This document shows positions 1-64,000 of a stretch of 64,000 bases of DNA, piece after piece. Source of the DNA: Microbacterium sp. zg-B185 (GTDB taxonomy: Bacteria; Actinomycetota; Actinomycetes; Actinomycetales; Microbacteriaceae). The notes under the pieces are model-generated. The model did not search any database. It saw only the letters and a program-made list of their open reading frames with translations, and was not told the DNA's origin. The translations under genes were made by a program, and so were the position numbers. Numbering within the stretch: position 1 is the first letter of the stretch; each line of letters begins with the position of its first letter. The stretch is from assembly GCF_030246885.1 (NCBI RefSeq), contig NZ_CP126739.1:2356001-2420000 (forward strand), written 5' to 3'.

Positions 1-175
1 ACATGCATCGGACGAGCGTGGACTTGCCCGCGCCGTTGTCGCCGATGAGGGCGGTGACCTCGCCACAGCGCATCGTGATGAATGCTCCGCGCAGAGCATG
101 CACCCCGCCGAAGGACTTGGTGATGTTGGCGGCGGTGAAGACCTTGTCGTTCCCGACCGCGGTTTCGTTGGTCAT
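1..175 (-). CDS. Sugar ABC transporter ATP-binding protein (N-terminal part, runs off left edge)
   Basis: Only the first 58 or so codons are in the window. They read as the start of an RbsA/MglA-type ATPase: an ANITKSFGGVHALRG beta-strand region followed by the Walker A loop GDNGAGKST. The family energises import of ribose, galactose and similar sugars and normally carries two nucleotide-binding domains; the second cannot be seen here. The ATG overlaps the stop of the permease gene as ATGA, so the two are translationally coupled and form one operon with the binding protein. The substrate is not determinable from this fragment. Confidence 0.9.
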   Translation of the reverse strand, partial: MTNETAVGNDKVFTAANITKSFGGVHALRGAFITMRCGEVTALIGDNGAGKSTLVRCM

Positions 176-1167
176 TTGTTCTGGAACCTCGTGAGAAGGG
201 CCGCGAGGACGACGACGAGTCCGACGGCGAGCGGCTGGTAGAACTGGGAGACCCCGAGCAGCGTGAGCCCGTTGGTGAGCGCGGTCAGCAGCAGCGCGCC
301 CAGCACCGGGCCGACGATTTTGCCGCGCCCGCCGGTGAGGGCGACGCCGCCGAGCACCACGGCGGCGATCGAGTTGAGCAGATAGCCGGTGTTGATGGCC
401 GGCTCGGCGGCACCGACGCGGGCGACGAGGAGGATGGCGGCGAGGCCGGCGAGCATCGCGGCCATCAGGTACACGGCGATGCGCACCCGTTGCGCGTTGA
501 CGCCGTTGGCGACCGCAGCCTCTTCGCTTCCGCCGACGGCCTGCACGTGCAGGCCGAAGCGGGTGCGGAACATCACGAACCAGGAGATCACGGCGATCAC
601 GGCGGCAATGAGGAACGGGTACCCGAAGATCCAGACTGTCCCCGTGGTCAGCCACAGCAGGTCGAGGCTGGTGATGGAGATGGGCTTTCCGCTGGTGAGG
701 ATGAGCGCCAGCCCGGTGGCGACCGAGAGGGTTCCGAGCGTCGCGATGAAGTCGGTCACCTTGCCCTTCGCGATGAGCAGCCCGTTGACGAGGCCGACGA
801 GCCCAGACGAGGCGATCGCGATCAGGGCGGACAGCCAGAACCCGAGGCCGGCCTGCCAGGAGAGGCCGAACCCGACCGCCCCGAGCGTCATCGTCGCCGA
901 GATCGACAGGTCGATCCCACCCGTGGTGATCACGTACGACTGGGCGACGGCGAGGATGATCAGGATGGCGGCGGCGATCAGCATCGCCTGGATGTTGCCG
1001 AGGGTGAGGAAGGTGGGACTGAGGGTCGCGAACACGATCACCAGTAGGACCAGCCCCACCGGAGCGGCGTTCTCGGCCCAGAAGCTCAGATGCTTGGCGT
1101 CGTTCGCGACCGTGCGGAGCCCTTTGGGAGGGACCTCGATGGTCGTCGTCTTCAATGGCGTGGTCAC
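172..1167 (-). CDS. Ribose-type sugar ABC transporter permease (RbsC family)
   Basis: This integral-membrane permease forms the channel of a carbohydrate importer. The protein is a series of hydrophobic helices and carries the family signature near its end (VVLGGVALTGGRGKIVGPVLG, then NGLTLLGVS). I chose the GTG at 1167, giving 331 residues beginning VTTPLKTTT. The frame stays open to an ATG at 1263 that overlaps the binding-protein stop, but the extra 32 residues are Arg/Pro-rich and unlike a permease N-terminus. If that ATG is used, the whole operon would be coupled by four-base overlaps. The gene lies between the binding protein and the ATPase, the usual order of such operons. Confidence 0.9.
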   Translation of the reverse strand: MTTPLKTTTIEVPPKGLRTVANDAKHLSFWAENAAPVGLVLLVIVFATLSPTFLTLGNIQAMLIAAAILIILAVAQSYVITTGGIDLSISATMTLGAVGFGLSWQAGLGFWLSALIAIASSGLVGLVNGLLIAKGKVTDFIATLGTLSVATGLALILTSGKPISITSLDLLWLTTGTVWIFGYPFLIAAVIAVISWFVMFRTRFGLHVQAVGGSEEAAVANGVNAQRVRIAVYLMAAMLAGLAAILLVARVGAAEPAINTGYLLNSIAAVVLGGVALTGGRGKIVGPVLGALLLTALTNGLTLLGVSQFYQPLAVGLVVVLAALLTRFQNK

Positions 1168-1259
1168 GGCATGCCTGTCTCTTCGGGAAGTGTGACGGAG
1201 TGGTGGCGGGCTGTCCCGCGCATCCGGGCGAAGCGTGCGGCCCAGATGCGCGGGAGGCC

Positions 1260-2300
1260 TCATTCGTCGAGCTGGTCGGCGAGTGGGTTGTCGAAGCCTT
1301 CGAACGGCTGCGGGAAGCTCGCGATCGCGTCCGCGGCGTTGTCGGCGTTGACGAGGGCGGTGGGCGACTCGATGTCGTCGGGAAGATCCCCGCCATCCAG
1401 TGCCACCTGGCAGGCCTGCACGCCGAGCGAGCCGATCGCGTACGGGTACTGCGCGACCGTGGCCGCGAGCCCGCCGGCCTCGACGGACTCGAGCGCGTCC
1501 TGGTTGCCGTCGACGCTGACCACGACGATCTCCCCGGTCTTGCCGCTGTTCTCCACGGCCTTGACGATGCCCAGGCCCATGTCGTCGTTCGCGGCGAAGA
1601 AGGCGACGATGTCGGGATTGGCGGCGATGATGTCGGTCGCCTTGGTGAGCGCGATCTCGCGCTTCCAGTCCGCCGCATCCTCCTGCACGATCTCGAGCGC
1701 GCCCTCGACGGCGTCCTTGAACCCGTCCACGCGAGCGGCGCTGGTCACGTCGCCGGAGATGCCGCCGATGATGGCCACTTCCCCACCCGCGTCGACCAGG
1801 CTCGCGATGTAGTCGCCCGCCTTTTCGCCGGCGGCCTCGTTGTCCGTGCCGATATAGGTCGCCGGGGTGATGTCCGCGGCTTCCGCGGCATCCTCGTCGA
1901 TCGGCTGGTCGATGTTGATGATCGGCTTGCCCGCGGCCGCGATCGGCGCGAGCGACTGCACCAGGTTGGTGCCGCTGATCGGGTTGACGATGAAGCAGCC
2001 GAAGTCCTGGCCGGACAGCGTCGTGAGCTTGTCGGCCTGACCGGTGGTGTCGCCGATGTCAGCCGCGGCCTGCACGGTGACATCGACTCCGGCGGCTTCG
2101 GCGGTCTCGGTGATGCCGTCCTCCATCGCTTGGAAGAACGGATTGTCGAGTCCCTTGATGACCGCGGCGATCTTGGTCGCGCCGTCTCCGGAGGTCGAGT
2201 CTGCGCTGGGGCTCGACGAGCATCCGGCGAGAGCGAGCGCAAGGACCGCAACAGGCGCGGCCAGGAGAACCAGTCGGCGCCGAGGAGCTGTGCTGAACAT
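1260..2300 (-). CDS. Sugar ABC transporter substrate-binding lipoprotein
   Basis: The 346-residue protein begins with a basic n-region, a long hydrophobic stretch and a lipobox LAGC with the lipidated Cys at residue 27, so it is tethered to the outer face of the membrane. The body matches the periplasmic-binding type 4 fold (ribose/autoinducer-2 family): KIAAVIKGLDNPFFQAMEDG at the start of the first lobe, then INIDQPI, EVAIIGGISGD and VSVDGNQDALE. It captures a monosaccharide or similar ligand for the downstream permease and ATPase. GAAGGA sits five bases before the ATG. It is first in its operon and is divergent from a ROK regulator that probably controls it. Confidence 0.93.
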   Translation of the reverse strand: MFSTAPRRRLVLLAAPVAVLALALAGCSSSPSADSTSGDGATKIAAVIKGLDNPFFQAMEDGITETAEAAGVDVTVQAAADIGDTTGQADKLTTLSGQDFGCFIVNPISGTNLVQSLAPIAAAGKPIINIDQPIDEDAAEAADITPATYIGTDNEAAGEKAGDYIASLVDAGGEVAIIGGISGDVTSAARVDGFKDAVEGALEIVQEDAADWKREIALTKATDIIAANPDIVAFFAANDDMGLGIVKAVENSGKTGEIVVVSVDGNQDALESVEAGGLAATVAQYPYAIGSLGVQACQVALDGGDLPDDIESPTALVNADNAADAIASFPQPFEGFDNPLADQLDE

Positions 2301-2357
2301 CAGTGTCCTTCGAGGTTAGGGGCACCACTGCGTGCCGATCACCTCAATGTACTCATG

Positions 2358-2382
2358 CTTTCGTGTTTGGTCAACACAAAAG
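2358..2382. promoter_or_regulatory. Candidate ROK-repressor operator
   Basis: An inverted repeat of 25 bases with arms CTTTCGTGTT and AACACAAAAG (one mismatch) around a five-base spacer lies between the divergent transporter and ROK genes, about 60 bases upstream of the binding-protein ATG. Its position and symmetry suit a dimeric repressor. Assignment to the ROK protein is inferred from adjacency. Confidence 0.55.
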
Positions 2383-2448
2383 TCTGCACACTTTCCGTCA
2401 TCCATTCACTAGAGTGGGCGTAAGCCACGACAGAGGAAGGCGGCTGAC

Positions 2449-3612
2449 ATGGAGGTCGGTTCCCACGAGAGTGACATCCTCGCGTTGTTCCGCGAGCGGG
2501 GAGCGCTGAGCCGCACGGACGTGATGACGTTGTCCGGCCTCTCCCGATCGACCGTGAATCACCGCCTCAACGCCCTGACTGCGGCGAGCCTGCTCACCCC
2601 CATCGAGGGAGGCGAGTCCACCGGCGGCCGCCCCTCCAGCAGGTTCGAGTTCCGCGCCGACCGGGCGGCGATCCTCTGCGCCGACATCGGCGCCACCGGC
2701 TTCACCGCCGCGGTCTGCGACCTCACCGGCGCGGCCCTGGCATCCGTCGAGCGCAGCATCGATGTGTGGGAGGGCCCGGAAGCGGTGCTCTCAGCTGTAC
2801 TCGAAGCCTTCAGCGAACTGCCCGATGTCGCCGAGATCTGGGCGATCGCGGTGGGAGTCCCCGGTCCCGTCGAGTTCGCCGCGCACCGCGTCGTCAACCC
2901 GCCCATCATGAGCGGGTGGGACGGATTCGACATCGCGGAGTGGTTCGCCCCCTTCTCCACCGCCCCCGTCATCGTTGAGAACGACGCCAACGCCCGGGCC
3001 GTCGCCGAGGCCCGCGTCCGCCGTCTCGACAACGTCATCGGCCTCAAGCTCGGCACCGGCATCGGGGCAGGGCTGGTCTTCAACGGACAGATCATCCGCG
3101 GCGACAAAGGCGCCGCCGGTGACATCGGTCACACCCGCGCCGTCATCACCGACCCCGAGCCGCGGGAGTGCCGCTGCGGCAGCTTCGACTGCGTCGAGGC
3201 CTATGCGGGCGGCTGGGCGCTGCAGCGCGAACTCGCCGCCATCGGCATCCGCACCTCAGGGGTGCGCGACATCGTCGACCTCGTCGCGCGCGGCGACATC
3301 GAGACCGTCCGCAAGGTACGCGCAGCCGGGCGCGTAATCGGCGACGCCATCGCCGACCTCGTCAGCATCCTCAACCCGCGCGCAATCGCCCTCTCCGGGC
3401 TCCTGGCCGAGTGCGACGAGATCCTGATGGCCGGCATCCGCGAACGGATCTATCAGCGCGCCACACCGCTGGTCACCCGCGATCTCATCGTCGCGCGCTC
3501 CACCCTCGGGTCGCTGGCGGGTGTCATCGGCCTCGCCCTCATCGCGAGCGACACGGTGCTCGAACCCTCCGCGCTGGAGGCCGTCATCCGCCGCCCCGCG
3601 GTCCGCAGCTGA
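2449..3612 (+). CDS. ROK-family transcriptional regulator
   Basis: This 387-residue protein joins an N-terminal winged helix-turn-helix (about residues 8-50, with SRTDVMTLSGLSRSTVNHRL) to a sugar-kinase-like ROK domain. The ROK part has the phosphate-loop motif CADIGATGFTAAV, the ENDANARAVAEA segment, GTGIGAGLV, and the zinc-binding signature CRCGSFDCVE near residue 240. Such proteins repress sugar uptake and catabolic genes and are released by a sugar or sugar phosphate; some keep kinase activity. It is transcribed away from the sugar ABC operon across about 150 bases that include a 25-base inverted repeat. AGAGGAAGG precedes the ATG. Control of the adjacent transporter is inferred. Confidence 0.92.
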   Translation: MEVGSHESDILALFRERGALSRTDVMTLSGLSRSTVNHRLNALTAASLLTPIEGGESTGGRPSSRFEFRADRAAILCADIGATGFTAAVCDLTGAALASVERSIDVWEGPEAVLSAVLEAFSELPDVAEIWAIAVGVPGPVEFAAHRVVNPPIMSGWDGFDIAEWFAPFSTAPVIVENDANARAVAEARVRRLDNVIGLKLGTGIGAGLVFNGQIIRGDKGAAGDIGHTRAVITDPEPRECRCGSFDCVEAYAGGWALQRELAAIGIRTSGVRDIVDLVARGDIETVRKVRAAGRVIGDAIADLVSILNPRAIALSGLLAECDEILMAGIRERIYQRATPLVTRDLIVARSTLGSLAGVIGLALIASDTVLEPSALEAVIRRPAVRS

Positions 3613-3681
3613 CCCACGGCATCGCCTCGCGCCCGCGCAGCGCCGACGGACCCGAGCTGGAGCTCACTGTCCTGCCGGTTC

Positions 3682-4647
3682 TCATTCGAACCGAGGATCG
3701 ACGGCGATGACGACCTTGCCGAGCGCCCGCCCCTCTCCGACGTGGGCCAGCGCCTGCGGCACCTCGTCGAGGGAGAACATCCGATCGATGGGGATGCGCA
3801 CATCGCCCGCGACGCACCGCTCCGCGAGCGGCGCGAAGTGCGCCGGTCCCGGCTTCACCGCGAGCACCCCGAGGCGCCGTCCTGTCACCGCCCCGATCAC
3901 CGCCCCGATCGTGACCACGCGCAGGAGCGCGCGCATGGTCCCGCCGACGATCAGGTATGTCCCACCTGGGGCGAGGGCGCGGCGGTACGCGAACACCGAA
4001 CGCCGGGCGACCAGATCAACGATCAGGTCATAGGGTCCACGCCGGGTGAAATCCTCAGCGCGATAGTCGATGACCTCTGCGGCGCCGAGCGACCTCATGA
4101 AGTCGAGCTTTCCTGCGTTGTCGACACCGGTCACCTCGAGCCCGGCCGCGGTGCCGAGCTGGAGCGCGAACGCGCCGGTTCCGCCGCCCGCGCCGTTGAC
4201 CAGCATCCGCCCGCCCGGCTGCGCCCGCGCGACGGCCTGCACCGCGATCGCCCCGGACTGCGGCAGCGCCGATGCCTGCGCGAACGACAGCTCGGCAGGC
4301 TTGATCGCGAACATCGCCGCGTCCGCCACGGCGTACTCGGCGAACCCGCCCATCAGCTGCAGGTTGTCACCGTACACCTGGTCGCCGACGCGGAACCCGG
4401 TGACGCCGACGCCCAGGGCGTGGACGACGCCCGCGATATCGGAACCGAGGATCCGTCGGCGCGGCGCGAACAGTCCACCGAAGCGCGCGTACGCGGGAGA
4501 CCCGTGCAGCCCCTCCCAGTCGCTGAGGTTCACCGACGTCGCGACCACCCGCACGAGCATCTGTCCCGCGCGCGGCGCCGGCATCGGGATGTCCGCGATG
4601 CGGAGTACCTCCGGCGGCCCGTAGCGGTCGTAGACCACGGCCTTCAT
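3682..4647 (-). CDS. Zinc-independent MDR oxidoreductase (quinone oxidoreductase-like)
   Basis: This 321-residue medium-chain dehydrogenase/reductase begins MKAVVYDRYGPPEVLRI. It has the substrate-domain segment GSDIAGVVHALGVGVTGFRVGD and a Rossmann loop VNGAGGGTGAFALQLG for NAD(P)H. The catalytic zinc Cys/His pattern of true alcohol dehydrogenases is absent, and the layout fits quinone oxidoreductase/zeta-crystallin proteins that reduce quinones or enones. The start at the MKAVVY methionine follows the family N-terminus; a second ATG five codons upstream is possible. The gene stands alone, convergent with the ROK gene and divergent from the PIN-like gene. Substrate unknown. Confidence 0.85.
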   Translation of the reverse strand: MKAVVYDRYGPPEVLRIADIPMPAPRAGQMLVRVVATSVNLSDWEGLHGSPAYARFGGLFAPRRRILGSDIAGVVHALGVGVTGFRVGDQVYGDNLQLMGGFAEYAVADAAMFAIKPAELSFAQASALPQSGAIAVQAVARAQPGGRMLVNGAGGGTGAFALQLGTAAGLEVTGVDNAGKLDFMRSLGAAEVIDYRAEDFTRRGPYDLIVDLVARRSVFAYRRALAPGGTYLIVGGTMRALLRVVTIGAVIGAVTGRRLGVLAVKPGPAHFAPLAERCVAGDVRIPIDRMFSLDEVPQALAHVGEGRALGKVVIAVDPRFE

Positions 4648-4755
4648 CGGAGGGCCGACCATGCAGGACGCAGGGACATGGCCACAGCGTACGCCTGCAC
4701 CCGGCGGGCCGATGTGGAACTGACGGGCGTCTGACCCCGGTGCCACGATGGACGG

Positions 4756-5163
4756 ATGACGAGATACGGCATCGACGCACCCACAGCGCTGCGCATCATC
4801 CGCGAAGACGCCGCGATCGGCGACCGGCACAAGCTCGTCGGCCCGGCCGCACTGCGATCGGACGTGCTGTCACTGCTGTACGCCGAGGTGCGCGACGGCA
4901 CACTCGAAGAGCGCAGCGTGCGCGGGCAGCTCGAACAGCTCGCCTCGCTGAAGATCCGCCTGCTCGGCGACCGCGTGTCCCGGGGCGTGGCGTGGAAGAT
5001 CGCCACGCGGCTCGGTCTGGACGACACCGCGCCCGCCGAGTACCTCGCCGTCGCCTCCCTGCAGGCCGACGTGCTGATCACCGAAGATCCGCTCCTCGCC
5101 GCCGCCGCGAACGGCATCATCCCGATCGCGCCGTTCGACGATCTCCTCCGCGAAGGCCTGTGA
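4756..5163 (+). CDS. PIN-domain-like protein
   Basis: The 135-residue product has an N-terminal helical part (MTRYGIDAPTALRIIRED) and a C-terminal segment AEYLAVASLQADVLITEDPLLAAAA that resembles the core of PIN/VapC ribonucleases, where acidic residues bind metal. The usual N-terminal Asp is less clear (IDAPTA). No antitoxin gene is adjacent, so a classical toxin-antitoxin pair is not supported. The start is close to a CACGAT -10-like hexamer, consistent with leaderless expression. Its last codons run against a truncated reductase-like fragment on the other strand. I regard it as a real small gene of uncertain role. Confidence 0.7.
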   Translation: MTRYGIDAPTALRIIREDAAIGDRHKLVGPAALRSDVLSLLYAEVRDGTLEERSVRGQLEQLASLKIRLLGDRVSRGVAWKIATRLGLDDTAPAEYLAVASLQADVLITEDPLLAAAANGIIPIAPFDDLLREGL

Positions 5164-5304
5164 CCGGCGCGATTCCTCCGGCTCGCACGGCAGCACGACC
5201 TCGTCGTCCCATTCGGTGAAGAACCCCGCGGGGTTCTCAGCGACGCCGTCTCGTGACACCAACTCGCACACGGCGACCTTTCGCGCACGCGGGTACTCAC
5301 TCAT
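5164..5304 (-). pseudogene. Truncated dihydrofolate-reductase/RibD_C-like N-terminal fragment
   Basis: Reading leftwards from the ATG at 5304, the first 38 or so codons give a plausible N-terminus of the RibD C-terminal-domain/dihydrofolate-reductase-like family: KVAVCELVSRDGVAENPAG followed by FFTEWDDEVV. After about residue 40 the resemblance stops and the frame continues as the antisense of the PIN-like gene. Codon choice in the recognisable part is typical of real genes here. I read it as the surviving 5' end of a gene otherwise lost or replaced. It starts just after the MFS gene on the same strand and may once have belonged to that operon. Confidence 0.45.
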
Positions 5305-5314
5305 CCGCCCCATC

Positions 5315-6766
5315 TCATCGCGTCGCTGCGACGCGCCTCTTTCCCGGGCCGGCGAGCAACAGGACGGCGACGGATGCTGTCAGCATCGCCACTGCTGCAA
5401 TGCTCAGCGCAGTGGCATAGCCGGCCAGCAGAGCGCCGTCGGCAGCAGCACCATCGGTGATTTCGGCGTTGCTGCGCCGTGCCGCGGCAGTGATCAGAAC
5501 AGCGAGTCCGAGGGCGCCGCCCAGATGACTCATCGTCACCTGGACCCCCGAGGCGAGGCCTGCATCCTGGCCGTCGACTCTCACGAGTGCCGCGTTGGTC
5601 ATGGTCGGCAGAAGAATGCCCTGGCCGAGCCCGACGATCACCATGCTCGGGAGCACATCCCTCACGTACGCGGCATCGGCACCGAGGCTCAGCACCGTCA
5701 CCACGAGACCGATCGCCGTCACCGCGCAGCCCAGGGCGAACGTGGTGCGCAGCCCGATTCTGGGCAGTACGGCGTTCGCCGCCACGAGACCGGCTCCGAT
5801 CGCGAGACCGATGGGGATGTAGGCGAGCCCGGCTTGGAGCGCCGAGTAATCGAGCGTTCGCTGCACATAGAGGCTGAGTACGAAGAGGTACGAGACGAAC
5901 GCGCCCGCGTTGACCAGAGTGACCGCGTTGGCCGTGAGACGCACACGATCGGTGAAGAACCGAAGGGGGATGACGGGAGCCGGGCTCCGACGCTCGATGA
6001 GCACCATCACCCCCACCAGCACCGCACCCGCGATCAGCGGCAGGAAGACGCTCGGCGATGACCAGTCCTCGGTGGATGCCTGCACCAGGCCGAACACGAT
6101 CGACGCGAGCCCCACCGTGCCCGCCGCGACGCCGGTGAATCGCGGCGGGACTGCGCTCCGCATCCGACTCTCACCGACGACGACGCGCGGCAGCAGCGCG
6201 AGAACCGTAACGGCTACGGGGAGCGCGATCAGGAAGACCAGGCGCCACGACGCGAACTGCGTCAGCACTCCCGAGATGACGGTGCCTGTGACGCCGCCGA
6301 TTCCCGCCAGCGCACCCCAGACACCGATCGCCTTCGCCCGCTCCGAACCGTCGGGAAAGAGAACGACGATCAGCGCGAGAGCCGCCGGAGCGGCGAGCGC
6401 GTCGCCGACGCCCTGCAGCACCCGGCCGGCGACGAGCCACCCGGCTGCCGGAGCGACACCTGCCAGCAGCGAGCCGGCAGCGAACACGGTCACGCCGATG
6501 AGGAAGATGCGTCGTCGTCCTACCAGGTCGGCGATTCGGCCACCCAGAAGCAGCAGTCCCCCTGCGGTGAGGGCATACGCGTCGACGACCCAGACCAGGC
6601 CGGACGGGTCGAGGTCGAGGTCTGACCCGATGCGCGGCAGCGCGATGTTGACGACAGTCAGATCCACCACGAGAAGGAACTGCATGCTGGCCAGGAGCGC
6701 AAGCGCCCTCCACCGGTGCGGGGATATCTGCGACGTCGAATCGGTGTGCGTGCTCTCATCAGACAT
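5315..6766 (-). CDS. MFS drug-efflux-type transporter (DHA2/EmrB family)
   Basis: The 483-residue polytopic membrane protein has a first helix MQFLLVVDLTVVNIALPRI, the DHA2-type signature in helix 1, and motif A as GGRIADLVGRRR in the first cytoplasmic loop. GVLTQFASWRLVFLIALPVA later is typical of EmrB/QacA proton antiporters with 14 helices. It probably exports a toxic small molecule. I chose the ATG at 6766 (MSDESTHTD), which overlaps the end of the SRPBCC gene by eight bases and has GGAGAG upstream. It is the last intact gene of an ArsR-SRPBCC-MFS operon, so it is likely induced when the ArsR protein is released. Confidence 0.9.
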   Translation of the reverse strand: MSDESTHTDSTSQISPHRWRALALLASMQFLLVVDLTVVNIALPRIGSDLDLDPSGLVWVVDAYALTAGGLLLLGGRIADLVGRRRIFLIGVTVFAAGSLLAGVAPAAGWLVAGRVLQGVGDALAAPAALALIVVLFPDGSERAKAIGVWGALAGIGGVTGTVISGVLTQFASWRLVFLIALPVAVTVLALLPRVVVGESRMRSAVPPRFTGVAAGTVGLASIVFGLVQASTEDWSSPSVFLPLIAGAVLVGVMVLIERRSPAPVIPLRFFTDRVRLTANAVTLVNAGAFVSYLFVLSLYVQRTLDYSALQAGLAYIPIGLAIGAGLVAANAVLPRIGLRTTFALGCAVTAIGLVVTVLSLGADAAYVRDVLPSMVIVGLGQGILLPTMTNAALVRVDGQDAGLASGVQVTMSHLGGALGLAVLITAAARRSNAEITDGAAADGALLAGYATALSIAAVAMLTASVAVLLLAGPGKRRVAATR

Positions 6767-7322
6767 CGTCTTGACTCTCCAGGAGCCGCTTGAGCTCCCG
6801 CAGCAGGAACGGATGCCCGCCCCCCGCGCCGCGGTCACGCAGTTCACCGCTCACGACGGCGGCCAGTCGGGGTGCCCCCTCGACATCGTGCACGATCGTC
6901 AGCGAGCACCGGGTGGCGGAGAGCTGATCCACCTCGTAGCGCACATGCGTGGCCGGCTCCGCTGAGGCCTCGCTGTCGACGAGAAAGCGCATCAGAACGC
7001 TCAGCCGCCGTGGCGGGTCGTACACGGTCACGACTCCTGTGATGAGCACCTCCGGCGCCGGAAGCGGCCCCTCGTCACCCTGGATCCGCAGACCCTCCGG
7101 CTTATGCACCGTGTACTCGCCCCCCACGCGGTGCTCCATCTGGACCGCACCCCTGTACCCGTAGCGCACCGTCCACTCCGGGTCCGTGATCGCCGTCCAG
7201 ATGCGTGCGGCCGTCGCCTCGATCTCGACCCGGTAGACGTGCTGGGTGGTCGTGCTGACGCTCTGGACGTCGGCGTCCGTGAGCCGCGGCGCCACGTCGG
7301 TTCCTTCGCGCTCGTCCATCAT
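6759..7322 (-). CDS. SRPBCC (AHSA1-like) protein
   Basis: This 187-residue protein has the START-like fold of the AHSA1 group: YRVEIEATAARIWTAITDPEWTVRY in the first strand and helix, VGGEYTV, then VTVYDPPRRLSVLMRF and HDVEGAPRLA toward the C-terminus. Family members bind hydrophobic ligands or help protein folding, and in bacteria many sit beside ArsR regulators, as here. The start overlaps the ArsR stop by ATGA and its own end overlaps the MFS start, so the three genes are translationally coupled. It may sense, bind or modify the compound exported by the MFS protein; that is inference. Confidence 0.87.
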   Translation of the reverse strand: MMDEREGTDVAPRLTDADVQSVSTTTQHVYRVEIEATAARIWTAITDPEWTVRYGYRGAVQMEHRVGGEYTVHKPEGLRIQGDEGPLPAPEVLITGVVTVYDPPRRLSVLMRFLVDSEASAEPATHVRYEVDQLSATRCSLTIVHDVEGAPRLAAVVSGELRDRGAGGGHPFLLRELKRLLESQDDV

Positions 7323-7636
7323 GCGGATCCCTCCAGTTCGTTCTTGAGCTCGACCAACGCCGAAGCGTGCGGCTGCGTGTACTTGCTGATCCAGCGATCG
7401 TGGATCAGTCGAATGGGCACCGGATTCAAGAAGTGCAGCTTCTGCCGCCCACTCCGGCGGCTGACGACGAGTCCCGCCTCCTCGAGCACCTTGAGGTGTT
7501 TCATGACACCGAAGCGGGTCATCTCCTGGCCGGCCTCGAGCTCGCCCAGCGTCTGCCCGTCCTGGGCGAACAGGGCATCGAGGAGAACCCGGCGGGTCGG
7601 GTCACTCAGCGCACGGAAAACGAGATCGTCGGTCAC
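7319..7636 (-). CDS. ArsR-family transcriptional regulator
   Basis: A 105-residue winged-helix repressor: VFRALSDPTRRVLLDALFA is the conserved first helix pair, and RFGVMKHLKVLEEAGLVVSRR is the recognition helix and wing. No metal-binding ELCVCD motif is present, so it belongs to the non-metal ArsR group that accompanies SRPBCC proteins. The start is GTG, with a 20-base palindrome ending 12 bases upstream, which predicts autorepression of the operon. It leads an operon of three overlapping genes. Confidence 0.9.
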   Translation of the reverse strand: MTDDLVFRALSDPTRRVLLDALFAQDGQTLGELEAGQEMTRFGVMKHLKVLEEAGLVVSRRSGRQKLHFLNPVPIRLIHDRWISKYTQPHASALVELKNELEGSA

Positions 7637-7647
7637 GCGACGAGAAT

Positions 7648-7667
7648 ATGTGACCTAATGGTCACAT
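7648..7667. promoter_or_regulatory. Palindromic ArsR operator
   Basis: Perfect eight-base arms ATGTGACC and GGTCACAT flank a TAAT centre immediately upstream of the ArsR GTG. The position over the presumed promoter is typical of an autorepressor site. The protein-site pairing is inferred. Confidence 0.65.
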
Positions 7668-7700
7668 GTCAAGGACGCTGAACCTCGCAGTCCGCTCCCC

Positions 7701-10700
7701 TCACCGGAAGTCGCGGGAACGATGCTCGACCCCGACGCGCAGGTCCTCGAACCGGTCGGCGACGAGGTTGGTGACTCCCTCGACGGAGCGCTCCAGCATC
7801 CCCCGCACGATCAACGCCGGGGCGTCACGGACGACGCGGCGATACCTGTTCCACACTCCGACCGAGCAGATCACGTTGACCAGGCCGTGCTCGTCCTCGA
7901 GGTTCATGAACGTGATTCCGGATGCTGTCGCCGGCCGCTGCCGGTGGGTGACCAGCCCCGCGACCTCCACCCGGCGCTCGGCCTCGTGCTCGCGCAGCTC
8001 GTTCGAGGTCAGCACGCCCCGCGCATCCAGACCCGCGCGGTAGTGCGTCATCGGGTGATCATCGGTGGAGATGCCAGTCGCCCACAGGTCGCTGGCGAGC
8101 TGCTCGTAGCTGGTCGGGTCGGTGAACAGCGGCGGCTGCACCGAGGTCACCGAGTCGGGCAGGAATTCGGCGCGGTCCAGCGCCGCGGAGCCGGCGAGCC
8201 AGATCGCCTCCCGCCGACTGAGCCCGAGGCAGTCGAAGGCCCCCGCGGTGGCCAGCGCCTCCAGGTGCGCCTGGGTGACCCCCGCCCGCCGCACCAGATC
8301 GCGCAGGTCCCGGTAGGCGCCGCCGCGATCGCGTTCGGCGACGATCCGGTCCGCGACCGCCTCGCCGATGCCCTTGACCGCGGCCAGCCCGAGCCGCACC
8401 GCGAACCGGCCGTCGCGGCGGTGCGCGGCGGACTCGTCGGGTTCGTTCCGGTCGAACAGCCCGACCGGCGGCTGCACGCGGTGGGTGCAGGCGTCGAGCC
8501 CCGTCGGTGGTGCGGGGCGGTCGGCGTCGCCTCCGGGTCTCGATACGCCGGCTGCGCCGGCAGCTACTCGACCACCGGATCCCTCGGCCGAGCCGCCGGT
8601 GGCCGCCCCCTCGACGTCCACCGGCTCGAGCACGGCCTGCGAACCCGAACGCAGCAGATCGGGTCGACGCACCTCAACCCCATGGCGCCGCGCGTCGGCG
8701 CTGAGGGTCGCGGGTGAGTAGAAGCCCATCGGCTGGGCACGCAGCAGCCCCGCCAGGAAAGCCGCGGGGTAGTGCAGCTTGATCCACGAGCTGGCGTAGA
8801 CCAGCAGTCCGAACGACAGCGAGTGGGACTCGGCGAAGCCGAAGTTCGCGAACGCCTGGATCTTCGCGTAGATGGCGTCGGCCGCCTCCCCCACCAGATC
8901 GTTCTTCGCCATGCCGGCGTACAGCTTCTCCTTCAGCGACTCGATGCGCTCCACCCCGCGTTTGGAGCCCATCGCACGACGCAGCAGATCGGCATCCTCC
9001 CCCGAGCATTCGCCCACGGCCATGGCCATCTGCATCAGCTGCTCCTGGAACACCGGGATTCCGAGCGTGCGCTCCAGCACCGGCTTGAGCTTGGGATGCG
9101 GATAGGTGACCTCCTCGTAGCCGAGCTTGCGCCGCACGAACGGATGCACCGCGCCGCCCTGAATCGGACCGGGCCGGATGAGCGCGATCTCGATGACGAG
9201 GTCGTAGAACTTCCGCGGCTGCAGGCGCGGCAGCAGTCCCATCTGCGCGCGGGATTCGACCTGGAACACGCCGATCGAATCGGCGCGGCACAGCATGTCG
9301 TAGACCGCCTTCTCCTCCTTGGGGATGGTCGCCAGCTCCCACCGCTCCCCCGTCGCCTCGTCGATCAGGTCGAAGCAGTACTGCAGGGCGGCCAGCATCC
9401 CCAGGCCGAGCAGGTCGAACTTCACCAGTCCCATCCAGGCCGCGTCGTCCTTGTCCCACTGGATCACCGTGCGGTTCTCCATGCGGGCGTGCTCGATGGG
9501 CACGACCTCGCCGACGGGACGGTCGGTGAGCACCATTCCGCCGGAGTGGATGCCCAGATGCCGCGGCGCCTTCAGCAGCTCGGTGGCGTACTCGATCACC
9601 TGGTCGGGGATGTCGTGGTCCGGCCCGGTCTCCAGCGAGGCGCCCCATCCTTCCACCTGCTTGGACCAGGCATCCTGCTGTCCCGGCGAATGTCCGAGCG
9701 CCTTGGCCATGTCGCGCACGGCGTTCTTCGGCCGGTACTGGATGACGTTCGCGACCTGCGCCGCCCGCTCCCGCCCGTAGGTGGCGTACACCCACTGGAT
9801 GATCTCCTCGCGGCGGTCCGAGTCGAAGTCCACGTCGATGTCGGGCTCCTCATCGCGCAACGAGGAGAGGAACCGCTCGAACGGCAGCTGATAGGCGATC
9901 GAGTCGACCGCCGTGATATCCAGCAGGTAGCAGACGGCGCTGTTGGCGGCCGAACCACGGCCCTGGCACAGGATGCCGCGGCGCCGCGCCTCCTGCACGA
10001 TGCCGTGCACGATCAGGAAGTAGCCGGGAAAGTCCTTCATCTCGATGACACCGAGTTCCTTCTCGATGCGCGTGCGATCCTTCGGCGCCAGGTCGGGATA
10101 CTTGCGGGGCACCGCCTCCCACACCAGGTGGCGCAGCCACGACATCGGCGTATGTCCGGGCGGCACCTCCTGCTTGGGCAGGGCGGGCTTTGCCCGCCGC
10201 AGCGGAAAGGCGAGTTCGTCGGCGAGCTGCACGGTCCGCGCCACCGCGCCGGGGTAGCGCAGAAAGCGCTCGTGCATCTCCGCGCCGGAGCGCAGATGCG
10301 CGCCGTCGTGCGCGGGAAGCCACCCGTCGAGCTCGTCCAGGCCGCGGTTGGCGCGCACGGCAGCCACCGCGGCAGCCAGTTGCTGGCGCTGCGGCACGGA
10401 GTAGTGCACGTTGTTGCTGGCCAGCACGGACAGTCCCCGCTCGGCGGCCATCGCCGCCAGCAGGTCGTTGTCGCGGGTGTCGAGGGGTCCGCCGTGGTCG
10501 ATCAGCTCGACGTGCACGGCATCCCCTCCGAACAGGGTCACGAGCCGATCGAGCTCGGATGCCGCGGCATCCGGTCCCCGCTCGGCGAGCGCGCGACGCA
10601 CCGAGCCCTTGCGGCATCCGGTCAGCACCGCCCAGGCCTCACCGGACTGCTGGGCAAGCTCGTCGAGGTCGTAGACGGGCCGCCCCTTCTCGGCTCCGTT

Positions 10701-11192
10701 CAGCTGCGCGTGCGTGAGCGCGGCCGCGAGGCGGTGGTAGCCCTCTTCTCCGCGGGCCAGGACCAGCAGATGGGACCCGGCCGGGTCGGGCTCGCCTTTC
10801 TGCGGTTTCAGCAGGTCGAGGGAGAGCTCCGCCCCGAAGACGGTTTTGACCTGAAGCGACTCGGCGGCCTCGGCGAACCGCACGATGCCGTAGAAGCCGT
10901 CGTGATCCGTGATCGCGAGGGCATGCAGCCCCAGCCGCTCGGCCTCTTCGGCGAGCTCTTCGGGAGAGGAGGCGCCGTCCAGGAACGAGAACGACGAGTG
11001 GGCATGCAGCTCCGCATAGGGAATCGGGTCGTCGGGCCGGGCGATCTGCTGCGACACGTACGGACCGCGCTTGCGCGACCATGCCGGGCTGTCACCCCCG
11101 TCGGCGTTCGCCGGCGGGCTGCCCGGGCGGCGTTTGTCGCTGAGCAGCCGCTCCATCTCCGACCAGGGAACGGACGGGTTGTTGAAGCCCAT
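7701..11192 (-). CDS. dnaE2: Error-prone DNA polymerase III alpha subunit DnaE2 (ImuC)
   Basis: This 1163-residue C-family polymerase performs translesion synthesis in the SOS mutasome with ImuA and ImuB. The N-terminal PHP domain begins ELHAHSSFSFLDGASSPEEL and continues with ALAITDHDG. The polymerase core keeps the catalytic acidic motif PDIDVDFDSDRREE near residue 450. FANFGFAESHSLSFGLL and an OB-fold (EVAGLVTHRQRPATASG) follow toward the end, and the replicative C-terminal clamp segment is lacking as in other DnaE2. Around residues 873-886 a Gly/Ala/Arg-rich stretch is encoded by a palindromic repeat that occurs elsewhere between genes. It is third in the LexA-boxed operon, 33 bases after imuB. 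Confidence 0.96.
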   Translation of the reverse strand: MGFNNPSVPWSEMERLLSDKRRPGSPPANADGGDSPAWSRKRGPYVSQQIARPDDPIPYAELHAHSSFSFLDGASSPEELAEEAERLGLHALAITDHDGFYGIVRFAEAAESLQVKTVFGAELSLDLLKPQKGEPDPAGSHLLVLARGEEGYHRLAAALTHAQLNGAEKGRPVYDLDELAQQSGEAWAVLTGCRKGSVRRALAERGPDAAASELDRLVTLFGGDAVHVELIDHGGPLDTRDNDLLAAMAAERGLSVLASNNVHYSVPQRQQLAAAVAAVRANRGLDELDGWLPAHDGAHLRSGAEMHERFLRYPGAVARTVQLADELAFPLRRAKPALPKQEVPPGHTPMSWLRHLVWEAVPRKYPDLAPKDRTRIEKELGVIEMKDFPGYFLIVHGIVQEARRRGILCQGRGSAANSAVCYLLDITAVDSIAYQLPFERFLSSLRDEEPDIDVDFDSDRREEIIQWVYATYGRERAAQVANVIQYRPKNAVRDMAKALGHSPGQQDAWSKQVEGWGASLETGPDHDIPDQVIEYATELLKAPRHLGIHSGGMVLTDRPVGEVVPIEHARMENRTVIQWDKDDAAWMGLVKFDLLGLGMLAALQYCFDLIDEATGERWELATIPKEEKAVYDMLCRADSIGVFQVESRAQMGLLPRLQPRKFYDLVIEIALIRPGPIQGGAVHPFVRRKLGYEEVTYPHPKLKPVLERTLGIPVFQEQLMQMAMAVGECSGEDADLLRRAMGSKRGVERIESLKEKLYAGMAKNDLVGEAADAIYAKIQAFANFGFAESHSLSFGLLVYASSWIKLHYPAAFLAGLLRAQPMGFYSPATLSADARRHGVEVRRPDLLRSGSQAVLEPVDVEGAATGGSAEGSGGRVAAGAAGVSRPGGDADRPAPPTGLDACTHRVQPPVGLFDRNEPDESAAHRRDGRFAVRLGLAAVKGIGEAVADRIVAERDRGGAYRDLRDLVRRAGVTQAHLEALATAGAFDCLGLSRREAIWLAGSAALDRAEFLPDSVTSVQPPLFTDPTSYEQLASDLWATGISTDDHPMTHYRAGLDARGVLTSNELREHEAERRVEVAGLVTHRQRPATASGITFMNLEDEHGLVNVICSVGVWNRYRRVVRDAPALIVRGMLERSVEGVTNLVADRFEDLRVGVEHRSRDFR
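8536..8573. repeat. Palindromic intergenic-type repeat inside dnaE2
   Basis: The unit starts GGTCTCGATACG, contains a GC-rich hairpin (GCCGGCTGCGCCGGC) and ends CTACTCGACC. The same ends and spacing occur between genes at 19872-19906 and 30331-30365. Here it lies in the coding sequence of dnaE2 in a frame without stops and encodes residues such as GGRVAAGAAGVSRPG. It is therefore a copy of a dispersed repeat carried in a poorly conserved linker. Confidence 0.8.
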
Positions 11193-11225
11193 CAGCGGGG
11201 CCCTGTCATCGCGCGCCTACGGGTC

Positions 11226-12782
11226 TCAGTCATAGCGGGCCTCGGCGGTCCAGCGGTCGTTCTCGCAGACCAGCAGCCACGCGGTCTGGTCGGCGTCCAC
11301 GACCTGGAACCGATGCGCGCGGCGGGAGCGCGCGGCATCCCAGCTCCGCTCGATGACCGGCCACGGCCCCGCCCACGCTTCGATCCCCCGCCGTCGCCCG
11401 CTCTCCACCAGCATCGCCGGCGCATCGGTGACGCGCCCGCGCTCGTCGACGCCGACCGTCGCTCCGGTCTCGGCGGACACCTCCACGGGCAGGGGCGTGG
11501 CGAACACCGTTCCCGGCAGCGGATCGGGCAGGCTCCCCGGCCAGGGTCGTGCGCGCTCCTTGGCCAGCACGACCCGGTCTCCCCAGGGAACGAGCACCTG
11601 ACGCTCGGCGAGCCACCGTCCGCCGCCGATCGCCGGGGTCAGCACTCCGCGATGCCCCAGCATCGCCTGCACGCGCGAGAGCGCGTGGTGCACCCGTTCG
11701 TCGGTGCCCGCTCCGAAGATGGCGGGGGCGTGGTGGGATACGGCATCCACCGCCGCCGGCTCGATCCGCACGCGGGCGACTCCGCTGCCGATCTCGCCGG
11801 CCGCCTCCCCCAGCTGCCACCGCACCCGGTCGACGACGGATGCCGCGTCGAAGGATCCGGGATGCAGCCAGACCCGCTCGCTGCGCTCACCCCGATCCCC
11901 GGCCAGCTCGACCCGCAGCTCGGTGCACACCAGATCGAGGGCGCCCAGACCCGCGATGAACGCATCGGCGGCCATCCGCATACCGAACGCGACCTGCTCG
12001 GCGATCTCCAGCGGCGGTTCGAACACCACCTCGCGGTGCAGCTCGGGGGGTGGGACCCGCGGCTCGACGGCGCGCGAGTCGCGCCCTGCCGCCAGCTCGT
12101 GCAGGCGGATGCCGCGTTCCCCGAACCTTTCGCGAACCCGGTCGGCCTCCATCGCGGCGAAATCCCCGAGCGTCCGCACACCCAGTCGGGCCAGAAGCCC
12201 GGCCATCTCCGGATCCTCCAGAGACGCGATCGGCAGCGGCGCGAGGAAGCCCGCCGCCCCGCCGGAGGGCACCAAGAACACCGGGTCCGCGGCGGTCGCG
12301 CCGATTCGCGCCGCCTGCTCCGCCGTGAACGGCCCGTCCGCGATGCCCGCCCGGGTGCCTTCCAGTCCGAGGTCCCGCAGAGCGCTCAGCAGCACGCGCG
12401 CGGCCTCCGACTCCCCGCCGTAGTAGCGGGCAGGTCCGCGGGCGCGCAGGGCGCACAGCCCCGGGCGCACGATCTGCACGCCGGGTGCACGCTCTTCGAT
12501 TCCGGCGACGATCGGCGCGAAGACACGATGATCGCGCACCGGGTCGGCGGTGACCACCGTCAGCCGCGGACACCGGGCCTGGGCATCGCGCCGACGCTGT
12601 CCGCGCCGCACGCCCTCCGCGCGCGCCGAAGCCGAGCACGCCACGACGGCGTTGTGCTCCATCACCGCGATCGGCAGCGCGGCGTCCAGGGGTTCGGGCA
12701 GGGAGCCGTCCCGGGTCAGTGCCGTAACCGGCCAGTCCGGGAACCACAGCACGAGGCTGCGGACCGGAGCATCGGCGCGCAT
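11226..12782 (-). CDS. imuB: ImuB, Y-family-polymerase-like mutasome adaptor
   Basis: The 518-residue protein has the Y-family (DinB/UmuC) fold: LVLWFPDWPVTAL at the N-terminus, VMEHNAVVACSASARAEGVRRG, a helix-hairpin-helix region (LGVRTLGDFAAMEADRVRERF) and a little-finger domain. The catalytic DMD-type acidic residues of active Y polymerases are replaced (LWFPDWPV), as in known ImuB proteins, which recruit DnaE2 to the beta clamp rather than synthesise DNA. It follows imuA after a single base and precedes dnaE2 by 33 bases, so it is co-transcribed from the SOS-controlled promoter. The C-terminal region is long and Arg-rich, as usual. Confidence 0.93.
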   Translation of the reverse strand: MRADAPVRSLVLWFPDWPVTALTRDGSLPEPLDAALPIAVMEHNAVVACSASARAEGVRRGQRRRDAQARCPRLTVVTADPVRDHRVFAPIVAGIEERAPGVQIVRPGLCALRARGPARYYGGESEAARVLLSALRDLGLEGTRAGIADGPFTAEQAARIGATAADPVFLVPSGGAAGFLAPLPIASLEDPEMAGLLARLGVRTLGDFAAMEADRVRERFGERGIRLHELAAGRDSRAVEPRVPPPELHREVVFEPPLEIAEQVAFGMRMAADAFIAGLGALDLVCTELRVELAGDRGERSERVWLHPGSFDAASVVDRVRWQLGEAAGEIGSGVARVRIEPAAVDAVSHHAPAIFGAGTDERVHHALSRVQAMLGHRGVLTPAIGGGRWLAERQVLVPWGDRVVLAKERARPWPGSLPDPLPGTVFATPLPVEVSAETGATVGVDERGRVTDAPAMLVESGRRRGIEAWAGPWPVIERSWDAARSRRAHRFQVVDADQTAWLLVCENDRWTAEARYD

Positions 12783-12783
12783 G

Positions 12784-13485
12784 TCAGCCCACCGCCTCGA
12801 GGGGCACGTAGGACACCGACGGTGGCCGCGTCGGGACGAGCGCGCCGTCGACGTTCGGCAGCAGCATCCGCCCGCGCCGGGGAACGGGCGTGCGCCTGCT
12901 CGTCACCGTCACCGTCAGCTCGCGTCCGGCCAGATAGCCGTGCCCCCGCCCCAGACCGGTCCAGCCGGGGTCGGCGACACCGATGGATGCTTCGGCCTGC
13001 GCCCACGGGCCCTGCACGAGAAGAACCGCACCGCGGTCGCGCAACCGGGCGGCAAGACGGGCGATGTCACCGTCGGAGGCTCGTCCGGACGGACGCACGG
13101 CCACGACCGGAAGGACCTCCGCGATGGTGGCGGTCACGGCCAGCCAGCGGGATCCGGGATCGGGGATGAGCACAAGGCGCGTCAGGTCCACTCCCAGTCG
13201 CTCCGCCGCCTCGGTGCCCAGCTGCGGCATGCCGACCACACCGCACCACGACCCGGTCTGAGACGGCTGCGCGAGCAGGGCGAACAGGAGCGATGAGGAC
13301 GGCGCGATCGAGTACGCGGATCCCGGCCGGAGGCCGCCTCCGGGCAGGAGGGTGGCGAGGGCGGGGTGCACCGGCAGCACCGGGGCATCCAGCCGCCGCC
13401 CCTGCACCCGCTCGAGCTGGGCGCGCAGACGGACCACATCGCCCTCGGGATGCACCTCGCTCCGCACAGCTGCCCTCACTCCCAC
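12784..13485 (-). CDS. imuA: ImuA-like mutasome protein
   Basis: The 233-residue protein is RecA/SulA-like in layout: LPVHPALATLLPGGGLRPGSAYSI resembles the segment before the degenerate P-loop, followed by GVVGMPQLGTEAAERLGVDL and LVLIPDPGSRWLAVTATIAEVLPVVAVRP. It lacks a clean Walker A, as expected for ImuA. It works with ImuB and DnaE2 in damage-induced mutagenesis. The frame opens at a GTG only three bases from a LexA palindrome, which leaves no room for a ribosome binding site. Either the mRNA is leaderless or translation begins at a GTG near 13437, which has GAGG upstream. Confidence 0.86.
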   Translation of the reverse strand: MGVRAAVRSEVHPEGDVVRLRAQLERVQGRRLDAPVLPVHPALATLLPGGGLRPGSAYSIAPSSSLLFALLAQPSQTGSWCGVVGMPQLGTEAAERLGVDLTRLVLIPDPGSRWLAVTATIAEVLPVVAVRPSGRASDGDIARLAARLRDRGAVLLVQGPWAQAEASIGVADPGWTGLGRGHGYLAGRELTVTVTSRRTPVPRRGRMLLPNVDGALVPTRPPSVSYVPLEAVG

Positions 13486-13488
13486 AGG

Positions 13489-13506
13489 CTAGAACAGATG
13501 TTCTAG
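13489..13506. promoter_or_regulatory. LexA SOS box upstream of imuA-imuB-dnaE2
   Basis: The site GAACAGATGTTC (13492-13503) matches the actinobacterial/Gram-positive LexA core GAAC-N4-GTTC exactly and is extended by CTA and TAG into an 18-base near-palindrome. It lies immediately before the imuA frame. LexA bound here would block transcription until RecA-stimulated cleavage after DNA damage. Confidence 0.93.
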
Positions 13507-13569
13507 TGGGTCAATGTCGTGAGGAACGCTACCGCCGCCTTCCGACATCGAAAGCGGGCGAACCGTGCA

Positions 13570-14151
13570 TTATGTTCGATTATCGCCGATCAGCTCGGCG
13601 GTGGTCGCGATCTTCGCGAACCCGCCCGCCTGCAGGTCCAGCGCGGTGGTGGCCATGAGCTCGGCAGCCGTCCGGGTCACGACGCCCAGGCCAGCGACAT
13701 CCGCTCGCAGGTCGAACGTCCGGGTGGCATCCACCACCACGGTCACGTCGTAGCCGAGGTTGCCGGCCATGCGCGCGGTCGTCTCCACACACATGTTGGT
13801 CTGGATGCCGCAGATCACCAGCTCGCGGATCGCCTGTGCGCCCAGCCACGCCTGCAGGTCGGGTTCGCCGTAGAACGCCGAGTTGACGCTCTTGGCCACC
13901 GACAGCGCCGGCTCGACCCGCGCCACCGGGTCGACCAGGGCGTTGCCGGGGCTGTCCGGATGCAGCGGCGAGAGCGGCGAGGTCGAATCGTGGCGCACCA
14001 CCACGATCGGATCCCCCGCGCCCGTCCACGCGTCGATCAGTGCGGCGACGTTGGCCTCGCAGTCCGGGTTGGTCGTGGCGCCCCAGAAGTCCAGGTCGTC
14101 GAAGGCGCGTTGCATGTCGATCACGAGAAGAGCCCGGGTCATGACACCCAT
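13570..14151 (-). CDS. Isochorismatase-family cysteine hydrolase
   Basis: A 193-residue cytosolic hydrolase with the family's catalytic triad visible: Asp12 in LLVIDMQ, Lys87 in SVAKSVNSAF and Cys121 in IQTNMCVETTAR. Members hydrolyse amides or vinyl ethers such as nicotinamide, carbamates or isochorismate. No NAD, siderophore or carbamate genes are adjacent, so the substrate is open. Two starts are possible, ATG at 14151 or the ATG three codons later; the second fits the family N-terminus slightly better. The gene stands alone, downstream of the EamA gene on the same strand with a 180-base gap. Confidence 0.88.
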   Translation of the reverse strand: MGVMTRALLVIDMQRAFDDLDFWGATTNPDCEANVAALIDAWTGAGDPIVVVRHDSTSPLSPLHPDSPGNALVDPVARVEPALSVAKSVNSAFYGEPDLQAWLGAQAIRELVICGIQTNMCVETTARMAGNLGYDVTVVVDATRTFDLRADVAGLGVVTRTAAELMATTALDLQAGGFAKIATTAELIGDNRT

Positions 14152-14332
14152 CCCATCACGCCCCGCCCCGCCCCGCGAGCGTCGCAGCTCCCGCTCCGCC
14201 GCCCACCGATCCGCGCGGCATCCCCTTACCCCCGCTCACCTGTCACGACACGCCGACACGCCCCGCACTTCGCGACAGGCGAGCGGAGGGAGCAAAGGCA
14301 GCTACCGGCGAGAGCCAAGGCAGCGAGCGCGG
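14152..14332. other. Intergenic stretch with an imperfect direct duplication
   Basis: The segment between the EamA and isochorismatase-like genes holds no convincing gene. GCTACCGGCGAG occurs at 14301-14312 and again at 14332-14343, the second copy containing the EamA stop codon. The flanking AAGGCAGC is also repeated, so about 31 bases appear to have been duplicated imperfectly at the 3' end of the gene. Confidence 0.5.
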
Positions 14333-15268
14333 CTACCGGCGAGGAGTCGCGAGCGCGATGGGCGCCGTCGCGAGCGACTGGGCGACCAGCGGCGCAGGCC
14401 GGATACGCCGGCGAACGGGCGGCAACGAGCCGAGCACGATGCCGCCGAGCACGAGTACGAGGCCGACGCCCTGGGCGAGGCCGAAGACTTCGCCGGCCAG
14501 CGCCACGCCGAGTACGACTCCGGTGACCGGGTTCAGCAGTCCCACCACGCCGACCACGCCGGCCGGCAGACGGCGCAGTCCGGTGAACCAGGCGACGTAG
14601 GCCACGGCCGTGGCGATCACCGCAAGGTACGCGAAACCCGCCGCGGACGAGAGGGTCAGCGTGGGCGGGGGGCCCTCGAAGGCGATGGCGAACGGGATGA
14701 GCAGCGCGGAGCCGCCCACCAACTGCCAGGACGCCATCGTCACGGCGGGAACCGCTGAGCCCCAGCGCGCGGTGAGGATGTAGCCGAAGGAGGATGCGAG
14801 CATCGCACCGAGCGACGCGGCCACACCCCACGGGTCAACCGGACCCCCGCCCAGCCCGAGCATGACGGCCACTCCGGCCAGCCCCACCGCGGCGCCGATC
14901 AGCGCGATCAGCCGGGGACGCTGGCGCAGCATCGCCCAGGCCAGCAGCGTCATCACGACCGCGGATATCGACATCAGCGTCGCGGCCAGGCTGGACGGCA
15001 GTCGCTGACCGGCGATGTAGATCAGCACGAAGAAGCCGCCCATGTTCAACGCGCCCAGGATCATCGACCGCCACCACCACGCCCCGGTGGGCAGGCGGCG
15101 CGCGATCAGCAGCAGGATGAGCCCGGCCGGAAGCGCGCGCAGCAGTCCGCCCCACAGCGGCGACTCGGGCGGCAGCAGCTGGCGGGTCACCACGTAGCTG
15201 CTCCCCCAGGCGATCGGCGCGAACGCCGTCACCAGCATCCAGCCGATCCGCGCGAATTTATTTTCCAC
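14333..15268 (-). CDS. EamA/DMT-family exporter
   Basis: The 311-residue protein consists of ten hydrophobic helices in two EamA repeats; the first opens LVTAFAPIAWGSSYVVTRQLL and the second around GVAASLGAMLASSFGYILTAR. The AxxWGSxYVVTR and LLNPVTGVVLGVALAGE segments are typical of the drug/metabolite transporter superfamily, which exports amino acids or other metabolites. Translation starts at GTG. The gene is divergent from a MarR-family repressor across only 39 bases that hold a perfect inverted repeat, so expression is probably controlled by that repressor. Substrate unknown. Confidence 0.88.
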   Translation of the reverse strand: MENKFARIGWMLVTAFAPIAWGSSYVVTRQLLPPESPLWGGLLRALPAGLILLLIARRLPTGAWWWRSMILGALNMGGFFVLIYIAGQRLPSSLAATLMSISAVVMTLLAWAMLRQRPRLIALIGAAVGLAGVAVMLGLGGGPVDPWGVAASLGAMLASSFGYILTARWGSAVPAVTMASWQLVGGSALLIPFAIAFEGPPPTLTLSSAAGFAYLAVIATAVAYVAWFTGLRRLPAGVVGVVGLLNPVTGVVLGVALAGEVFGLAQGVGLVLVLGGIVLGSLPPVRRRIRPAPLVAQSLATAPIALATPRR

Positions 15269-15279
15269 GGAAGAGAGTT

Positions 15280-15297
15280 TATCTTACTGGCAAGATA
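15280..15297. promoter_or_regulatory. MarR-type operator between divergent genes
   Basis: The inverted repeat TATCTT-N6-AAGATA lies in the 39-base gap between the EamA and MarR genes. The size and AT-rich arms resemble known MarR-family sites. One dimer here could repress both promoters. Confidence 0.65.
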
Positions 15298-15307
15298 TCC
15301 TTCCCCT

Positions 15308-15808
15308 ATGGATGCCGCCCCCGACCGCGTCGCACGAATCCAGGCCGAGTGGCGGCGGGAACGCCCCGACCTCGATCCGTCCCCGCAGGGCGTGATCGGG
15401 CGCCTGCACCGGCTCGCCCGCATCCTCACCGACGAACTGGCGGCGGTGTACTCCCGCTACGGCCTGACCGAGGCGGACTTCGACGTGCTGGCGGCGCTCC
15501 GCCGCTCGGGCACTCCCTATGCGCGCCGTGCCGGAGACCTGGCCGATCACACCATGATCACCAGCGGCGGTCTGACCAAGCGGGTGGACCGGCTGGTGGA
15601 GCGCGGCCTCGTGGAGCGCCGGGCCGGATCCGTCGACGCACGGCAGCGCATCATCGCCCTGACCCCCGACGGGGTCGAGGCGATCGACGCCGCGTTCACC
15701 GCCCACATGGCCAACGAGCACCGCCTGCTCGACGGGATCGGCCACGCAGACGCGGCCCGGCTCGAACGGCTGCTGGAGCGCTGGCTGCGGGTGCTCGGTG
15801 ACGACTGA
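15308..15808 (+). CDS. MarR-family transcriptional regulator
   Basis: A 166-residue winged-helix regulator. The central domain reads LTEADFDVLAALRRSG, then MITSGGLTKRVDRLVERGLVERR (recognition helix) and DARQRIIALTPDG (wing). Dimerisation helices lie at both ends. The ATG follows the promoter closely, so the leader is very short. It is divergent from the EamA exporter and shares with it a TATCTT/AAGATA palindrome, which suggests ligand-released repression of the exporter and of itself. Confidence 0.91.
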   Translation: MDAAPDRVARIQAEWRRERPDLDPSPQGVIGRLHRLARILTDELAAVYSRYGLTEADFDVLAALRRSGTPYARRAGDLADHTMITSGGLTKRVDRLVERGLVERRAGSVDARQRIIALTPDGVEAIDAAFTAHMANEHRLLDGIGHADAARLERLLERWLRVLGDD

Positions 15809-15814
15809 GCGGCC

Positions 15815-16312
15815 TCAGGCGGCCAGGGCGAGGTAGGGCTCCCAGCACGGATCCGTACGATCCGTGCCGCGCACCGTCCACTGCACTCCGCGCGGCGGTC
15901 GCGGGGTGATCAGCAGGTCCCACCGCATCTCCTGCGGCGTGCGATCGCCCTTGAGGTTGTTGCAACGCAGGCAACAGGCCACGAGGTTCTCCCACGAGTC
16001 GGCACCGCCCCGGGATCTCGGCAGGATGTGGTCGATGGTGGATGCCGCTTTGCCGCAGTATCCGCAGCGGTGCGCGTCTCGGCGCAACACTCCCCGTCTG
16101 GTGACCGGGACGTGCCCGCCACCGGGTACCCGCACGTAGCGGGTGAGCAGGATCACTGCGGGGCGGTCGTAGCGGCCCCGCGCACCCCAGACGGGATCAC
16201 CGTCGACATGCTCGACGACCACGGCTTTCTCGTTCATCACGAGCACGAGCGCCCGTTTGAACGACACGACGGCGAGCGGTTCGTAGCCCGCGTTGAGCAC
16301 CAGAGTGCGCAT
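15815..16312 (-). CDS. HNH endonuclease family protein
   Basis: The 165-residue protein is the short HNH nuclease common in actinobacterial chromosomes. The N-terminal half (MRTLVLNAGYEPLAVVSFKRAL) is followed by a zinc-supported HNH core: RCGYCG, then DHILPRSRGGADSWENLV and CCLRCNNLKGD. His and Asn in these motifs bind metal and attack DNA; the paired CxxC motifs hold structural zinc. Its cellular job is unknown, though it is stably inherited and not tied to a visible mobile element. A terminator-like hairpin and a 36-codon ORF precede it on the same strand. It is convergent with the MarR gene. Confidence 0.88.
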   Translation of the reverse strand: MRTLVLNAGYEPLAVVSFKRALVLVMNEKAVVVEHVDGDPVWGARGRYDRPAVILLTRYVRVPGGGHVPVTRRGVLRRDAHRCGYCGKAASTIDHILPRSRGGADSWENLVACCLRCNNLKGDRTPQEMRWDLLITPRPPRGVQWTVRGTDRTDPCWEPYLALAA

Positions 16313-16390
16313 TCCTCATCCTCTCGAACGGCCGGGACGGCTTCCCGGTGATTCGACTTACGGAGACGTTTCGAGGTGCGCAGGGGCATG

Positions 16391-16418
16391 AAAAAAGACG
16401 CTGTCTACAGACAGCGCC
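16391..16418 (-). terminator. Rho-independent terminator or attenuator
   Basis: Read leftwards, the stem GCGCTGTC/GACAGCG closes on a TGTA loop and is followed directly by six T, a textbook intrinsic terminator. It lies about 225 bases after the M23 peptidase stop and about 80 bases before the HNH start, on the same strand as both. The stop codon of a 36-codon ORF is inside the stem, so it could also act as an attenuator for the HNH gene. Confidence 0.75.
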
Positions 16419-16515
16419 TCGGCGCCACGGCAGAGCCGCGGCAGTGAATCGTGCAATGCCGAAGGACATGGCGTCCAATCGCATCCATGGTTCGGATGCG
16501 TGGTGTGCGGTCCAT
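16405..16515 (-). CDS. Putative 36-residue small ORF (leader peptide?) upstream of the HNH gene
   Basis: An ATG with GGAGG six bases upstream opens a 36-codon frame rich in Arg, His and Cys (for example RHVLRHCTIHCRG) that ends with TAG inside the stem of the intrinsic terminator. I recognise no protein family. A strong ribosome binding site combined with a stop codon in a terminator stem is the arrangement of leader-peptide attenuators, where a ribosome on the ORF decides whether the hairpin forms. The downstream gene is the HNH nuclease. It may equally be a chance ORF in the long trailer of the M23 gene; composition alone cannot decide. Confidence 0.45.
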   Translation of the reverse strand: MDRTPRIRTMDAIGRHVLRHCTIHCRGSAVAPRRCL

Positions 16516-16643
16516 CGGCGCCCTCCGCTTCTTTCAGCGTCGGGTTTCAGGCTAACGCACGCCCAACGCGGCGGGGTCGCAGGAGCGGATGAACGCGTCG
16601 GGGCGTGTCGGGGAACGCGGGGCTCGGCGCGGGCCGAGCGGGC
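16516..16643. other. Trailer of the M23 peptidase gene, no gene seen
   Basis: With the small ORF and terminator it makes up the 331-base gap between the HNH and M23 genes. No further gene, tRNA or repeat is apparent. A GC-rich inverted segment (GGCTCGGCGCGGGCCGAGC, around 16621-16639) lies just past the M23 stop and could form a hairpin. Confidence 0.5.
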
Positions 16644-17543
16644 TCAGCCGGCGTTGGCCTGAAGCCACGCCCACGGGTCGACGACGCCGCCGTTGATGTG
16701 CACCTCGAAGTGGAGGTGGTTGGCGGTGGAGCTGCCCGTGCTGCCGACCAGGCCGATGATCTGACCGGCCTGGACGTACTGTCCCGCCGATACCTGACGG
16801 CTGCCGTAGGTCATGTGGCCGTACAGCGTGTTGACCGACTGTCCGCCGATGACGTGATCGATCGTGACGGCGACACCGTAGCCGCCATAGCTCTCCTGCG
16901 AGACGCTGACCACGCCTGCGGCGGCGGCGTAGATGGGCGTGCCGCCCGCTGCGAGCAGGTCGACTCCCTGGTGATAGCCGGAATCCCACAGTCCACGACC
17001 GAGGGTGAAGTTCAGGAGGGGCCAGCGCACTTCGCCGCTACCGGGCGAGACGAGGGCGATGTTGACCGGGAGTCCGGCCGACACGGTCGAGGTCAGACGC
17101 GCGCGGGCCGCGGCGGCCGCAGCGGCGGCCTCTTCGGCCTTGCGCTGATCGATCTCCTCCTGCGTCGTCGCCGAATAGCTCTCGCGGGCGAGCGCTGCTC
17201 CGGTGGAGTCCGAGGCGACCAGCAGAGACTGGGCGTCGTCGGCGGCGACCTGCTGCAGGGTGACCGCCTCGGCCTCGGGGCGCCAGGAGCCGTAGGCGGG
17301 GAGGGCAACGGTGGCGATCAGCCCGCCGACCATGCTGAGGATCACCAGACTGCGCAGGGGTCCGGCCTTCTTGCCGGAGGCGCGACCCGCAGGTGCCGTT
17401 CGAGCGGCTCGCTGCTTCTTCGGGCGGCGGGCCGCCGCTGTCTTGGTTCCCGGCAGTGCGCCGGTTCGTCCGCGGTCGCGTCGCGTGAGACTGGTCTCTG
17501 CGCGCTGGGGGTCGCTCGCGGGCGAGTGTATTTCTTCAGCCAA
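16644..17543 (-). CDS. M23 (LytM-type) peptidoglycan endopeptidase
   Basis: The 299-residue protein has a basic cytoplasmic tail, one membrane helix (RSLVILSMVGGLIATVALP), an Ala/Glu-rich coiled stretch (QEEIDQRKAEEAAAAAAAAR) and a C-terminal LytM domain. The domain shows HQGVDLLA, the GHM segment and HLHFEVHING, which carry the zinc-binding His and Asp residues and the catalytic His of D,D-endopeptidases that cut peptide cross-links in the wall. I chose the TTG at 17543 because GGAGGAA lies at ideal distance; ATG codons farther upstream add an unlikely N-terminus. A leader of about 140 bases precedes it. Confidence 0.88.
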   Translation of the reverse strand: MAEEIHSPASDPQRAETSLTRRDRGRTGALPGTKTAAARRPKKQRAARTAPAGRASGKKAGPLRSLVILSMVGGLIATVALPAYGSWRPEAEAVTLQQVAADDAQSLLVASDSTGAALARESYSATTQEEIDQRKAEEAAAAAAAARARLTSTVSAGLPVNIALVSPGSGEVRWPLLNFTLGRGLWDSGYHQGVDLLAAGGTPIYAAAAGVVSVSQESYGGYGVAVTIDHVIGGQSVNTLYGHMTYGSRQVSAGQYVQAGQIIGLVGSTGSSTANHLHFEVHINGGVVDPWAWLQANAG

Positions 17544-17799
17544 TAGTTCCTCCGGCGCCTCCGCACCATAAAGGCACTGGCTCGTCAGCATTCGATGTCG
17601 GGGCACGATGCGGGTGAGACCACGCGGACGACGAGCCGGGGAGGCAATCCGTGTGGCGTCCGACGGCGGGCTTCTCGCCTGTGGACTCCCCCACGCTACC
17701 TGAAGGTAACGAATATGTCACGCTGCGGAACTGGCAAGGTTCTGGGCGTGTGCAACCGCTCCCAAAGCCCTCATCCGGCCGGCGGAACGGCCACCGACC
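17544..17799 (-). promoter_or_regulatory. Promoter and structured leader of the M23 peptidase gene
   Basis: A TAGCGT -10-like hexamer (17693-17698) would start a leader of about 140 bases. The leader contains complementary blocks (GGGGGAG with CTCCCC, GGACG with CGTCC), so it can fold. Cell-wall hydrolase genes in actinobacteria often have c-di-AMP riboswitches, but I could not match the conserved ydaO residues, so I leave the leader unassigned. Confidence 0.35.
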
Positions 17800-18504
17800 T
17801 CAGCGGGGGTCGTCGACGAGGAAGATGTGCGAGGCGACCTCGACGGGCAGTTCCAGACCTTCGTCGCTGCCGTCCATCTGCACCAGCACGTACCCCTCGC
17901 TGTACCGGTAGTCGCCGGTCGCACCGGGAAGGACGCCGGCCGCCTTCAGCTGCTGGAGCAGTTCGGGGTCGACCTGCACCGGCTCGGCCAGGCGGCGGAC
18001 GGTGCCGGTGATCGGTCCGCCCTCGGCATTGAGCCGCCGCACCAGACCGATGACACCCTGCTCGAAGGTCTTGGCCGGCACATCGCCGAGCTGGTCCAGG
18101 CCTGGGATCGGGTTGCCGTAGGGAGATTCGGTGGGGTGGCCGAGCAGCTCGACCAGGCGACGCTCGACCTGCTCGCTCATGACGTGCTCCCAGCGACAGG
18201 CCTCTTCGTGCACGTAGGCCCAGTCCAGTCCGATCACATCCGACAGGAGCCGCTCGGCGAGGCGGTGCTTGCGCATGACGTCCACGGCCTTCTGCCGTCC
18301 GCTGTCGGTCAGCTCGAGTGTGCGGTCCTCGGAGACGACGACCAGCCCGTCGCGCTCCATACGCCCCACGGTCTGCGACACGGTGGGACCCGAGTGACCG
18401 AGTCGCTCGGAGATGCGCGCACGAAGGGGAACGATGTTCTCCTCCTCGAGCTCGAGGATCGTGCGCAGATACATCTCTGTCGTGTCGATCAGGTCGGTCA
18501 TCAT
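17800..18504 (-). CDS. DtxR/IdeR-family metal-dependent regulator
   Basis: The 234-residue protein has the three-part DtxR layout: an N-terminal winged helix (MYLRTILELEEENIVPLRARISERLGHSGPTVSQTVGRMERDGL), a dimerisation and metal-binding domain with VDVMRKHRLAERLL, HEEACRWEHVMS and HPTESPYGNPIPG, and a C-terminal SH3-like domain. His, Glu and Cys residues in these motifs are the usual Fe/Mn ligands. Such proteins repress iron or manganese uptake when the metal is plentiful. An imperfect inverted repeat ATAGG-N10-CCTAT just upstream may be its own operator. It is monocistronic, divergent from serC. Confidence 0.9.
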   Translation of the reverse strand: MMTDLIDTTEMYLRTILELEEENIVPLRARISERLGHSGPTVSQTVGRMERDGLVVVSEDRTLELTDSGRQKAVDVMRKHRLAERLLSDVIGLDWAYVHEEACRWEHVMSEQVERRLVELLGHPTESPYGNPIPGLDQLGDVPAKTFEQGVIGLVRRLNAEGGPITGTVRRLAEPVQVDPELLQQLKAAGVLPGATGDYRYSEGYVLVQMDGSDEGLELPVEVASHIFLVDDPR

Positions 18505-18521
18505 GCCTCGCAGACGCGGAA

Positions 18522-18541
18522 ATAGGGCAAGACCAGCCTAT
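18522..18541. promoter_or_regulatory. Possible DtxR-type operator and promoter
   Basis: ATAGGGCAAGACCAGCCTAT has ATAGG/CCTAT arms ten bases apart, reminiscent of but not equal to the IdeR consensus. On the minus strand it includes TAGGCT, a likely -10 about 35 bases before the regulator's ATG. Autoregulation is inferred. Confidence 0.35.
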
Positions 18542-18703
18542 CCAGTCCTGCGCAGGTCACGGCCGACGGCGGCGCGGCCGCGCGGAGCGTCCGTCGGCTC
18601 CTCGCGGTCGGAGCCCGGAGTCGGGCCGTGATCGCAACCGGGACAGGGCCTCACACGTCCCGGAACGACACGGCGACAAAGGCGGCGGTGCTCTCGACCA
18701 TAG

Positions 18704-19828
<1,125 letters not shown>

Positions 19829-19994
19829 CGCGGTTCGGGTCAATGCGAAGCGTTGACGCGAACCGGGTCAAGGTCGAGTAGGGCGCACCGCGCCCGTATC
19901 GAGACCTCTCCTGACGAGCCGAACCCGTGGTCGCGCAAGGCCCCGGCGGTCGGGCAGGGCGCAACGCGCGCCGTACCCCGAGCCGCCTACCGCC
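19829..19994. other. Repeat-rich spacer between serC and the DUF3027 gene
   Basis: The spacer holds short iterations of TTGACGCGGTTCG and GGGTCAA-type words directly after the serC stop, then one copy of the dispersed palindromic repeat, then GC-rich unassigned sequence. The two flanking genes converge here, so the palindromic repeat may also serve as a transcription barrier. Confidence 0.5.
19872..19906. repeat. Dispersed palindromic repeat (intergenic copy)
   Basis: It begins GGTCGAGTAG and ends CGTATCGAGACC, with a GGGCGC-type hairpin between. It is the reverse orientation of the copies at 8536 and 30331 and, like the latter, is flanked by GGGTCAA. It lies between convergent genes. Confidence 0.8.
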
Positions 19995-20672
19995 TCACGA
20001 CCGCGAGCGGTTCAGCTTCGCGAATTCCGCATCCGACTCGTCGTCGTCGTCGTCATCATCCTCGTCCGAGTCGTCCTCGTCCGAGTCGTCCTCGTCATCC
20101 GAGTCCTCGTCCTCATCCGAGTCGTCGTCATCCGAGTCGTCCTCGTCATCCGAGTCGTCGTCGTCATCCGAGTCGTCCTCGTCATCGGCGAGTTCGTCGA
20201 TGTCGACGCCGTCCACGTCCCCAGAATGCAGGATGGGCGAGCCGTCGTTGTCGAAGTCCGACGCATCGAGGTCGTCGACGTCGTCGAGATCGTCTTCGTC
20301 ATCTTCGTCGGCGACGACGAGGTCGTCCGTGGCCAGGCCCTGGGCGGCCAGCGCAGCCTGCGTCGCCTGGTACTCGGCGAGGCGCTCCGCCCACGGCAGC
20401 CAATCCGGTGCGACCAGCGCGCCCTCGCCGGGAGTCAGCTCGACTTCGAGCACCGTCGGTGCGGAGTCCTCGACCTGCGCCAGGCTCACCGTCCAGAACC
20501 AGCCCGGGTATCCCTGCATGCGGTTATCGAAGCGCAGCGTGAGGACGCCGTCCTCGTGGACGGTGCTTTGGGCCAGCTCTCCGATGGTCGAGGCGGGCGT
20601 GATCTCACGCAGCGCGGCGAGCGCCAGCTCGCGTGCCGTCGTCTCGTCGATCGGCTCAGGCGTCAAGCTCAT
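19995..20672 (-). CDS. DUF3027-domain protein with acidic Asp/Ser/Glu tail
   Basis: The 225-residue protein has an N-terminal half that matches DUF3027 (VHEDGVLTLRFDNRMQGYPGWFWTVSLAQVE, then EVELTPGEGALVAPDWLPWAERL), a domain of unknown function conserved in actinobacteria. The C-terminal half after about residue 118 is almost purely Asp, Ser and Glu and is encoded by iterated GTCGTCCTCGTCATCCGA-like units. Its start overlaps the end of the cold-shock-domain gene by 17 bases, so the two are coupled, an arrangement I know from related genomes. The acidic tail is probably disordered and of variable length. Role unknown. Confidence 0.8.
   Translation of the reverse strand: MSLTPEPIDETTARELALAALREITPASTIGELAQSTVHEDGVLTLRFDNRMQGYPGWFWTVSLAQVEDSAPTVLEVELTPGEGALVAPDWLPWAERLAEYQATQAALAAQGLATDDLVVADEDDEDDLDDVDDLDASDFDNDGSPILHSGDVDGVDIDELADDEDDSDDDDDSDDEDDSDDDDSDEDEDSDDEDDSDEDDSDEDDDDDDDESDAEFAKLNRSRS
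20037..20190 (-). repeat. Trinucleotide-based tandem repeat encoding an acidic tail
   Basis: About 150 bases are built from TCGTCG, TCATCC and GAGTCG words, in register with codons for Asp, Ser and Glu. The run is imperfect and lies within the DUF3027 gene. Slippage would change tail length without frameshift when whole codons are gained or lost. Confidence 0.8.
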
Positions 20673-21039
20673 CGGCGACCTTGCGGAGCACGGCCGCGAC
20701 CTTCTTCGCGTGGGAGCCGCTGGGGTAGCGACCGCGACGCAGATCGCCGCCGATGCCGTCCAACAGCTTCACGAGATCCTCGACGATGATCGCCATGTCG
20801 TCCGCGGGCTTTCGCGCCCGCTTCGCCAGACTCGGCGGGGCCTCCAGGACACGCACGGACAGCGCCTGCAGTCCGCGCTTGCCGTCGGCCACGCCGAACT
20901 CCAGCCGGGTGCCCGCTTTCGGTGCCGGTACGCCGGCGGGAAGGGCGGTGGCATGCAGGAAGACGTCCTGGCCATCATCGGACGCGATGAAGCCGAACCC
21001 CTTCTCCTCGTCGTAGAACCTGACCTTGCCGGTGGGCAT
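20656..21039 (-). CDS. Cold-shock-domain protein with C-terminal extension
   Basis: A 127-residue protein with an N-terminal cold-shock domain (MPTGKVRFYDEEKGFGFIASDDGQDVFLH contains the RNP1-like KGFGFI and RNP2-like VFLH motifs) and about 60 extra residues that are absent from classical CspA and include a basic helix (SHAKKVAAVLRKVADELDA). It probably binds single-stranded RNA or DNA; the extension is of unknown function. I chose the ATG with GAGG five bases upstream, ignoring a longer open frame. The end overlaps the DUF3027 start. Confidence 0.87.
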   Translation of the reverse strand: MPTGKVRFYDEEKGFGFIASDDGQDVFLHATALPAGVPAPKAGTRLEFGVADGKRGLQALSVRVLEAPPSLAKRARKPADDMAIIVEDLVKLLDGIGGDLRRGRYPSGSHAKKVAAVLRKVADELDA

Positions 21040-21148
21040 GGAAACCTCGCTGTGTCGTGCGCCCTCGTGCGATGGGCATGGCGGAACCCGAGCCGATCGG
21101 CCCTGCCCACAGCCTACGGCACGCCCGACACCCGATAGGCTGACTCCA

Positions 21149-21418
21149 ATGAGTACGAGCACCCCAGGCGGGGACATCCCGATTCGCCGCCTCGACCGCA
21201 TTCTGGCCTATATGTCGCTGGGTCTGGCGGTCCTGTCGATCGGCTGCTTCTTCGCGGTCATCATCGCGCGACCGGCAGGCGTGACCGACTTCACCGAGGG
21301 CGTCTGGCCCGTGGTGGCCCTGCTCCCGCTGATCGCCCTTCCCGTCGCGTTTCTCATGATCGTGGCGCTGCTGATCATGACCTTCGTGCGAAGGGCGCGA
21401 GCCAACCGAGGGAACTGA
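21149..21418 (+). CDS. Small membrane protein, two helices
   Basis: An 89-residue protein with a short polar N-terminus, two hydrophobic helices (LAYMSLGLAVLSIGCFFAVIIA and VVALLPLIALPVAFLMIVALLIM) and a basic C-terminus (RRARANRGN). I recognise no functional family; related small membrane proteins sit before the helicase-associated gene in this group. GATAGGCT lies just upstream, suggesting a promoter with a very short leader. It ends directly against the next ATG, so the two genes are likely co-transcribed. Confidence 0.78.
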   Translation: MSTSTPGGDIPIRRLDRILAYMSLGLAVLSIGCFFAVIIARPAGVTDFTEGVWPVVALLPLIALPVAFLMIVALLIMTFVRRARANRGN

Positions 21419-23152
21419 ATGGTCTCTGACGAGCGGGCACTCGCCATCCGCCTCGCGTCCACCGACGACGATGCTCTGGCTCGCACGTTCGCCGAGCGCG
21501 GTGTGGCACCGGCGGCGTCATGGCACGACTTCTTCGACGCGGCCGCGGGGATGCTGGATTCCACGTCCCTGGAGCGCGCCATCGCCCGGCTCCCCCGCAC
21601 GGCGCTGGTATCGCTCGCCGAAGCCCTCGAGGGCACACCGGTGGACGCGCACGAGGAGGAGCCGCTGAAGTCCTTGGCCCTCGTCGGCGAGAACGCCGTC
21701 CCCTACGGCGCGGTCACCGCGCGGGTGCGGGCGCTGGCAGCGGCGCGTCCTGACGCGTTCGTGGCCGAGCCCGAGCACGACCTTGCCCGTGCCGACCCCG
21801 CCGATGCCGCAGCGGCGGCTGAGCGCGCGTTCACAACGGTGGGCATCCTCGCGGACGTCCTGCTCGCGGGACTGCACACGCCGCTGGCTCGCACCGGCAC
21901 CGGTGCCGTGAGCGCCGTCGATCGCCGGCGGCTGACGGATGCCGGTGTCCTGGGCTCCGCAGAGGACATCGACGACCTGGTCGCCGCCGCCGAGGCGGGC
22001 GGCCTGGTGGTGCCGGTCGGCCGCGAGTGGGTCGTCACCGACGCCGGAACCGAGTGGCTCGAGGCGACGACCACTCGCCGCTGGTCGATCGTCGCAGTCG
22101 GACTGCGCGAGGCGCTTCCCCCCGGCCTGCGCACCCCGGAGGGCGGGTTCCGACCTCCGGACACGTGGTCGGCCGCCTACCCGCTGCACACCGAGTGGAC
22201 CGAGCGCGCAGCGCGGCTGCGTCGCATCGCCGAGATGTGGGGTCTGATCACGCCGGCCGGCACCGAGCTGGCATGGACGTCCTCCCTGCGCGCCGGTGCA
22301 GACCCCGACACCGAGACGCTCGCTGAGCACCTCCCGGCCGAGATCGACCGGGTCTATCTGCAGGCGGATCTGACCGCGATCGCCCCGGGTCCGCTGGCAC
22401 CCGCGCTGGACCTGCGCCTGCGCACCATCGCCGTCCGGGAATCCCGCGCCCAGGCATCCACGTACCGGTTCAGCACCGAATCGCTCGGCGCCGGCATGAC
22501 CGAGGGTGAGACGGCGGAGTCCATCCGCTCCTTCCTGCGCGAGATCTCGCTGACCGGCATCCCACAGCCTCTGGACTACCTCATCGACAGCACGGCTGCG
22601 CGGCACGGGCTGATCCGGGTGCGCACCGACGCGGCATCCGGCCGCACCCGCCTGGAAGCCACCGACCCGAGCCTGCGCGACACGATCCTGGTCGACCAGG
22701 CGCTGCGGCCACTCGGCTTCGTGCGGGACGGTCACGAGCTCACCTCACGGGCCGCCCGCGACTCGGTGTACTGGTCGCTCGCGGACGCTCGCTATCCGGT
22801 GGTCGCCCTGGACGGCGAGGGTGCCCCGGAATCGCTGCATCGCCGCGCGCGCGCCGCGCAGGCGGCGGCACAGGCGGCACCGCGCGACGTGTACGCACGA
22901 CTGATCGGCGCCCTCCGCGCCGGACACGAGACCGACGCGGACGCCGCGTGGCTGGGCCGCGAACTGGAGCAGGCGGTCCGCCTGAAAACCGCGATCATCG
23001 TGGTGGTGCGGATGCCGGACGGCACCGAGCGCTCACTCACGCTCGAGGCCTCCGGGCTGGGCGGCGGCCGCCTGCGCGGTCGCGATCGCGGGGCCGACGT
23101 GGAGCGCACCCTTCCGGTCTCGAGCATCGTCAGCGTGCGCCCCGCACCCTGA
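21419..23152 (+). CDS. Helicase-associated domain protein (XPB partner)
   Basis: This 577-residue protein belongs to the actinobacterial family annotated as helicase C-terminal/XPB-associated: a long helical N-terminal part, winged-helix-like stretches (AAEAGGLVVPVGREWVVTDAGTEWL; SLTGIPQPLDYLIDSTAARHGLIRVR) and a C-terminal beta-rich segment (TAIIVVVRMPDGTERSLTLEASGLGGG). No ATPase motifs are seen. The gene is almost always placed directly before the XPB helicase gene, as here, with 61 bases between. It probably assists the helicase in DNA repair; that is inferred from gene order. Confidence 0.82.
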   Translation: MVSDERALAIRLASTDDDALARTFAERGVAPAASWHDFFDAAAGMLDSTSLERAIARLPRTALVSLAEALEGTPVDAHEEEPLKSLALVGENAVPYGAVTARVRALAAARPDAFVAEPEHDLARADPADAAAAAERAFTTVGILADVLLAGLHTPLARTGTGAVSAVDRRRLTDAGVLGSAEDIDDLVAAAEAGGLVVPVGREWVVTDAGTEWLEATTTRRWSIVAVGLREALPPGLRTPEGGFRPPDTWSAAYPLHTEWTERAARLRRIAEMWGLITPAGTELAWTSSLRAGADPDTETLAEHLPAEIDRVYLQADLTAIAPGPLAPALDLRLRTIAVRESRAQASTYRFSTESLGAGMTEGETAESIRSFLREISLTGIPQPLDYLIDSTAARHGLIRVRTDAASGRTRLEATDPSLRDTILVDQALRPLGFVRDGHELTSRAARDSVYWSLADARYPVVALDGEGAPESLHRRARAAQAAAQAAPRDVYARLIGALRAGHETDADAAWLGRELEQAVRLKTAIIVVVRMPDGTERSLTLEASGLGGGRLRGRDRGADVERTLPVSSIVSVRPAP

Positions 23153-23213
23153 GCCCCTTTCCCGCACACCACCGCGAGCCGATGGCACCGCTGCCCGGCT
23201 AGAATCGATCCTT

Positions 23214-24854
23214 ATGGCTGACGGCCCCCTCATCGTGCAGAGCGACCGCACTGTGCTTCTCGAAGTCGCGCACCCGGACGCGGAATCGGCGCGCCACGAG
23301 CTCGCCATCTTCGCGGAGCTCGAGCGCGCGCCCGAGCACATCCACACCTACCGCATCACCAGGCTGGGCCTGTGGAATGCCCGCGCCGCCGGCCATGACG
23401 CCGAGGACATGCTGGACACGCTGGAGCGCTGGTCGCGTTTTCCGGTGCCGCCATCGGTGTCCATCGACATCCGCGAGACCGTGGGACGCTACGGGCGTCT
23501 GACGATCGAACGCGACGAGGACGGCCGGCTGCTGCTGACCGCGACCGACACGGCGGTCCTGACCGAAGTGTCGCGCAACAAGCGCATTCAGCCCCTGCTG
23601 ATCGGTCGCCCCTCGCCGGAGTCGTTCGTGATCGACGCCTGGGCGCGCGGGCAGATCAAACAGGAGCTGCTGAAGATCGGCTGGCCGGCCGAGGACCTCG
23701 CCGGCTACACGCCCGGCACGCCCCACCCGATCGAGCTCGATGAGAGCGGCTGGTCGCTGCGCCCGTACCAGCGTCAGGCCGTCGACATCTTCACCGAGGG
23801 AGGATCCGGCGTCGTCGTGCTCCCCTGCGGTGCCGGCAAGACGCTGGTCGGCGCCGCCGCGATGGCCGACACGAAGACGACGACGCTGATCCTGGTGACC
23901 AACACGGTCAGCGCGCGCCAGTGGCGCGACGAGCTGCTCAAGCGCACCTCCCTGACCGCGGAGGAGATCGGCGAGTACTCCGGGCAGATGAAGGAGATCA
24001 AGCCGGTCACCATCGCCACGTACCAGATCCTCACCGCCAAGCGGTCCGGGCAGTACGCGCACCTCGCTCTGCTGGACGCGCTGGACTGGGGCCTGATCGT
24101 CTACGACGAGGTCCACCTGCTGCCCGCGCCCGTCTTCAAGCTGACCGCCGACCTGCAGGCGCGCCGCCGGCTCGGGCTGACCGCGACACTCGTGCGAGAG
24201 GACGGACGCGAGGGCGATGTGTTCAGTCTGATCGGGCCGAAGCGGTTCGATGCCCCATGGAAGGAGATCGAGGCGCAGGGCTTCATCTCCCCCGCCGCGT
24301 GCTACGAGGTCCGCGTGGATCTGCCCGCCGTCGACCGCCTCGAGTACGCAGCGGCCGCCGACGACGAGCGCTACCGGCTCGCCGCCACCGCACACGCCAA
24401 GATCGGCGTGGTCCGCCAGCTCGTGGAGCGGCACGCCGGAGAGCGGATCCTCGTCATCGGGCAGTATCTGGATCAGATCGACATCCTCGCCGAGGCCCTC
24501 GACGCCCCGCAGATCACCGGCGCGACGCCGGTCGACGAGCGGGAGCGGCTCTACGGCGCGTTCCGCGAAGGGGAGATCACGCTGCTGGTGGTCTCGAAGG
24601 TCGCCAACTTCTCGATCGACCTGCCTGAAGCATCCGTCGCCATCCAGGTCTCCGGCTCGTTCGGGTCACGCCAAGAGGAGGCGCAGCGGCTCGGACGCCT
24701 GCTGCGGCCGAAGGAGTCCGGTCGCACCGCGAGCTTCTACACCCTGATCGCGCGGGACACGGTCGACCAGGACTTCGCGCAGAACCGCCAGCGCTTCCTG
24801 GCCGAGCAGGGCTACAGCTACACGATTCTGGACGCGCACGCGATCGCGGCCTGA
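23214..24854 (+). CDS. XPB-type DNA repair helicase
   Basis: The 546-residue superfamily 2 helicase has an N-terminal damage-recognition-like region, then motif I LPCGAGKT (Walker A), VTNTVSARQWRDEL (Ia), motif II DEVH, the SAT-equivalent GLTATLVRED with its RED motif, and the C-terminal motif VI QRLGRLLRPK. This is the bacterial homologue of the eukaryotic TFIIH 3'-5' helicase XPB, which unwinds DNA in repair. A TAGAAT -10 lies eight bases before the ATG, so the message is probably leaderless. The helicase-associated gene is immediately upstream. Confidence 0.94.
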   Translation: MADGPLIVQSDRTVLLEVAHPDAESARHELAIFAELERAPEHIHTYRITRLGLWNARAAGHDAEDMLDTLERWSRFPVPPSVSIDIRETVGRYGRLTIERDEDGRLLLTATDTAVLTEVSRNKRIQPLLIGRPSPESFVIDAWARGQIKQELLKIGWPAEDLAGYTPGTPHPIELDESGWSLRPYQRQAVDIFTEGGSGVVVLPCGAGKTLVGAAAMADTKTTTLILVTNTVSARQWRDELLKRTSLTAEEIGEYSGQMKEIKPVTIATYQILTAKRSGQYAHLALLDALDWGLIVYDEVHLLPAPVFKLTADLQARRRLGLTATLVREDGREGDVFSLIGPKRFDAPWKEIEAQGFISPAACYEVRVDLPAVDRLEYAAAADDERYRLAATAHAKIGVVRQLVERHAGERILVIGQYLDQIDILAEALDAPQITGATPVDERERLYGAFREGEITLLVVSKVANFSIDLPEASVAIQVSGSFGSRQEEAQRLGRLLRPKESGRTASFYTLIARDTVDQDFAQNRQRFLAEQGYSYTILDAHAIAA

Positions 24855-24855
24855 C

Positions 24856-25743
24856 TCACCCGGCCCCGGTCAGCCCTGCGAACCGGGCGATGCGACGTGC
24901 GACCTCGGCGGGCTGTTCGTCCACCAGGAAGTGCCCGGCCGCGGCGACCTCTTCGACGCGCACGTCCGCTGCGTACTTCTCCACGCCCGCCAGGGCGTCC
25001 CTGCGCAGAATCCGGTCCTGCTCCCCCAGCAGCACAAGGGTGGGCATCGCCGGCAGCCGGGTGCGGTACCTGCCCAGCACGATGCGCAGGAACAGCGGAA
25101 GCACGAGCTGCCGGTACACGCGTGACCCGGCCCAGGCCCGGTCGGGGTCGCGGAGGGCGGCGAGATAGTCCTCGACATCGACTGCCTGCACTCCACCCGC
25201 CGGACCCGCGAACGCCGAGAACAGCCACCGCGGCAGCCGCTGCCCACCGCCGCTGAGCAGTCGGGGGCCCAGCCCGGGCGTGGCGAGCGCGTACTGGAAC
25301 CACAGGTGCTTCGCGCTGCCCAGCATCGACCCGGTCATGCGCAGGTACAAGGGCGGCACCGCGAGCACGACCAGGCGCGAGACGCGCTCCGGGCTCCGGA
25401 CCGCCAGCGACAACGCCGTCAGCGCCCCGATGTCGTGGCCGACCACGACGGCGCGATCGATCCCGAGCGCATCCAGCAGCGCCACCGCGTCCTCGCTCAG
25501 CGCGTCCGGGCCGTACGATCCGCGCGGGGCATCGGTCCGACCCGACCCGCGCAGGTCCGGCGCGATGACGCGACCCAGCGGCGCGAGGTGCGGCACGGTG
25601 CCCACCCACTCGCGAGAGCTCTGCGGAAAGCCGTGTAGCAGCAAGAGGGGCGTTCCGGCACCCGCCTCTCTCACGTGCACGTTCAGCCCCCGCACCGGCA
25701 CGGTTCGTTCGAGGATGGCCGCGGTATCCCTCTGCTCGCCCAT
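24856..25743 (-). CDS. Alpha/beta hydrolase (epoxide-hydrolase-like)
   Basis: A 295-residue alpha/beta hydrolase with oxyanion motif LLLHGFPQSSREW, nucleophile elbow VVGHDIGALTAL with Asp as nucleophile, and a C-terminal His in AAAGHFLVDEQP. An Asp nucleophile is typical of epoxide hydrolases and haloalkane dehalogenases rather than Ser esterases. The start MGEQRDTAA is supported by the position of the regulatory palindromes upstream. It is divergent from a TetR regulator with which it shares an elaborate operator, so its expression is probably induced by a substrate or toxic compound. Confidence 0.88.
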   Translation of the reverse strand: MGEQRDTAAILERTVPVRGLNVHVREAGAGTPLLLLHGFPQSSREWVGTVPHLAPLGRVIAPDLRGSGRTDAPRGSYGPDALSEDAVALLDALGIDRAVVVGHDIGALTALSLAVRSPERVSRLVVLAVPPLYLRMTGSMLGSAKHLWFQYALATPGLGPRLLSGGGQRLPRWLFSAFAGPAGGVQAVDVEDYLAALRDPDRAWAGSRVYRQLVLPLFLRIVLGRYRTRLPAMPTLVLLGEQDRILRRDALAGVEKYAADVRVEEVAAAGHFLVDEQPAEVARRIARFAGLTGAG

Positions 25744-25755
25744 GGCAGCGAGAAT

Positions 25756-25792
25756 ACTACTTCCGTAGTGACGTGTCACTACTTTTGTAGTG
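25756..25792. promoter_or_regulatory. Nested palindromic TetR operator
   Basis: Two inverted repeats, ACTAC-N4-GTAGT and CACTAC-N4-GTAGTG, are arranged so that their inner arms form a third perfect palindrome GTAGTGAC-GT-GTCACTAC. The block lies between the divergent hydrolase and TetR genes, 13 bases from the hydrolase ATG. It could bind two repressor dimers. Confidence 0.75.
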
Positions 25793-25817
25793 GGGATGCC
25801 GCACCTAAAGTGAGCGG

Positions 25818-26366
25818 GTGAGCAGGACACGAGAGCAAGCCCTGAACGCGGCCGTCGCGCTCATCGGCGACCAGGGCATCCGGGCGCTGACCCACGCGCG
25901 CGTGGACGAGCGGGCCGGACTGCCCAAAGGATCGACCTCTAACTGGTTCCGCACCCGGGATGCCCTGCTCGCGGGTGTGATCGCCTGGATCGCGGAGAGC
26001 GAGCGCAGAGACTTCGCCCAGGCGGCGGCCGACCCGATCGACACACCGGAGCGGCTCATCGACGCCTTCACCGGCATGATCGGGGCGGAGACCGGGCGCT
26101 TCGCCGGCCGGACGCGGGCGCGGTATGCGCTGTTCCTGGAGGCGGGCACCGACCGGGGCCTGCTGGCCCCACTGCTCGCGCAGCGCGCGGCGTTCCACGA
26201 GTGGATCCGTGCGCTCCTGACCGCCATCGGCACGGCCGACCCCGGGGAATCCACTCGCGCGCTGATGGCCGGTCTGGAAGGCGTCGTGCTGCACCGCCTG
26301 ACCGTGGACCCGGATGCCGAGATCCGCCCCCTCGTCAGCCGGATCGTGCGCGGGGCGATCAGCTGA
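25818..26366 (+). CDS. TetR-family regulator
   Basis: A 182-residue repressor with an N-terminal helix-turn-helix (NAAVALIGDQGIRALTHARVDERAGLPKGSTSNWFRTRDALL) and a helical ligand-binding domain. The GLPKGSTSNWFRTRDALL segment is the recognition helix with the family's usual tyrosine replaced by Trp-Phe. It is transcribed divergently from the alpha/beta hydrolase and shares with it two overlapping operator palindromes. Its end overlaps the end of the RibD-like gene on the other strand by eight bases. Confidence 0.9.
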   Translation: MSRTREQALNAAVALIGDQGIRALTHARVDERAGLPKGSTSNWFRTRDALLAGVIAWIAESERRDFAQAAADPIDTPERLIDAFTGMIGAETGRFAGRTRARYALFLEAGTDRGLLAPLLAQRAAFHEWIRALLTAIGTADPGESTRALMAGLEGVVLHRLTVDPDAEIRPLVSRIVRGAIS

Positions 26367-27090
26367 GATCGCCCTCGCCGCCGGCAACGTTCGCATAGCG
26401 CAGCAGCACGAACCCCTCCGCGTCGGCGAGGACGGACAGTAGGCGCAGCCGCGCCGCCGCCTCGTCGGCACCGCGCAGGATGCGGCCGGCGTCGCCTCCG
26501 ACCAGGCGCGGGGCGAGGGTGAGGCAGACCTCGTCCACGAGCCGGTCCTCGTACAGCGCGCCGAACAGATGCGGGCCGCCTTCGCAGAGCACCTGCCGCA
26601 GTCCCCGCTCAGCGAGCGCGTCGCGCATCGCCGGCAGATCCACCGATGTCTCGCCGCAGACGAGCACGTCGGCGACCTCCTCCAGCGCCCGGCGCCGTGC
26701 GGCGTCCGCGTCCGCGCAGGTGACCACCAGCGGGCGGGCCACCGCCTCGGCGAAGAAGGGATGCTGCGGCGCGATCTCCAGCCCGCGGGACACCAGCGCC
26801 AGCGGGGGCTGGGCCGGCAAGCCCTGCGACGTGCGCCACGCGGCATCCGCGCCCCCCACCCCGGTGCCACCGTATCCCTCCGCTCGGACCGTGCCGGCGC
26901 CGACCACGATCACATCCGCCATCGCACGCAGGATCTGCATCAGGGCCCGGTCGGTGACTCCGCCCAGCTCTGCGCTGCCGCCGTGCACGGTCGCGGCGCC
27001 GTCCACGCTGGCGATGAAGTTCATGCGGATCCGCGGTGTCTCCCGATCGGGCAGCCGGTACGCCGCGAGCAGCTCCTCACGCGAGGGCAT
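26359..27090 (-). CDS. RibD C-terminal-domain reductase (pyrimidine reductase family)
   Basis: The 243-residue protein matches the reductase half of RibD: RIRMNFIASVDGAATVHGGS, then ADVIVVGAGTVRAEGY (NADPH-binding), LRQVLCEGGPHLFGALYEDRLVDEVCLTLAPRLVGG. It would reduce a ribosyl-pyrimidine intermediate in flavin synthesis or a related compound, but no deaminase domain or other riboflavin genes are nearby. I chose ATG 27090 with GGGGGA upstream; the open frame to the right is low-complexity. The ATG lies inside the end of a 28-codon ORF on the same strand. Convergent with the TetR gene. Confidence 0.83.
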   Translation of the reverse strand: MPSREELLAAYRLPDRETPRIRMNFIASVDGAATVHGGSAELGGVTDRALMQILRAMADVIVVGAGTVRAEGYGGTGVGGADAAWRTSQGLPAQPPLALVSRGLEIAPQHPFFAEAVARPLVVTCADADAARRRALEEVADVLVCGETSVDLPAMRDALAERGLRQVLCEGGPHLFGALYEDRLVDEVCLTLAPRLVGGDAGRILRGADEAAARLRLLSVLADAEGFVLLRYANVAGGEGDLS

Positions 27091-27163
27091 CGCGGTCCCC
27101 CGCCGGAACGCCGTGCAGCACACGCACCGGCCGCCGCCGGCCGATGATGACGATGTGAGACAT
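27077..27163 (-). CDS. Putative 28-residue small ORF overlapping the RibD-like gene start
   Basis: An ATG preceded by GAGGAGAG at good spacing opens a 28-codon frame beginning MSHIVIIGRRRPVRVL and ends with TGA 14 bases inside the RibD-like gene. The overlap suggests translational coupling: ribosomes finishing here could re-initiate at the reductase ATG. The product resembles no family I know. It may be a true small protein, a regulatory leader ORF, or the reason why the reductase ATG needs little ribosome binding sequence of its own. Confidence 0.5.
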   Translation of the reverse strand: MSHIVIIGRRRPVRVLHGVPAGDRDALA

Positions 27164-27376
27164 GCTCTCTCCTCGGTCTTGATCACGACGCGCTCGAACG
27201 GTCGCAGCGTGGGTGGACCCTCATGACACGGGAGCGCGACGTGGCGGCGCGCACCCTTCCGCCCGACCTTAGAGGGTCCCCTCGGGTAGCTCCACGACCC
27301 GCCGGCGGCGCGCAGCCCGACCCGCCTGCACGCGCGCTTCGCACGCATTCACCCCCGACAAGGCAATAATGAGGGC

Positions 27377-28069
27377 ATGACCGCACCGCGCATCCTGGTC
27401 GTCGACGACGAACCGAACATCCGCGACCTGCTTATCACGAGCCTCAGGTTCGCCGGATTCCAGGTCAGGGCCGTCTCCAACGGCGCCCAGACCATCTCGG
27501 CCGTCCTGGAGGAGGAACCAGACCTCATCATCCTCGACGTCATGCTTCCGGACATGAACGGGTTCAGCGTCACCAAGCGGCTCCGCGGCGCCGGATATAC
27601 CGCCCCGATCCTCTTCCTCACCGCCAAGGACGAGACGGAGGACAAGATCACCGGCCTGAACGCGGGCGGCGACGACTACGTCACCAAGCCGTTCAGCCTG
27701 GACGAGATCGTCGCGCGCATTCAGGCGATTCTGCGCCGCACGATGCAGGCCGATGAGGAATCGGTCATCCGCGCCGGCGAGCTGACGATGGACCAGGACA
27801 CCCACGACGTGCTGGTCGGAGATGTCTCGATCGACCTGAGCCCGACCGAGTTCAAACTGCTGCGCTACCTGATGCTCAACCCCAATCGCGTGCTGTCGAA
27901 AGCGCAGATCCTCGATCACGTGTGGGAGTACGACTTCAACGGGGATGCCGGAATCGTGGAGAGCTACATCTCCTACCTGCGGCGCAAGATCGATCCGCAC
28001 TCCAGCGAACCCCTCATCCAGACCAAGCGCGGCTTCGGGTACATGCTCAAAGCCGGCAAGACCGCCTGA
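27377..28069 (+). CDS. OmpR-family response regulator
   Basis: A 230-residue regulator with a receiver domain (ILVVDDEPNIRDLL; phospho-acceptor Asp54 in LIILDVMLPD; GGDDYVTKPFSL with the conserved Lys) and a C-terminal winged helix (LSPTEFKLLRYLMLNPNRVLSKAQILDHVW, then VESYISYLRRKID and GFGYML). It is the partner of the sensor kinase 69 bases downstream. The receiver and effector are complete. The signal is unknown; its layout resembles the TrcR/PrrA group of actinobacteria. Confidence 0.94.
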   Translation: MTAPRILVVDDEPNIRDLLITSLRFAGFQVRAVSNGAQTISAVLEEEPDLIILDVMLPDMNGFSVTKRLRGAGYTAPILFLTAKDETEDKITGLNAGGDDYVTKPFSLDEIVARIQAILRRTMQADEESVIRAGELTMDQDTHDVLVGDVSIDLSPTEFKLLRYLMLNPNRVLSKAQILDHVWEYDFNGDAGIVESYISYLRRKIDPHSSEPLIQTKRGFGYMLKAGKTA

Positions 28070-28138
28070 CGCGGTCCCTGACTCGAAGGGGCCGCCCTGG
28101 CGCAGAAGACGGACGCGGTCACCCGAAGGTGGCGTGGC

Positions 28139-29857
28139 GTGAGCCTGCGCGCGAAGGTCACCGGGGTCACGGTCGCCGTGCTCGCGATCGGCCTGTTCGC
28201 GACAGGCGCCGGGGCCACCGTCTTCTTCCGGAACGCGCTGATCGCGAACCTGGAGAGCACCGTCCAGCAGGCGGCCACCGCCGAGACGGCGACCGGGCTG
28301 TTCGACATCGAGGTGGCCAACGGGGTCGCCGAGGTCGCGGACAAGAGTGATCCGCCGCGCACCGACTACCACGTCGCCCTGTATGCGGCCGAACCGCCGG
28401 GAGCGCTGCTGATCAGCGGCGGCGGCGAAGAGCCGGCGCCGGATTTCCCGGCGAAGTTCGCCCTGGAGAAGACCCTGACCGGCGGCATCGACACCTTCGC
28501 GCTGGAGGACAGCAAGACCGGCGCGCAGTTCCGCGCCAGTGTCGCTCCCCTGGAGGTCAACGGGGCGCTGTTCAGCCAGATGGTGGCGCTGCCGACCGCG
28601 CCGATCAATCAGGCCATCGGCACGTTCCTCGGGATCTACAGCATCCTGTCGGTCATCGCGATCATCAGCGGTGCCCTGCTGACCCGATGGCTGGTGACCC
28701 TGACGTTCCGCAGCCTCGGCCAGGTCGAGGAGACCGCGATGGCGATCGCTGCGGGTGATTTCAGCCAGCGCCTCACCGACATCGAGCCGATGACCACCGA
28801 GGTGGGCCGCCTCAAAGCCGCCATCAACGCCATGCTCGGCCGGGTCGATGCCGCGCTGAACCAGCGGGACTCGTCGGTACGGCAGATGCGCCGGTTCATC
28901 GGCGATGCCAGCCACGAACTGCGCACACCGCTGGTCACCGTCCGCGGCTACGCGGAGCTCTACCGCATGGGCGCGATCTCAGGCGACGACGAGGTCGCGC
29001 AGGCGATGGACCGCATCGAGAAGGAGGCGGTGCGGATGGGCGTGCTGGTCGAGGACCTGCTCGCACTGGCCCGGCTCGACGAGCGACGAGATGTCATCAT
29101 CGCGCCGGTCGATCTGCGACCGATCGCAAGGGATGCCGCGCTGGACGTGCGTGCGACATCTCCGCACCGCCAGGTCACCGTGATCGACACCACGCTCGAG
29201 CCGCCCGCTCCGCGCGTGCAATGGGATGCGAACTCGGCTGCCGAGTCCGAACGGAATGCGCGGCGGCGCGCCGGGGTGCCCACATCGGCGATCGCCCGCG
29301 TCAGCGGTGGTGCGCTCTCGCTGCTGCGACGCCGGCAGCGCCTGGCCCCATCCGATGAGCAGCCTTCCGCGGACGAGACCGCGCCTGCCGAGCCGGTGAC
29401 GGCCGCACCCGTGACGGAACCGATACAGCCCATCGTGCTCGGAGACGAGAACCGCATCCGCCAGGTCGTGGCGAACCTGCTGGGAAACGCGCGGCGCTTC
29501 ACCGCGGACGATTCACCGATCGACCTGCGCGTCGGCGTCGACGCCGAAGCCGGCCTGGGGTGGATCGAGGTGGCCGACCATGGCGAAGGCATCCCACCCC
29601 AGATCCGGGAGAAGATCTTCCAGCGCTTCTGGCGCGCCGACACGTCCCGCGCCCGGGAGACGGGGGGCACCGGACTCGGGCTGTCGATCGTCGCATCCAT
29701 CGTCGAGGCCCTGCACGGCACGGTCACCGTGCGCGACACTCCCGGCGGTGGTGCGACCTTCCGTGTCGGCATCCCGCTGGCCGGGGAACGGGACGCTCAG
29801 GATCACCTGCTCATCGAGACGCAGCCGCTCACCCGCTTCGAGTCCCCGCCCGACTGA
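28139..29857 (+). CDS. Membrane sensor histidine kinase with an insert in the ATPase region
   Basis: The 572-residue kinase has membrane helix 1 (about 8-30), an extracytoplasmic sensor of about 130 residues, helix 2, a HAMP linker (MAIAAGDFSQRL), a HisKA domain with the phosphorylated His near residue 259 (DASHELRTPLVTVRGYAEL) and a HATPase domain (N box NLLGNARRFTAD, G1 DHGEGIP, G2 TGGTGLGLSI). About 70 extra residues at 360-432, rich in Arg then Pro/Ala/Glu/Thr, interrupt the domain between VQWDAN and VLGDENRIRQ. GTG is the start I prefer, with GAAGG upstream. It pairs with the response regulator. Confidence 0.92.
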   Translation: MSLRAKVTGVTVAVLAIGLFATGAGATVFFRNALIANLESTVQQAATAETATGLFDIEVANGVAEVADKSDPPRTDYHVALYAAEPPGALLISGGGEEPAPDFPAKFALEKTLTGGIDTFALEDSKTGAQFRASVAPLEVNGALFSQMVALPTAPINQAIGTFLGIYSILSVIAIISGALLTRWLVTLTFRSLGQVEETAMAIAAGDFSQRLTDIEPMTTEVGRLKAAINAMLGRVDAALNQRDSSVRQMRRFIGDASHELRTPLVTVRGYAELYRMGAISGDDEVAQAMDRIEKEAVRMGVLVEDLLALARLDERRDVIIAPVDLRPIARDAALDVRATSPHRQVTVIDTTLEPPAPRVQWDANSAAESERNARRRAGVPTSAIARVSGGALSLLRRRQRLAPSDEQPSADETAPAEPVTAAPVTEPIQPIVLGDENRIRQVVANLLGNARRFTADDSPIDLRVGVDAEAGLGWIEVADHGEGIPPQIREKIFQRFWRADTSRARETGGTGLGLSIVASIVEALHGTVTVRDTPGGGATFRVGIPLAGERDAQDHLLIETQPLTRFESPPD

Positions 29858-29978
29858 GCGTCCTCTCCTCCCCAGCGATGCCTGCACGCCGGAGTCCGAC
29901 AGGCGCGGTCTGCGGCCGGAACGGCACACACGGATGCTTCTAGCGTGAGAACCCCGGTTCACCGATCAAGGAGTCCTC

Positions 29979-30266
29979 ATGGCCGTCTTCTCCGTCGACA
30001 GCGACGCCGTTCTTGCCACCACCGCCGCCGTCCGCGGCACCATCGACCGTCTGCAGGGCGAGACGCAGGCGATGCTCACCCAGCTGACCCAGCTGCAGAC
30101 GAGCTGGACAGGGAGCGCGTCGGCCGCCTTCGCCACGGTCATCGACCAGTGGCGGGCCACCCAGCGCCAGGTCGAGGACAGCCTGACGAGCATCAACACT
30201 GCACTCAGCGCCGCCGGCCGGCAGTACGCGGACGCCGAGCAGGCCACGATGAGCCTGTTCCGGTGA
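29979..30266 (+). CDS. WXG100-family (ESAT-6-like) protein
   Basis: A 95-residue, mostly helical protein with the central turn SWTGSAS (the WXG motif) flanked by two amphipathic helices; the hallmark of ESX/type VII secretion targets and their chaperone partners. No secretion ATPase (EccC) or second WXG gene is in the window, so it is either secreted by a system encoded elsewhere or has been co-opted. CAAGGAG lies before the ATG. A strong hairpin follows its stop. Confidence 0.9.
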   Translation: MAVFSVDSDAVLATTAAVRGTIDRLQGETQAMLTQLTQLQTSWTGSASAAFATVIDQWRATQRQVEDSLTSINTALSAAGRQYADAEQATMSLFR

Positions 30267-30288
30267 CATTGGCGCCCGCACCGAAGGC

Positions 30289-30320
30289 AGAAGAGCCCCT
30301 CCCGGAGGAGGGGCTCTTCT
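30289..30320. terminator. Bidirectional terminator hairpin
   Basis: Fourteen perfectly paired bases (AGAAGAGCCCCTCC and its complement) close a CGGA tetraloop between the WXG100 gene and the converging groEL gene. T-runs are lacking, as is common in high-GC actinobacteria. Confidence 0.85.
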
Positions 30321-30330
30321 GGTGAGACGG

Positions 30331-30365
30331 GGTCTCGATACGGCCGCTGCGCGGCCTACTCGACC
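30331..30365. repeat. Dispersed palindromic repeat (second intergenic copy)
   Basis: GGTCTCGATACG, a GGCCGCTGCGCGGCC hairpin and CTACTCGACC, followed by TTGACCC. It has the same ends and length class as the copies inside dnaE2 and after serC. A related GCCGCTGCGCGGC hairpin follows at about 30386-30398. All lie in the convergent gap before groEL's stop. Confidence 0.8.
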
Positions 30366-30414
30366 TTGACCCGCCCCGCATCAACGCCGCTGCGCGGCGT
30401 CGACCCGGGTTGCG

Positions 30415-32096
<1,682 letters not shown>

Positions 32097-32102
32097 TCCA
32101 TT

Positions 32103-32129
32103 CTGGCACTCGGCACTACCGAGTGCAAG
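32103..32129. promoter_or_regulatory. Second, degenerate CIRCE element
   Basis: CTGGCACTC-N9-GAGTGCAAG keeps the nine-base spacer and matches 7 of 9 positions in each arm. It starts 6 bases from the perfect copy, so two HrcA dimers could bind side by side. Confidence 0.7.
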
Positions 32130-32195
32130 CCGCAGGGAGCAAGCCGACTCCGGACGTCATCCGGGCCGGGGACGAACACATGGCCGTCGGACCAG

Positions 32196-32228
32196 GCCGA
32201 CGCGCGCCGGGGGGCGCCGCGCGTCGGC
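32196..32228. terminator. GC-rich hairpin after the CspA-like gene
   Basis: GCCGACGCGCG and its exact complement form an 11-base stem ten bases after the csp stop and about 67 bases from the CIRCE region. No T-run follows. It likely ends the csp transcript before groEL. Confidence 0.6.
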
Positions 32229-32237
32229 GCGAGGGAG

Positions 32238-32441
32238 TCAGGTTACGACGCGAACGGACTCCGCCTGGGGCCCCTTCTGGCCGGTGCCCACGATGAACTC
32301 CACGGCCTGGCCCTCCTCGAGGACGCGGAATCCGCTCATGTCGATGTTGGAGTAGTGCACGAAGACGTCCTGCCCCTCTGCCACGGTGATGAAGCCGAAG
32401 CCCTTCTCGGCGTTGAACCACTTGACGGTGCCTTGGGTCAT
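32238..32441 (-). CDS. CspA-family cold-shock protein
   Basis: A 67-residue single cold-shock domain, [16 protein letters not shown] with RNP1 and DVFVHYSNI with RNP2. It binds single-stranded nucleic acid and melts RNA structure, and is usually abundant and growth- or cold-regulated. The ATG is preceded by GGAG. There are about 120 bases between it and the LytR_C gene's end, which could serve as a regulatory leader. Confidence 0.95.
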
Positions 32442-32567
32442 GAGACTCTCCTGGATTGCGGGGAAACACCGCCATCGTATGCACGCCGATGCGCGCGGAT
32501 TCAGGTCTGAGACCAGTGTTGACACGCGTGCATCGAACTGTTTACCCGCGTGAAACACGGGTGGCCG

Positions 32568-33143
32568 TCACGGTGCGGGAGTGGCGTCCGGCGGCGTCGA
32601 TGTGCGATCCAGTCCGATGACGATCGTCAACTGTCGCGCTTCCGGATCCTCTGCCGGCTGGTACACGTCGCTCTGCTCGATCCGGGCTCCGCCGATCACC
32701 TCGGCAAGCCCGGCTGCGGCGGCCTCATCCTCGGGCAGGTAGTAGTAGATCGTCGTCTCGGCGAAGTCTGTCGAACCGGCCTCGCTGGCCAGCACGGTGT
32801 CCTCGGCCCAGCCGGCGGCGACGACGACGTCCTTCGTCTGCGTCGCCAGTCCCGACTCCGGGGTGGCGTTCAGAACCAGGACGTCGAAGGTGGTGTCCAC
32901 GACCGGCGTGACGATCGGCAAGGGGGCGACGGTCGGCTCCGGGGTCGGGAACAGCACCACCCGGCCGCTGACCAGAAGAGTTCCGAAGATGCCGACCGCG
33001 ATCAGCACGACGGTCGCCAACACCGCCCAGAACAGCACGACCCAGCCGCGCATCCGCGGATTCTCGGCGCGATGGGCGCCGACCCGGCCCGCATCCGCGG
33101 GAAGGTCGTCGAAGCGGTCCCGCGGGAAGGTCGTTCTCGGCAC
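32568..33143 (-). CDS. LytR C-terminal-domain membrane protein
   Basis: A 191-residue protein with a cytoplasmic N-terminal tail, one membrane helix (VVLFWAVLATVVLIAVGIFGTLLV), a Pro/Thr-rich linker and a C-terminal LytR_C domain (FDVLVLNATPESGLATQTKDVVVAAGW, then YYYLPEDEAAAAGLAEVIGG). In LytR-CpsA-Psr proteins this domain is attached to a ligase; here it stands alone. It probably works at the cell wall. It is on the same strand as DUF3263, 73 bases apart. Confidence 0.88.
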   Translation of the reverse strand: MPRTTFPRDRFDDLPADAGRVGAHRAENPRMRGWVVLFWAVLATVVLIAVGIFGTLLVSGRVVLFPTPEPTVAPLPIVTPVVDTTFDVLVLNATPESGLATQTKDVVVAAGWAEDTVLASEAGSTDFAETTIYYYLPEDEAAAAGLAEVIGGARIEQSDVYQPAEDPEARQLTIVIGLDRTSTPPDATPAP

Positions 33144-33216
33144 CCCCCGATGGTACCCGCCCGCGGCCGGAGCCCGTGCGGCGTGCCGATGGAGGTCCTG
33201 CGCGGCGGCGATACGA

Positions 33217-33468
33217 CTACCGGGGAGCCCCGGAGGCGCGGGCGAGGCGGGCCTGCTGCCGCGCGTCGCGGATGCGGCGGAGCCGTTTCACGAGCATCGG
33301 GTCGTGCTCCTGAGCGTCGGCGGTGTCGATCAGCCGGCCGAGCAGCTGGTAATAGCGTGCCGGTGACAGATTCAGATCCGCCCGGATCGCCTCCTCCTTC
33401 GCCCCCGCGTGCCGACGCCACTCCGCCTCGAACCGGAGGATGGCACGGTCGCGGTCGCTGAGGGGCAC
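33217..33468 (-). CDS. DUF3263 protein
   Basis: An 83-residue helical protein: RDRAILRFEAEWRRHAGAKEEAIRADLNLSPARYYQLLGRLID is the DUF3263 core, which looks like a helix-turn-helix DNA-binding unit. The C-terminus is basic (RLRRIRDARQQARLARA). In actinobacteria the gene often sits before a LytR_C gene, as here. Function unknown; a regulator is a fair guess. Confidence 0.87.
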   Translation of the reverse strand: MPLSDRDRAILRFEAEWRRHAGAKEEAIRADLNLSPARYYQLLGRLIDTADAQEHDPMLVKRLRRIRDARQQARLARASGAPR

Positions 33469-33477
33469 GCCATCACG

Positions 33478-34461
33478 CTAGCGCCGTCCGGACGCCCCAC
33501 CCGTGCGCCACTCCACAGAAGCCCCGAGCGGGTCGACCGTCGCCAGCGGCGCACCGTCGCGCGTCAGGACGAAACCGTCCCACCCGTCCCGCTCGGCGCC
33601 GCGATTCCACTGCCGGTGCACCATCGGGGGGTCGATCGAGACCCACACCGCGTCCATCGCGGCGATGATCGAGCGCAGGCGGTCGCGGCCGGCCCGCGGG
33701 ATGTGCGGCAGCACGCCCGGCGTGGTCACCACCAGCGTCGCCTCCGACGGGGCGGAGGCGGCGAGCTCCTCGAGCTCCCCGGGCACGGTCGCGTCGCCGC
33801 GTACGAGCAGGGGCGGGTCGGCGCAGACCAGGTCGAGTGCGGCCTCGATCCGCTGCGCGCGGCCCTGCTCCCCCGGCCAGACCAGGCTGAGCAGGAACCG
33901 GCGGTCAGCGGCATCCGAGGCATCCAGCGGTGCCAGGTCGATGCCGGCGCGCCAGATCACATCCGGCAGCCGCAGCGGCGGTCTCCCATGGACGGCCGAT
34001 TCGAGCACCACGGGCGAGACACCGTCGTGAGGATCCAGGGCGGGTCCGCCGCGGTAGCGGTAGGAGTACCGGTCCGGATAGAGGCACAGACCCGCACTGG
34101 CCCCCACCTCCAGCAGCGCCAGGGGGCCCTCCAGCCCGCTGAGCGCCGGCAGCAGTGCGGCGCACCGCAGCGGGTCGTTGGTCTGCAGGGTGCGCCGGGA
34201 GCATTCCGCCACGACGGCGTCCGCATGCCCGATCAGCCACTCCCGCCATTGCCGGTACGGATCCTCCGGCGCCCCGAGCATCCGGGTGACCGCGAAGACA
34301 AGGGGCGGCTGCCGGCGCTCGGCCGGGATGCGCACGAGGATCTCCTGCACAGCGAGGTCGCTCGCGACGCCCGCGGCCCAGTCGGCGTAGAGGGCGGACC
34401 GTCCGATCGCCTCATCGAACGCGAATCGTTCGAAGCGTTCGGCGACGGCAGCGGCATCCAC
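33478..34461 (-). CDS. DUF2332 protein
   Basis: A 327-residue protein matching DUF2332: ERFERFAFDEAIGRSALYADWAAGVASD at the start, then LEGPLALLEVGASAGLCLYPDRYSY, which resembles the SAM-binding GxSxG loop of methyltransferases, and later TLVVTTPGVLPHIPRAGRDRL. No experimental role is known to me. It lies ten bases from the DUF3263 start and is divergent from msrB. Confidence 0.82.
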   Translation of the reverse strand: MDAAAVAERFERFAFDEAIGRSALYADWAAGVASDLAVQEILVRIPAERRQPPLVFAVTRMLGAPEDPYRQWREWLIGHADAVVAECSRRTLQTNDPLRCAALLPALSGLEGPLALLEVGASAGLCLYPDRYSYRYRGGPALDPHDGVSPVVLESAVHGRPPLRLPDVIWRAGIDLAPLDASDAADRRFLLSLVWPGEQGRAQRIEAALDLVCADPPLLVRGDATVPGELEELAASAPSEATLVVTTPGVLPHIPRAGRDRLRSIIAAMDAVWVSIDPPMVHRQWNRGAERDGWDGFVLTRDGAPLATVDPLGASVEWRTGGASGRR

Positions 34462-34549
34462 CGTCCCATTCTCGTGGTGAGACGGCGGCTGAGCGCGACG
34501 TGACCGGCTGCAGTGCGGGAGAATGGAGGCTGGCTAAGGAGGGACTCCC

Positions 34550-34957
34550 ATGACCTACAGCGTTCAGAAGAGCGACGAGCAGTGGCGCGCCGAACTCGCT
34601 CCGGAGCAGTACGAGGTGCTGCGAGAGGCCGCCACCGAGCGCCCGTGGACCGGTGAGCTTCTGGATGAGAGCCGTGCCGGGCTCTACACGTGCGCGGCGT
34701 GCGGATCGGAGCTGTTCCAGAGCGGTACGAAGTTCGACTCGCACTGCGGCTGGCCGAGCTTCTACGAGTCGGTGCGTCCCGAGGCGGTCGAGCTGATCGA
34801 AGATCGCACCCACGGGATGCTGCGCACCGAGGTGCGCTGCGCGTCGTGCGGCTCCCATCTGGGCCACGTCTTCCCGGATGGCGTGGGCACGCCCACGGGC
34901 GACCGGTACTGCATGAACTCGCTCGCGCTCGATTTCACTCCCGAATCCGGAACATGA
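34550..34957 (+). CDS. msrB: Peptide-methionine (R)-S-oxide reductase MsrB
   Basis: The 135-residue enzyme reduces the R-sulfoxide of methionine in proteins, using thioredoxin. Zinc-binding pairs are seen in CAACGSE and CASCGSH, the substrate region is FDSHCGWPSFYE, and the catalytic Cys is Cys121 in DRYCMNS. AAGGAGGG precedes the ATG at ideal distance. The stop overlaps the next start as ATGA, so a nitroreductase-like gene is coupled to it. Confidence 0.95.
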   Translation: MTYSVQKSDEQWRAELAPEQYEVLREAATERPWTGELLDESRAGLYTCAACGSELFQSGTKFDSHCGWPSFYESVRPEAVELIEDRTHGMLRTEVRCASCGSHLGHVFPDGVGTPTGDRYCMNSLALDFTPESGT

Positions 34958-35598
34958 CCGTCCCCGCGACCCCTCCGCCCTCCGCCGGCGCGTCGCGCGC
35001 AGCCGCGGGCCGCGTGGCCCCGGTCTTGGAGGCGGTGCGGGCGCGGCGCTCCTGGTCGAAAGTGACCGATGTCGCACCCACCCGGTCTCAGCTGCTCACC
35101 CTCGTGTCCGCGGCCGGGCGGGTCGCCGATCACTCCTCGCTGCAGCCGTGGCGGCTCATCGAGCTGCGCGGAACCGATCGTGAGCGCCTGGGCAGGGCGA
35201 TCAACAAGGCCAACGGCGACAAGGGCTCTTCGTCCAAGCCTCTGCGCGCGCCGCTGCTGATCGCCATCGTGGTCAGCTACCGCAAAAACGACAAGGTCCC
35301 CCGCTGGGAGCAGGAGGCCGTCGCCGCCGGTGTCGCCCACACGCTGAGCCTGCTGCTGGACGAGGCCGGTTGGGGCGTCATCTGGCGCACCGGGCACTAC
35401 ACCCGCAGCAAGGCGGTCGCCAAGGTGCACGGTCTGGGCAAGCGGGAGGAGCTCCTGGGCTGGCTGTACGTCGGCGGCAAGCCGGCGAACGCCCGGCTCG
35501 GACGCCGCAAGGCCGTAGATGCGCGTCATCACCTCACCCGGCTGCCCGCGGACACGGCGACGGTCGAGCGCATCGACGCCGCCGCCGACGAGGTCTGA
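34954..35598 (+). CDS. Nitroreductase-family protein
   Basis: A 214-residue FMN-dependent reductase-like protein: VLEAVRARRSWSKVTDVAPTRSQLLTLVSAAGRVADHSSLQPWRLI contains the conserved RRSxR/P-like FMN-binding start and helix, and EAGWGVIWRTGHYTRSKAVAKVHGL the later part. The gene overlaps msrB by four bases, so they form an operon perhaps linked to oxidative stress. Substrate unknown. Confidence 0.88.
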   Translation: MTVPATPPPSAGASRAAAGRVAPVLEAVRARRSWSKVTDVAPTRSQLLTLVSAAGRVADHSSLQPWRLIELRGTDRERLGRAINKANGDKGSSSKPLRAPLLIAIVVSYRKNDKVPRWEQEAVAAGVAHTLSLLLDEAGWGVIWRTGHYTRSKAVAKVHGLGKREELLGWLYVGGKPANARLGRRKAVDARHHLTRLPADTATVERIDAAADEV

Positions 35599-35601
35599 CC
35601 G

Positions 35602-36546
35602 CTAGCGTTGCAGACGCCGCCACGGCACCGTGGCGACCACGACCGACAGCAGAGCGACGACCACCATGGCGACCGCCTGCACCAGCCCGGGACCCGCGGG
35701 CGCCGGCCAGAGCACGTCGAGCACGAACGAGGCGATCAGCTGCCCGGCCACCACCCCGAGGCCGAGCAGCAGCACACCGGTGTGTGCGACCAGCGCTGCC
35801 GACAGGACGATGTAGGCCACGCCGATCGCGCCGCCGAAGTACAGCCACGGCTCCGTCGGCGCGGCCGCCGGGGTCCCGACCACCGCGACGTGCACGGCCG
35901 CGGCGGCGGCGAGGATGAGCGTCCCGCCGATGAAGTTCACCAGCGTCGCCGTCAGCGGTGTCCCGACGCGCTGCTTGAGCCTGCCGTTGGTCGCCTGCTG
36001 CCACGCGACGCCGACACCGGTTGCCAGGGTCAGCAGCAGCAGCCACAGCGGGATGCCGCTGAGCCCATCGCCGACCACGGCGATTCCCACCGCGACCAGC
36101 GCGAGGGCCCCACCGGCCACGCGGGGCAGGGTCACCGCGACGACTCCCGCCGGCCCGTAGCCGGCACGATCCAGCGCAAGTCCGCAGACCGTCTGGCCGG
36201 CCACCACTCCCACGGTGAACAGCGACACCCCGATGATGCCGACGGCGATCCCCTGGGTCGCCACGGTCAGGGCTCCGGCTGCGCCGCCCGCCAGCATCCA
36301 CCACGGGATGCCGCCTGAACGAACCCCCGAGACGAGCGCGCTGAATCCGCGACGCCCGACCGGGAGTGCGAGGGACAGGACGATGAGAATCAGCAGGCCG
36401 GACCCGAACGAGACGGCCCCGGCCACGAGCCCGTCCTCTAGGCGGACACCGAGCTGCCCGTTGATGCGCGCCTGTGCCGCGGTCAGCACCCCGACGAGCA
36501 CCGCACCGCCCAGCGACATCCAGGCAGGCAGACGTCGGCGGGTCAC
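35602..36546 (-). CDS. DMT-family transporter, YdcZ (DUF606) type
   Basis: A 314-residue membrane protein with about ten helices in two YdcZ-like repeats. Each repeat starts with an AxxxxxNGxL-type signature: ARINGQLGVRLEDGLVAG in the first half and QQATNGRLKQRVGTPL in the second. It belongs to the drug/metabolite transporter superfamily; single-repeat relatives form pairs, so this is a fused version. GTG 36546 is my choice of start; the open frame extends 16 codons more. Substrate unknown. Convergent with the nitroreductase gene, only three bases apart. Confidence 0.83.
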   Translation of the reverse strand: MTRRRLPAWMSLGGAVLVGVLTAAQARINGQLGVRLEDGLVAGAVSFGSGLLILIVLSLALPVGRRGFSALVSGVRSGGIPWWMLAGGAAGALTVATQGIAVGIIGVSLFTVGVVAGQTVCGLALDRAGYGPAGVVAVTLPRVAGGALALVAVGIAVVGDGLSGIPLWLLLLTLATGVGVAWQQATNGRLKQRVGTPLTATLVNFIGGTLILAAAAAVHVAVVGTPAAAPTEPWLYFGGAIGVAYIVLSAALVAHTGVLLLGLGVVAGQLIASFVLDVLWPAPAGPGLVQAVAMVVVALLSVVVATVPWRRLQR

Positions 36547-36611
36547 GTGCCCATCATGCCGTGATGCCGGGCAGGCAGCCGCCGTGTCGGGCACCGCGGT
36601 TACCCTGGAGT

Positions 36612-37271
36612 GTGTCTGTCAGCAGGCGCCGGCGCATGTCACTGACCTGGCTGCCGGCCACGATTCTCGTGCTCGTGATCGGGCTGGTGGTCGTCGCGAC
36701 CTTCGCGGTGCAGGGTTCGTGGTGGGCCGAAGAGAACCCGGCCGCATCTTCGGACCAGAAGGCGCCGGACGGTTCCAGCATGCTCACCGACGCGGGATTC
36801 GACTACGCCAATGTGGAGGGCATCGTCCGGGTGCGCATCGGCGAGGGCGCGCTGCCTGCCGACCAGCTGGGCATGGGCGCCGACGCGGAGAAGTCGGCGC
36901 AGTTCCGCCGCCCGGTGCGGGCGGTCATCGCCGGCCGCGACGACGTCTACGTCATCGACGACACCGCCGCGTTGACCGCGACGACCCAGGACGGTGAGCT
37001 CGCGTCGGTGGCGGTCACCCTGGACAGCCCCGGGACGTGGTTCGATGCGCTCGCCCACGTCCGCGCGCTGGCCCCGACGGTCGGCTGGAATGAGGAGCAG
37101 ATCACCGCCCTGGATGAGGAGCTCGCCCGTTTCAACCGGGACGGGACCGAAGACGCATTCACGGCGACCGTCGGTCCTTCCGATGGCGGCGCTCAGGTCA
37201 CCGCGCAGCTTCTGTTCCATCGCGACGGCGGCACGACCCTCGTGACGCTGGTCTTCGAGCCGGGCCGCTGA
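36612..37271 (+). CDS. Membrane-anchored protein of unknown function
   Basis: A 219-residue protein with a short basic tail (SVSRRRRMS), one helix (WLPATILVLVIGLVVVATFAVQG) and an extracellular part of about 170 residues that is acidic and beta-rich (VIAGRDDVYVIDDTAALTATTQDGELASVAVTLDS). I recognise no domain. The GTG at 36612 follows a TACCCT -10-like hexamer by six bases, which would give a leaderless message; the alternative is the ATG eight codons on. Divergent from the YdcZ-type transporter. Confidence 0.65.
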   Translation: MSVSRRRRMSLTWLPATILVLVIGLVVVATFAVQGSWWAEENPAASSDQKAPDGSSMLTDAGFDYANVEGIVRVRIGEGALPADQLGMGADAEKSAQFRRPVRAVIAGRDDVYVIDDTAALTATTQDGELASVAVTLDSPGTWFDALAHVRALAPTVGWNEEQITALDEELARFNRDGTEDAFTATVGPSDGGAQVTAQLLFHRDGGTTLVTLVFEPGR

Positions 37272-37488
37272 GGCAGCCGAACCGGACGCCGCATCCATTG
37301 CCGCGCCGAGCGGACGGGGTTATCCTCAGGGTGACGTCCGACGAGTGGGCTGAGCCGTCGAGGTCGCGCAGCGAGGCAAGGTGGCCTCCGCAGGCCATGG
37401 TCGGCGACCCGTCGGGCGTCAACGGGCCTCCGCCGGTGGTCAGGTGGCGCGTCGCCCGTCAGGGCTGGGACCTGACTTGGGAGTGGTC
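37272..37488. other. Intergenic gap, no gene seen
   Basis: The gap holds short open frames with codon use unlike genes, and a GTCGAGGTCGCGCAGCGAGGC segment with only slight resemblance to the dispersed repeat. No RNA gene or clear promoter is evident. Confidence 0.4.
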
Positions 37489-37782
37489 ATGGCAAGAGCG
37501 GTGGACTCCAGGTTCGAACTGAAGCGGCTGACAGCGACGGAATGGGTGATCAACGACAACTGGTTCGCATTCAACGATCCGCGCCGCACGGTCGCATGCG
37601 TCGATGAGATCAGCCAGCTCGAGGTCGAGGTGATCTGGTTGCGAGAGCTGGCGCTACCGGACCGGTACCCGTCGATCGCGGGTGTTCTGGAAGATGTCGC
37701 ACGGACGGTCTCGGCATCCACGAAACCCACGCCGATTCCGCACCGGCGCCCGGTGACGGCGCGCTCGATGATGGCGGGGTGA
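37489..37782 (+). CDS. Small conserved hypothetical protein
   Basis: A 97-residue protein beginning MARAVDSRFELKRLTATEWVINDNWF. The first 75 residues look globular and well structured (DPRRTVACVDEISQLEVEVIWLRELALPDRYPSIAGVLEDV), the last 20 are Pro/Arg-rich. I have no family assignment. It stands alone between longer gaps. Confidence 0.7.
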   Translation: MARAVDSRFELKRLTATEWVINDNWFAFNDPRRTVACVDEISQLEVEVIWLRELALPDRYPSIAGVLEDVARTVSASTKPTPIPHRRPVTARSMMAG

Positions 37783-37911
37783 GCCGGCCGAGCGCCGAAA
37801 GCCCGCAGCGCACACCCGCGCGCCCACGCAGGTGGAGCGCACGCGGTCTGTGCGGCGCGGCATCCACCGGCGTGTGCGAACACGGCAATCGGGCGCTGAT
37901 ACGGTGACCGG

Positions 37912-38268
37912 ATGGGCATGCCGACGCAGACGGGGAATTCGATCAAGGTGGGTGTCGTGGGCGACATCGGCGAGGACGAGGCGCTGGTGGTGCCGCGTGC
38001 AACCGCCGGCACACGGGATGACATCGCAGTGATCTTCAGCGGCGGACGCTACTTCGCGATCGATGACACCTGCACCCACGAACAGACCTCACTCGCCCAG
38101 GGATGGATCGAGGCGGGCTGTGTGGAGTGCCCGCTGCACTCATCGACCTTCCGGCTCGCCGACGGCGCGGTGCTCTCCCCGCCGGCACCGCGCGGCGTCG
38201 CCGCGCACACCATCGAGGTCGTGGGTGAGGATCTGATGCTCACCCCGAACCCCGAGCGCCTCGCGTGA
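37912..38268 (+). CDS. Rieske [2Fe-2S] ferredoxin
   Basis: A 118-residue protein with a Rieske fold: DDTCTHEQTSLAQGWIEAGCVECPLHSSTF carries the two Cys and two His cluster ligands (CTH and CPLH). It resembles the small ferredoxin components of aromatic-ring dioxygenases and would pass single electrons from a reductase to an oxygenase. The stop overlaps the reductase start (GTGA). No oxygenase alpha subunit is in the window. Confidence 0.92.
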   Translation: MGMPTQTGNSIKVGVVGDIGEDEALVVPRATAGTRDDIAVIFSGGRYFAIDDTCTHEQTSLAQGWIEAGCVECPLHSSTFRLADGAVLSPPAPRGVAAHTIEVVGEDLMLTPNPERLA

Positions 38269-39473
38269 GCGGACACCGACGAGTCGTCATCGTCGGTGGA
38301 GGGATCGCTGGTTGGACCGTCGCCGCTTCTCTGCGCGAAGGCGGCTACGACGACGCGATCGTCATCATCGAACGCGAGGCCGCCTGTTACGACCGGCCCC
38401 CGCTGTCCAAGACGGCGCTGGTCGACCACACGCCCCTGGATGCGCTGCGGTTCGCCGATGACGCCAAGCTCGCCGAACTGCGCATCGAGACGCGCGTCGG
38501 CCGCACGGCCACCGCCCTGAATGCCGCAGACCTGTCCGTGACTCTGGACGACGGCGCCGCCGTGGCGGCCGACGCCGTCGTGCTGGCCACCGGCGCGCTC
38601 GCACGCGTGCCCGCCTTTCCAGGTGCTGCCCTGCCGGGTGTGAGCACGCTGAGGACCTACGCCGATGCGGTGACCCTGCAGGGGCTCCTCGGTCGCAGAG
38701 TCGCCGTGGTCGGCGCCGGACTCATCGGCGCCGAAGCGGCGGCGGCGCTGCACCAGGCCGGATCACCGGTCGTGCTGATCGACCCGAACCAGGTGCCGGG
38801 CGTGCGCGCTTTCGGCCCGACGATGGCGGGGTACCTGCACGCCATGCACGCCGACCACGGCGTCGACACGCGCACGGACCGGATCACCGCTGTCACGGCC
38901 GCGGAGGGCGGAGAGCTCCGCGTCCAGCTCACCGGAGGCGGCTGCGTCGACGTGGACGGCGTGCTGGTCGGAACCGGGATCGTCATCGACACCACACTCG
39001 CCGATCATGCCGGGCTCGACGTCGACGAGGGCATCGTCGTCGACGACGCGGGGCGCACCGCCGCGGCGGGGATCTTCGCCGTGGGCGACGCGACGCGCCG
39101 GCGCCTGCCGGGCGGCCTCGCCGCCTCCCGGGGGCATTGGGAAGCGGCGAGGCTGGATGGCCGGGCGGTCGCGGCGGCGATCCTGGGTACCGCGCCCGAC
39201 CCGCGCGGAGCGGACTGGTTCTGGTCGGACCGCTACGGACACCACATCGAAGTGGTCGGCGACATGGCCGGGGACGGGCGTGAAGTCGTCCGGCCCGGCC
39301 CCCATCCGACCGCGTTCCGGATCGACGGCGATCGACTGCTCGGCGCGGCCAGCGTCGATGACCCGATGGCGGTGCGCGCGGCACGGCGGCTGATCGATCG
39401 CTCCGTCGCCGTCAGCGTCGACCAGCTCACCGACCCGGGAGTGCCGTTGCGCTCACTGCTCCCCCGCGGGTGA
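38265..39473 (+). CDS. FAD-dependent ferredoxin reductase
   Basis: A 402-residue flavoprotein with an N-terminal FAD fingerprint VVIVGGGIAGWTVAASLREGG, an ATGA motif LATGALARVPAFPG, the NAD(P)H motif VAVVGAGLIGAEAAAALHQAG and the second FAD contact GIFAVGDAT. The C-terminal reductase-like domain is present. It belongs to the group that includes BphA4, PdR and TerA, electron donors for Rieske or P450 oxygenases. GTG start overlapping the ferredoxin stop. Its partner oxygenase must be elsewhere. Confidence 0.92.
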   Translation: MSGHRRVVIVGGGIAGWTVAASLREGGYDDAIVIIEREAACYDRPPLSKTALVDHTPLDALRFADDAKLAELRIETRVGRTATALNAADLSVTLDDGAAVAADAVVLATGALARVPAFPGAALPGVSTLRTYADAVTLQGLLGRRVAVVGAGLIGAEAAAALHQAGSPVVLIDPNQVPGVRAFGPTMAGYLHAMHADHGVDTRTDRITAVTAAEGGELRVQLTGGGCVDVDGVLVGTGIVIDTTLADHAGLDVDEGIVVDDAGRTAAAGIFAVGDATRRRLPGGLAASRGHWEAARLDGRAVAAAILGTAPDPRGADWFWSDRYGHHIEVVGDMAGDGREVVRPGPHPTAFRIDGDRLLGAASVDDPMAVRAARRLIDRSVAVSVDQLTDPGVPLRSLLPRG

Positions 39474-39480
39474 CCGTCGT

Positions 39481-40356
39481 TCAGGCGGCCTTCTTGACAC
39501 GCACCTTCTGATAGGGCTTGGCGATGGAGTCGCCGATGGCCTGCGCGATGAGCTGTTCCGCGGTCTGATTCTTGCGGGAGAGCTTCGCGATCCACTTCGT
39601 GAACCGGGCACCTCGCGCCAGCTCCTTCGTGCTGCGATCCTCCAGCGCGTAGAAGAGCAGCGCGTTCGGCGGCAGCAGCGAGAGCACGCCGTTCAGCACC
39701 TGACGCGTCACCCACTTCGCCACGGGGCCCTTCACGTCGGGATGACGAAGCGAGTGGCCGGCGAGCGCGGCGAAGATGGTCAGCGACTTGCTGTTCAGGT
39801 CGGCCCGGATGTACTCGTCCAGCTCCGCGAACGTATCGAAATACGGCCCGGGCACGAACAGCTTCTGGGCGCCCAGCCGGGACTCGACGACGACCCGATC
39901 GGCATCCGCGACAGAAAGGCCCGGTCCGAACTCCTGATAGCCGCGCACCGCCGACCAGATGTAGGTCCACCACGTCCAGCGCTGCCACGCCGGCTGCTTC
40001 GCACTCACGACCTCCCCGGTTTCGGGGTTGGTCCAGCTGGAGCGCTCGTGAAGCATGTCGACGTGGGCCGCCGCGGCATCCGAATGCGCCTTGTCGGCGA
40101 ACACCGCATCGCGAAGATAAGCCGACGTCCGGTCGAACCGGGCTGCCATCGCCTCCGGGCCTTCGGTGGTCATCGAGACGCGCTCGAAGTGCGTCATCAT
40201 TCCCGCCTCGAGCATCTGCAGGAATATGGCGTTCTTGGCACCCAGCGCCGAACCGGGATCCGAGAAGACCCGCCACGAGACACTGTCGGGGCCGTAATAG
40301 CCGTCATCAGCGCGTGGTGCGTCGGCGAGCGAGCGGCTCGGGTAGACGTCCGTCAT
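39481..40356 (-). CDS. MpaB-family (DUF2236) oxygenase-like protein
   Basis: A 291-residue protein with the MpaB/DUF2236 pattern: SVSWRVFSDPGSALGAKNAIFLQMLEAGMMTHFERVSM at the N-terminus and VFADKAHSDAAAAHVDMLHER with His residues that in the family contact haem. RTSAYLRDAVF also fits. The fungal prototype cleaves a terpenoid double bond; bacterial members are mostly uncharacterised. AAAGGGGAA precedes the ATG. A 238-base gap separates it from the divergent CMD-family gene. Confidence 0.83.
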   Translation of the reverse strand: MTDVYPSRSLADAPRADDGYYGPDSVSWRVFSDPGSALGAKNAIFLQMLEAGMMTHFERVSMTTEGPEAMAARFDRTSAYLRDAVFADKAHSDAAAAHVDMLHERSSWTNPETGEVVSAKQPAWQRWTWWTYIWSAVRGYQEFGPGLSVADADRVVVESRLGAQKLFVPGPYFDTFAELDEYIRADLNSKSLTIFAALAGHSLRHPDVKGPVAKWVTRQVLNGVLSLLPPNALLFYALEDRSTKELARGARFTKWIAKLSRKNQTAEQLIAQAIGDSIAKPYQKVRVKKAA

Positions 40357-40594
40357 TGCATGTTCCCCTTTCGGAACGACCACCCGGCGCCCCTGCGCCA
40401 TTCGACCTCGACCTCGCACGGTGCGTCATCGGGCCTGGTGCGTCGTTTCGAACCTATCGGTCCGGAAGGACCCCGAAAGACCGTGCTCCTTCCGCGACAT
40501 TCCGGAGATTCATCCTGTTACATGGCGAAAGGGGCATTGGGTGGACAGGTATAGTCGGTCGCCCGTATTCCGCACGATCCGGAGGGGAACCCGC
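40357..40594. promoter_or_regulatory. Divergent promoter region (MpaB-like / CMD-family)
   Basis: The region holds GGTCC-GGAA-GGACC as an inverted repeat near 40460, a TATAGT -10-like hexamer near 40549 and a GGAGGGGAA ribosome binding site before the CMD-family ATG. No gene is apparent. A regulator gene is not adjacent. Confidence 0.45.
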
Positions 40595-41149
40595 ATGGCA
40601 GCTCGTGTTCGTTCACTCACCCCTGGCGAGCTGACCCCCGATCAGCGGGAGCTCTACGAGACGATCACCGGCGGACCGCGCGCCGCGGGCACCCAGCACT
40701 TCGCCCTCACGGCGGCCGACGGATCGCTGCGCGGCCCGTTCGACCTGATGCTCCGCTCCCCCGCCGTCGGCACCGCCCAGCAGGAGCTCGGTGCCGCCAT
40801 CCGCTATCGCACCCGACTCAGCGACCGGATGCGGGAGCTGGCGATCCTGCTGGTCGCAGCCCACGCGGACAGCGCCTTCGAGCGGGAGTCACATGAAGCG
40901 ATTGCGCGCGCGATCGGCTTCACCGACGACGAACTCGCCGCGATCCGTGCGCTGGACGTGTCGGGATTCACCGCCGCCGAGGGTGTCGTCGGCCGCGCGA
41001 CCGTCGCGCTGCTGGCCGGCGACCTTCCGCAGGACGCGTGGGATGAGGCGTCCGCCGTCATCGGCGAGGACGGCATCTTCGAACTCACCGCTCTGGTCGG
41101 GTACTACTCCACACTTGCACTGCAGCTGCGGGTGTTCCGGGTGGGATGA
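40595..41149 (+). CDS. Carboxymuconolactone decarboxylase (CMD) family protein
   Basis: A 184-residue helical protein of the CMD/AhpD-like superfamily: RGPFDLMLRSPAVGTAQQELGAAIRYRTRLSDRMRELAILLVAAHADSAFERESHEAIARAIGFTDDEL. The central CxxC that AhpD uses for peroxide reduction is absent, so it is not a thiol peroxidase partner. GGAGGGGAA lies ahead of the ATG at good distance. Substrate unknown; it may act with neighbouring redox genes. Confidence 0.85.
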   Translation: MAARVRSLTPGELTPDQRELYETITGGPRAAGTQHFALTAADGSLRGPFDLMLRSPAVGTAQQELGAAIRYRTRLSDRMRELAILLVAAHADSAFERESHEAIARAIGFTDDELAAIRALDVSGFTAAEGVVGRATVALLAGDLPQDAWDEASAVIGEDGIFELTALVGYYSTLALQLRVFRVG

Positions 41150-41292
41150 GGCGAAGCGGCCGCGCAACACCGGGTGCCCGAGATCGCGCGGCGCGCCTGC
41201 GCAGATCCTTGCCCCGGTGAAAGGACGAGCGTAAAATCAGCGTAGGTCGCCCCCGGACCCTGGCCGACTCCACACAGAGTGGGGAGCAGCCG

Positions 41293-41553
41293 ATGAACTT
41301 GTCCGAGGTGCTGACAGGCAAAAACCCGATGGCGCCGGCTCCGGCGAAGCCGCTTCGCCGTCCCGCTTCGACGTCGTGGGTGGAGGTGGAGCCAGGCTCC
41401 TACGTCGCCCGCCGATCCGGTGCGCTGCTGGGGGCTGTGGTCCTCACGGGGACGGGGTCATTCGTCGCGGTCGACCGCGACTCGAACGGCATCGGGCGGT
41501 ACGGCACGCTCACGGTGGCACAGCGCGCGGTCATCTCATCAGCCGCGCGCTGA
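41293..41553 (+). CDS. Small conserved hypothetical protein
   Basis: An 86-residue protein with a Pro/Ala-rich N-terminal third and a compact beta-rich C-terminal part (TSWVEVEPGSYVARRSGALLGAVVLTGTGSFVAVDRDSNGIGRYGTLTVAQ). GGGGAGCAG precedes the ATG. I recognise no domain; the compact part looks folded. Confidence 0.65.
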   Translation: MNLSEVLTGKNPMAPAPAKPLRRPASTSWVEVEPGSYVARRSGALLGAVVLTGTGSFVAVDRDSNGIGRYGTLTVAQRAVISSAAR

Positions 41554-41665
41554 TGAGCGCTCCTCGCCCGTCCACCCGGCATCGTACGCGTCAAACCCCT
41601 TAGTGCCTCGAGATCAGCTGTACCAGCCCCTCCAGGCGAAGCTGCGGGACCTCTAGCGTTGAAGA

Positions 41666-43978
<2,313 letters not shown>

Positions 43979-44008
43979 GCCCGCCCCGGCGGGCGCCGGT
44001 CGACCGCC

Positions 44009-45250
44009 TCAGGCCAGCGTGGCGTCGATGCCCGCCAGCGGGACCGGCAGCCAGTCGGGGCGGTTGCGGGCCTCGTAGATCGATTCGTAGACCGCTTTGT
44101 CGAGCACGAGCGCGTTCAGGAGCACCGGATCGAGCTCGACGGAGTCCGCGGCACCGGCGTATGCGTCCACGAACGCTGCCTGGCACGCGGCGGCCCAGTC
44201 CTTCGCATCCGCTCCGCCGCCCACGGCGCTCGCGTAGTCGAAGGATCGCAGCATCCCGGCCACGTCTCGAGGAGGCAGGTCGGGGATCGCACGCTCCTCC
44301 ATGGGGCGAAGCGGCTCGCCTTCGAAATCGACGATGCGCCACCCGCCGCCGGGAACCGACAGCACCTGCCCGAGATGCAGGTCGCCGTGGATGCGCTGCA
44401 GGCGCGGCCACCGGCGCTCCAGTGCGGCGCGGTACACCGCGTCGATCGCAGGAAGCCGCTCCGCGACGGCAGGCACTTCGGCGGCCGCGATCGCGAGCCG
44501 CTGCCGCCAGGAGGCGCCCGTCGAGGCCACCTCGTCCGGGCCGGCAACCGCCGTCTCGAGCGACGCGGCGAGCGCGGCGTGCACTCCGGCCACGGCGGTT
44601 CCGAGCTCTCGGGCCTCCTCGGTGAAATCCCGCCGGATGCGCGCGGCCTCCAGTGCCACCGCCCACCCGTCCCGCACGCCCCGGAGGAACTCCTGCGCGA
44701 ATGCCAGGGTGCCGCACGCGACGCCGGATTCGCGGCCGACATCGGGCCACTCGGCGTCCAGGTCGCCGAAGAATCGCGGCACGTACGGCGAGCCCGCGTT
44801 GCTCAGCACCCGCTGCACCGTGACGTCGGGATTCTCCCCGTGATGAAGGGCGCGGAAGAGCTTGAGGATGATGGTCTGCTCCCCGTCCTCATCGAAGACG
44901 ATCGACGTGTTGGACTGCTCCCCGGTGAGCGTGCGGAAGCCCGTCACCCGGCTGATGTCCAGTCCCATCTGTGCCAGCATCCCGAGGGCGAATTCGGGAT
45001 GCCGTGTCGCATCGACCAGATAGCCGGCGTCGTCCCGGCAGATGACCGCGCTCGGGTCGACGGGCTCCACGGACAGCGCCAGGGGCACGTGGTATAGGGC
45101 CGGCGCTGTGCCGCCGTCGTCCATGACCAGGTAGCGGATGGCCCCGGGGACGGTTTGGGCGTCCAGGATCCGGAATCGAGGAGCGTGACTCTTGCCCGCG
45201 TACCACCGCTGCTGCGCCACCCAGGCGCCGAGATCGTCCGTGAAATGCAC
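44009..45250 (-). CDS. Maltokinase-like phosphotransferase
   Basis: A 413-residue kinase of the aminoglycoside-phosphotransferase fold that phosphorylates maltose to maltose 1-phosphate for GlgE. The N-terminal cap begins VAQQRWYAGKS, the typical Mak/Pep2 signature; the nucleotide site has LTGEQSNTSIVF; the catalytic loop is RIHGDLHLGQVL, and IVDFEGEPLRPMEER holds the metal-binding Asp. It is convergent with the trehalose-synthase-like gene, 30 bases apart, rather than fused or co-directional as often seen. No glgE in the window. Confidence 0.9.
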   Translation of the reverse strand: MHFTDDLGAWVAQQRWYAGKSHAPRFRILDAQTVPGAIRYLVMDDGGTAPALYHVPLALSVEPVDPSAVICRDDAGYLVDATRHPEFALGMLAQMGLDISRVTGFRTLTGEQSNTSIVFDEDGEQTIILKLFRALHHGENPDVTVQRVLSNAGSPYVPRFFGDLDAEWPDVGRESGVACGTLAFAQEFLRGVRDGWAVALEAARIRRDFTEEARELGTAVAGVHAALAASLETAVAGPDEVASTGASWRQRLAIAAAEVPAVAERLPAIDAVYRAALERRWPRLQRIHGDLHLGQVLSVPGGGWRIVDFEGEPLRPMEERAIPDLPPRDVAGMLRSFDYASAVGGGADAKDWAAACQAAFVDAYAGAADSVELDPVLLNALVLDKAVYESIYEARNRPDWLPVPLAGIDATLA

Positions 45251-45330
45251 ACCCCACTGTGACCCGGATGGGCTCGGGAAGAAAGGGGTGGACGGCGGAA
45301 CCGCAAGAGCGTAGGGGCGCTCCGGCCGAC

Positions 45331-45600
45331 CTACCAGACGGCGCCGCCGCCGACGGAGATGCCGCCCCAGGTGAGCGCGATGAAGATGCCTGCGAACACC
45401 ACGGGCGCGATGCCCTGGCCGCTGCGTGCGAGGCCTTTCAGGAGGGCGATCACGGCCAGGATCGCGGCGACGATGGACAGGGCACCGCCGAGGATCAGAC
45501 CGATGAACAGCGGGATGGGCATGAGCACGAGACCGGCCAGCGCGATCCAGAAGGCGGCCCAGGCTGTCGGATTGGAGCGGCGTTCGACGGAAGAGGACAT
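45331..45600 (-). CDS. Small two- or three-helix membrane protein
   Basis: An 89-residue protein of mostly hydrophobic helices (AAFWIALAGLVLMPIPLFIGLILGGALSIVAAILAVIALL, then GIAPVVFAGIFIALTWGG). It resembles DUF4190-type membrane proteins. Role unknown. Divergent from the next membrane protein, same strand as maltokinase. Confidence 0.68.
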   Translation of the reverse strand: MSSSVERRSNPTAWAAFWIALAGLVLMPIPLFIGLILGGALSIVAAILAVIALLKGLARSGQGIAPVVFAGIFIALTWGGISVGGGAVW

Positions 45601-45741
45601 GCGCCTATCATCTCGCGTTCGCAGTCCACCGCTGGCATGCCGCAGTCGGCGAGAGGAGGGGCACGATCCACGTGAGGACGCAGACTGTCCCGCGGTAGGA
45701 CCGGTTTGCTTTGGCCGTGCAAACCATGGTCGGATGTGCGG

Positions 45742-46038
45742 ATGATGGCTGTTGCGGCTTGGGTGGGAGTCCTCGCTGGTGCTGTCGTTTTCTACCTGTC
45801 GATGAGGGTCGTTCGTCGCGCGAACGCCCGACGACGGCTTCCCTACTGGCGCAATCCGGAGGTCACGCCTGGTGCAGCGATTGGACTGCGAGCCGTCGGG
45901 GTCTTCATCGCGGGCCTCTCTGCGAGCCTTCTCGCCCCGACGATCGGGTATTGGTCGGTCGCTGTCCTGACGGCGGCGCTACTGCCTGCCCTTCTCACCA
46001 TCCCGTTGCACAACCGCCGCGTGTCGGTGGGCGACTAG
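45742..46038 (+). CDS. Small membrane protein of unknown function
   Basis: A 98-residue protein: helix 1 AAWVGVLAGAVVFYLSMRVV, a basic loop (RRANARRRLPYWRNPEV), then two more hydrophobic segments. Two adjacent ATG codons could start it; I use the first. Slightly lower GC than neighbours by eye. No family recognised. Confidence 0.55.
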   Translation: MMAVAAWVGVLAGAVVFYLSMRVVRRANARRRLPYWRNPEVTPGAAIGLRAVGVFIAGLSASLLAPTIGYWSVAVLTAALLPALLTIPLHNRRVSVGD

Positions 46039-46237
46039 CCCAGAGTCGTCGCGCGTTCGGCAGTGGCCGCAGCGCGTTCGAGGCGCAGGGCGATGGGTGC
46101 GCGTCCGTCCGGTTGAGGTGCCCGGACATACGTTCACGCGGATCCCATTCCCTGAGCGCAGCAACTACATCTCAGGGTGGAGCCCGATACCTCCCCCGGC
46201 GGACGCGCCTCGAGGCGTCACGCCGGAAGCTGGTGTC

Positions 46238-46690
46238 ATGCCCGCTCACCGTGCCGCAAAGTCATTCCTCGCCCTCGCCACCGCCGTCGTGGCTCTCCTT
46301 GCAGTTCCGGCCTGTTCCGTGGTCGATGAGATCGCCTACCAGCGGCACTCGACATCGTTCGAAGATGTTTCCCAGATGAACGAAGACGGAGCCCTCCAGC
46401 TGAAATGGATGCCGTCGGACGCGACATCCATCCGCCTCGTCGAATCGACGCGCGAGGGCGCGACGGACGCCACCGTCCTGGTCGATAGCGCGTCAGATCT
46501 CGATCCTGCGGTCTGCGCACCCGTCGATCGCCAGTCGGCGCCGTCCCTCTCGATCGCAGGAGCCCCCGACGTGTACGCCGTCGACACCGTCTACGCGTGC
46601 GGCAAATGGACGATCGTTCCCACCCGGGGTGGCTGGTATGGCTGGACGCCGAACGCCCCTGGCGAGGAGGTCCAGACGCCCTCGCCCTGA
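46238..46690 (+). CDS. Putative lipoprotein
   Basis: A 150-residue protein with a signal peptide ending in the lipobox VPAC (Cys26), so it is probably lipid-anchored outside the cell. The mature part is of unknown fold (MNEDGALQLKWMPSDATSIRLVESTREG, then DTVYACGKWTIVPTRGGWYGW) with three Cys that may form a disulphide. I found no family. It is monocistronic. Confidence 0.68.
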   Translation: MPAHRAAKSFLALATAVVALLAVPACSVVDEIAYQRHSTSFEDVSQMNEDGALQLKWMPSDATSIRLVESTREGATDATVLVDSASDLDPAVCAPVDRQSAPSLSIAGAPDVYAVDTVYACGKWTIVPTRGGWYGWTPNAPGEEVQTPSP

Positions 46691-46819
46691 CACAGCACGC
46701 GCGGCGCGAGGCCCCGCCTCGCCGGAATGAACGAACGTCCGGTGGAGTGCGCGCCCCGCGCGCCGATCCAGCACGCGAACGGGCCACGTCTGCGGGAGTT
46801 CGATACGCCGGCAGCCGTG

Positions 46820-47281
46820 TCAGTCGAGATGGTGGGCAAGGGCACTGAGGATGCCGCGCATGCCTGCTTCGCGTTGCGGACCGTCAGCCCAGAACTGATC
46901 GAAGAAGACTCCGTGTTCGACGTGCGTGAGTCGCGTTCCTTGCGGAATGGGTTCGAACTCGAACGAGGCGAGCGAGGTGGACATGTGGGCGCCGTCGAGC
47001 CACATGTCGTAGGTCGTGACGATTCGGGCGTGCTCGACGATGTTCGTGTACGTGCCTTCGTAACGGGACAGCGGCCCACCATGAAACTTCGCTTCGTCGA
47101 CGTCGCGACCGCCGACGCGGAAGTCGAACAGCCACTCGCGGCGATCGAACGTGTCACCGTCGCCGAACCACGCCCGCTTTCGTTCTTCCTCAGAGAACGC
47201 ACCCCAGATGGTCGCCACGGGAACGGGGTAGTCGCGGGTCAGTGTGAAACCGGAGTGGGCCAGTCGGCGTTCGACAGTCAT
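46820..47281 (-). CDS. SRPBCC (AHSA1-like) protein, second copy
   Basis: A 153-residue protein with the AHSA1 pattern: FTLTRDYPVPVATIWGAFSEEERKRAWFGDGDTF, WLFDFRVGGRD, then THVEHGVFFDQFWADGPQREAGMRGILSALA. It is the last gene of an ArsR-reductase-SRPBCC operon and starts nine bases after the reductase stop. Probably binds a hydrophobic ligand; role unknown. Confidence 0.89.
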   Translation of the reverse strand: MTVERRLAHSGFTLTRDYPVPVATIWGAFSEEERKRAWFGDGDTFDRREWLFDFRVGGRDVDEAKFHGGPLSRYEGTYTNIVEHARIVTTYDMWLDGAHMSTSLASFEFEPIPQGTRLTHVEHGVFFDQFWADGPQREAGMRGILSALAHHLD

Positions 47282-47290
47282 CGGCAGGTC

Positions 47291-47938
47291 CTATCGGGTG
47301 AAGGTGACATGGATCGTGCCGTTTTCTGCGACCTCCGTCGTGACGGTGTGCGTGGACTCCAGCCCGCGCAGGCCCTCCCACACGCGGTTGCCTCGGCCGA
47401 GCACGATGGGAGCGACTCCGATGTGAAGGTCGTCGACCAGGTCCGCGCGCAGGAACTCCCGCGCCGTTCGGATTCCGCCGCCGACGCGGACGTCACGGTT
47501 CTCAGCAGCAGCGGTCGCTTCGGCGAGAACGTCCGCGATCGCACCTGTCCGGAAATGGAACGAGGTGCCGCCGGCCATCGGGATGGGCGGTCGGGGTGCC
47601 GTGTGGGTCAGGACGTAGACCGGGCAGCCGAACGGCGGTTCATCTCCCCACCATCCCTTCCACTCCGGGTCGTCGGGGTGCTCGTGGAATCCGAACATGG
47701 CGGCGCCCATGATTTCGGCGCCCACACCCGTGAAGAACGCTGCCGCGTAGGCATCGTCGATTCCGGTTGTCCCCGCTCCACTGGTGTCACCGAAGACCTT
47801 CTCCCGAAACGTGCGGGTGGCCGCGTACGCCGCGGTCAACGCACCCCAATCCTCGCCCATGGGGTTTTCGGATGCGGCCGTCGGCGCCGCAGTGAATCCG
47901 TCAAGCGACGAGAACAGGTCGATCCGAACGCGGGTCAT
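47291..47938 (-). CDS. Dihydrofolate-reductase-like (RibD_C family) protein
   Basis: A 215-residue reductase-like protein: RIDLFSSLDGFTAAPTAASENPMGEDWG at the N-terminus, GAEIMGAAMFGF and RVGGGIRTAREFLRADLVDDLHIGVAPIVLGRG later, the NADPH-binding and dimer parts of the family. Substrate is unknown. Its start follows the ArsR stop by one base, so it is translated with it. An unrelated truncated relative lies at 5.2 kb near the other ArsR operon. Confidence 0.87.
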   Translation of the reverse strand: MTRVRIDLFSSLDGFTAAPTAASENPMGEDWGALTAAYAATRTFREKVFGDTSGAGTTGIDDAYAAAFFTGVGAEIMGAAMFGFHEHPDDPEWKGWWGDEPPFGCPVYVLTHTAPRPPIPMAGGTSFHFRTGAIADVLAEATAAAENRDVRVGGGIRTAREFLRADLVDDLHIGVAPIVLGRGNRVWEGLRGLESTHTVTTEVAENGTIHVTFTR

Positions 47939-47939
47939 C

Positions 47940-48278
47940 TCAGGTCTCCTTCGAGGTTGTGCGGGACAAGTGGATGCCCAGGCGATCCGCTGAGCGTTCG
48001 GCCGGCGTACGCTGCTCCCCGAGCCACAGGTGCAGGACGTCGAGAGCGCCGGGCCGCAGGGAAACGGTGCGGACGCGCCCCGCCTTGGTCGACGTGACCA
48101 CTCGTGCGTCTTCGAGCACGCGGAGATGCTGGAGCAGCGACGGCAACGCCATCGAGAACAGAGGGAGCAGTTCCGACACCACCGCCGGTGACTTCGCCAG
48201 ACGCTCCACCACCGCCCGACGGGTCGGATCGGCCAGCGCGCGAAGCACCACATCGACCTCGTCACGATAGTTAGGCAT
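47940..48278 (-). CDS. ArsR-family regulator, second copy
   Basis: A 112-residue winged-helix protein: DVVLRALADPTRRAVVERLAKSPAVVSELLPLF, then LPSLLQHLRVLEDARVVTSTKAGRVRTV. I chose the ATG at 48278 (MPNYRDEV). The start codon lies within a TTAGG-N6-CCTAA inverted repeat, which suggests autorepression by blocking RNA polymerase and a very short or absent leader. It heads an operon with a reductase and an SRPBCC protein. Confidence 0.88.
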   Translation of the reverse strand: MPNYRDEVDVVLRALADPTRRAVVERLAKSPAVVSELLPLFSMALPSLLQHLRVLEDARVVTSTKAGRVRTVSLRPGALDVLHLWLGEQRTPAERSADRLGIHLSRTTSKET

Positions 48279-48286
48279 ACACCTAA
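48271..48286. promoter_or_regulatory. Operator overlapping the second ArsR start
   Basis: TTAGG-N6-CCTAA is a perfect inverted repeat containing the ArsR ATG. The placement fits autorepression of a leaderless or short-leader promoter. Pairing with the ArsR protein is inferred. Confidence 0.55.
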
Positions 48287-48454
48287 CCATTGCGGTTGGG
48301 TCGCTCGCCGTCAACCCGGCGCAGACGATCGCTGCCGACCCGGATCACGTGCCCCGGCCTTGCTCTGCGCCACGCCGACCTCGTTCCCCGAGCGCGCCGA
48401 CTGCACGGTGGATGGCAGTCGCCGGCCCGGCAGCGTCGAGCGGCACGAGCTCCC

Positions 48455-49147
48455 TCAGAAGGGAATGAGCCCCAGCCAGAGAGCTATCGCGATGACGGTG
48501 ACGCAGCCTACGACGGTGACGGACAGCGCCGTGGAATGGTCCGCGATGAAACGCCCGAAGGTCCGGCGCTCACGCCCAGCCGGCGCGCTCGCGCCTTCGC
48601 TTGGTGTCGTCATCGGTTCAGCTTCGGGCTCCTCACCTACGGGCATGCCATCCGTCGTGAGAACACCCTCACTGGAGCGCGGCGCGTGGTCCGCGTCCGG
48701 CGCATCGTGGTCGTCGGCGATGGCTGACGCTCGGAGACGACCGATGGCCGGCAGCGACCCGCCGCGCTCGAGTTCGACGGCCAGCCGTCGAGAGAGTCGC
48801 TCGACCTCTGCCCGATCCAGGCCGGTCATCTGGGCGCTCGCTTCGAAGGCGGACGTCTTCTCATAGATCCAGCCCCGGAGCACCCAAGATGCAGCGGGTG
48901 CTCGCCGTCGGATGGACACCTCGATCGACGTCGGGTCCAGCGGATGCTGCTGCAGCGAATCTCGCAGGGCACTGAGGTCGTCGTGGTTGACCTGACGTCT
49001 GCCATCACCGGCCCGCCAGCGGGTGGGCTTGGCGAGCTCCCCCGCCGTGACGTATCTCACCAGTCGTTCGAGCTCGCCCAACGCCGACCAGACCTCCGCG
49101 CCACTTGTCACCTGGACGCGCACGATGATCGTGAATCCTTCGGCCAC
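48455..49147 (-). CDS. Tail-anchored protein of unknown function
   Basis: The 230-residue protein has an N-terminal globular domain of about 120 residues (IIVRVQVTSGAEVWSALGELERLVRYV, later VSIRRRAPAASWVLRGWIYE), an acidic Pro/Glu-rich linker and a C-terminal membrane helix (LSVTVVGCVTVIAIALWLGLIPF). I recognise no family. The membrane anchor at the very end suggests the bulk faces the cytosol. Confidence 0.62.
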   Translation of the reverse strand: MAEGFTIIVRVQVTSGAEVWSALGELERLVRYVTAGELAKPTRWRAGDGRRQVNHDDLSALRDSLQQHPLDPTSIEVSIRRRAPAASWVLRGWIYEKTSAFEASAQMTGLDRAEVERLSRRLAVELERGGSLPAIGRLRASAIADDHDAPDADHAPRSSEGVLTTDGMPVGEEPEAEPMTTPSEGASAPAGRERRTFGRFIADHSTALSVTVVGCVTVIAIALWLGLIPF

Positions 49148-49491
49148 CTGTCACCCCCGGCCCGTCGACTTCCAGCCCGTGGCATCCTATGCGACCTCGC
49201 AGTGGTCGACCACGCGACGGCGCCATGACGTGCCGCCCCGAGTCACTTCCCCGTCGCCGGCACGATCAGGATCCCCTCGGCGAGCTTCGCGTCGTCCCCG
49301 ACATAGCGCGCCTCGAAGGCATCGACGGGAACCCGGTCAACGACCGTGCCACATCCGTTGCCCTGCCTTCGTCGACACGGGCCCGAGACAGGATCGCTGC
49401 CGTAACGCGACGGAGTAGGCAGCATCCATGCCGCACCACGACGGACGGCGCAATCCCCCCATCGGACAGGCAGACGTGGTCACGGGCCTTC
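49148..49491. other. Gene-poor gap before tRNA-Thr
   Basis: About 345 bases contain no complete gene. The only coding-looking stretch is a short C-terminal-like fragment described separately. No repeat or integrase-like attachment site is evident next to the tRNA. Confidence 0.45.
49243..49353 (-). pseudogene. Possible gene remnant (C-terminal fragment)
   Basis: Read leftwards, about 33 codons ending in TGA give VPVDAFEARYVGDDAKLAEG and then ILIVPATGK, with the strong G/C third-position bias of real genes here, but no acceptable start and no coding-like sequence upstream. It resembles the C-terminus of a cut-down protein. No family can be named. It could be chance. Confidence 0.25.
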
Positions 49492-49567
49492 TGGAGCCGA
49501 CTACGGGACTTGAACCCGTAACCCCCTAATTACAAGTTAGGTGCGCTACCAATTGCGCCAAGTCGGC
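49492..49567 (-). tRNA. tRNA-Thr (UGU anticodon)
   Basis: The minus strand folds as a cloverleaf: acceptor GCCGACT/AGTCGGC, D arm with GGTAGCGC, anticodon stem CCTAA/TTAGG around loop CTTGTAA (anticodon TGT), and T arm GGGTTCAAGTCCC. The CCA end is encoded. The anticodon reads ACA threonine codons, rare in such GC-rich genomes. Confidence 0.95.
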
Positions 49568-49641
49568 AGGTGCCACAGTCTACCGAACGCGGATGCGCGA
49601 CCTCGGCCGACGGCATCCCGCAATCGAACCGCAGCCGCCCG

Positions 49642-50625
49642 CTACGGTGTGGTGGTCGGCGCCGGGGTGACGGTCGGTGTCGGAGTCGCGGTGGGCGTCT
49701 TGTAGTACGCGTCACTCGCGCTGGTCAGCACGAACTGCGCGAACTCCTTCGGGTCGTCGAGGGCTCCGACATATGGGACCCCGTTGACGAGCACCATCGG
49801 AGTGCCGGTGAGGGCGACGCCCTTGGTGTCCGGCAGTCCCTGCAGCGCACGCTCGGTCGCAGACTTGGCCCACGACGCGAAGGACTCGTTCTCGATGCAC
49901 GAGCGCACGACCTTCGCAGAGTCCGATCCGCTGGCGATCGCCATGTCGGCGAGTTCCACGTCGGTGTATCCGTCGGAGTCGACGGCGGGCTGCTGGCCCA
50001 GCAGTGCGTTGTTGAAGGCGAAGAACGTGGCCGGCGAGTGCGTCGCCACGCACGCGGCCGCGCTGGCGGCGCGCAGCGAGTACTTGGTGCCGTTGGATTT
50101 CGCCGTCAGCATCGCGACCGGATAGTAGGTCAGGGTCGCCGCGTCCTCGCTGACCCATTTGGACAGCTGCTGGACGTTCGCGACCTGGAAGTCGTGCGAG
50201 CCGGTCGAGAGATAGTCGACGTAGACGCGGATGTCGACGACGGGTTGTGCGGTCTCCGCCGGAGCCGGCGTGACGGCCTCGGCGGGAGGCTCCGTTTCGG
50301 TGGGCAGCGCGCCGAGCGCACCGGGCGTCTCGTCGCGGACGGACCCCGCCTCGGTGGGCACTCCGACCCCGGAGACGGTGGTCACGACGAAACCATCGTC
50401 GGTGACGTTCGCCGGCTTCAGCAACGGCTTCGAGCCCGCCGACGTCACAGCCCAGACCACCACGACCGCAGCGATCGCGATGACCGCGATCAGCGCCATC
50501 ACGATCGATGTGGTGCGGATGACGCGTGCCCGCGACTGCTGGGCCTGAACCTGCTGCGCCTTCTCGCGCACCGCGTGTCGGCGGTCGCGCCCAGCGGGCA
50601 CGTTCGGGGATTCGTCGCTGGACAT
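49642..50625 (-). CDS. Membrane-anchored DsbA-fold protein lacking the CxxC motif
   Basis: A 327-residue protein with a basic cytoplasmic start, one membrane helix (TTSIVMALIAVIAIAAVVVVWAV), a Pro/Thr/Glu-rich linker and a thioredoxin-like DsbA domain. Where relatives have DFxCPxC, this one has VDYLSTGSHDF, so both redox cysteines are gone; the cis-Pro loop GTPMVLVNG is kept. Two other Cys (AACVAT and RSCIEN) may pair. It probably no longer oxidises thiols, or has become a chaperone or scaffold. GAGAGG precedes the ATG. Divergent from the UgpC-like gene. Confidence 0.82.
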   Translation of the reverse strand: MSSDESPNVPAGRDRRHAVREKAQQVQAQQSRARVIRTTSIVMALIAVIAIAAVVVVWAVTSAGSKPLLKPANVTDDGFVVTTVSGVGVPTEAGSVRDETPGALGALPTETEPPAEAVTPAPAETAQPVVDIRVYVDYLSTGSHDFQVANVQQLSKWVSEDAATLTYYPVAMLTAKSNGTKYSLRAASAAACVATHSPATFFAFNNALLGQQPAVDSDGYTDVELADMAIASGSDSAKVVRSCIENESFASWAKSATERALQGLPDTKGVALTGTPMVLVNGVPYVGALDDPKEFAQFVLTSASDAYYKTPTATPTPTVTPAPTTTP

Positions 50626-50871
50626 GGGACCTCTCGGAGCGAACATACGGCCGGTCGGCGTCGCTTTCGCGGCGGAGTTGCGGCGCGGCCGCACGGGTAG
50701 GGCGGCCGATGACGATGCTAGCCAGACAGGCTGTGAAATACCCAGACGGAGTCTGCGTGAGAGCCCGTGGCATACTAATGGAGCGCCCGATGAGGGGCGT
50801 GCGGTTCGCCCCGCAAATTCCATCACTACGGATCGTCCGGCACGTACCTGCCGGTGAAGGAGAAGAAAACA

Positions 50872-51978
50872 ATGGCGTCAGTCACGTTCGACAACGCAAC
50901 CCGCTTGTACCCCGGAGGCACCCGCCCGGCGGTCGACAAGCTCAACCTCGAAGTCGGCGACGGCGAGTTCCTCGTCCTGGTCGGACCCTCCGGTTGCGGC
51001 AAGTCCACCTCGCTGCGGATGCTGGCCGGCCTCGAAGAGGTCAACTCGGGTCGGATCCTCATCGGCGACCGCGATGTCACCGACGTCCCGCCCAAGGACC
51101 GCGACATCGCGATGGTGTTCCAGAACTACGCGCTCTACCCGCACATGACCGTCGCCGAGAACATGGGCTTCGCCCTGAAGATCGCCGGCGTCGGCAAGGA
51201 GGAGCGCGCGGCGCGCGTCCTGGAGGCGGCCAAACTCCTTGACCTCGAGGACTACCTGACGCGCAAGCCGAAGGCGCTCTCCGGCGGCCAGCGTCAGCGC
51301 GTCGCGATGGGTCGCGCGATCGTGCGCCAGCCGCAGGTCTTCCTGATGGACGAGCCGCTGTCCAACCTGGACGCGAAGCTGCGCGTACAGACGCGCACCC
51401 AGATCGCGTCGCTGCAGCGCCGCCTGGGCGTCACCACGGTCTACGTCACGCACGACCAGACCGAGGCCCTCACCATGGGTGACCGCATCGCGGTGCTCAA
51501 GGACGGCCTCCTGCAGCAGGTCGGCACGCCGCGCGAACTGTATGAGCGCCCCAACAACGTGTTCGTCGCCGGATTCATCGGCTCGCCCGCGATGAACCTC
51601 TTCCAGTCCGACCTCGCCGAGGGCGGCGTCAGGTTCGGCTCCGAGGTTGTCCCGCTGGATCGTGACACGGTCGGCCGCGCGAACGGCAGCCAGGTCACCA
51701 TCGGCGTGCGCCCGGAGGACATCGTGGTCGGCCCCGCCGACGGCCGTGGTCTGTCGGTCGTGGTGGATCTCGTTGAGGAGCTCGGCGCAGACGGATACCT
51801 CTACGGGCACACCGACATCAGCGGCGAGCGCACCGACATCGTCGCGCGCGTCGACGGCCGCAACCACCCGAACGCGGGTGAGACGGTCACGCTGGCCGCC
51901 ACCGCCGGACACGTCCACGCCTTCGATGTGGAAACCGGCGAGCGCCTCAACGACGCTCCGGTCATCTCGGGCACGTAG
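50872..51978 (+). CDS. Sugar ABC transporter ATPase (UgpC/MsiK type)
   Basis: A 368-residue ATPase with Walker A GPSGCGKST, Q-loop FQNYALYPHMT, signature LSGGQRQRVAMGRA, Walker B VFLMDEPLSNLDA and a C-terminal TOBE domain (VTIGVRPEDIVVGP). No permeases or binding protein are adjacent; in actinobacteria such an orphan ATPase (MsiK) energises several carbohydrate importers. I chose MASVTFDN with GGAGAAG upstream over an ATG six codons earlier. A CATACT -10-like hexamer lies about 100 bases upstream. A strong terminator follows. Confidence 0.92.
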   Translation: MASVTFDNATRLYPGGTRPAVDKLNLEVGDGEFLVLVGPSGCGKSTSLRMLAGLEEVNSGRILIGDRDVTDVPPKDRDIAMVFQNYALYPHMTVAENMGFALKIAGVGKEERAARVLEAAKLLDLEDYLTRKPKALSGGQRQRVAMGRAIVRQPQVFLMDEPLSNLDAKLRVQTRTQIASLQRRLGVTTVYVTHDQTEALTMGDRIAVLKDGLLQQVGTPRELYERPNNVFVAGFIGSPAMNLFQSDLAEGGVRFGSEVVPLDRDTVGRANGSQVTIGVRPEDIVVGPADGRGLSVVVDLVEELGADGYLYGHTDISGERTDIVARVDGRNHPNAGETVTLAATAGHVHAFDVETGERLNDAPVISGT

Positions 51979-51986
51979 CGAACAGC

Positions 51987-52035
51987 AACCGCGGCGCGGA
52001 GGGTCATCGACCCCCGCGCCGCGGTTTCATTTTCC
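51987..52035 (+). terminator. Rho-independent terminator after the UgpC/MsiK gene
   Basis: A 13-base stem AACCGCGGCGCGG with its complement encloses a second stem GGGTC-ATC-GACCC, and TTTCATTTT follows. It ends the ATPase transcript 17 bases before the DUF4032 ATG. Confidence 0.9.
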
Positions 52036-52052
52036 AGAGACCCTGGAGGGAT

Positions 52053-53390
52053 ATGTCAGACGCGCTCAGCATCACCGCGAGCTCGGTGGACCCCGCCCTG
52101 CTGGCACTGCCCTGGTCGACTCCGCTGGCCGAGTGGCCGAGCAGCACGATCGTGTTCCTGCCCAAGGGACTCTCCCGTCACCTCGTCCGCTTCGCCAACC
52201 TCTCCGGCCGCGTGGTGGCGATCAAGGAGACGACCGAGCAGATGGCGCGTCGCGAGTACGACATGCTCGGGAACCTGGATCGCCTCGATGCGCCCTGCGT
52301 CCAGCGCGTCGCGGTGATCGCCGGAAGGATGGATGCCGCGGGCAGAGCCCTGCCGGCAGCGCTGGTCACCGCGCATCTGAAATTCTCCCTGCCGTACCGT
52401 GCACTGTTCACGCAGGTGCTTCGCCCGGACACCGCGAACCGCCTGGTGGATGCGCTTGCGGTCCTGCTGGTGCGTCTGCACAACGTGGGATTCTTCTGGG
52501 GCGATGTCTCACTGTCGAACACCCTCTTCCGCCGTGACGCCGGCGCCTTCGCGGCCTACCTCGTGGACGCCGAGACCGGCGAGCTGCACGAATCCGGTCT
52601 GACACCGGGCCAGCGCGCCCACGACCTGGATGTCGCCCGCACCAACATCGCGGGCGAGATCATGGACCTGGAAGCGGGCGGCCGCCTCGAAGGCGGCGTG
52701 GATGCGGTGGCCATCGCCGACGGCATCCTCTCGTCGTACCGGCTGCTGTGGGCGGCCCTGACCGATCAGGAGACCTTCGCCGCGAACGAGTCGTGGCGCA
52801 TCACCGAGCGGGTGCAGCGATTGAACGATCTCGGGTTCGACATCGGGGAGATGTCCATCCAGGCCAGGACCGACGGAACGCGTGTCTCGATCCAGCCGAA
52901 GGTCGTCGACGCCGGGCACCATCAGCGCCGACTGCTGCGCCTGACCGGCCTGGACGTCGAAGAGAACCAGGCACGGCGACTGCTGAACGATCTGGACGAG
53001 TTCCGGGCGAGGATCTCGCGCACGGGCGATGACGAGGACATGGTGGCGCACGAGTGGCTCACGCGCGTCTTCGAGCCGGTGATCAAGGCCATCCCGTTCG
53101 ACCTCCGCGCCAAGCTCGAACCGGCCGAGGTGTTCCACCAGGTGCTCGAGCATCGCTGGTACATGTCTCAGCGTCGCGGGCGTTCGGTGCCGCTGGCCGA
53201 GGTGCTCACCAGCTACATCGACGACGTCCTGCGCCACCGGCGCGACGAGGCGACCCTGATGGGGCCGGTCACCGAGACGATGTCGCTGCCGGTGGTCACC
53301 TCCAGTGGCCGGCCGCTCGGGCCGGACGAGAACGCCCCTCTGGAGGCGGACGAGGAAGCGGACAGCCTGGACTGGCGCGACCTGGTCTGA
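52053..53390 (+). CDS. DUF4032 protein with kinase-like N-terminal region
   Basis: A 445-residue protein: the N-terminal part has a kinase-like pattern (RVVAIKETTEQMARREYDMLGNL resembles the Lys-containing strand; NVGFFWGDVSLSNTLFRRDAGAFAAYLVDAETGEL the catalytic and DxD-like loop). The C-terminal part is DUF4032 (VSIQPKVVDAGHHQRRLLRLTGLDVEENQARRLLNDL). It resembles lipopolysaccharide-kinase-like proteins, yet no substrate is known. It is convergent with the E2 gene and both stop codons lie in one palindrome. Confidence 0.85.
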   Translation: MSDALSITASSVDPALLALPWSTPLAEWPSSTIVFLPKGLSRHLVRFANLSGRVVAIKETTEQMARREYDMLGNLDRLDAPCVQRVAVIAGRMDAAGRALPAALVTAHLKFSLPYRALFTQVLRPDTANRLVDALAVLLVRLHNVGFFWGDVSLSNTLFRRDAGAFAAYLVDAETGELHESGLTPGQRAHDLDVARTNIAGEIMDLEAGGRLEGGVDAVAIADGILSSYRLLWAALTDQETFAANESWRITERVQRLNDLGFDIGEMSIQARTDGTRVSIQPKVVDAGHHQRRLLRLTGLDVEENQARRLLNDLDEFRARISRTGDDEDMVAHEWLTRVFEPVIKAIPFDLRAKLEPAEVFHQVLEHRWYMSQRRGRSVPLAEVLTSYIDDVLRHRRDEATLMGPVTETMSLPVVTSSGRPLGPDENAPLEADEEADSLDWRDLV

Positions 53391-53401
53391 GTTCAGACCA
53401 G
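53382..53401. repeat. Palindrome holding both stop codons of convergent genes
   Basis: CTGGTCTGAGTTCAGACCAG has nine-base arms around GT. Each arm encodes Leu-Val-stop for one gene, DUF4032 on the plus strand and E2 on the minus strand. It may work as a bidirectional terminator. Confidence 0.85.
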
Positions 53402-54682
53402 CACGCTCACCGGGTTCTCGATGCGGCGGACGAAAGCCGCCAGCAGCTGCGCCGCCAGCGCACCGTCCAGCACCCGGTGATCCGCCGAGAGCGTCACCGT
53501 CATCACCGTCGCGACCGCCAGCTCGCCGTCGGCATCGACCACGGGGCGCCGGGTCGCGGCGCCCACCGCGAAGATCCCCGCCTGCGGCGGGTTGATGATC
53601 GCCGAGAACTCCCGGGTTCCGTACATGCCCAGGTTGGAGACCGAGAACGAACCGCCTTCCAGCTCGTGCTGCCTGAGACGACCTGCCCGCGCACGTTCCG
53701 CGAGATCCCGTATGGCGCGGCTGAGCTCGCCGAGCGGCATCCGTTCTACTCCCTGCACGACCGGTGTCAGCAGACCGCCGGGCACCGCGACCGCGATCGC
53801 AAGGTCGACGCCGGTGAACCGGCGGATGGCGTCGTCGGTCCAGATGGCGTTCGCCTCGGGCACGTCCTGCAGCGCTGCGGCGACCGCCTTGACCACGAGA
53901 TCGTTCACCGACACGCTGACATCCGCCGCGTCGTTGATGCGTGCGCGCACGGCGAGCAGCTCGTCGACCCGGCAGTGCGCGACTAGATAGAAGTGCGGCA
54001 CAGTGGCCGTGCTCTCACCCAGCCGCCGGGCGATCGCACGGCGCATGCCGGTGTGCGGGATGTCGGTGTACTGGGCCGGCACGGCGTCGACGTGAGCGGA
54101 TGCCGAGGCCGGCGCCGGCGGCACGGCAGCGCGCGCCGAACCGCCCAGAGCGGCCGTCAGAACGGCATCCAGGTCTCGTCGCACGACCCGTCCGTTCGGC
54201 CCCGACCCGACCACCGCGGAAAGGTCGATGCCGCGTTCGCGAGCGAGCCTGCGCACCAGCGGGCTGGCGAAGAGTCGGCTGCCGGCTCCACCCGGCGCGG
54301 CGGCCGGAGTGGACGCGGCGGCCGCGGTGGCCGTCGTGACCTCGGCGGTCGGTGCGGGCGCGGCATCCTGCGCGACCGCCGCCGCCGCCGCCGTCGCCGT
54401 CGCCGTCGCCTCGACGCTCCGCAACGCCTCTTCGGCGCTCTCGCCCGGCGCAGCCAGAACGGCGATCGGGCTTCCCACCGTGGCCGTCTCGCCGGCAGCC
54501 ACGAGCACACCGGCGATCGTTCCGTCCGCTTCGGCCTCGTACTCGACAACGGCCTTCTCGGTCTCTATCTCGACGATCGCCTGACCGACGGTGACCTGGT
54601 CGCCGACGTCGATCAGCCAGGTCTGAATGGCGGCCTCGTTCCCGCCTGCTGCCAGCTGCGGCATCCTGACCACCACGCCCAT
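53393..54682 (-). CDS. 2-oxo acid dehydrogenase E2 (dihydrolipoyl acyltransferase)
   Basis: A 429-residue E2 with an N-terminal lipoyl domain (EIETEKAVVEYEAEADG, lipoylated Lys), an Ala/Thr/Pro-rich hinge, a peripheral-subunit-binding domain (ASPLVRRLARERGIDLSAVVGSGPNGRVVRRD) and a catalytic domain ending with SADHRVLDGALAAQLL, where His and Asp catalyse acyl transfer. It would pass acyl groups from the E1 encoded just upstream to CoA. E1 and E2 overlap by one base. No lipoamide dehydrogenase (E3) is here. The substrate is an oxo acid or acetoin; cannot be fixed from sequence. Confidence 0.93.
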   Translation of the reverse strand: MGVVVRMPQLAAGGNEAAIQTWLIDVGDQVTVGQAIVEIETEKAVVEYEAEADGTIAGVLVAAGETATVGSPIAVLAAPGESAEEALRSVEATATATAAAAAVAQDAAPAPTAEVTTATAAAASTPAAAPGGAGSRLFASPLVRRLARERGIDLSAVVGSGPNGRVVRRDLDAVLTAALGGSARAAVPPAPASASAHVDAVPAQYTDIPHTGMRRAIARRLGESTATVPHFYLVAHCRVDELLAVRARINDAADVSVSVNDLVVKAVAAALQDVPEANAIWTDDAIRRFTGVDLAIAVAVPGGLLTPVVQGVERMPLGELSRAIRDLAERARAGRLRQHELEGGSFSVSNLGMYGTREFSAIINPPQAGIFAVGAATRRPVVDADGELAVATVMTVTLSADHRVLDGALAAQLLAAFVRRIENPVSVLV

Positions 54683-56871
54683 CAGCGGCCTCCCCATGCG
54701 GCGCGCATCCGTTGCAGGCCGGCGACCACGTCGTCGGTACCGGCGATCGCGGCGCGCTCCAGCACCTTCGAGATGCTGGGGCTGGCCTCACCCCCGGTCA
54801 CCCGCTCGATGGGCTGATCCAGCCAGTCGAAGAACCGGCGCTGCAGCTCGTCGGCCAGCCAGCCGCCGTAGGACGGACCGCGCGCACCCTGCTCGACGAT
54901 CAGCACGTTGTTCGTCTTGCGGATGCTGTCGCCGATCGTGTCCCAGTCCAGCGACGCCCGGTCGAGCCAACGCAGATCGATCACCTCGGCGTCGATGCCG
55001 GTCTGCTCCACAGCCTCCAGGGCGTGCCCGACCATGGACAGATAGGTCAGCACGGTGACCTCCGATCCGCTCCGACGCACGGCGGCGTGGCCAGGCGGGA
55101 TGACGTAGTCGAGATCCCCGTCCGGGATCCGGTCGGCCTGTCCGTACAGGTCCACGTGCTCGATCACCAGCACCGGGTCCTCCAGCGCGAGCGCGGCGTT
55201 CATCAGCCCCACGTAGTCCGCCGCGGTGGAGGCCGCGGCGATCCGCCACCCTGGCTGCGTCGCGAAGATCCCGGCCGGATCCATCAGGTGCTGCGAGCCG
55301 TAGCCGGACCCCATCGCGACTTTGGTGCGCAGCACCAGCGGGACGGTGTTGTTGCCGCCGAACATGTGCCGGGCCTTGCCGACCTGGTTGAAGACCTGGT
55401 CGGCGGCGACCCACATGAAGTCGGGGTACATGAACTCCACCACGGGCCGGAAGCGCCCATCCAGCGCCACCCCGCCGGCCAGTCCGAAGAAGCCGTTCTC
55501 GCTGATCGGCGTGCCGATCACGCGGTCCGGGCCGTACTTCTGCGCCAGGCCCTTGGTCGCGCCGTTGGTGCCCCCGTTGAGGCGGTGCACATCTTCTCCG
55601 AGCACGATGATGCGCTGGTCGGTCTCCATGCGCCGATCCATCGTGGCCGCGACCGCATCGACGAACTTCATCTCGCGCCAGGCGCCGGCGTGCTCCTCCG
55701 GCTCGCGGGCGTCCAGACCCTCCAATTCGCTCGCGTCCCCGCGGATCCCGGTGTCCACGACGGCCGGGTCCGGCCACAGCTCGGGCCGGATACGGCGGCG
55801 GCCGTCGTCGTCGCGGTCGTCCTCGGTGAGATTCGCGACGGCTGCGGCCATCGCGGCCTGAGCCTGCTCGCGCATCGAGACGATCGTGCCGTCCTCGATC
55901 AGGGACAGCTCCCGCATCCGGGTCGCCACCAGCTCAAGCGGGTCACGTGCACGCCACCCGGTCTCTTCGTCCTTGGTGCGGTAGCCGAACGCGCTCCCGG
56001 GGTACGGGCCGTTCTGGTGGAAGAAGCGGTAGACCTCGGCCTCCACGATGGCCGGCCCCTCCCCCGCGCGCATGCGGGCGAGCGCCTCGTCCGTGGCGAG
56101 GTGGACCGCGAGCGGGTCCATGCCGTCCACACGCCAGCTGGGGATGCCGAATCCCTGTCCGCGCACCGAGAACCGGGGGTCCGCGGTCACCTCGTCGGCG
56201 TGCGTCGATACGGCGTAGAGGTTGTTCTCGATGAAGTACATGACCGGCGCCTTCCACGCCGCGGCGAGGTTCATCGATTCCAGAACGGACCCGATCTGGC
56301 TGGCGCCGTCGCCGAAGTAGTTGATCGACACATCGGTGGTCGCGGCGTGTTTCTGCGCCCACGCGTGTCCGGTCGCGATGGGGGCCCCGCCGCCGACGAT
56401 GGCGTTCGTGCCGAGGGCACCCGCCTCCAGCCACTGCAGGTGCATGGATCCGCCTCTCCCGCCGGAGAATCCCTGCGCCAGGCCCAGGATCTCGGCCAGC
56501 GTCCGCTGGAGCAGGTCTTGCAGCGGCGGCGTCACCAGTGCGGCCGGGTCGAGCGGACCGGTCGCGACGTGATGAATGGCCTTCGCCAGGAACTGGTGGT
56601 GACCGCGGTGCGAGCCGTTCACGGCATCCGTGGAGCGCAGTCCGACGATGGAACCGACCGCTCCGCCCTCCTGGCCGATGCTGGAGTGCGCGGGGCCGTG
56701 CACGAGACCGTCCGCAGCAAGATCGAGGACGGACTCCTCGAATGCCCGGATCAGGTGCAGCTGTCCCAGCATGGTGCTCAGCAGTGCGGGATCCGCCGCC
56801 TGCCAGTCCGCGGGGGTGGTCTGGAGCTGTACCCATTCCACCCCGGTCTGCAAGCGTCGTCGCTTCGGCAT
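54682..56871 (-). CDS. Fused E1 alpha-beta of a 2-oxo acid/acetoin dehydrogenase
   Basis: The 729-residue protein joins both thiamine-diphosphate-dependent subunits. The alpha half (1-380) has HSSIGQEGGAVG, GRGGSMHL and the ThDP motif GDGASQIGSVLESMNLAAAW followed by ENN. The beta half (from about 400) begins MKFVDAVAATMDRRMETDQRIIVLGEDVH and has GTPISENGFFGLAGGVAL and the C-terminal transketolase-like fold (VIDLRWLDRASLDWDTI). Usually the two are separate genes; fusion is known in acetoin and related dehydrogenase clusters. It leads an operon with E2, behind a promoter with a GntR-type operator and tandem repeats in its leader. Confidence 0.93.
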   Translation of the reverse strand: MPKRRRLQTGVEWVQLQTTPADWQAADPALLSTMLGQLHLIRAFEESVLDLAADGLVHGPAHSSIGQEGGAVGSIVGLRSTDAVNGSHRGHHQFLAKAIHHVATGPLDPAALVTPPLQDLLQRTLAEILGLAQGFSGGRGGSMHLQWLEAGALGTNAIVGGGAPIATGHAWAQKHAATTDVSINYFGDGASQIGSVLESMNLAAAWKAPVMYFIENNLYAVSTHADEVTADPRFSVRGQGFGIPSWRVDGMDPLAVHLATDEALARMRAGEGPAIVEAEVYRFFHQNGPYPGSAFGYRTKDEETGWRARDPLELVATRMRELSLIEDGTIVSMREQAQAAMAAAVANLTEDDRDDDGRRRIRPELWPDPAVVDTGIRGDASELEGLDAREPEEHAGAWREMKFVDAVAATMDRRMETDQRIIVLGEDVHRLNGGTNGATKGLAQKYGPDRVIGTPISENGFFGLAGGVALDGRFRPVVEFMYPDFMWVAADQVFNQVGKARHMFGGNNTVPLVLRTKVAMGSGYGSQHLMDPAGIFATQPGWRIAAASTAADYVGLMNAALALEDPVLVIEHVDLYGQADRIPDGDLDYVIPPGHAAVRRSGSEVTVLTYLSMVGHALEAVEQTGIDAEVIDLRWLDRASLDWDTIGDSIRKTNNVLIVEQGARGPSYGGWLADELQRRFFDWLDQPIERVTGGEASPSISKVLERAAIAGTDDVVAGLQRMRAAWGGR

Positions 56872-56893
56872 CCGGCCATCTCCCTCGACAGTG

Positions 56894-56958
56894 CCTGATC
56901 ATGCATGCCTGATCATGCATGCCCGATCACGGTTGCCCGATCACGGTTGCCCGATCCC
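56894..56958. repeat. Tandem 14-base repeats in the leader of the E1-E2 operon
   Basis: Two copies of CCTGATCATGCATG are followed by two copies of CCCGATCACGGTTG and a partial fifth unit beginning CCCGATC. All share the CCYGATC core at exact 14-base spacing. They lie between the likely promoter and the E1 ATG. Confidence 0.9.
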
Positions 56959-56995
56959 GCGCCGCAACCGAGCGTGGCTGTCAAACTAACCCTCA

Positions 56996-57007
56996 ATTGG
57001 ATCCAAT
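56996..57007. promoter_or_regulatory. GntR/FCD-type operator 1 (E1 side)
   Basis: ATTGGATCCAAT is a perfect palindrome. On the E1 strand it falls between a TTGTAT -35-like and a TAGTTT -10-like hexamer 17 bases apart, the ideal place for repression. It is the same site as operator 2 with one change. Confidence 0.75.
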
Positions 57008-57057
57008 ACAAGCCTTTGTGCGGGATATGCCTGCGCCGCTGCGTCGTTGCTTGCCAT

Positions 57058-57069
57058 ACTGGATCCAAT
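57058..57069. promoter_or_regulatory. GntR/FCD-type operator 2 (VOC-GntR side)
   Basis: ACTGGATCCAAT matches operator 1 at 11 of 12 positions and overlaps a CATACT -10-like hexamer of the VOC-GntR promoter. Two sites on a divergent promoter suggest joint control of both operons. Confidence 0.72.
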
Positions 57070-57088
57070 CAGGACGAGGAGGTCAGGC

Positions 57089-57619
57089 ATGAGTGCAGCG
57101 CTGCCCGGCATGCGAGGCGTGGATCACGTCGGTTTCACGGTGCCCGATCTGGATGAGGCGGAGCGCTTCCTGGTCGACGTGCTCGGTGCCATCCCGATCT
57201 ACACGCTGGGTGAAAAGCGGGCCGACGACGAGTGGATGGCCACCCAGCTCGGCGTGCATCCGCGAACGGTGATCCGCGAGATCCGGTTCTATCGGCTCGG
57301 TTCGGGCACCAATCTCGAAGTGTTCGCCTATGACGCAGCCGATGGGCAGCGTCCACAGCCGCGCAACAGCGACATCGGCGGTCATCATCTCGCTCTGTAC
57401 GTCGACGACATGGACGCGGCGGAGGCGTTCCTGCGCGAGAAGGGCGTGGAGGTCATGGGTGCACCGGTCCGCAGCGCCGGCGCGTCCGCGGGTCAGCGCT
57501 GGCTGTATTTCCGCTCGCCCTGGGGCATGCAGTTCGAGCTGGTCAGCTTCCCGGACGGCAAGGCATACGAAGCGGAGGCTCCGGTCACACTGTGGCATCC
57601 GGCGAGGCCGGCCGAATGA
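57089..57619 (+). CDS. VOC-family (glyoxalase/dioxygenase-like) protein
   Basis: The 176-residue protein has two beta-alpha-beta-beta-beta modules: GVDHVGFTVPDLDEAERFLVDVLGA in the first and HHLALYVDDMDAAEAFLREKGVEVMG in the second, with metal-ligand candidates His and Glu (DHVGF, FELVSF). Members are glyoxalases, epimerases or dioxygenases. AGGAGG lies just before the ATG. Its stop overlaps the GntR start (ATGA), so enzyme and regulator are co-translated. It is divergent from the fused E1 gene, likely in the same pathway. Confidence 0.9.
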   Translation: MSAALPGMRGVDHVGFTVPDLDEAERFLVDVLGAIPIYTLGEKRADDEWMATQLGVHPRTVIREIRFYRLGSGTNLEVFAYDAADGQRPQPRNSDIGGHHLALYVDDMDAAEAFLREKGVEVMGAPVRSAGASAGQRWLYFRSPWGMQFELVSFPDGKAYEAEAPVTLWHPARPAE

Positions 57620-58311
57620 GCGACGACGACGGCGCCGGCGGCACGCTCGAGCCCGGTCGCGGCCGGGACGGCGACGCCGGCGCGCGCATCGCGCACAGCA
57701 TCCGCGAGGGGATCATCCGCGGCGACTACCCGCCGGGGACGCGCATCCGCCAAGAGGACCTCGCCTCGAGATTCGGCGCGAGCCGAGTCCCGGTGCGCCA
57801 GGCGCTGCAGCAGCTGGAGTACGAAGGTCTCGTGACTGTCGTGGCGAACGCGGGCGCCTGGGTGGCGAGCCTGACGCTGGCCGAGTGCGAGGAGGTGTAT
57901 CAGATGCGCGAACGGCTCGAGCCTCTTCTGCTGCGCTACAGCGCGCCGCATCTGAGCCCGTCCGAGATCCAGAGCCTCGCCGACCTTGCCCAGCGCATCA
58001 CCGTCGAGGGAGCCGACACCGACACCTTCCTCGCGCTGGACAGGCGGTTCCATCTCGCCAGTTACGCCGGTGCACACACCTCGGTGCTGGGCGATCTCAT
58101 CCAGAAGCTCTGGAACACCACCGCCCCGTATCGGCGTGCGTACGTCGCCTCGTGGGAGGCGGATTCCAGACGCATCGCCCACGAGGAGCACCACCTGATC
58201 GTCGCCGCTCTGCGCGACGGCGATATCGAAGAGGCCGAGCGCGTGCTGGCCGGGCACATCCGCCGCACCCGGCGCCAGCTGGTGAAGAGTCCGCAGATCT
58301 TCGCGAGCTGA
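57616..58311 (+). CDS. GntR-family regulator (FCD subfamily)
   Basis: A 231-residue regulator with an N-terminal winged helix (RIAHSIREGIIRGDYPPGTRIRQEDLASRFGASRVPVRQALQQLEYEGL) and a helical FCD effector domain with the expected Asp/His residues (FLALDRRFHLAS, then HEEHHLIVAALRDGD), which bind a metal and an organic acid in relatives. It probably binds the two TTGGATCCAA-type palindromes upstream and controls the E1-E2 and VOC operons. The start overlaps the VOC stop. Confidence 0.93.
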   Translation: MSDDDGAGGTLEPGRGRDGDAGARIAHSIREGIIRGDYPPGTRIRQEDLASRFGASRVPVRQALQQLEYEGLVTVVANAGAWVASLTLAECEEVYQMRERLEPLLLRYSAPHLSPSEIQSLADLAQRITVEGADTDTFLALDRRFHLASYAGAHTSVLGDLIQKLWNTTAPYRRAYVASWEADSRRIAHEEHHLIVAALRDGDIEEAERVLAGHIRRTRRQLVKSPQIFAS

Positions 58312-58357
58312 GCGTCATCCGCTCGGCAGCGACCGATGCCCGGGCGTGCGCTGCGAC

Positions 58358-59389
58358 TCAGCGCGCCGCGGCCAGCATGCGCGCGAGGAGCACCGGGTCG
58401 GGCTGGAGCCGGCCACGCTCGATGCGGTGCGCCAATTCGAGGACGACGGCGTTGACGGGGGTGGGGATGCCGAGGCGGGCGCCCTCGCCGACGACGTGGC
58501 CGTTGATGTCGTCGACTTCGCTGTGGCGTCCCTTGCGCCAGTCCTGCAGGACGGTCGTCGTGGCGCCGGGCACCACGAACGCCGCGAAGAGTTTGTCGGT
58601 CATGATCTGAACGACCCTCGAGCTGTCGGCGATCTCCTCCGCCGTGAGCCCGAAGATCGGCAGCACCGGGTGGCCCAGCGCCGCCCCGACCGCGAGCGCC
58701 TCGTCACCGGCTGCGACCATGACGTCCCGATAGCCGGGCAGGTGCAGGGCGTCCAGCATCGGCAGGCCCAGGACCGCCGACGTGACCAGGAGCGTCGCGT
58801 TGCTGACCAGCTTCATCCACTTCGCGGCCTGGATGTCATCCGAGACGGCGACTGTTCCGGAGTGTCGGAGCAGACTCGCAACCTCCTCGATGCGGTCGGA
58901 CGGTCCGCCGGGGAGAGCTCCGACGGCGAACCACGACCGCGCCACGCCCGTGTGCCGGTGCACCAGACCGGGTTCGTTCATCGTGGCCGAGCATTCGATG
59001 ACCACCCCCAGGGTGCGCTCTGCCCCGACGACGTCCTCCACGACACGAGCGGTCATCCCGTTCTGCACGCCCGCCATCAGACCGTCCGCGACGAGGTGAG
59101 GCTCCAACAGCTGCGCCGCCCAGCGGGAGTCGTACGCCTTCATCACCATGAGCACCACGTCGAACTGCGTCTTCACCTCGGCGACCTCGCACAGGTTGAT
59201 CACGCGTGGCCGCACGTGCAGTTCACCTTCGGGCGTCCGTACGCGCAATCCGTCCGTCCGCATCCGTTCCACGTGCGCGGGCCACTGCTCCACGAGCATC
59301 ACGTCGTGACCGGCGGCGGTGAGATCCGCGCCGATCGATGCTCCGTTGGCGCCGGCGCCGAGCACGGCGATCCGCGGGTCGCTCATCAT
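58358..59389 (-). CDS. Ketopantoate-reductase (PanE/ApbA)-like dehydrogenase
   Basis: A 343-residue enzyme with an N-terminal Rossmann motif IAVLGAGANGASIGADLTAAGHDV and a helical C-terminal domain with KWMKLVSNATLL, where PanE has its catalytic Lys. The family reduces ketopantoate, but members in catabolic clusters act on other 2-oxo or hydroxy acids. The neighbours do not include pantothenate genes, so a catabolic role is more likely. GGAGAGG precedes adjacent ATG codons at 59389/59386. Divergent from the Dabb gene across 173 bases. Confidence 0.88.
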   Translation of the reverse strand: MMSDPRIAVLGAGANGASIGADLTAAGHDVMLVEQWPAHVERMRTDGLRVRTPEGELHVRPRVINLCEVAEVKTQFDVVLMVMKAYDSRWAAQLLEPHLVADGLMAGVQNGMTARVVEDVVGAERTLGVVIECSATMNEPGLVHRHTGVARSWFAVGALPGGPSDRIEEVASLLRHSGTVAVSDDIQAAKWMKLVSNATLLVTSAVLGLPMLDALHLPGYRDVMVAAGDEALAVGAALGHPVLPIFGLTAEEIADSSRVVQIMTDKLFAAFVVPGATTTVLQDWRKGRHSEVDDINGHVVGEGARLGIPTPVNAVVLELAHRIERGRLQPDPVLLARMLAAAR

Positions 59390-59562
59390 GGGTCCTCTCC
59401 TTCGCGGGCGAATCGAGAATACAGCGCAGATGTACACCGGGCCCGCGATAGTCTGAGAAACACCCGCCGGTTGGTCCCGTTGTACACCTTCACTTGACAC
59501 GACACGAGAATCGCTCGACAGTATCTTCAGGTCAGGTCACCAGTCAGCGAGGAGAACAGGAC
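59390..59562. promoter_or_regulatory. Divergent promoter region with repeated TGTACACC
   Basis: Two direct copies of TGTACACC lie at 59431 and 59481. A TTGACA -35-like hexamer with CAGTAT downstream points toward the Dabb gene; TGTATTCT on the other strand points toward the dehydrogenase gene. The repeats might bind the cluster's XRE-cupin regulator; this is a guess from position. Confidence 0.4.
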
Positions 59563-59874
59563 ATGATCCTCCACATCGCAGCTTTCCGCTGGAAGCCAGA
59601 GGTCGCCGAGGCGGATGTCGCGGCACTGACGGCGGCGCTTCGGGAGATGGCCTCCGGGATCCCCCAGATCCGGTCCTATGTCGCCGGCGCCAACCTCCGC
59701 CTGCGCCCCGCCGGCGCCGACTACGGGATCGCCGCGATCCTCGACGATGCGGCGGCGCTGAACACCTACCTGGATCACCCGGAGCACATGGCGGTCTACG
59801 AGAAGTACCTGGGCTGGATGATCGCGGAGCGTTCTGCTGTGCAGCTGCCCATCTCCGATGGCGCGTTCGCATGA
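59563..59874 (+). CDS. Dabb-family (dimeric alpha-beta barrel) protein
   Basis: A 103-residue protein: MILHIAAFRWKPEVAEADVAALTAALREMASGIPQIRSYVAG is the Dabb (stress-responsive A/B barrel) fold, followed by DHPEHMAVYEKYLGWM with the conserved His. Relatives include small cyclases, monooxygenase-like proteins and catabolic auxiliaries. GAGGAGAA lies ahead. Its stop overlaps the start of the alcohol dehydrogenase (ATGA). Confidence 0.9.
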   Translation: MILHIAAFRWKPEVAEADVAALTAALREMASGIPQIRSYVAGANLRLRPAGADYGIAAILDDAAALNTYLDHPEHMAVYEKYLGWMIAERSAVQLPISDGAFA

Positions 59875-60932
59875 CGTCGATGCGCGCGGCCGTGCTGCAC
59901 GATGTGGGCGATCTCCGCATCGAGGAGGTCGAGGTGCCCGCTCCCGCCGAGGGCGAGGTCCTGATCCGCGTGGCCGTCTGCGGCGTCTGCGGCAGCGATG
60001 CGACGGAGTTCGGCCGCGGGCTGGTGCTCGCGGTGCCGCCGGTGACGCTGGGCCACGAGTTCGTCGGCGTCGTGGCGGCCGTCGGACGAGGCGTGGACGG
60101 GCTCGCGGTCGGCGCCACGGTCGTCAGCGGCGCCGGCGTCTCGTGTGGAGAGTGCAAGCCCTGCCGCAACGGCCGCACGAACCTGTGCCGTTCCTACACG
60201 ACGGTGGGTTTCCACCACGATGGCGGTCTCGCCGGCTACGTCCTCGTGCCGGCCGGGATCGTGCTGGACGTGTCGGCTTCGGGCCTTGCTCTCGACACTC
60301 TCGGGCTCACCCAGCCGATGGCCATCGCCGTGCACGCCGTCCGCCGCAGTGGGCTGCGCGCCGGCCAGGATGCCGTCATCGTCGGCGTCGGCGGCATCGG
60401 AGCGTTCATTGCGGTCGCCGCAGCCGCCACCGGCGCCAGGCTGCTGGTCGTCGACCTCAATCAGGACCGGATCGAGCTCGCGCTCCGCCTCGGGGCAGCC
60501 TCGGGCCTCATCTCCGGGTCGATGCCGATGGCTGCCCGGCTGGATGAGCTCGGGATGGACGTGGACGTCTTCTTCGAGGTCAGCGGGTCCGCCGCCGGCC
60601 TGGCCGCAGTGCTCGATGCAGCCAAGCCCGGCGCGACCATCGTGCCGGTCGGCATCCAGCGCGGCGAACCCGCGTTACCTCTGGGCCGGTGGACGCTGAA
60701 GGAATTCACGATCGTAGGGACGGTCGCCCACGTGTACCAGGACGACTTCCCTGAGGCGGTGCGCCTCCTCGGCACACGAGAGGACTGGTCCGACATCGCC
60801 GGTGAGGTGATCCCGATCGACGAGGTCGTGGAGGCCGGGCTTCAGCCGCTGCTGGAAGGTCGCTCGCGTCAGATCAAGACACTCGTCGATCCGTGGGCGA
60901 GCACGCCCCGGGCCGCGCAGCACTCCCGCTGA
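59871..60932 (+). CDS. Zinc-dependent alcohol/polyol dehydrogenase (MDR family)
   Basis: A 353-residue zinc enzyme: catalytic zinc ligands in CGVCGSD and GHEFVGVVAAVGRGV, structural zinc in VSCGECKPCRNGRTNLC (four Cys), and the NAD motif VIVGVGGIGAFIAVAAAATGA. Members oxidise secondary alcohols such as 2,3-butanediol, sorbitol or threonine. The overlap with the Dabb gene suggests a shared pathway. With the E1-E2 pair nearby, a diol-to-acetoin step is one option, unproven. Confidence 0.92.
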   Translation: MTSMRAAVLHDVGDLRIEEVEVPAPAEGEVLIRVAVCGVCGSDATEFGRGLVLAVPPVTLGHEFVGVVAAVGRGVDGLAVGATVVSGAGVSCGECKPCRNGRTNLCRSYTTVGFHHDGGLAGYVLVPAGIVLDVSASGLALDTLGLTQPMAIAVHAVRRSGLRAGQDAVIVGVGGIGAFIAVAAAATGARLLVVDLNQDRIELALRLGAASGLISGSMPMAARLDELGMDVDVFFEVSGSAAGLAAVLDAAKPGATIVPVGIQRGEPALPLGRWTLKEFTIVGTVAHVYQDDFPEAVRLLGTREDWSDIAGEVIPIDEVVEAGLQPLLEGRSRQIKTLVDPWASTPRAAQHSR

Positions 60933-60947
60933 CGCCGGCGGACCGTC

Positions 60948-61643
60948 TCAGGAGTCCAGATCGTCCATCGCCCGGAGGACGTCCACGGCCGAGGACGGAG
61001 CCCGCCCGGCGGCCGCCTCCGCGCCGGGTGCGTCCCGGAGCGACTCATTCTGCTGTCGCCGCCCCACGACGAACCACACGCCTTTCGCGACAGACCCCGT
61101 GCGGTTCGAGTACAGATGCGGCCTCACCGAGTCGAACTGGAGCGAGTCGCCGGGACCGAGGACGAAGGTCTCGAAATCCAGATGCAGGGTCAGCTCCCCC
61201 TCGAGCAGATAGGCGTACTCCACGCCGGAGTGCCGCATCAGCTTCCCCTCGATGGAACTGCTCGCACCGGGCGCGTAGGTGACCAGAAGCGCATCGGCCG
61301 GCCCGCCGGCGCCCACCGCGAGCCGTTCCCAGACCACGCCGTTCTCCATCTCGATGCGCGGGTTCTCCGCCCCGCGCTGCACGTCCGGCAAGGCCGGTCC
61401 GGAGTGACCGAACAGCGACGCGGCCGGCTTCGCCCCGGACTGCGGAATGCCCATCAACTCATCGAGCGAGACGCCCAAGTGGCTGGCCAGCGCGTACAAC
61501 GTGGCCACCGAAGGCTGCGTCTTGCCGATCTCGACCTGGGAGATCAAGGACGCCGAGACGCCGAGCGACTGCGCAACGCTGCGCAGGCTGAGCCCACGCT
61601 GCGTTCGCACTTCGCGGAGCCGTGCACCGAGGCTGTCCGGCAT
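60948..61643 (-). CDS. XRE-family regulator with C-terminal cupin domain
   Basis: A 231-residue regulator with an N-terminal helix-turn-helix (ARLREVRTQRGLSLRSVAQSLGVSASLISQVEIGKTQPSVATLYALASHLGVSLDEL) and a cupin domain (HSGVEYAYLLEGELTLHLDFETFVLGPGDSLQFDSVRPHLYSN). The PuuR/SutR-like layout senses a small metabolite in the cupin pocket. It faces the alcohol dehydrogenase gene and is divergent from the M24 gene, so it probably controls that operon. A TACTGT/ACAGT inverted repeat lies in the divergent gap. Confidence 0.93.
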   Translation of the reverse strand: MPDSLGARLREVRTQRGLSLRSVAQSLGVSASLISQVEIGKTQPSVATLYALASHLGVSLDELMGIPQSGAKPAASLFGHSGPALPDVQRGAENPRIEMENGVVWERLAVGAGGPADALLVTYAPGASSSIEGKLMRHSGVEYAYLLEGELTLHLDFETFVLGPGDSLQFDSVRPHLYSNRTGSVAKGVWFVVGRRQQNESLRDAPGAEAAAGRAPSSAVDVLRAMDDLDS

Positions 61644-61716
61644 GCTTTCCCACTCACCTTCGTCGTGAACCGGTCCTGCAATGGCACGGTCGCTGCTGTC
61701 ATTCTACGGGCGACAG

Positions 61717-61730
61717 ACAGTCGCTACTGT
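61717..61730. promoter_or_regulatory. Possible operator near the M24 promoter
   Basis: ACAGT-CGCT-ACTGT is a perfect inverted repeat in the gap between the XRE-cupin and M24 genes, about 50 bases before the M24 ATG. Pairing with the XRE protein is inferred from place only. Confidence 0.4.
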
Positions 61731-61779
61731 TAAGCTGTACTGCACGCGCAGATCGTGGAGCGACGCTCAGGAGGACTCG

Positions 61780-63162
61780 ATGAAGAGCACTGGCACGACC
61801 GGCACCAACGCCGTCGACTGGGAGGAGCGGGTCGATTTCGAGCGCCTCCGAGATGCCCGGCTCGCGCGGCTGAAGGCGGAACTCGATGTGACCGAGCTCG
61901 GCGCGGTGCTGGCGTTCGACTTCTCGAACATCCGGTACATGAGCGCGACGCATATCGGCACGTGGGCGATGGACAAGCTGATCCGCTTCGCCCTCCTCAC
62001 CCGCAACACCGACCCCATCGTGTGGGACTTCGGATCGGCAGCCAAGCACCACGCGCTCTACAACCCGTGGCTGGACACCACCACGGCAGAGATGGATGCC
62101 GACCCCAACGCCGCGCATGAGGGTGCCAAGCGGCCTCGCCTGGAATCCGGCGCGCGCGCGGGCATCTCGACCCTCCGAGGGGCATTCCCGCCCAACGCGG
62201 AGATCGCCGAGGGCGTCGCGCGCAAGATCAAGCGTGAACTGGAGAAGTTCGGGGTCGCCGACCAGCCCCTCGGCGTGGACGTGATCGAACTGCCGATCCT
62301 GTTCGCGCTCCAGAGAGAGGGCATCACGGTCGTCGACGGTCAGCAGGTCTTCATGGAGGCGCGACGCGTCAAGACACCCGACGAGATCCGCCTGCTGACC
62401 CAGGCGGCGTCGATGGTCGATGCCGCCTACGAGGAGCTGTACCGGTTTCTCCGGCCCGGCGTGCGCGAGAACGAGGCTGTGGGCCTGGTCGCCAAGACGC
62501 TCTACGACCTCGGATCGGAGTACGTCGAGGGCGTGAACGCGATCTCCGGCGAACGCTGCTCACCGCACCCACACGTCTTCTCGGACCGGCTGATCCGGCC
62601 GGGCGACCCGGCCTTCTTCGACATCCTGCACAGCTGGAACGGTTACCGCACCTGCTATTACCGCACGTTCGCGGTTGGCTCGGCCAGCTCCGCACAGCGG
62701 GACGCCTACACGCGATCGCGGGAGTACATGGACCGCGCGATCGCCCTCGTCAAGCCCGGAGCGACCACCGCCGACATCGTGGCAGTGTGGCCGACCGCGC
62801 AGGAGTTCGGCTTCGCGGACGAGGAGGCTGCGTTCGCCCTGCAGTACGGACACGGGGTCGGACTGTCCATCTGGGAGAAGCCGATCTTCTCGCGTCTGAC
62901 CTCGCTGGATCACCCCGAAGTGCTGCAGGAAGGCAACGTGTTCGCCCTCGAGACTTACTGGCCATCCGCGGACGGGTGGGGGGCGGCGCGCATCGAGGAG
63001 GAGCTCGTCGTCACCGCCGACGGCTGCGAGGTGATCACCAAGTTCCCCGCTGAGGAGCTGCTGGTGGCCGGGCGCCGCTATTACACGGTCGACGGTCCGC
63101 TGAACCTCCAGCGGGACGCTCAGTCGCATCTGAACACGACCTGGGGGCGCGGAGAGGCGTGA
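61780..63162 (+). CDS. M24-family (aminopeptidase P/creatinase/DddP-fold) protein
   Basis: A 460-residue protein with an N-terminal creatinase-like domain (LKAELDVTELGAVLAFDFSNIRYMSAT) and a C-terminal pita-bread fold. Three metal-ligand regions are kept: YGHGVGLSIW (His), VFALETYWPS (Glu) and ARIEEELVV (Glu). The Asp-Asp region reads FFDILHSWNGYRTCYYRTF, with the second Asp missing, so the metal site is altered. Length and N-terminal layout recall DMSP lyase DddP and creatinase more than peptidases. AGGAGG precedes the ATG. Its stop overlaps the next start (GTGA). Confidence 0.85.
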   Translation: MKSTGTTGTNAVDWEERVDFERLRDARLARLKAELDVTELGAVLAFDFSNIRYMSATHIGTWAMDKLIRFALLTRNTDPIVWDFGSAAKHHALYNPWLDTTTAEMDADPNAAHEGAKRPRLESGARAGISTLRGAFPPNAEIAEGVARKIKRELEKFGVADQPLGVDVIELPILFALQREGITVVDGQQVFMEARRVKTPDEIRLLTQAASMVDAAYEELYRFLRPGVRENEAVGLVAKTLYDLGSEYVEGVNAISGERCSPHPHVFSDRLIRPGDPAFFDILHSWNGYRTCYYRTFAVGSASSAQRDAYTRSREYMDRAIALVKPGATTADIVAVWPTAQEFGFADEEAAFALQYGHGVGLSIWEKPIFSRLTSLDHPEVLQEGNVFALETYWPSADGWGAARIEEELVVTADGCEVITKFPAEELLVAGRRYYTVDGPLNLQRDAQSHLNTTWGRGEA

Positions 63163-64000
63163 CCACACTCGGCTTCCTCGGGCTGGGCTCGATGGGCGGC
63201 GGGATGGCCCGCCGCCTGATCGATGCCGGCCACGACGTCACCGTCTGGAACCGCTCGCCCGGTCCCGCCCGCGAGCTGGTCGCCCTCGGCGCCCGCGCTG
63301 CGGCCACCCCGGGGGAAGCACTCGCCGCCGACGTGTCGTTCTCGATGCTGGCCAACGACGACGCCACCGATGCCGTCCTCGACTCCGAGTCCGTCAGATC
63401 CGCGGCCGGCCGCCGCCACGTGGTCATGGCCTCGGTCAGCCCGTCGTTGACCGAGGCTCTGCAAGTGCGATTCCAGGATGCCGGTGCCCGCTTCGTCAGC
63501 GCGCCGGTCCTCGGCCGCCCTGCCGTGGCGGCCGCCGGCGACCTGAACATCCTGGCCGCCGGAGATCCGGCCGACATCGATGCGGTCGAGCCCTACCTGG
63601 CCCTGCTCGGCAGGCGCGTGTGGCGCATCAGCGATCGACCGTCGGTGGCGACAGCCGTGAAGGCAGCAGTCAACTACAACATCATCCACGCGCTGCAGGC
63701 CATCGGCGAGACGGTCGCAATGACCGAACGCCAGGGCGTCGATCCGGCACTGTTCACCGAACTGCTCTCCAGCACGCTCTTCGGCGGCGTCGTGTACACG
63801 GGGTACGGCGACATCATCGCCCGCGGCGCGTACGCCCCGCCGGGGTTTCACATCGCCCTCGGCCGGAAGGACCTCGCGCTCGCGGAGGAGGTGGCCGTCG
63901 CGGGCGGCGTGCACCCCGCGACGATGCCGGCGCTGATCGCGGTCTTCGATCGCGCGCTGGCCGATCCCGAACTCCGGGACCTGGACTGGGCGGCGATCGC
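63159..64000 (+). CDS. Beta-hydroxyacid dehydrogenase (HIBADH family), runs off right edge
   Basis: About 280 codons are visible, starting at a GTG that overlaps the M24 stop. The Rossmann motif LGFLGLGSMGGGMARRLIDAG, the VWNRSP loop and the substrate segment SAPVLGRPAVAAAGDLNILAAG are those of 3-hydroxyisobutyrate/tartronate-semialdehyde reductases, and VKAAVNYNIIHALQAIGE holds the catalytic Lys. The protein would be about 290 residues, so nearly all of it is here. Coupled to the M24 gene, probably one pathway. Substrate unknown. Confidence 0.9.
   Translation, partial: MTTLGFLGLGSMGGGMARRLIDAGHDVTVWNRSPGPARELVALGARAAATPGEALAADVSFSMLANDDATDAVLDSESVRSAAGRRHVVMASVSPSLTEALQVRFQDAGARFVSAPVLGRPAVAAAGDLNILAAGDPADIDAVEPYLALLGRRVWRISDRPSVATAVKAAVNYNIIHALQAIGETVAMTERQGVDPALFTELLSSTLFGGVVYTGYGDIIARGAYAPPGFHIALGRKDLALAEEVAVAGGVHPATMPALIAVFDRALADPELRDLDWAAI

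Follow-up and report, generated by a model that had tools for sequence, protein, structure and literature searches.

What is the function of the genes at the right-hand end of this stretch of the Microbacterium sp. zg-B185 chromosome, and is their combination found in any known pathway? The window (the whole stretch of DNA analyzed, 64,000 nucleotides) ends within a row of adjacent genes that a preliminary description presented as a catabolic island. These genes probably encode a pathway that opens and burns small ring-shaped molecules, with an unusual enzyme of the M24 fold at its center. The role in ring breakdown is read from the core enzymes, which are common to the island and to the bxd cluster, a recent discovery that enables bacteria of roots to live on a defense compound of maize. 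On balance, the favored explanation is that the island is a variant of a bxd-type ring-catabolic module whose E1-E2 complex delivers acyl-CoA.

All ten genes first described are confirmed at their given positions, and the island consists of 12 genes extending from 53393 to about 66496 when the adjoining chromosome is included (coordinates above 64000 carry on the window numbering). Except where stated, the assignments are to Pfam families. The minus strand encodes E2, a 2-oxo acid dehydrogenase acyltransferase with lipoyl, E3-binding, and catalytic domains (53393..54697), and the fused E1 alpha/beta, a thiamine-diphosphate dehydrogenase (54682..56871). These are followed on the plus strand by a VOC protein (57089..57619, or from 57047 with a TTG start), in which H, E, H, and E residues are conserved (66 matches), and by a GntR/FCD regulator (57592..58311). 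The PanE/ApbA-like dehydrogenase (58358..59386, minus strand; longest ORF to 59500) scores 161.6 bits against TIGR00745, above the cut-off of 141. Next are a Dabb protein (stress-responsive A/B barrel; 59494..59874) and a zinc alcohol/polyol dehydrogenase (ADH; 59871..60932), both on the plus strand, and an XRE-cupin regulator on the minus strand (60948..61643). The M24-fold protein (61780..63162, plus strand) lies in an ORF open from 61681; its start was set at 61780 because nearly all relatives listed are 460 amino acids long. The HIBADH-like beta-hydroxyacid dehydrogenase (63159..64028, plus strand; profile searches) crosses the window edge at 64000. The cluster does continue to the right as anticipated, with two further genes beyond the window, an SDR (64079-64918, minus strand) and a PRK08204-like amidohydrolase (65057-66496, plus strand), before the backbone resumes with a NAD_binding_10 gene (66537-67178), rlmB, cysS, and ispDF. 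The four overlaps originally reported are all seen: 16 bp for E1/E2, 28 bp for VOC/GntR (longest GntR ORF), and 4 bp each for Dabb/ADH and M24/HIBADH.

The island is flanked by DUF4032 on one side and a backbone gene on the other, and its chromosomal site is empty in nine of 14 relatives. That this is a catabolic island inserted into the chromosome at a particular site belongs to the favored explanation, with the same better-than-even confidence. The core (HIBADH-like, M24, VOC, GntR/FCD, fused E1, and E2) recurs widely. Among 198 Microbacterium genomes, with related species each counted separately, E1 is present in 35, M24 in 33, and both in 32; the two genes share a contig in 32 of 32 and lie less than 20 kb apart in 31. 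E1 occurs without M24 in three of the 35 Microbacterium genomes and in four of 27 class genomes, and of 48 class genomes with M24, 25 have no fused E1. The two are on the same contig in 18 of 23 class genomes (read by eye), and their association exceeds chance in both genus and class. Core partners also recur in 80 named loci from many orders (the best 80 of 558, a choice that biases the set toward close relatives); genus labels were assigned by hand, and gene orders, here and for the bxd-matching loci below, come in part from a simple ORF picker with unrefined start sites. The notion of a conserved catabolic unit is thus upheld by the neighborhood search, both in other actinobacteria and in the 198-genome Microbacterium set, and a neighborhood conserved nowhere can be set aside. 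The range of the module runs from small-genome actinobacteria to marine alphaproteobacteria.

The further claim that no named pathway has this gene set is not borne out, because the core is shared with loci matching the bxd cluster. In the excerpted text of PMC11297187, bxdA-O of Microbacterium LMB2 is the benzoxazinoid-degradation cluster; BxdA is the first step when Microbacterium grows on MBOA, a compound from maize, but what the remaining bxd genes do has yet to be worked out. The six core families and nine other genes make up a 15-gene locus that has as many genes and as many regulators as bxdA-O and agrees with it at each of the four positions named in those excerpts. Judged by gene number, order, and family names rather than by the paper's sequences, these indicate that the 15-gene loci are bxd. 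The E2-E1-VOC-GntR block, M24, and the HIBADH-like gene are all present in the island, with identities to the bxd-matching loci of 77% for E1, 67% for VOC, 52% for E2 and the HIBADH-like protein, and 50% for GntR. The M24 protein of these loci belongs to the same Cys-site superfamily as that of the island, and one bxd-type variant locus has a window-type M24 (88%) together with an XRE-cupin gene. As part of the favored explanation, and at its strength, the core is regarded as a conserved module shared with the bxd cluster and partly with clusters adjacent to sulfonamide or 4-aminophenol genes. If the 15-gene loci are bxd, then six bxd genes form a module that reaches well past benzoxazinoid degraders.

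Unlike bxd, the island has PanE, Dabb, ADH, XRE-cupin, SDR, and amidohydrolase genes. It lacks the lactonase (no BxdA-like match in the window genome at E<=1e-90), the flavin monooxygenases (no HsaA-like enzyme in the island; no close bxdI-like enzyme in the genome, where the best match is 27% over half of the protein), and RidA, flavin reductase, SSADH-like ALDH, and LacI (none among the 12 island genes). Since both the lactonase and a close bxdI-like monooxygenase are missing, the window strain is not a bxd-type benzoxazinoid degrader, and MBOA degradation of that type was rejected as its pathway. A BxdA-like gene is found in six of the 198 Microbacterium genomes, all six of which also carry E1 and M24, and a lactonase gene is found in five of 131 loci (L070 included). 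A distance of 2.8 kb separates this gene from M24 in a named Arthrobacter; in genome G486 it is 2.8 Mb from the module.

The M24 protein is the most distinctive member of the core. It matches Pfam M24 at 131.9 bits, and pita-bread fold matches agree; a first AF2 model (mean pLDDT 54.5) was left out. The site residues are D281/C292/H358/E391/E406, so that the set of five M24 metallopeptidase ligands (D, D, H, E, E) is incomplete, the second Asp being Cys292. The same Cys occupies this position in 67 of 67 clade sequences, which bears out the altered site noticed at the outset. DoeA, creatinase, and DddP are M24-fold enzymes that open C-N or C-S bonds or eliminate a leaving group, and RidA is an imine-handling family. 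The island enzyme may act likewise, as first suggested, although we consider this a one-in-several prospect: DddP, its nearest structural relative, and DoeA share the top rank of the fold matches with others, and a RidA gene abuts the M24 start in loci L076 and L134 and lies 9 bp away in L073, but the Cys site is absent from both DddP and the aligned prolidases. An assignment as DddP itself was rejected (NF043017, 103.3 bits against a cut-off of 600; Asp replaced by Cys).

Literature text searches found no M24-containing catabolic cluster. Parts of the module adjoin sulfonamide-degradation genes, and sulfonamide degradation as described in the excerpts ends at 1,2,4-trihydroxybenzene. The M24 neighbors are not named in the excerpts of PMC6868719, PMC10873849, PMC12285269, and PMC12589209, whose single use of the word “peptidase” concerns an SOS-response protein. 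In the excerpt of PMC4617892, an M. smegmatis Xaa-Pro aminopeptidase is listed under nitrogen limitation.

By Pfam and NCBIfam, the island encodes both E1 and a lipoyl-bearing E2, supporting the earlier view that the pair is of an acyl-CoA-forming kind. E2 scores 443.8 bits against TIGR01349 (cut-off 445), making the PDH type nearest, which does not in itself prove the substrate; PDH E1 proteins are likewise the nearest solved relatives of E1. An E3 is missing from the 12 island genes, whereas Pyr_redox_2 proteins of E3 size are encoded elsewhere in the genome and lpdA adjoins M24 or E1 in several relatives. Acetoin dehydrogenase is an E1-E2 complex that cleaves an acyloin, and BqdLMS (hydroxybenzoquinone dehydrogenase) carries out quinone-type ring cleavage in anaerobic hydroxyhydroquinone degraders. 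The island's E1-E2 could similarly cleave an acyloin, a 1,2-diketone, or a quinone-type ring itself, leaving M24 as a dehydratase or deaminating hydrolase; this is the foremost of the alternatives, yet a doubtful one. The grouping of E1, E2, E3, and an SSADH-like ALDH in several relatives favors it, as do four proteobacterial E1 loci with no M24 in the stretch read, but E2 is closest to the PDH type and the presence of M24 in 32 of 35 E1-bearing genus genomes would go unexplained.

Linked transporters, also anticipated, are found in relatives and not in the window island. Ribose/allose-type ABC genes lie beside M24 in many relatives (fused RbsA-RbsC in 29 and binding protein F12 in 28 of the best 80 of 558 loci), and EboE-like genes occur in six of the same 80. 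Such neighbors suggest an imported sugar-like ring (a cyclitol or related polyol) that ADH, PanE, and SDR would oxidize before opening, and the nearest NCBIfam model of ADH is scyllo-inosose 3-dehydrogenase IolM (NF041097). We regard this substrate as rather unlikely: the ADH score of 164.5 bits is far under the cut-off of 450, no transporter of this type is left in the window island, and similar ABC genes lie inside the bxd-type locus G517, so the transporter type is no proof of sugar. At the junction 61714..61728, about 5.2 kb of the nearest relative compared, G589, is missing, containing the binding protein, RbsA, and two more genes. This gap, and an island without transporter, ALDH, or E3, would fit a decaying or incomplete copy lacking its uptake system. 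Such decay is improbable, given that the island ORFs are undisrupted and have the base composition of coding DNA, and that no ABC gene separates XRE-cupin from M24 in loci L066-L068 either, so the block may be a gain in G589.

Two regulators, GntR/FCD and XRE-cupin, are present rather than the three regulatory layers proposed. The E1/VOC promoter contains a candidate operator, ATTGGATCCAAT (56996..57007), and a candidate second operator, ACTGGATCCAAT (57058..57069), 62 bp downstream. Of 62 distinct loci (G521 counted once), 51 have a conserved palindrome pair, spaced 61-64 bp apart, at this promoter. GntR/FCD would act on the E1/VOC promoter through this twin palindrome, and XRE-cupin probably regulates M24-HIBADH. 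In the XRE-cupin/M24 intergenic region of 24 loci no operator stands out, only a ribosome-binding-like string. Separately, a blind try with TGATCA gave 18 sites against 11.5 expected. The module signature is a Cys-substituted M24 site, a divergent E1/VOC promoter, and a twin ATTGGATCCAAT operator.

In the favored bxd-type module, PanE, ADH, SDR, Dabb, and the amidohydrolase of the window strain would supply a ring-derived, carbonyl-rich intermediate of the cyclic beta-diketone or hydroxyquinone type. Hydrolytic C-C cleavage by M24 would open this ring, the predicted ring-opening step, and VOC would then rearrange the product. The HIBADH-like enzyme would act on a hydroxy acid or a semialdehyde. 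Working with an E3 from elsewhere in the genome, E1-E2 would convert a 2-oxo acid or acyloin to acyl-CoA. Co-occurrence and clustering of E1 and M24, recurrence of the partners, the empty site, the bxd-matching loci and BxdA-like genes, E3 in relatives, and the twin operator count for this proposal; the missing lactonase and bxdI-like monooxygenase, a bxd identity drawn from order and family names, E1 or M24 found apart, the distant lactonase of G486, and locus L145 (E1 followed by a MurT-like ORF, with no E2) count against it. A bolder and more speculative extension would make the Cys-site M24 clade a novel kind of carbon-carbon hydrolase. Together with its dedicated 2-oxo acid dehydrogenase, it might give aerobic actinobacteria and marine alphaproteobacteria a widespread means of opening rings without a dioxygenase, a route where diverse upstream pathways for benzoxazinoids, sulfonamide-derived aminophenols, and imported cyclic polyols converge.

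Pantothenate, mycosporine/gadusol, methylerythritol, acetoin/2,3-butanediol, and phloroglucinol are leads only, none singled out by the data. For anaerobic hydroxyhydroquinone genes, literature searches gave one passage, in PMC10470551, and no paper on BqdLMS. The phloroglucinol pathway, with its dihydrophloroglucinol cyclohydrolase as excerpted there, is like the island in a single respect, the hydrolytic (retro-Claisen) ring opening proposed here; it is anaerobic, has another gene set, and is likened by reaction alone. From DddP, DoeA, and creatinase, the M24 protein differs in its low identity (about 22%) and in the Cys at the second Asp ligand position. The island shares E1 and E2 domain architecture with acetoin and pyruvate dehydrogenase complexes, PDH models being nearest, and is set apart from them by a fused E1 alpha/beta, the lack of a local E3, and linkage to M24 and VOC.

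The window (C1:2356001-2420000) lies in a single-contig genome of 3.57 Mb, and all ten genes of the island proposed in the preliminary description are present as described. As it also stated, the cluster runs past the right edge, where an SDR gene and a PRK08204-like amidohydrolase gene are followed by backbone genes. The DUF4032 locus was examined in 14 further Microbacterium genomes, nine of which have the ABC, DUF4032, NAD_binding_10, and rlmB genes consecutively (i.e., the site without the island) and lack M24 (searched at E<=1e-60). The island is therefore a 12-gene insertion that starts at 53393 and ends near 66496. Two of the five remaining genomes (loci L183 and L186) have E2 at the same spot. 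Different module parts fill the junction between DUF4032 and NAD_binding_10-rlmB (53390 to 66537) in other relatives, so that it has the look of an insertion hot spot. At 50854-53390 of the window, and in almost every relative read, the DUF4032 gene has a UgpC-type ABC ATPase gene as its neighbor.

The neighborhood also recurs in other actinobacteria, where the preliminary description had proposed looking for it. Among 198 Microbacterium genomes, an E1 orthologue occurs in 35, M24 in 33, and both in 32; the paired genes share a contig in all 32 and are at most 20 kb apart in 31, the exception being 158 kb. Class-wide (394 genomes), E1 occurs in 27, M24 in 48, and both in 23, with the pair on one contig in 18 of the 23 (counted by eye), always within 13 kb, and split across draft contigs in the other five. 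The formal co-occurrence probabilities (2.5e-32 and 4e-20) are inflated by kinship, because related species were counted separately. In a census of the best 80 of 558 named M24 loci, with flanks of up to 10 kb (shorter in some), the neighbors of M24 include XRE-cupin (56 loci), HIBADH (53), ADH (44, with 30-40% paralogues included), GntR (42), VOC (41), window-type E1 (36), PanE (33), E2 (30), amidohydrolase (28), SDR (22), and Dabb (11), as well as the chromosomal flank genes rlmB (13), DUF4032 (11), and cysS (7). Gene order and strand are highly variable between loci, which fits selection on the gene set rather than a single inherited order. Two or three M24 copies of both types (HE motif with Trp or with His) stand close together at loci L081 and L115 and in genomes G507 and G455. 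An EboE-like TIM-barrel gene, far from any known ebo setting, is found in the catabolic neighborhood of six loci (L101, L109, L112, L118, L123, and L125); the one member scored reached 392 bits against a cut-off of 250.

Microbacterium terregens has a 98% relative of the window M24 protein. In the nearest relative (genome G589, M24 98%), genes for a ribose/allose-type (CUT2-type) binding protein and RbsA lie between XRE-cupin and M24, together with two further genes. The window, with 136 bp in this place, aligns to both sides of this block of about 5.2 kb (L172:13035-18185), which is absent from the window at 61714-61728 through either loss here or gain there. Of the linked transporters and E3 that the preliminary description suggested looking for, transporter genes accompany the module in relatives (those of G589 and ABC genes at locus L144), none stands at the window XRE-cupin/M24 junction, and E3-sized proteins are encoded elsewhere in the window chromosome, one adjoining another E2 gene.

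Among 66 VOC matches, 95% or more keep the residues H, E, H, and E. This four-ligand pattern is that of glyoxalase and methylmalonyl-CoA epimerase rather than of extradiol dioxygenases. In 62 distinct loci, the E1 and VOC genes diverge; the intergenic region contains ATTGGATCCAAT with at most one mismatch in 41 of the 62, and in 51 it has two copies with at most three mismatches at a spacing of 61-64 bp. At one mismatch or fewer, 42 of 63 fetched loci have the motif against a shuffle mean of 0.05, a comparison that takes no account of shared ancestry. The window copies (56996 and 57058) are the sole matches within the 64 kb at up to two mismatches, and two of three places in the genome at up to one. 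We infer that the GntR/FCD protein binds this twin site; no such site is found upstream of M24.

The core module extends to distant relatives. In a small-genome, 48%-GC actinobacterium (L144), HIBADH-like, M24, VOC, E1, and E2 genes form one run behind branched-chain-type ABC genes; another (L145) has the first four, and the gene after E1 is MurT-like, not E2. A Phaeobacter plasmid carries M24, a split E1, a lipoyl protein, SSADH, E2, and E3 together. Four proteobacterial plasmid E1 loci (L133, L135, L136, and L137) have the fused E1, E2, SDRs, and a shikimate-dehydrogenase-like gene, plus E3 (lpdA), SSADH, or both; M24 was not found in the stretch read at these loci. The fused E1 is missing from 25 of the 48 M24-bearing class genomes, and both such loci examined (L150 and L153) have a split E1-like gene a few kb from M24.

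M24 is also found beside sulfonamide-degradation genes. In Paenarthrobacter R1, behind an acyl-CoA-dehydrogenase-family gene and SulR come genes for an enoyl-CoA hydratase-like and a helix-turn-helix protein, then RidA, M24 (89%), HIBADH-like, SDR, and lpdA; Microbacterium lacus SDZm4 and strain BR1 have an HsaA-like family gene, RidA, M24, HIBADH, SDR, and lpdA within about 10 kb. At L076, L078, L073, and L134, the RidA gene directly abuts the start of M24 or is no more than 10 bp from it. Such adjacency suggests that the two proteins may be coupled in imine handling. Sulfonamide degradation gives 4-aminophenol and 1,2,4-trihydroxybenzene as products. If hydroxylated para to the amino group, the aminophenol derived from the maize compound MBOA would, after imine hydrolysis, yield hydroxyquinol/hydroxybenzoquinone, the level at which the two routes would, by their chemistry, meet. 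A loose hint at most comes from the Rhodococcus opacus 1CP plasmid, where M24, HIBADH-like, E1, E2, SSADH, and lpdA genes are spread over about 55 kb, with a maleylacetate reductase gene nearby.

The island is a real, conserved catabolic unit, and its interest lies in how far the module reaches and in the unexplained M24 clade; among the open-licence passages searched, no paper was found that ties M24 to the module. In genome G528, the M24-E1 locus continues beyond ALDH with a flavin monooxygenase, RidA, and a 299-aa metallo-beta-lactamase-fold protein. Counted from the latter, it has 15 genes, A-O: lactonase-like (A), RidA (B), monooxygenase (C), SSADH-like ALDH (D), E2 (E), E1 (F), VOC (G), GntR (H), monooxygenase (I), flavin reductase (J), RidA (K), M24 (L), LacI regulator (M), HIBADH-like (N), and F420/NADP-oxidoreductase-like (O). 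The benzoxazinoid-degradation cluster bxdA-O of Microbacterium LMB2 is described as comprising 15 genes, of which 13 code for enzymes and two for regulators; it includes the lactonase BxdA (about 34 kDa), the ALDH BxdD, the VOC protein BxdG, and the NAD(P)-dependent oxidoreductase BxdN (PMC11297187). The G528 locus agrees with it in gene number, in the count of regulators, and at each of these four positions. Gene order is the same in genome G578, where RidA K, falling on the border of two fetched pieces, was not called; G578 and G528 share an identical lactonase and are therefore close kin. By gene order and family names, both loci are taken to be bxd clusters.

The lactonase occurs in six of the 198 Microbacterium genomes, all among the 32 with E1 and M24, and lies within 45 kb of both genes in five and 2.8 Mb away in the sixth; at L070, named Arthrobacter, it is about 2.8 kb from M24. 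In genome G517, a window-type M24 (88%), a monooxygenase, XRE-cupin, and ABC genes stand inside a bxd-type cluster. The window genome has neither a bxd-type lactonase nor a close bxd-type monooxygenase, and its island is therefore a variant with a different upstream part. The island had been put forward as a candidate undescribed one; it is best read as a variant of the bxd-type module, and its kind is already known.
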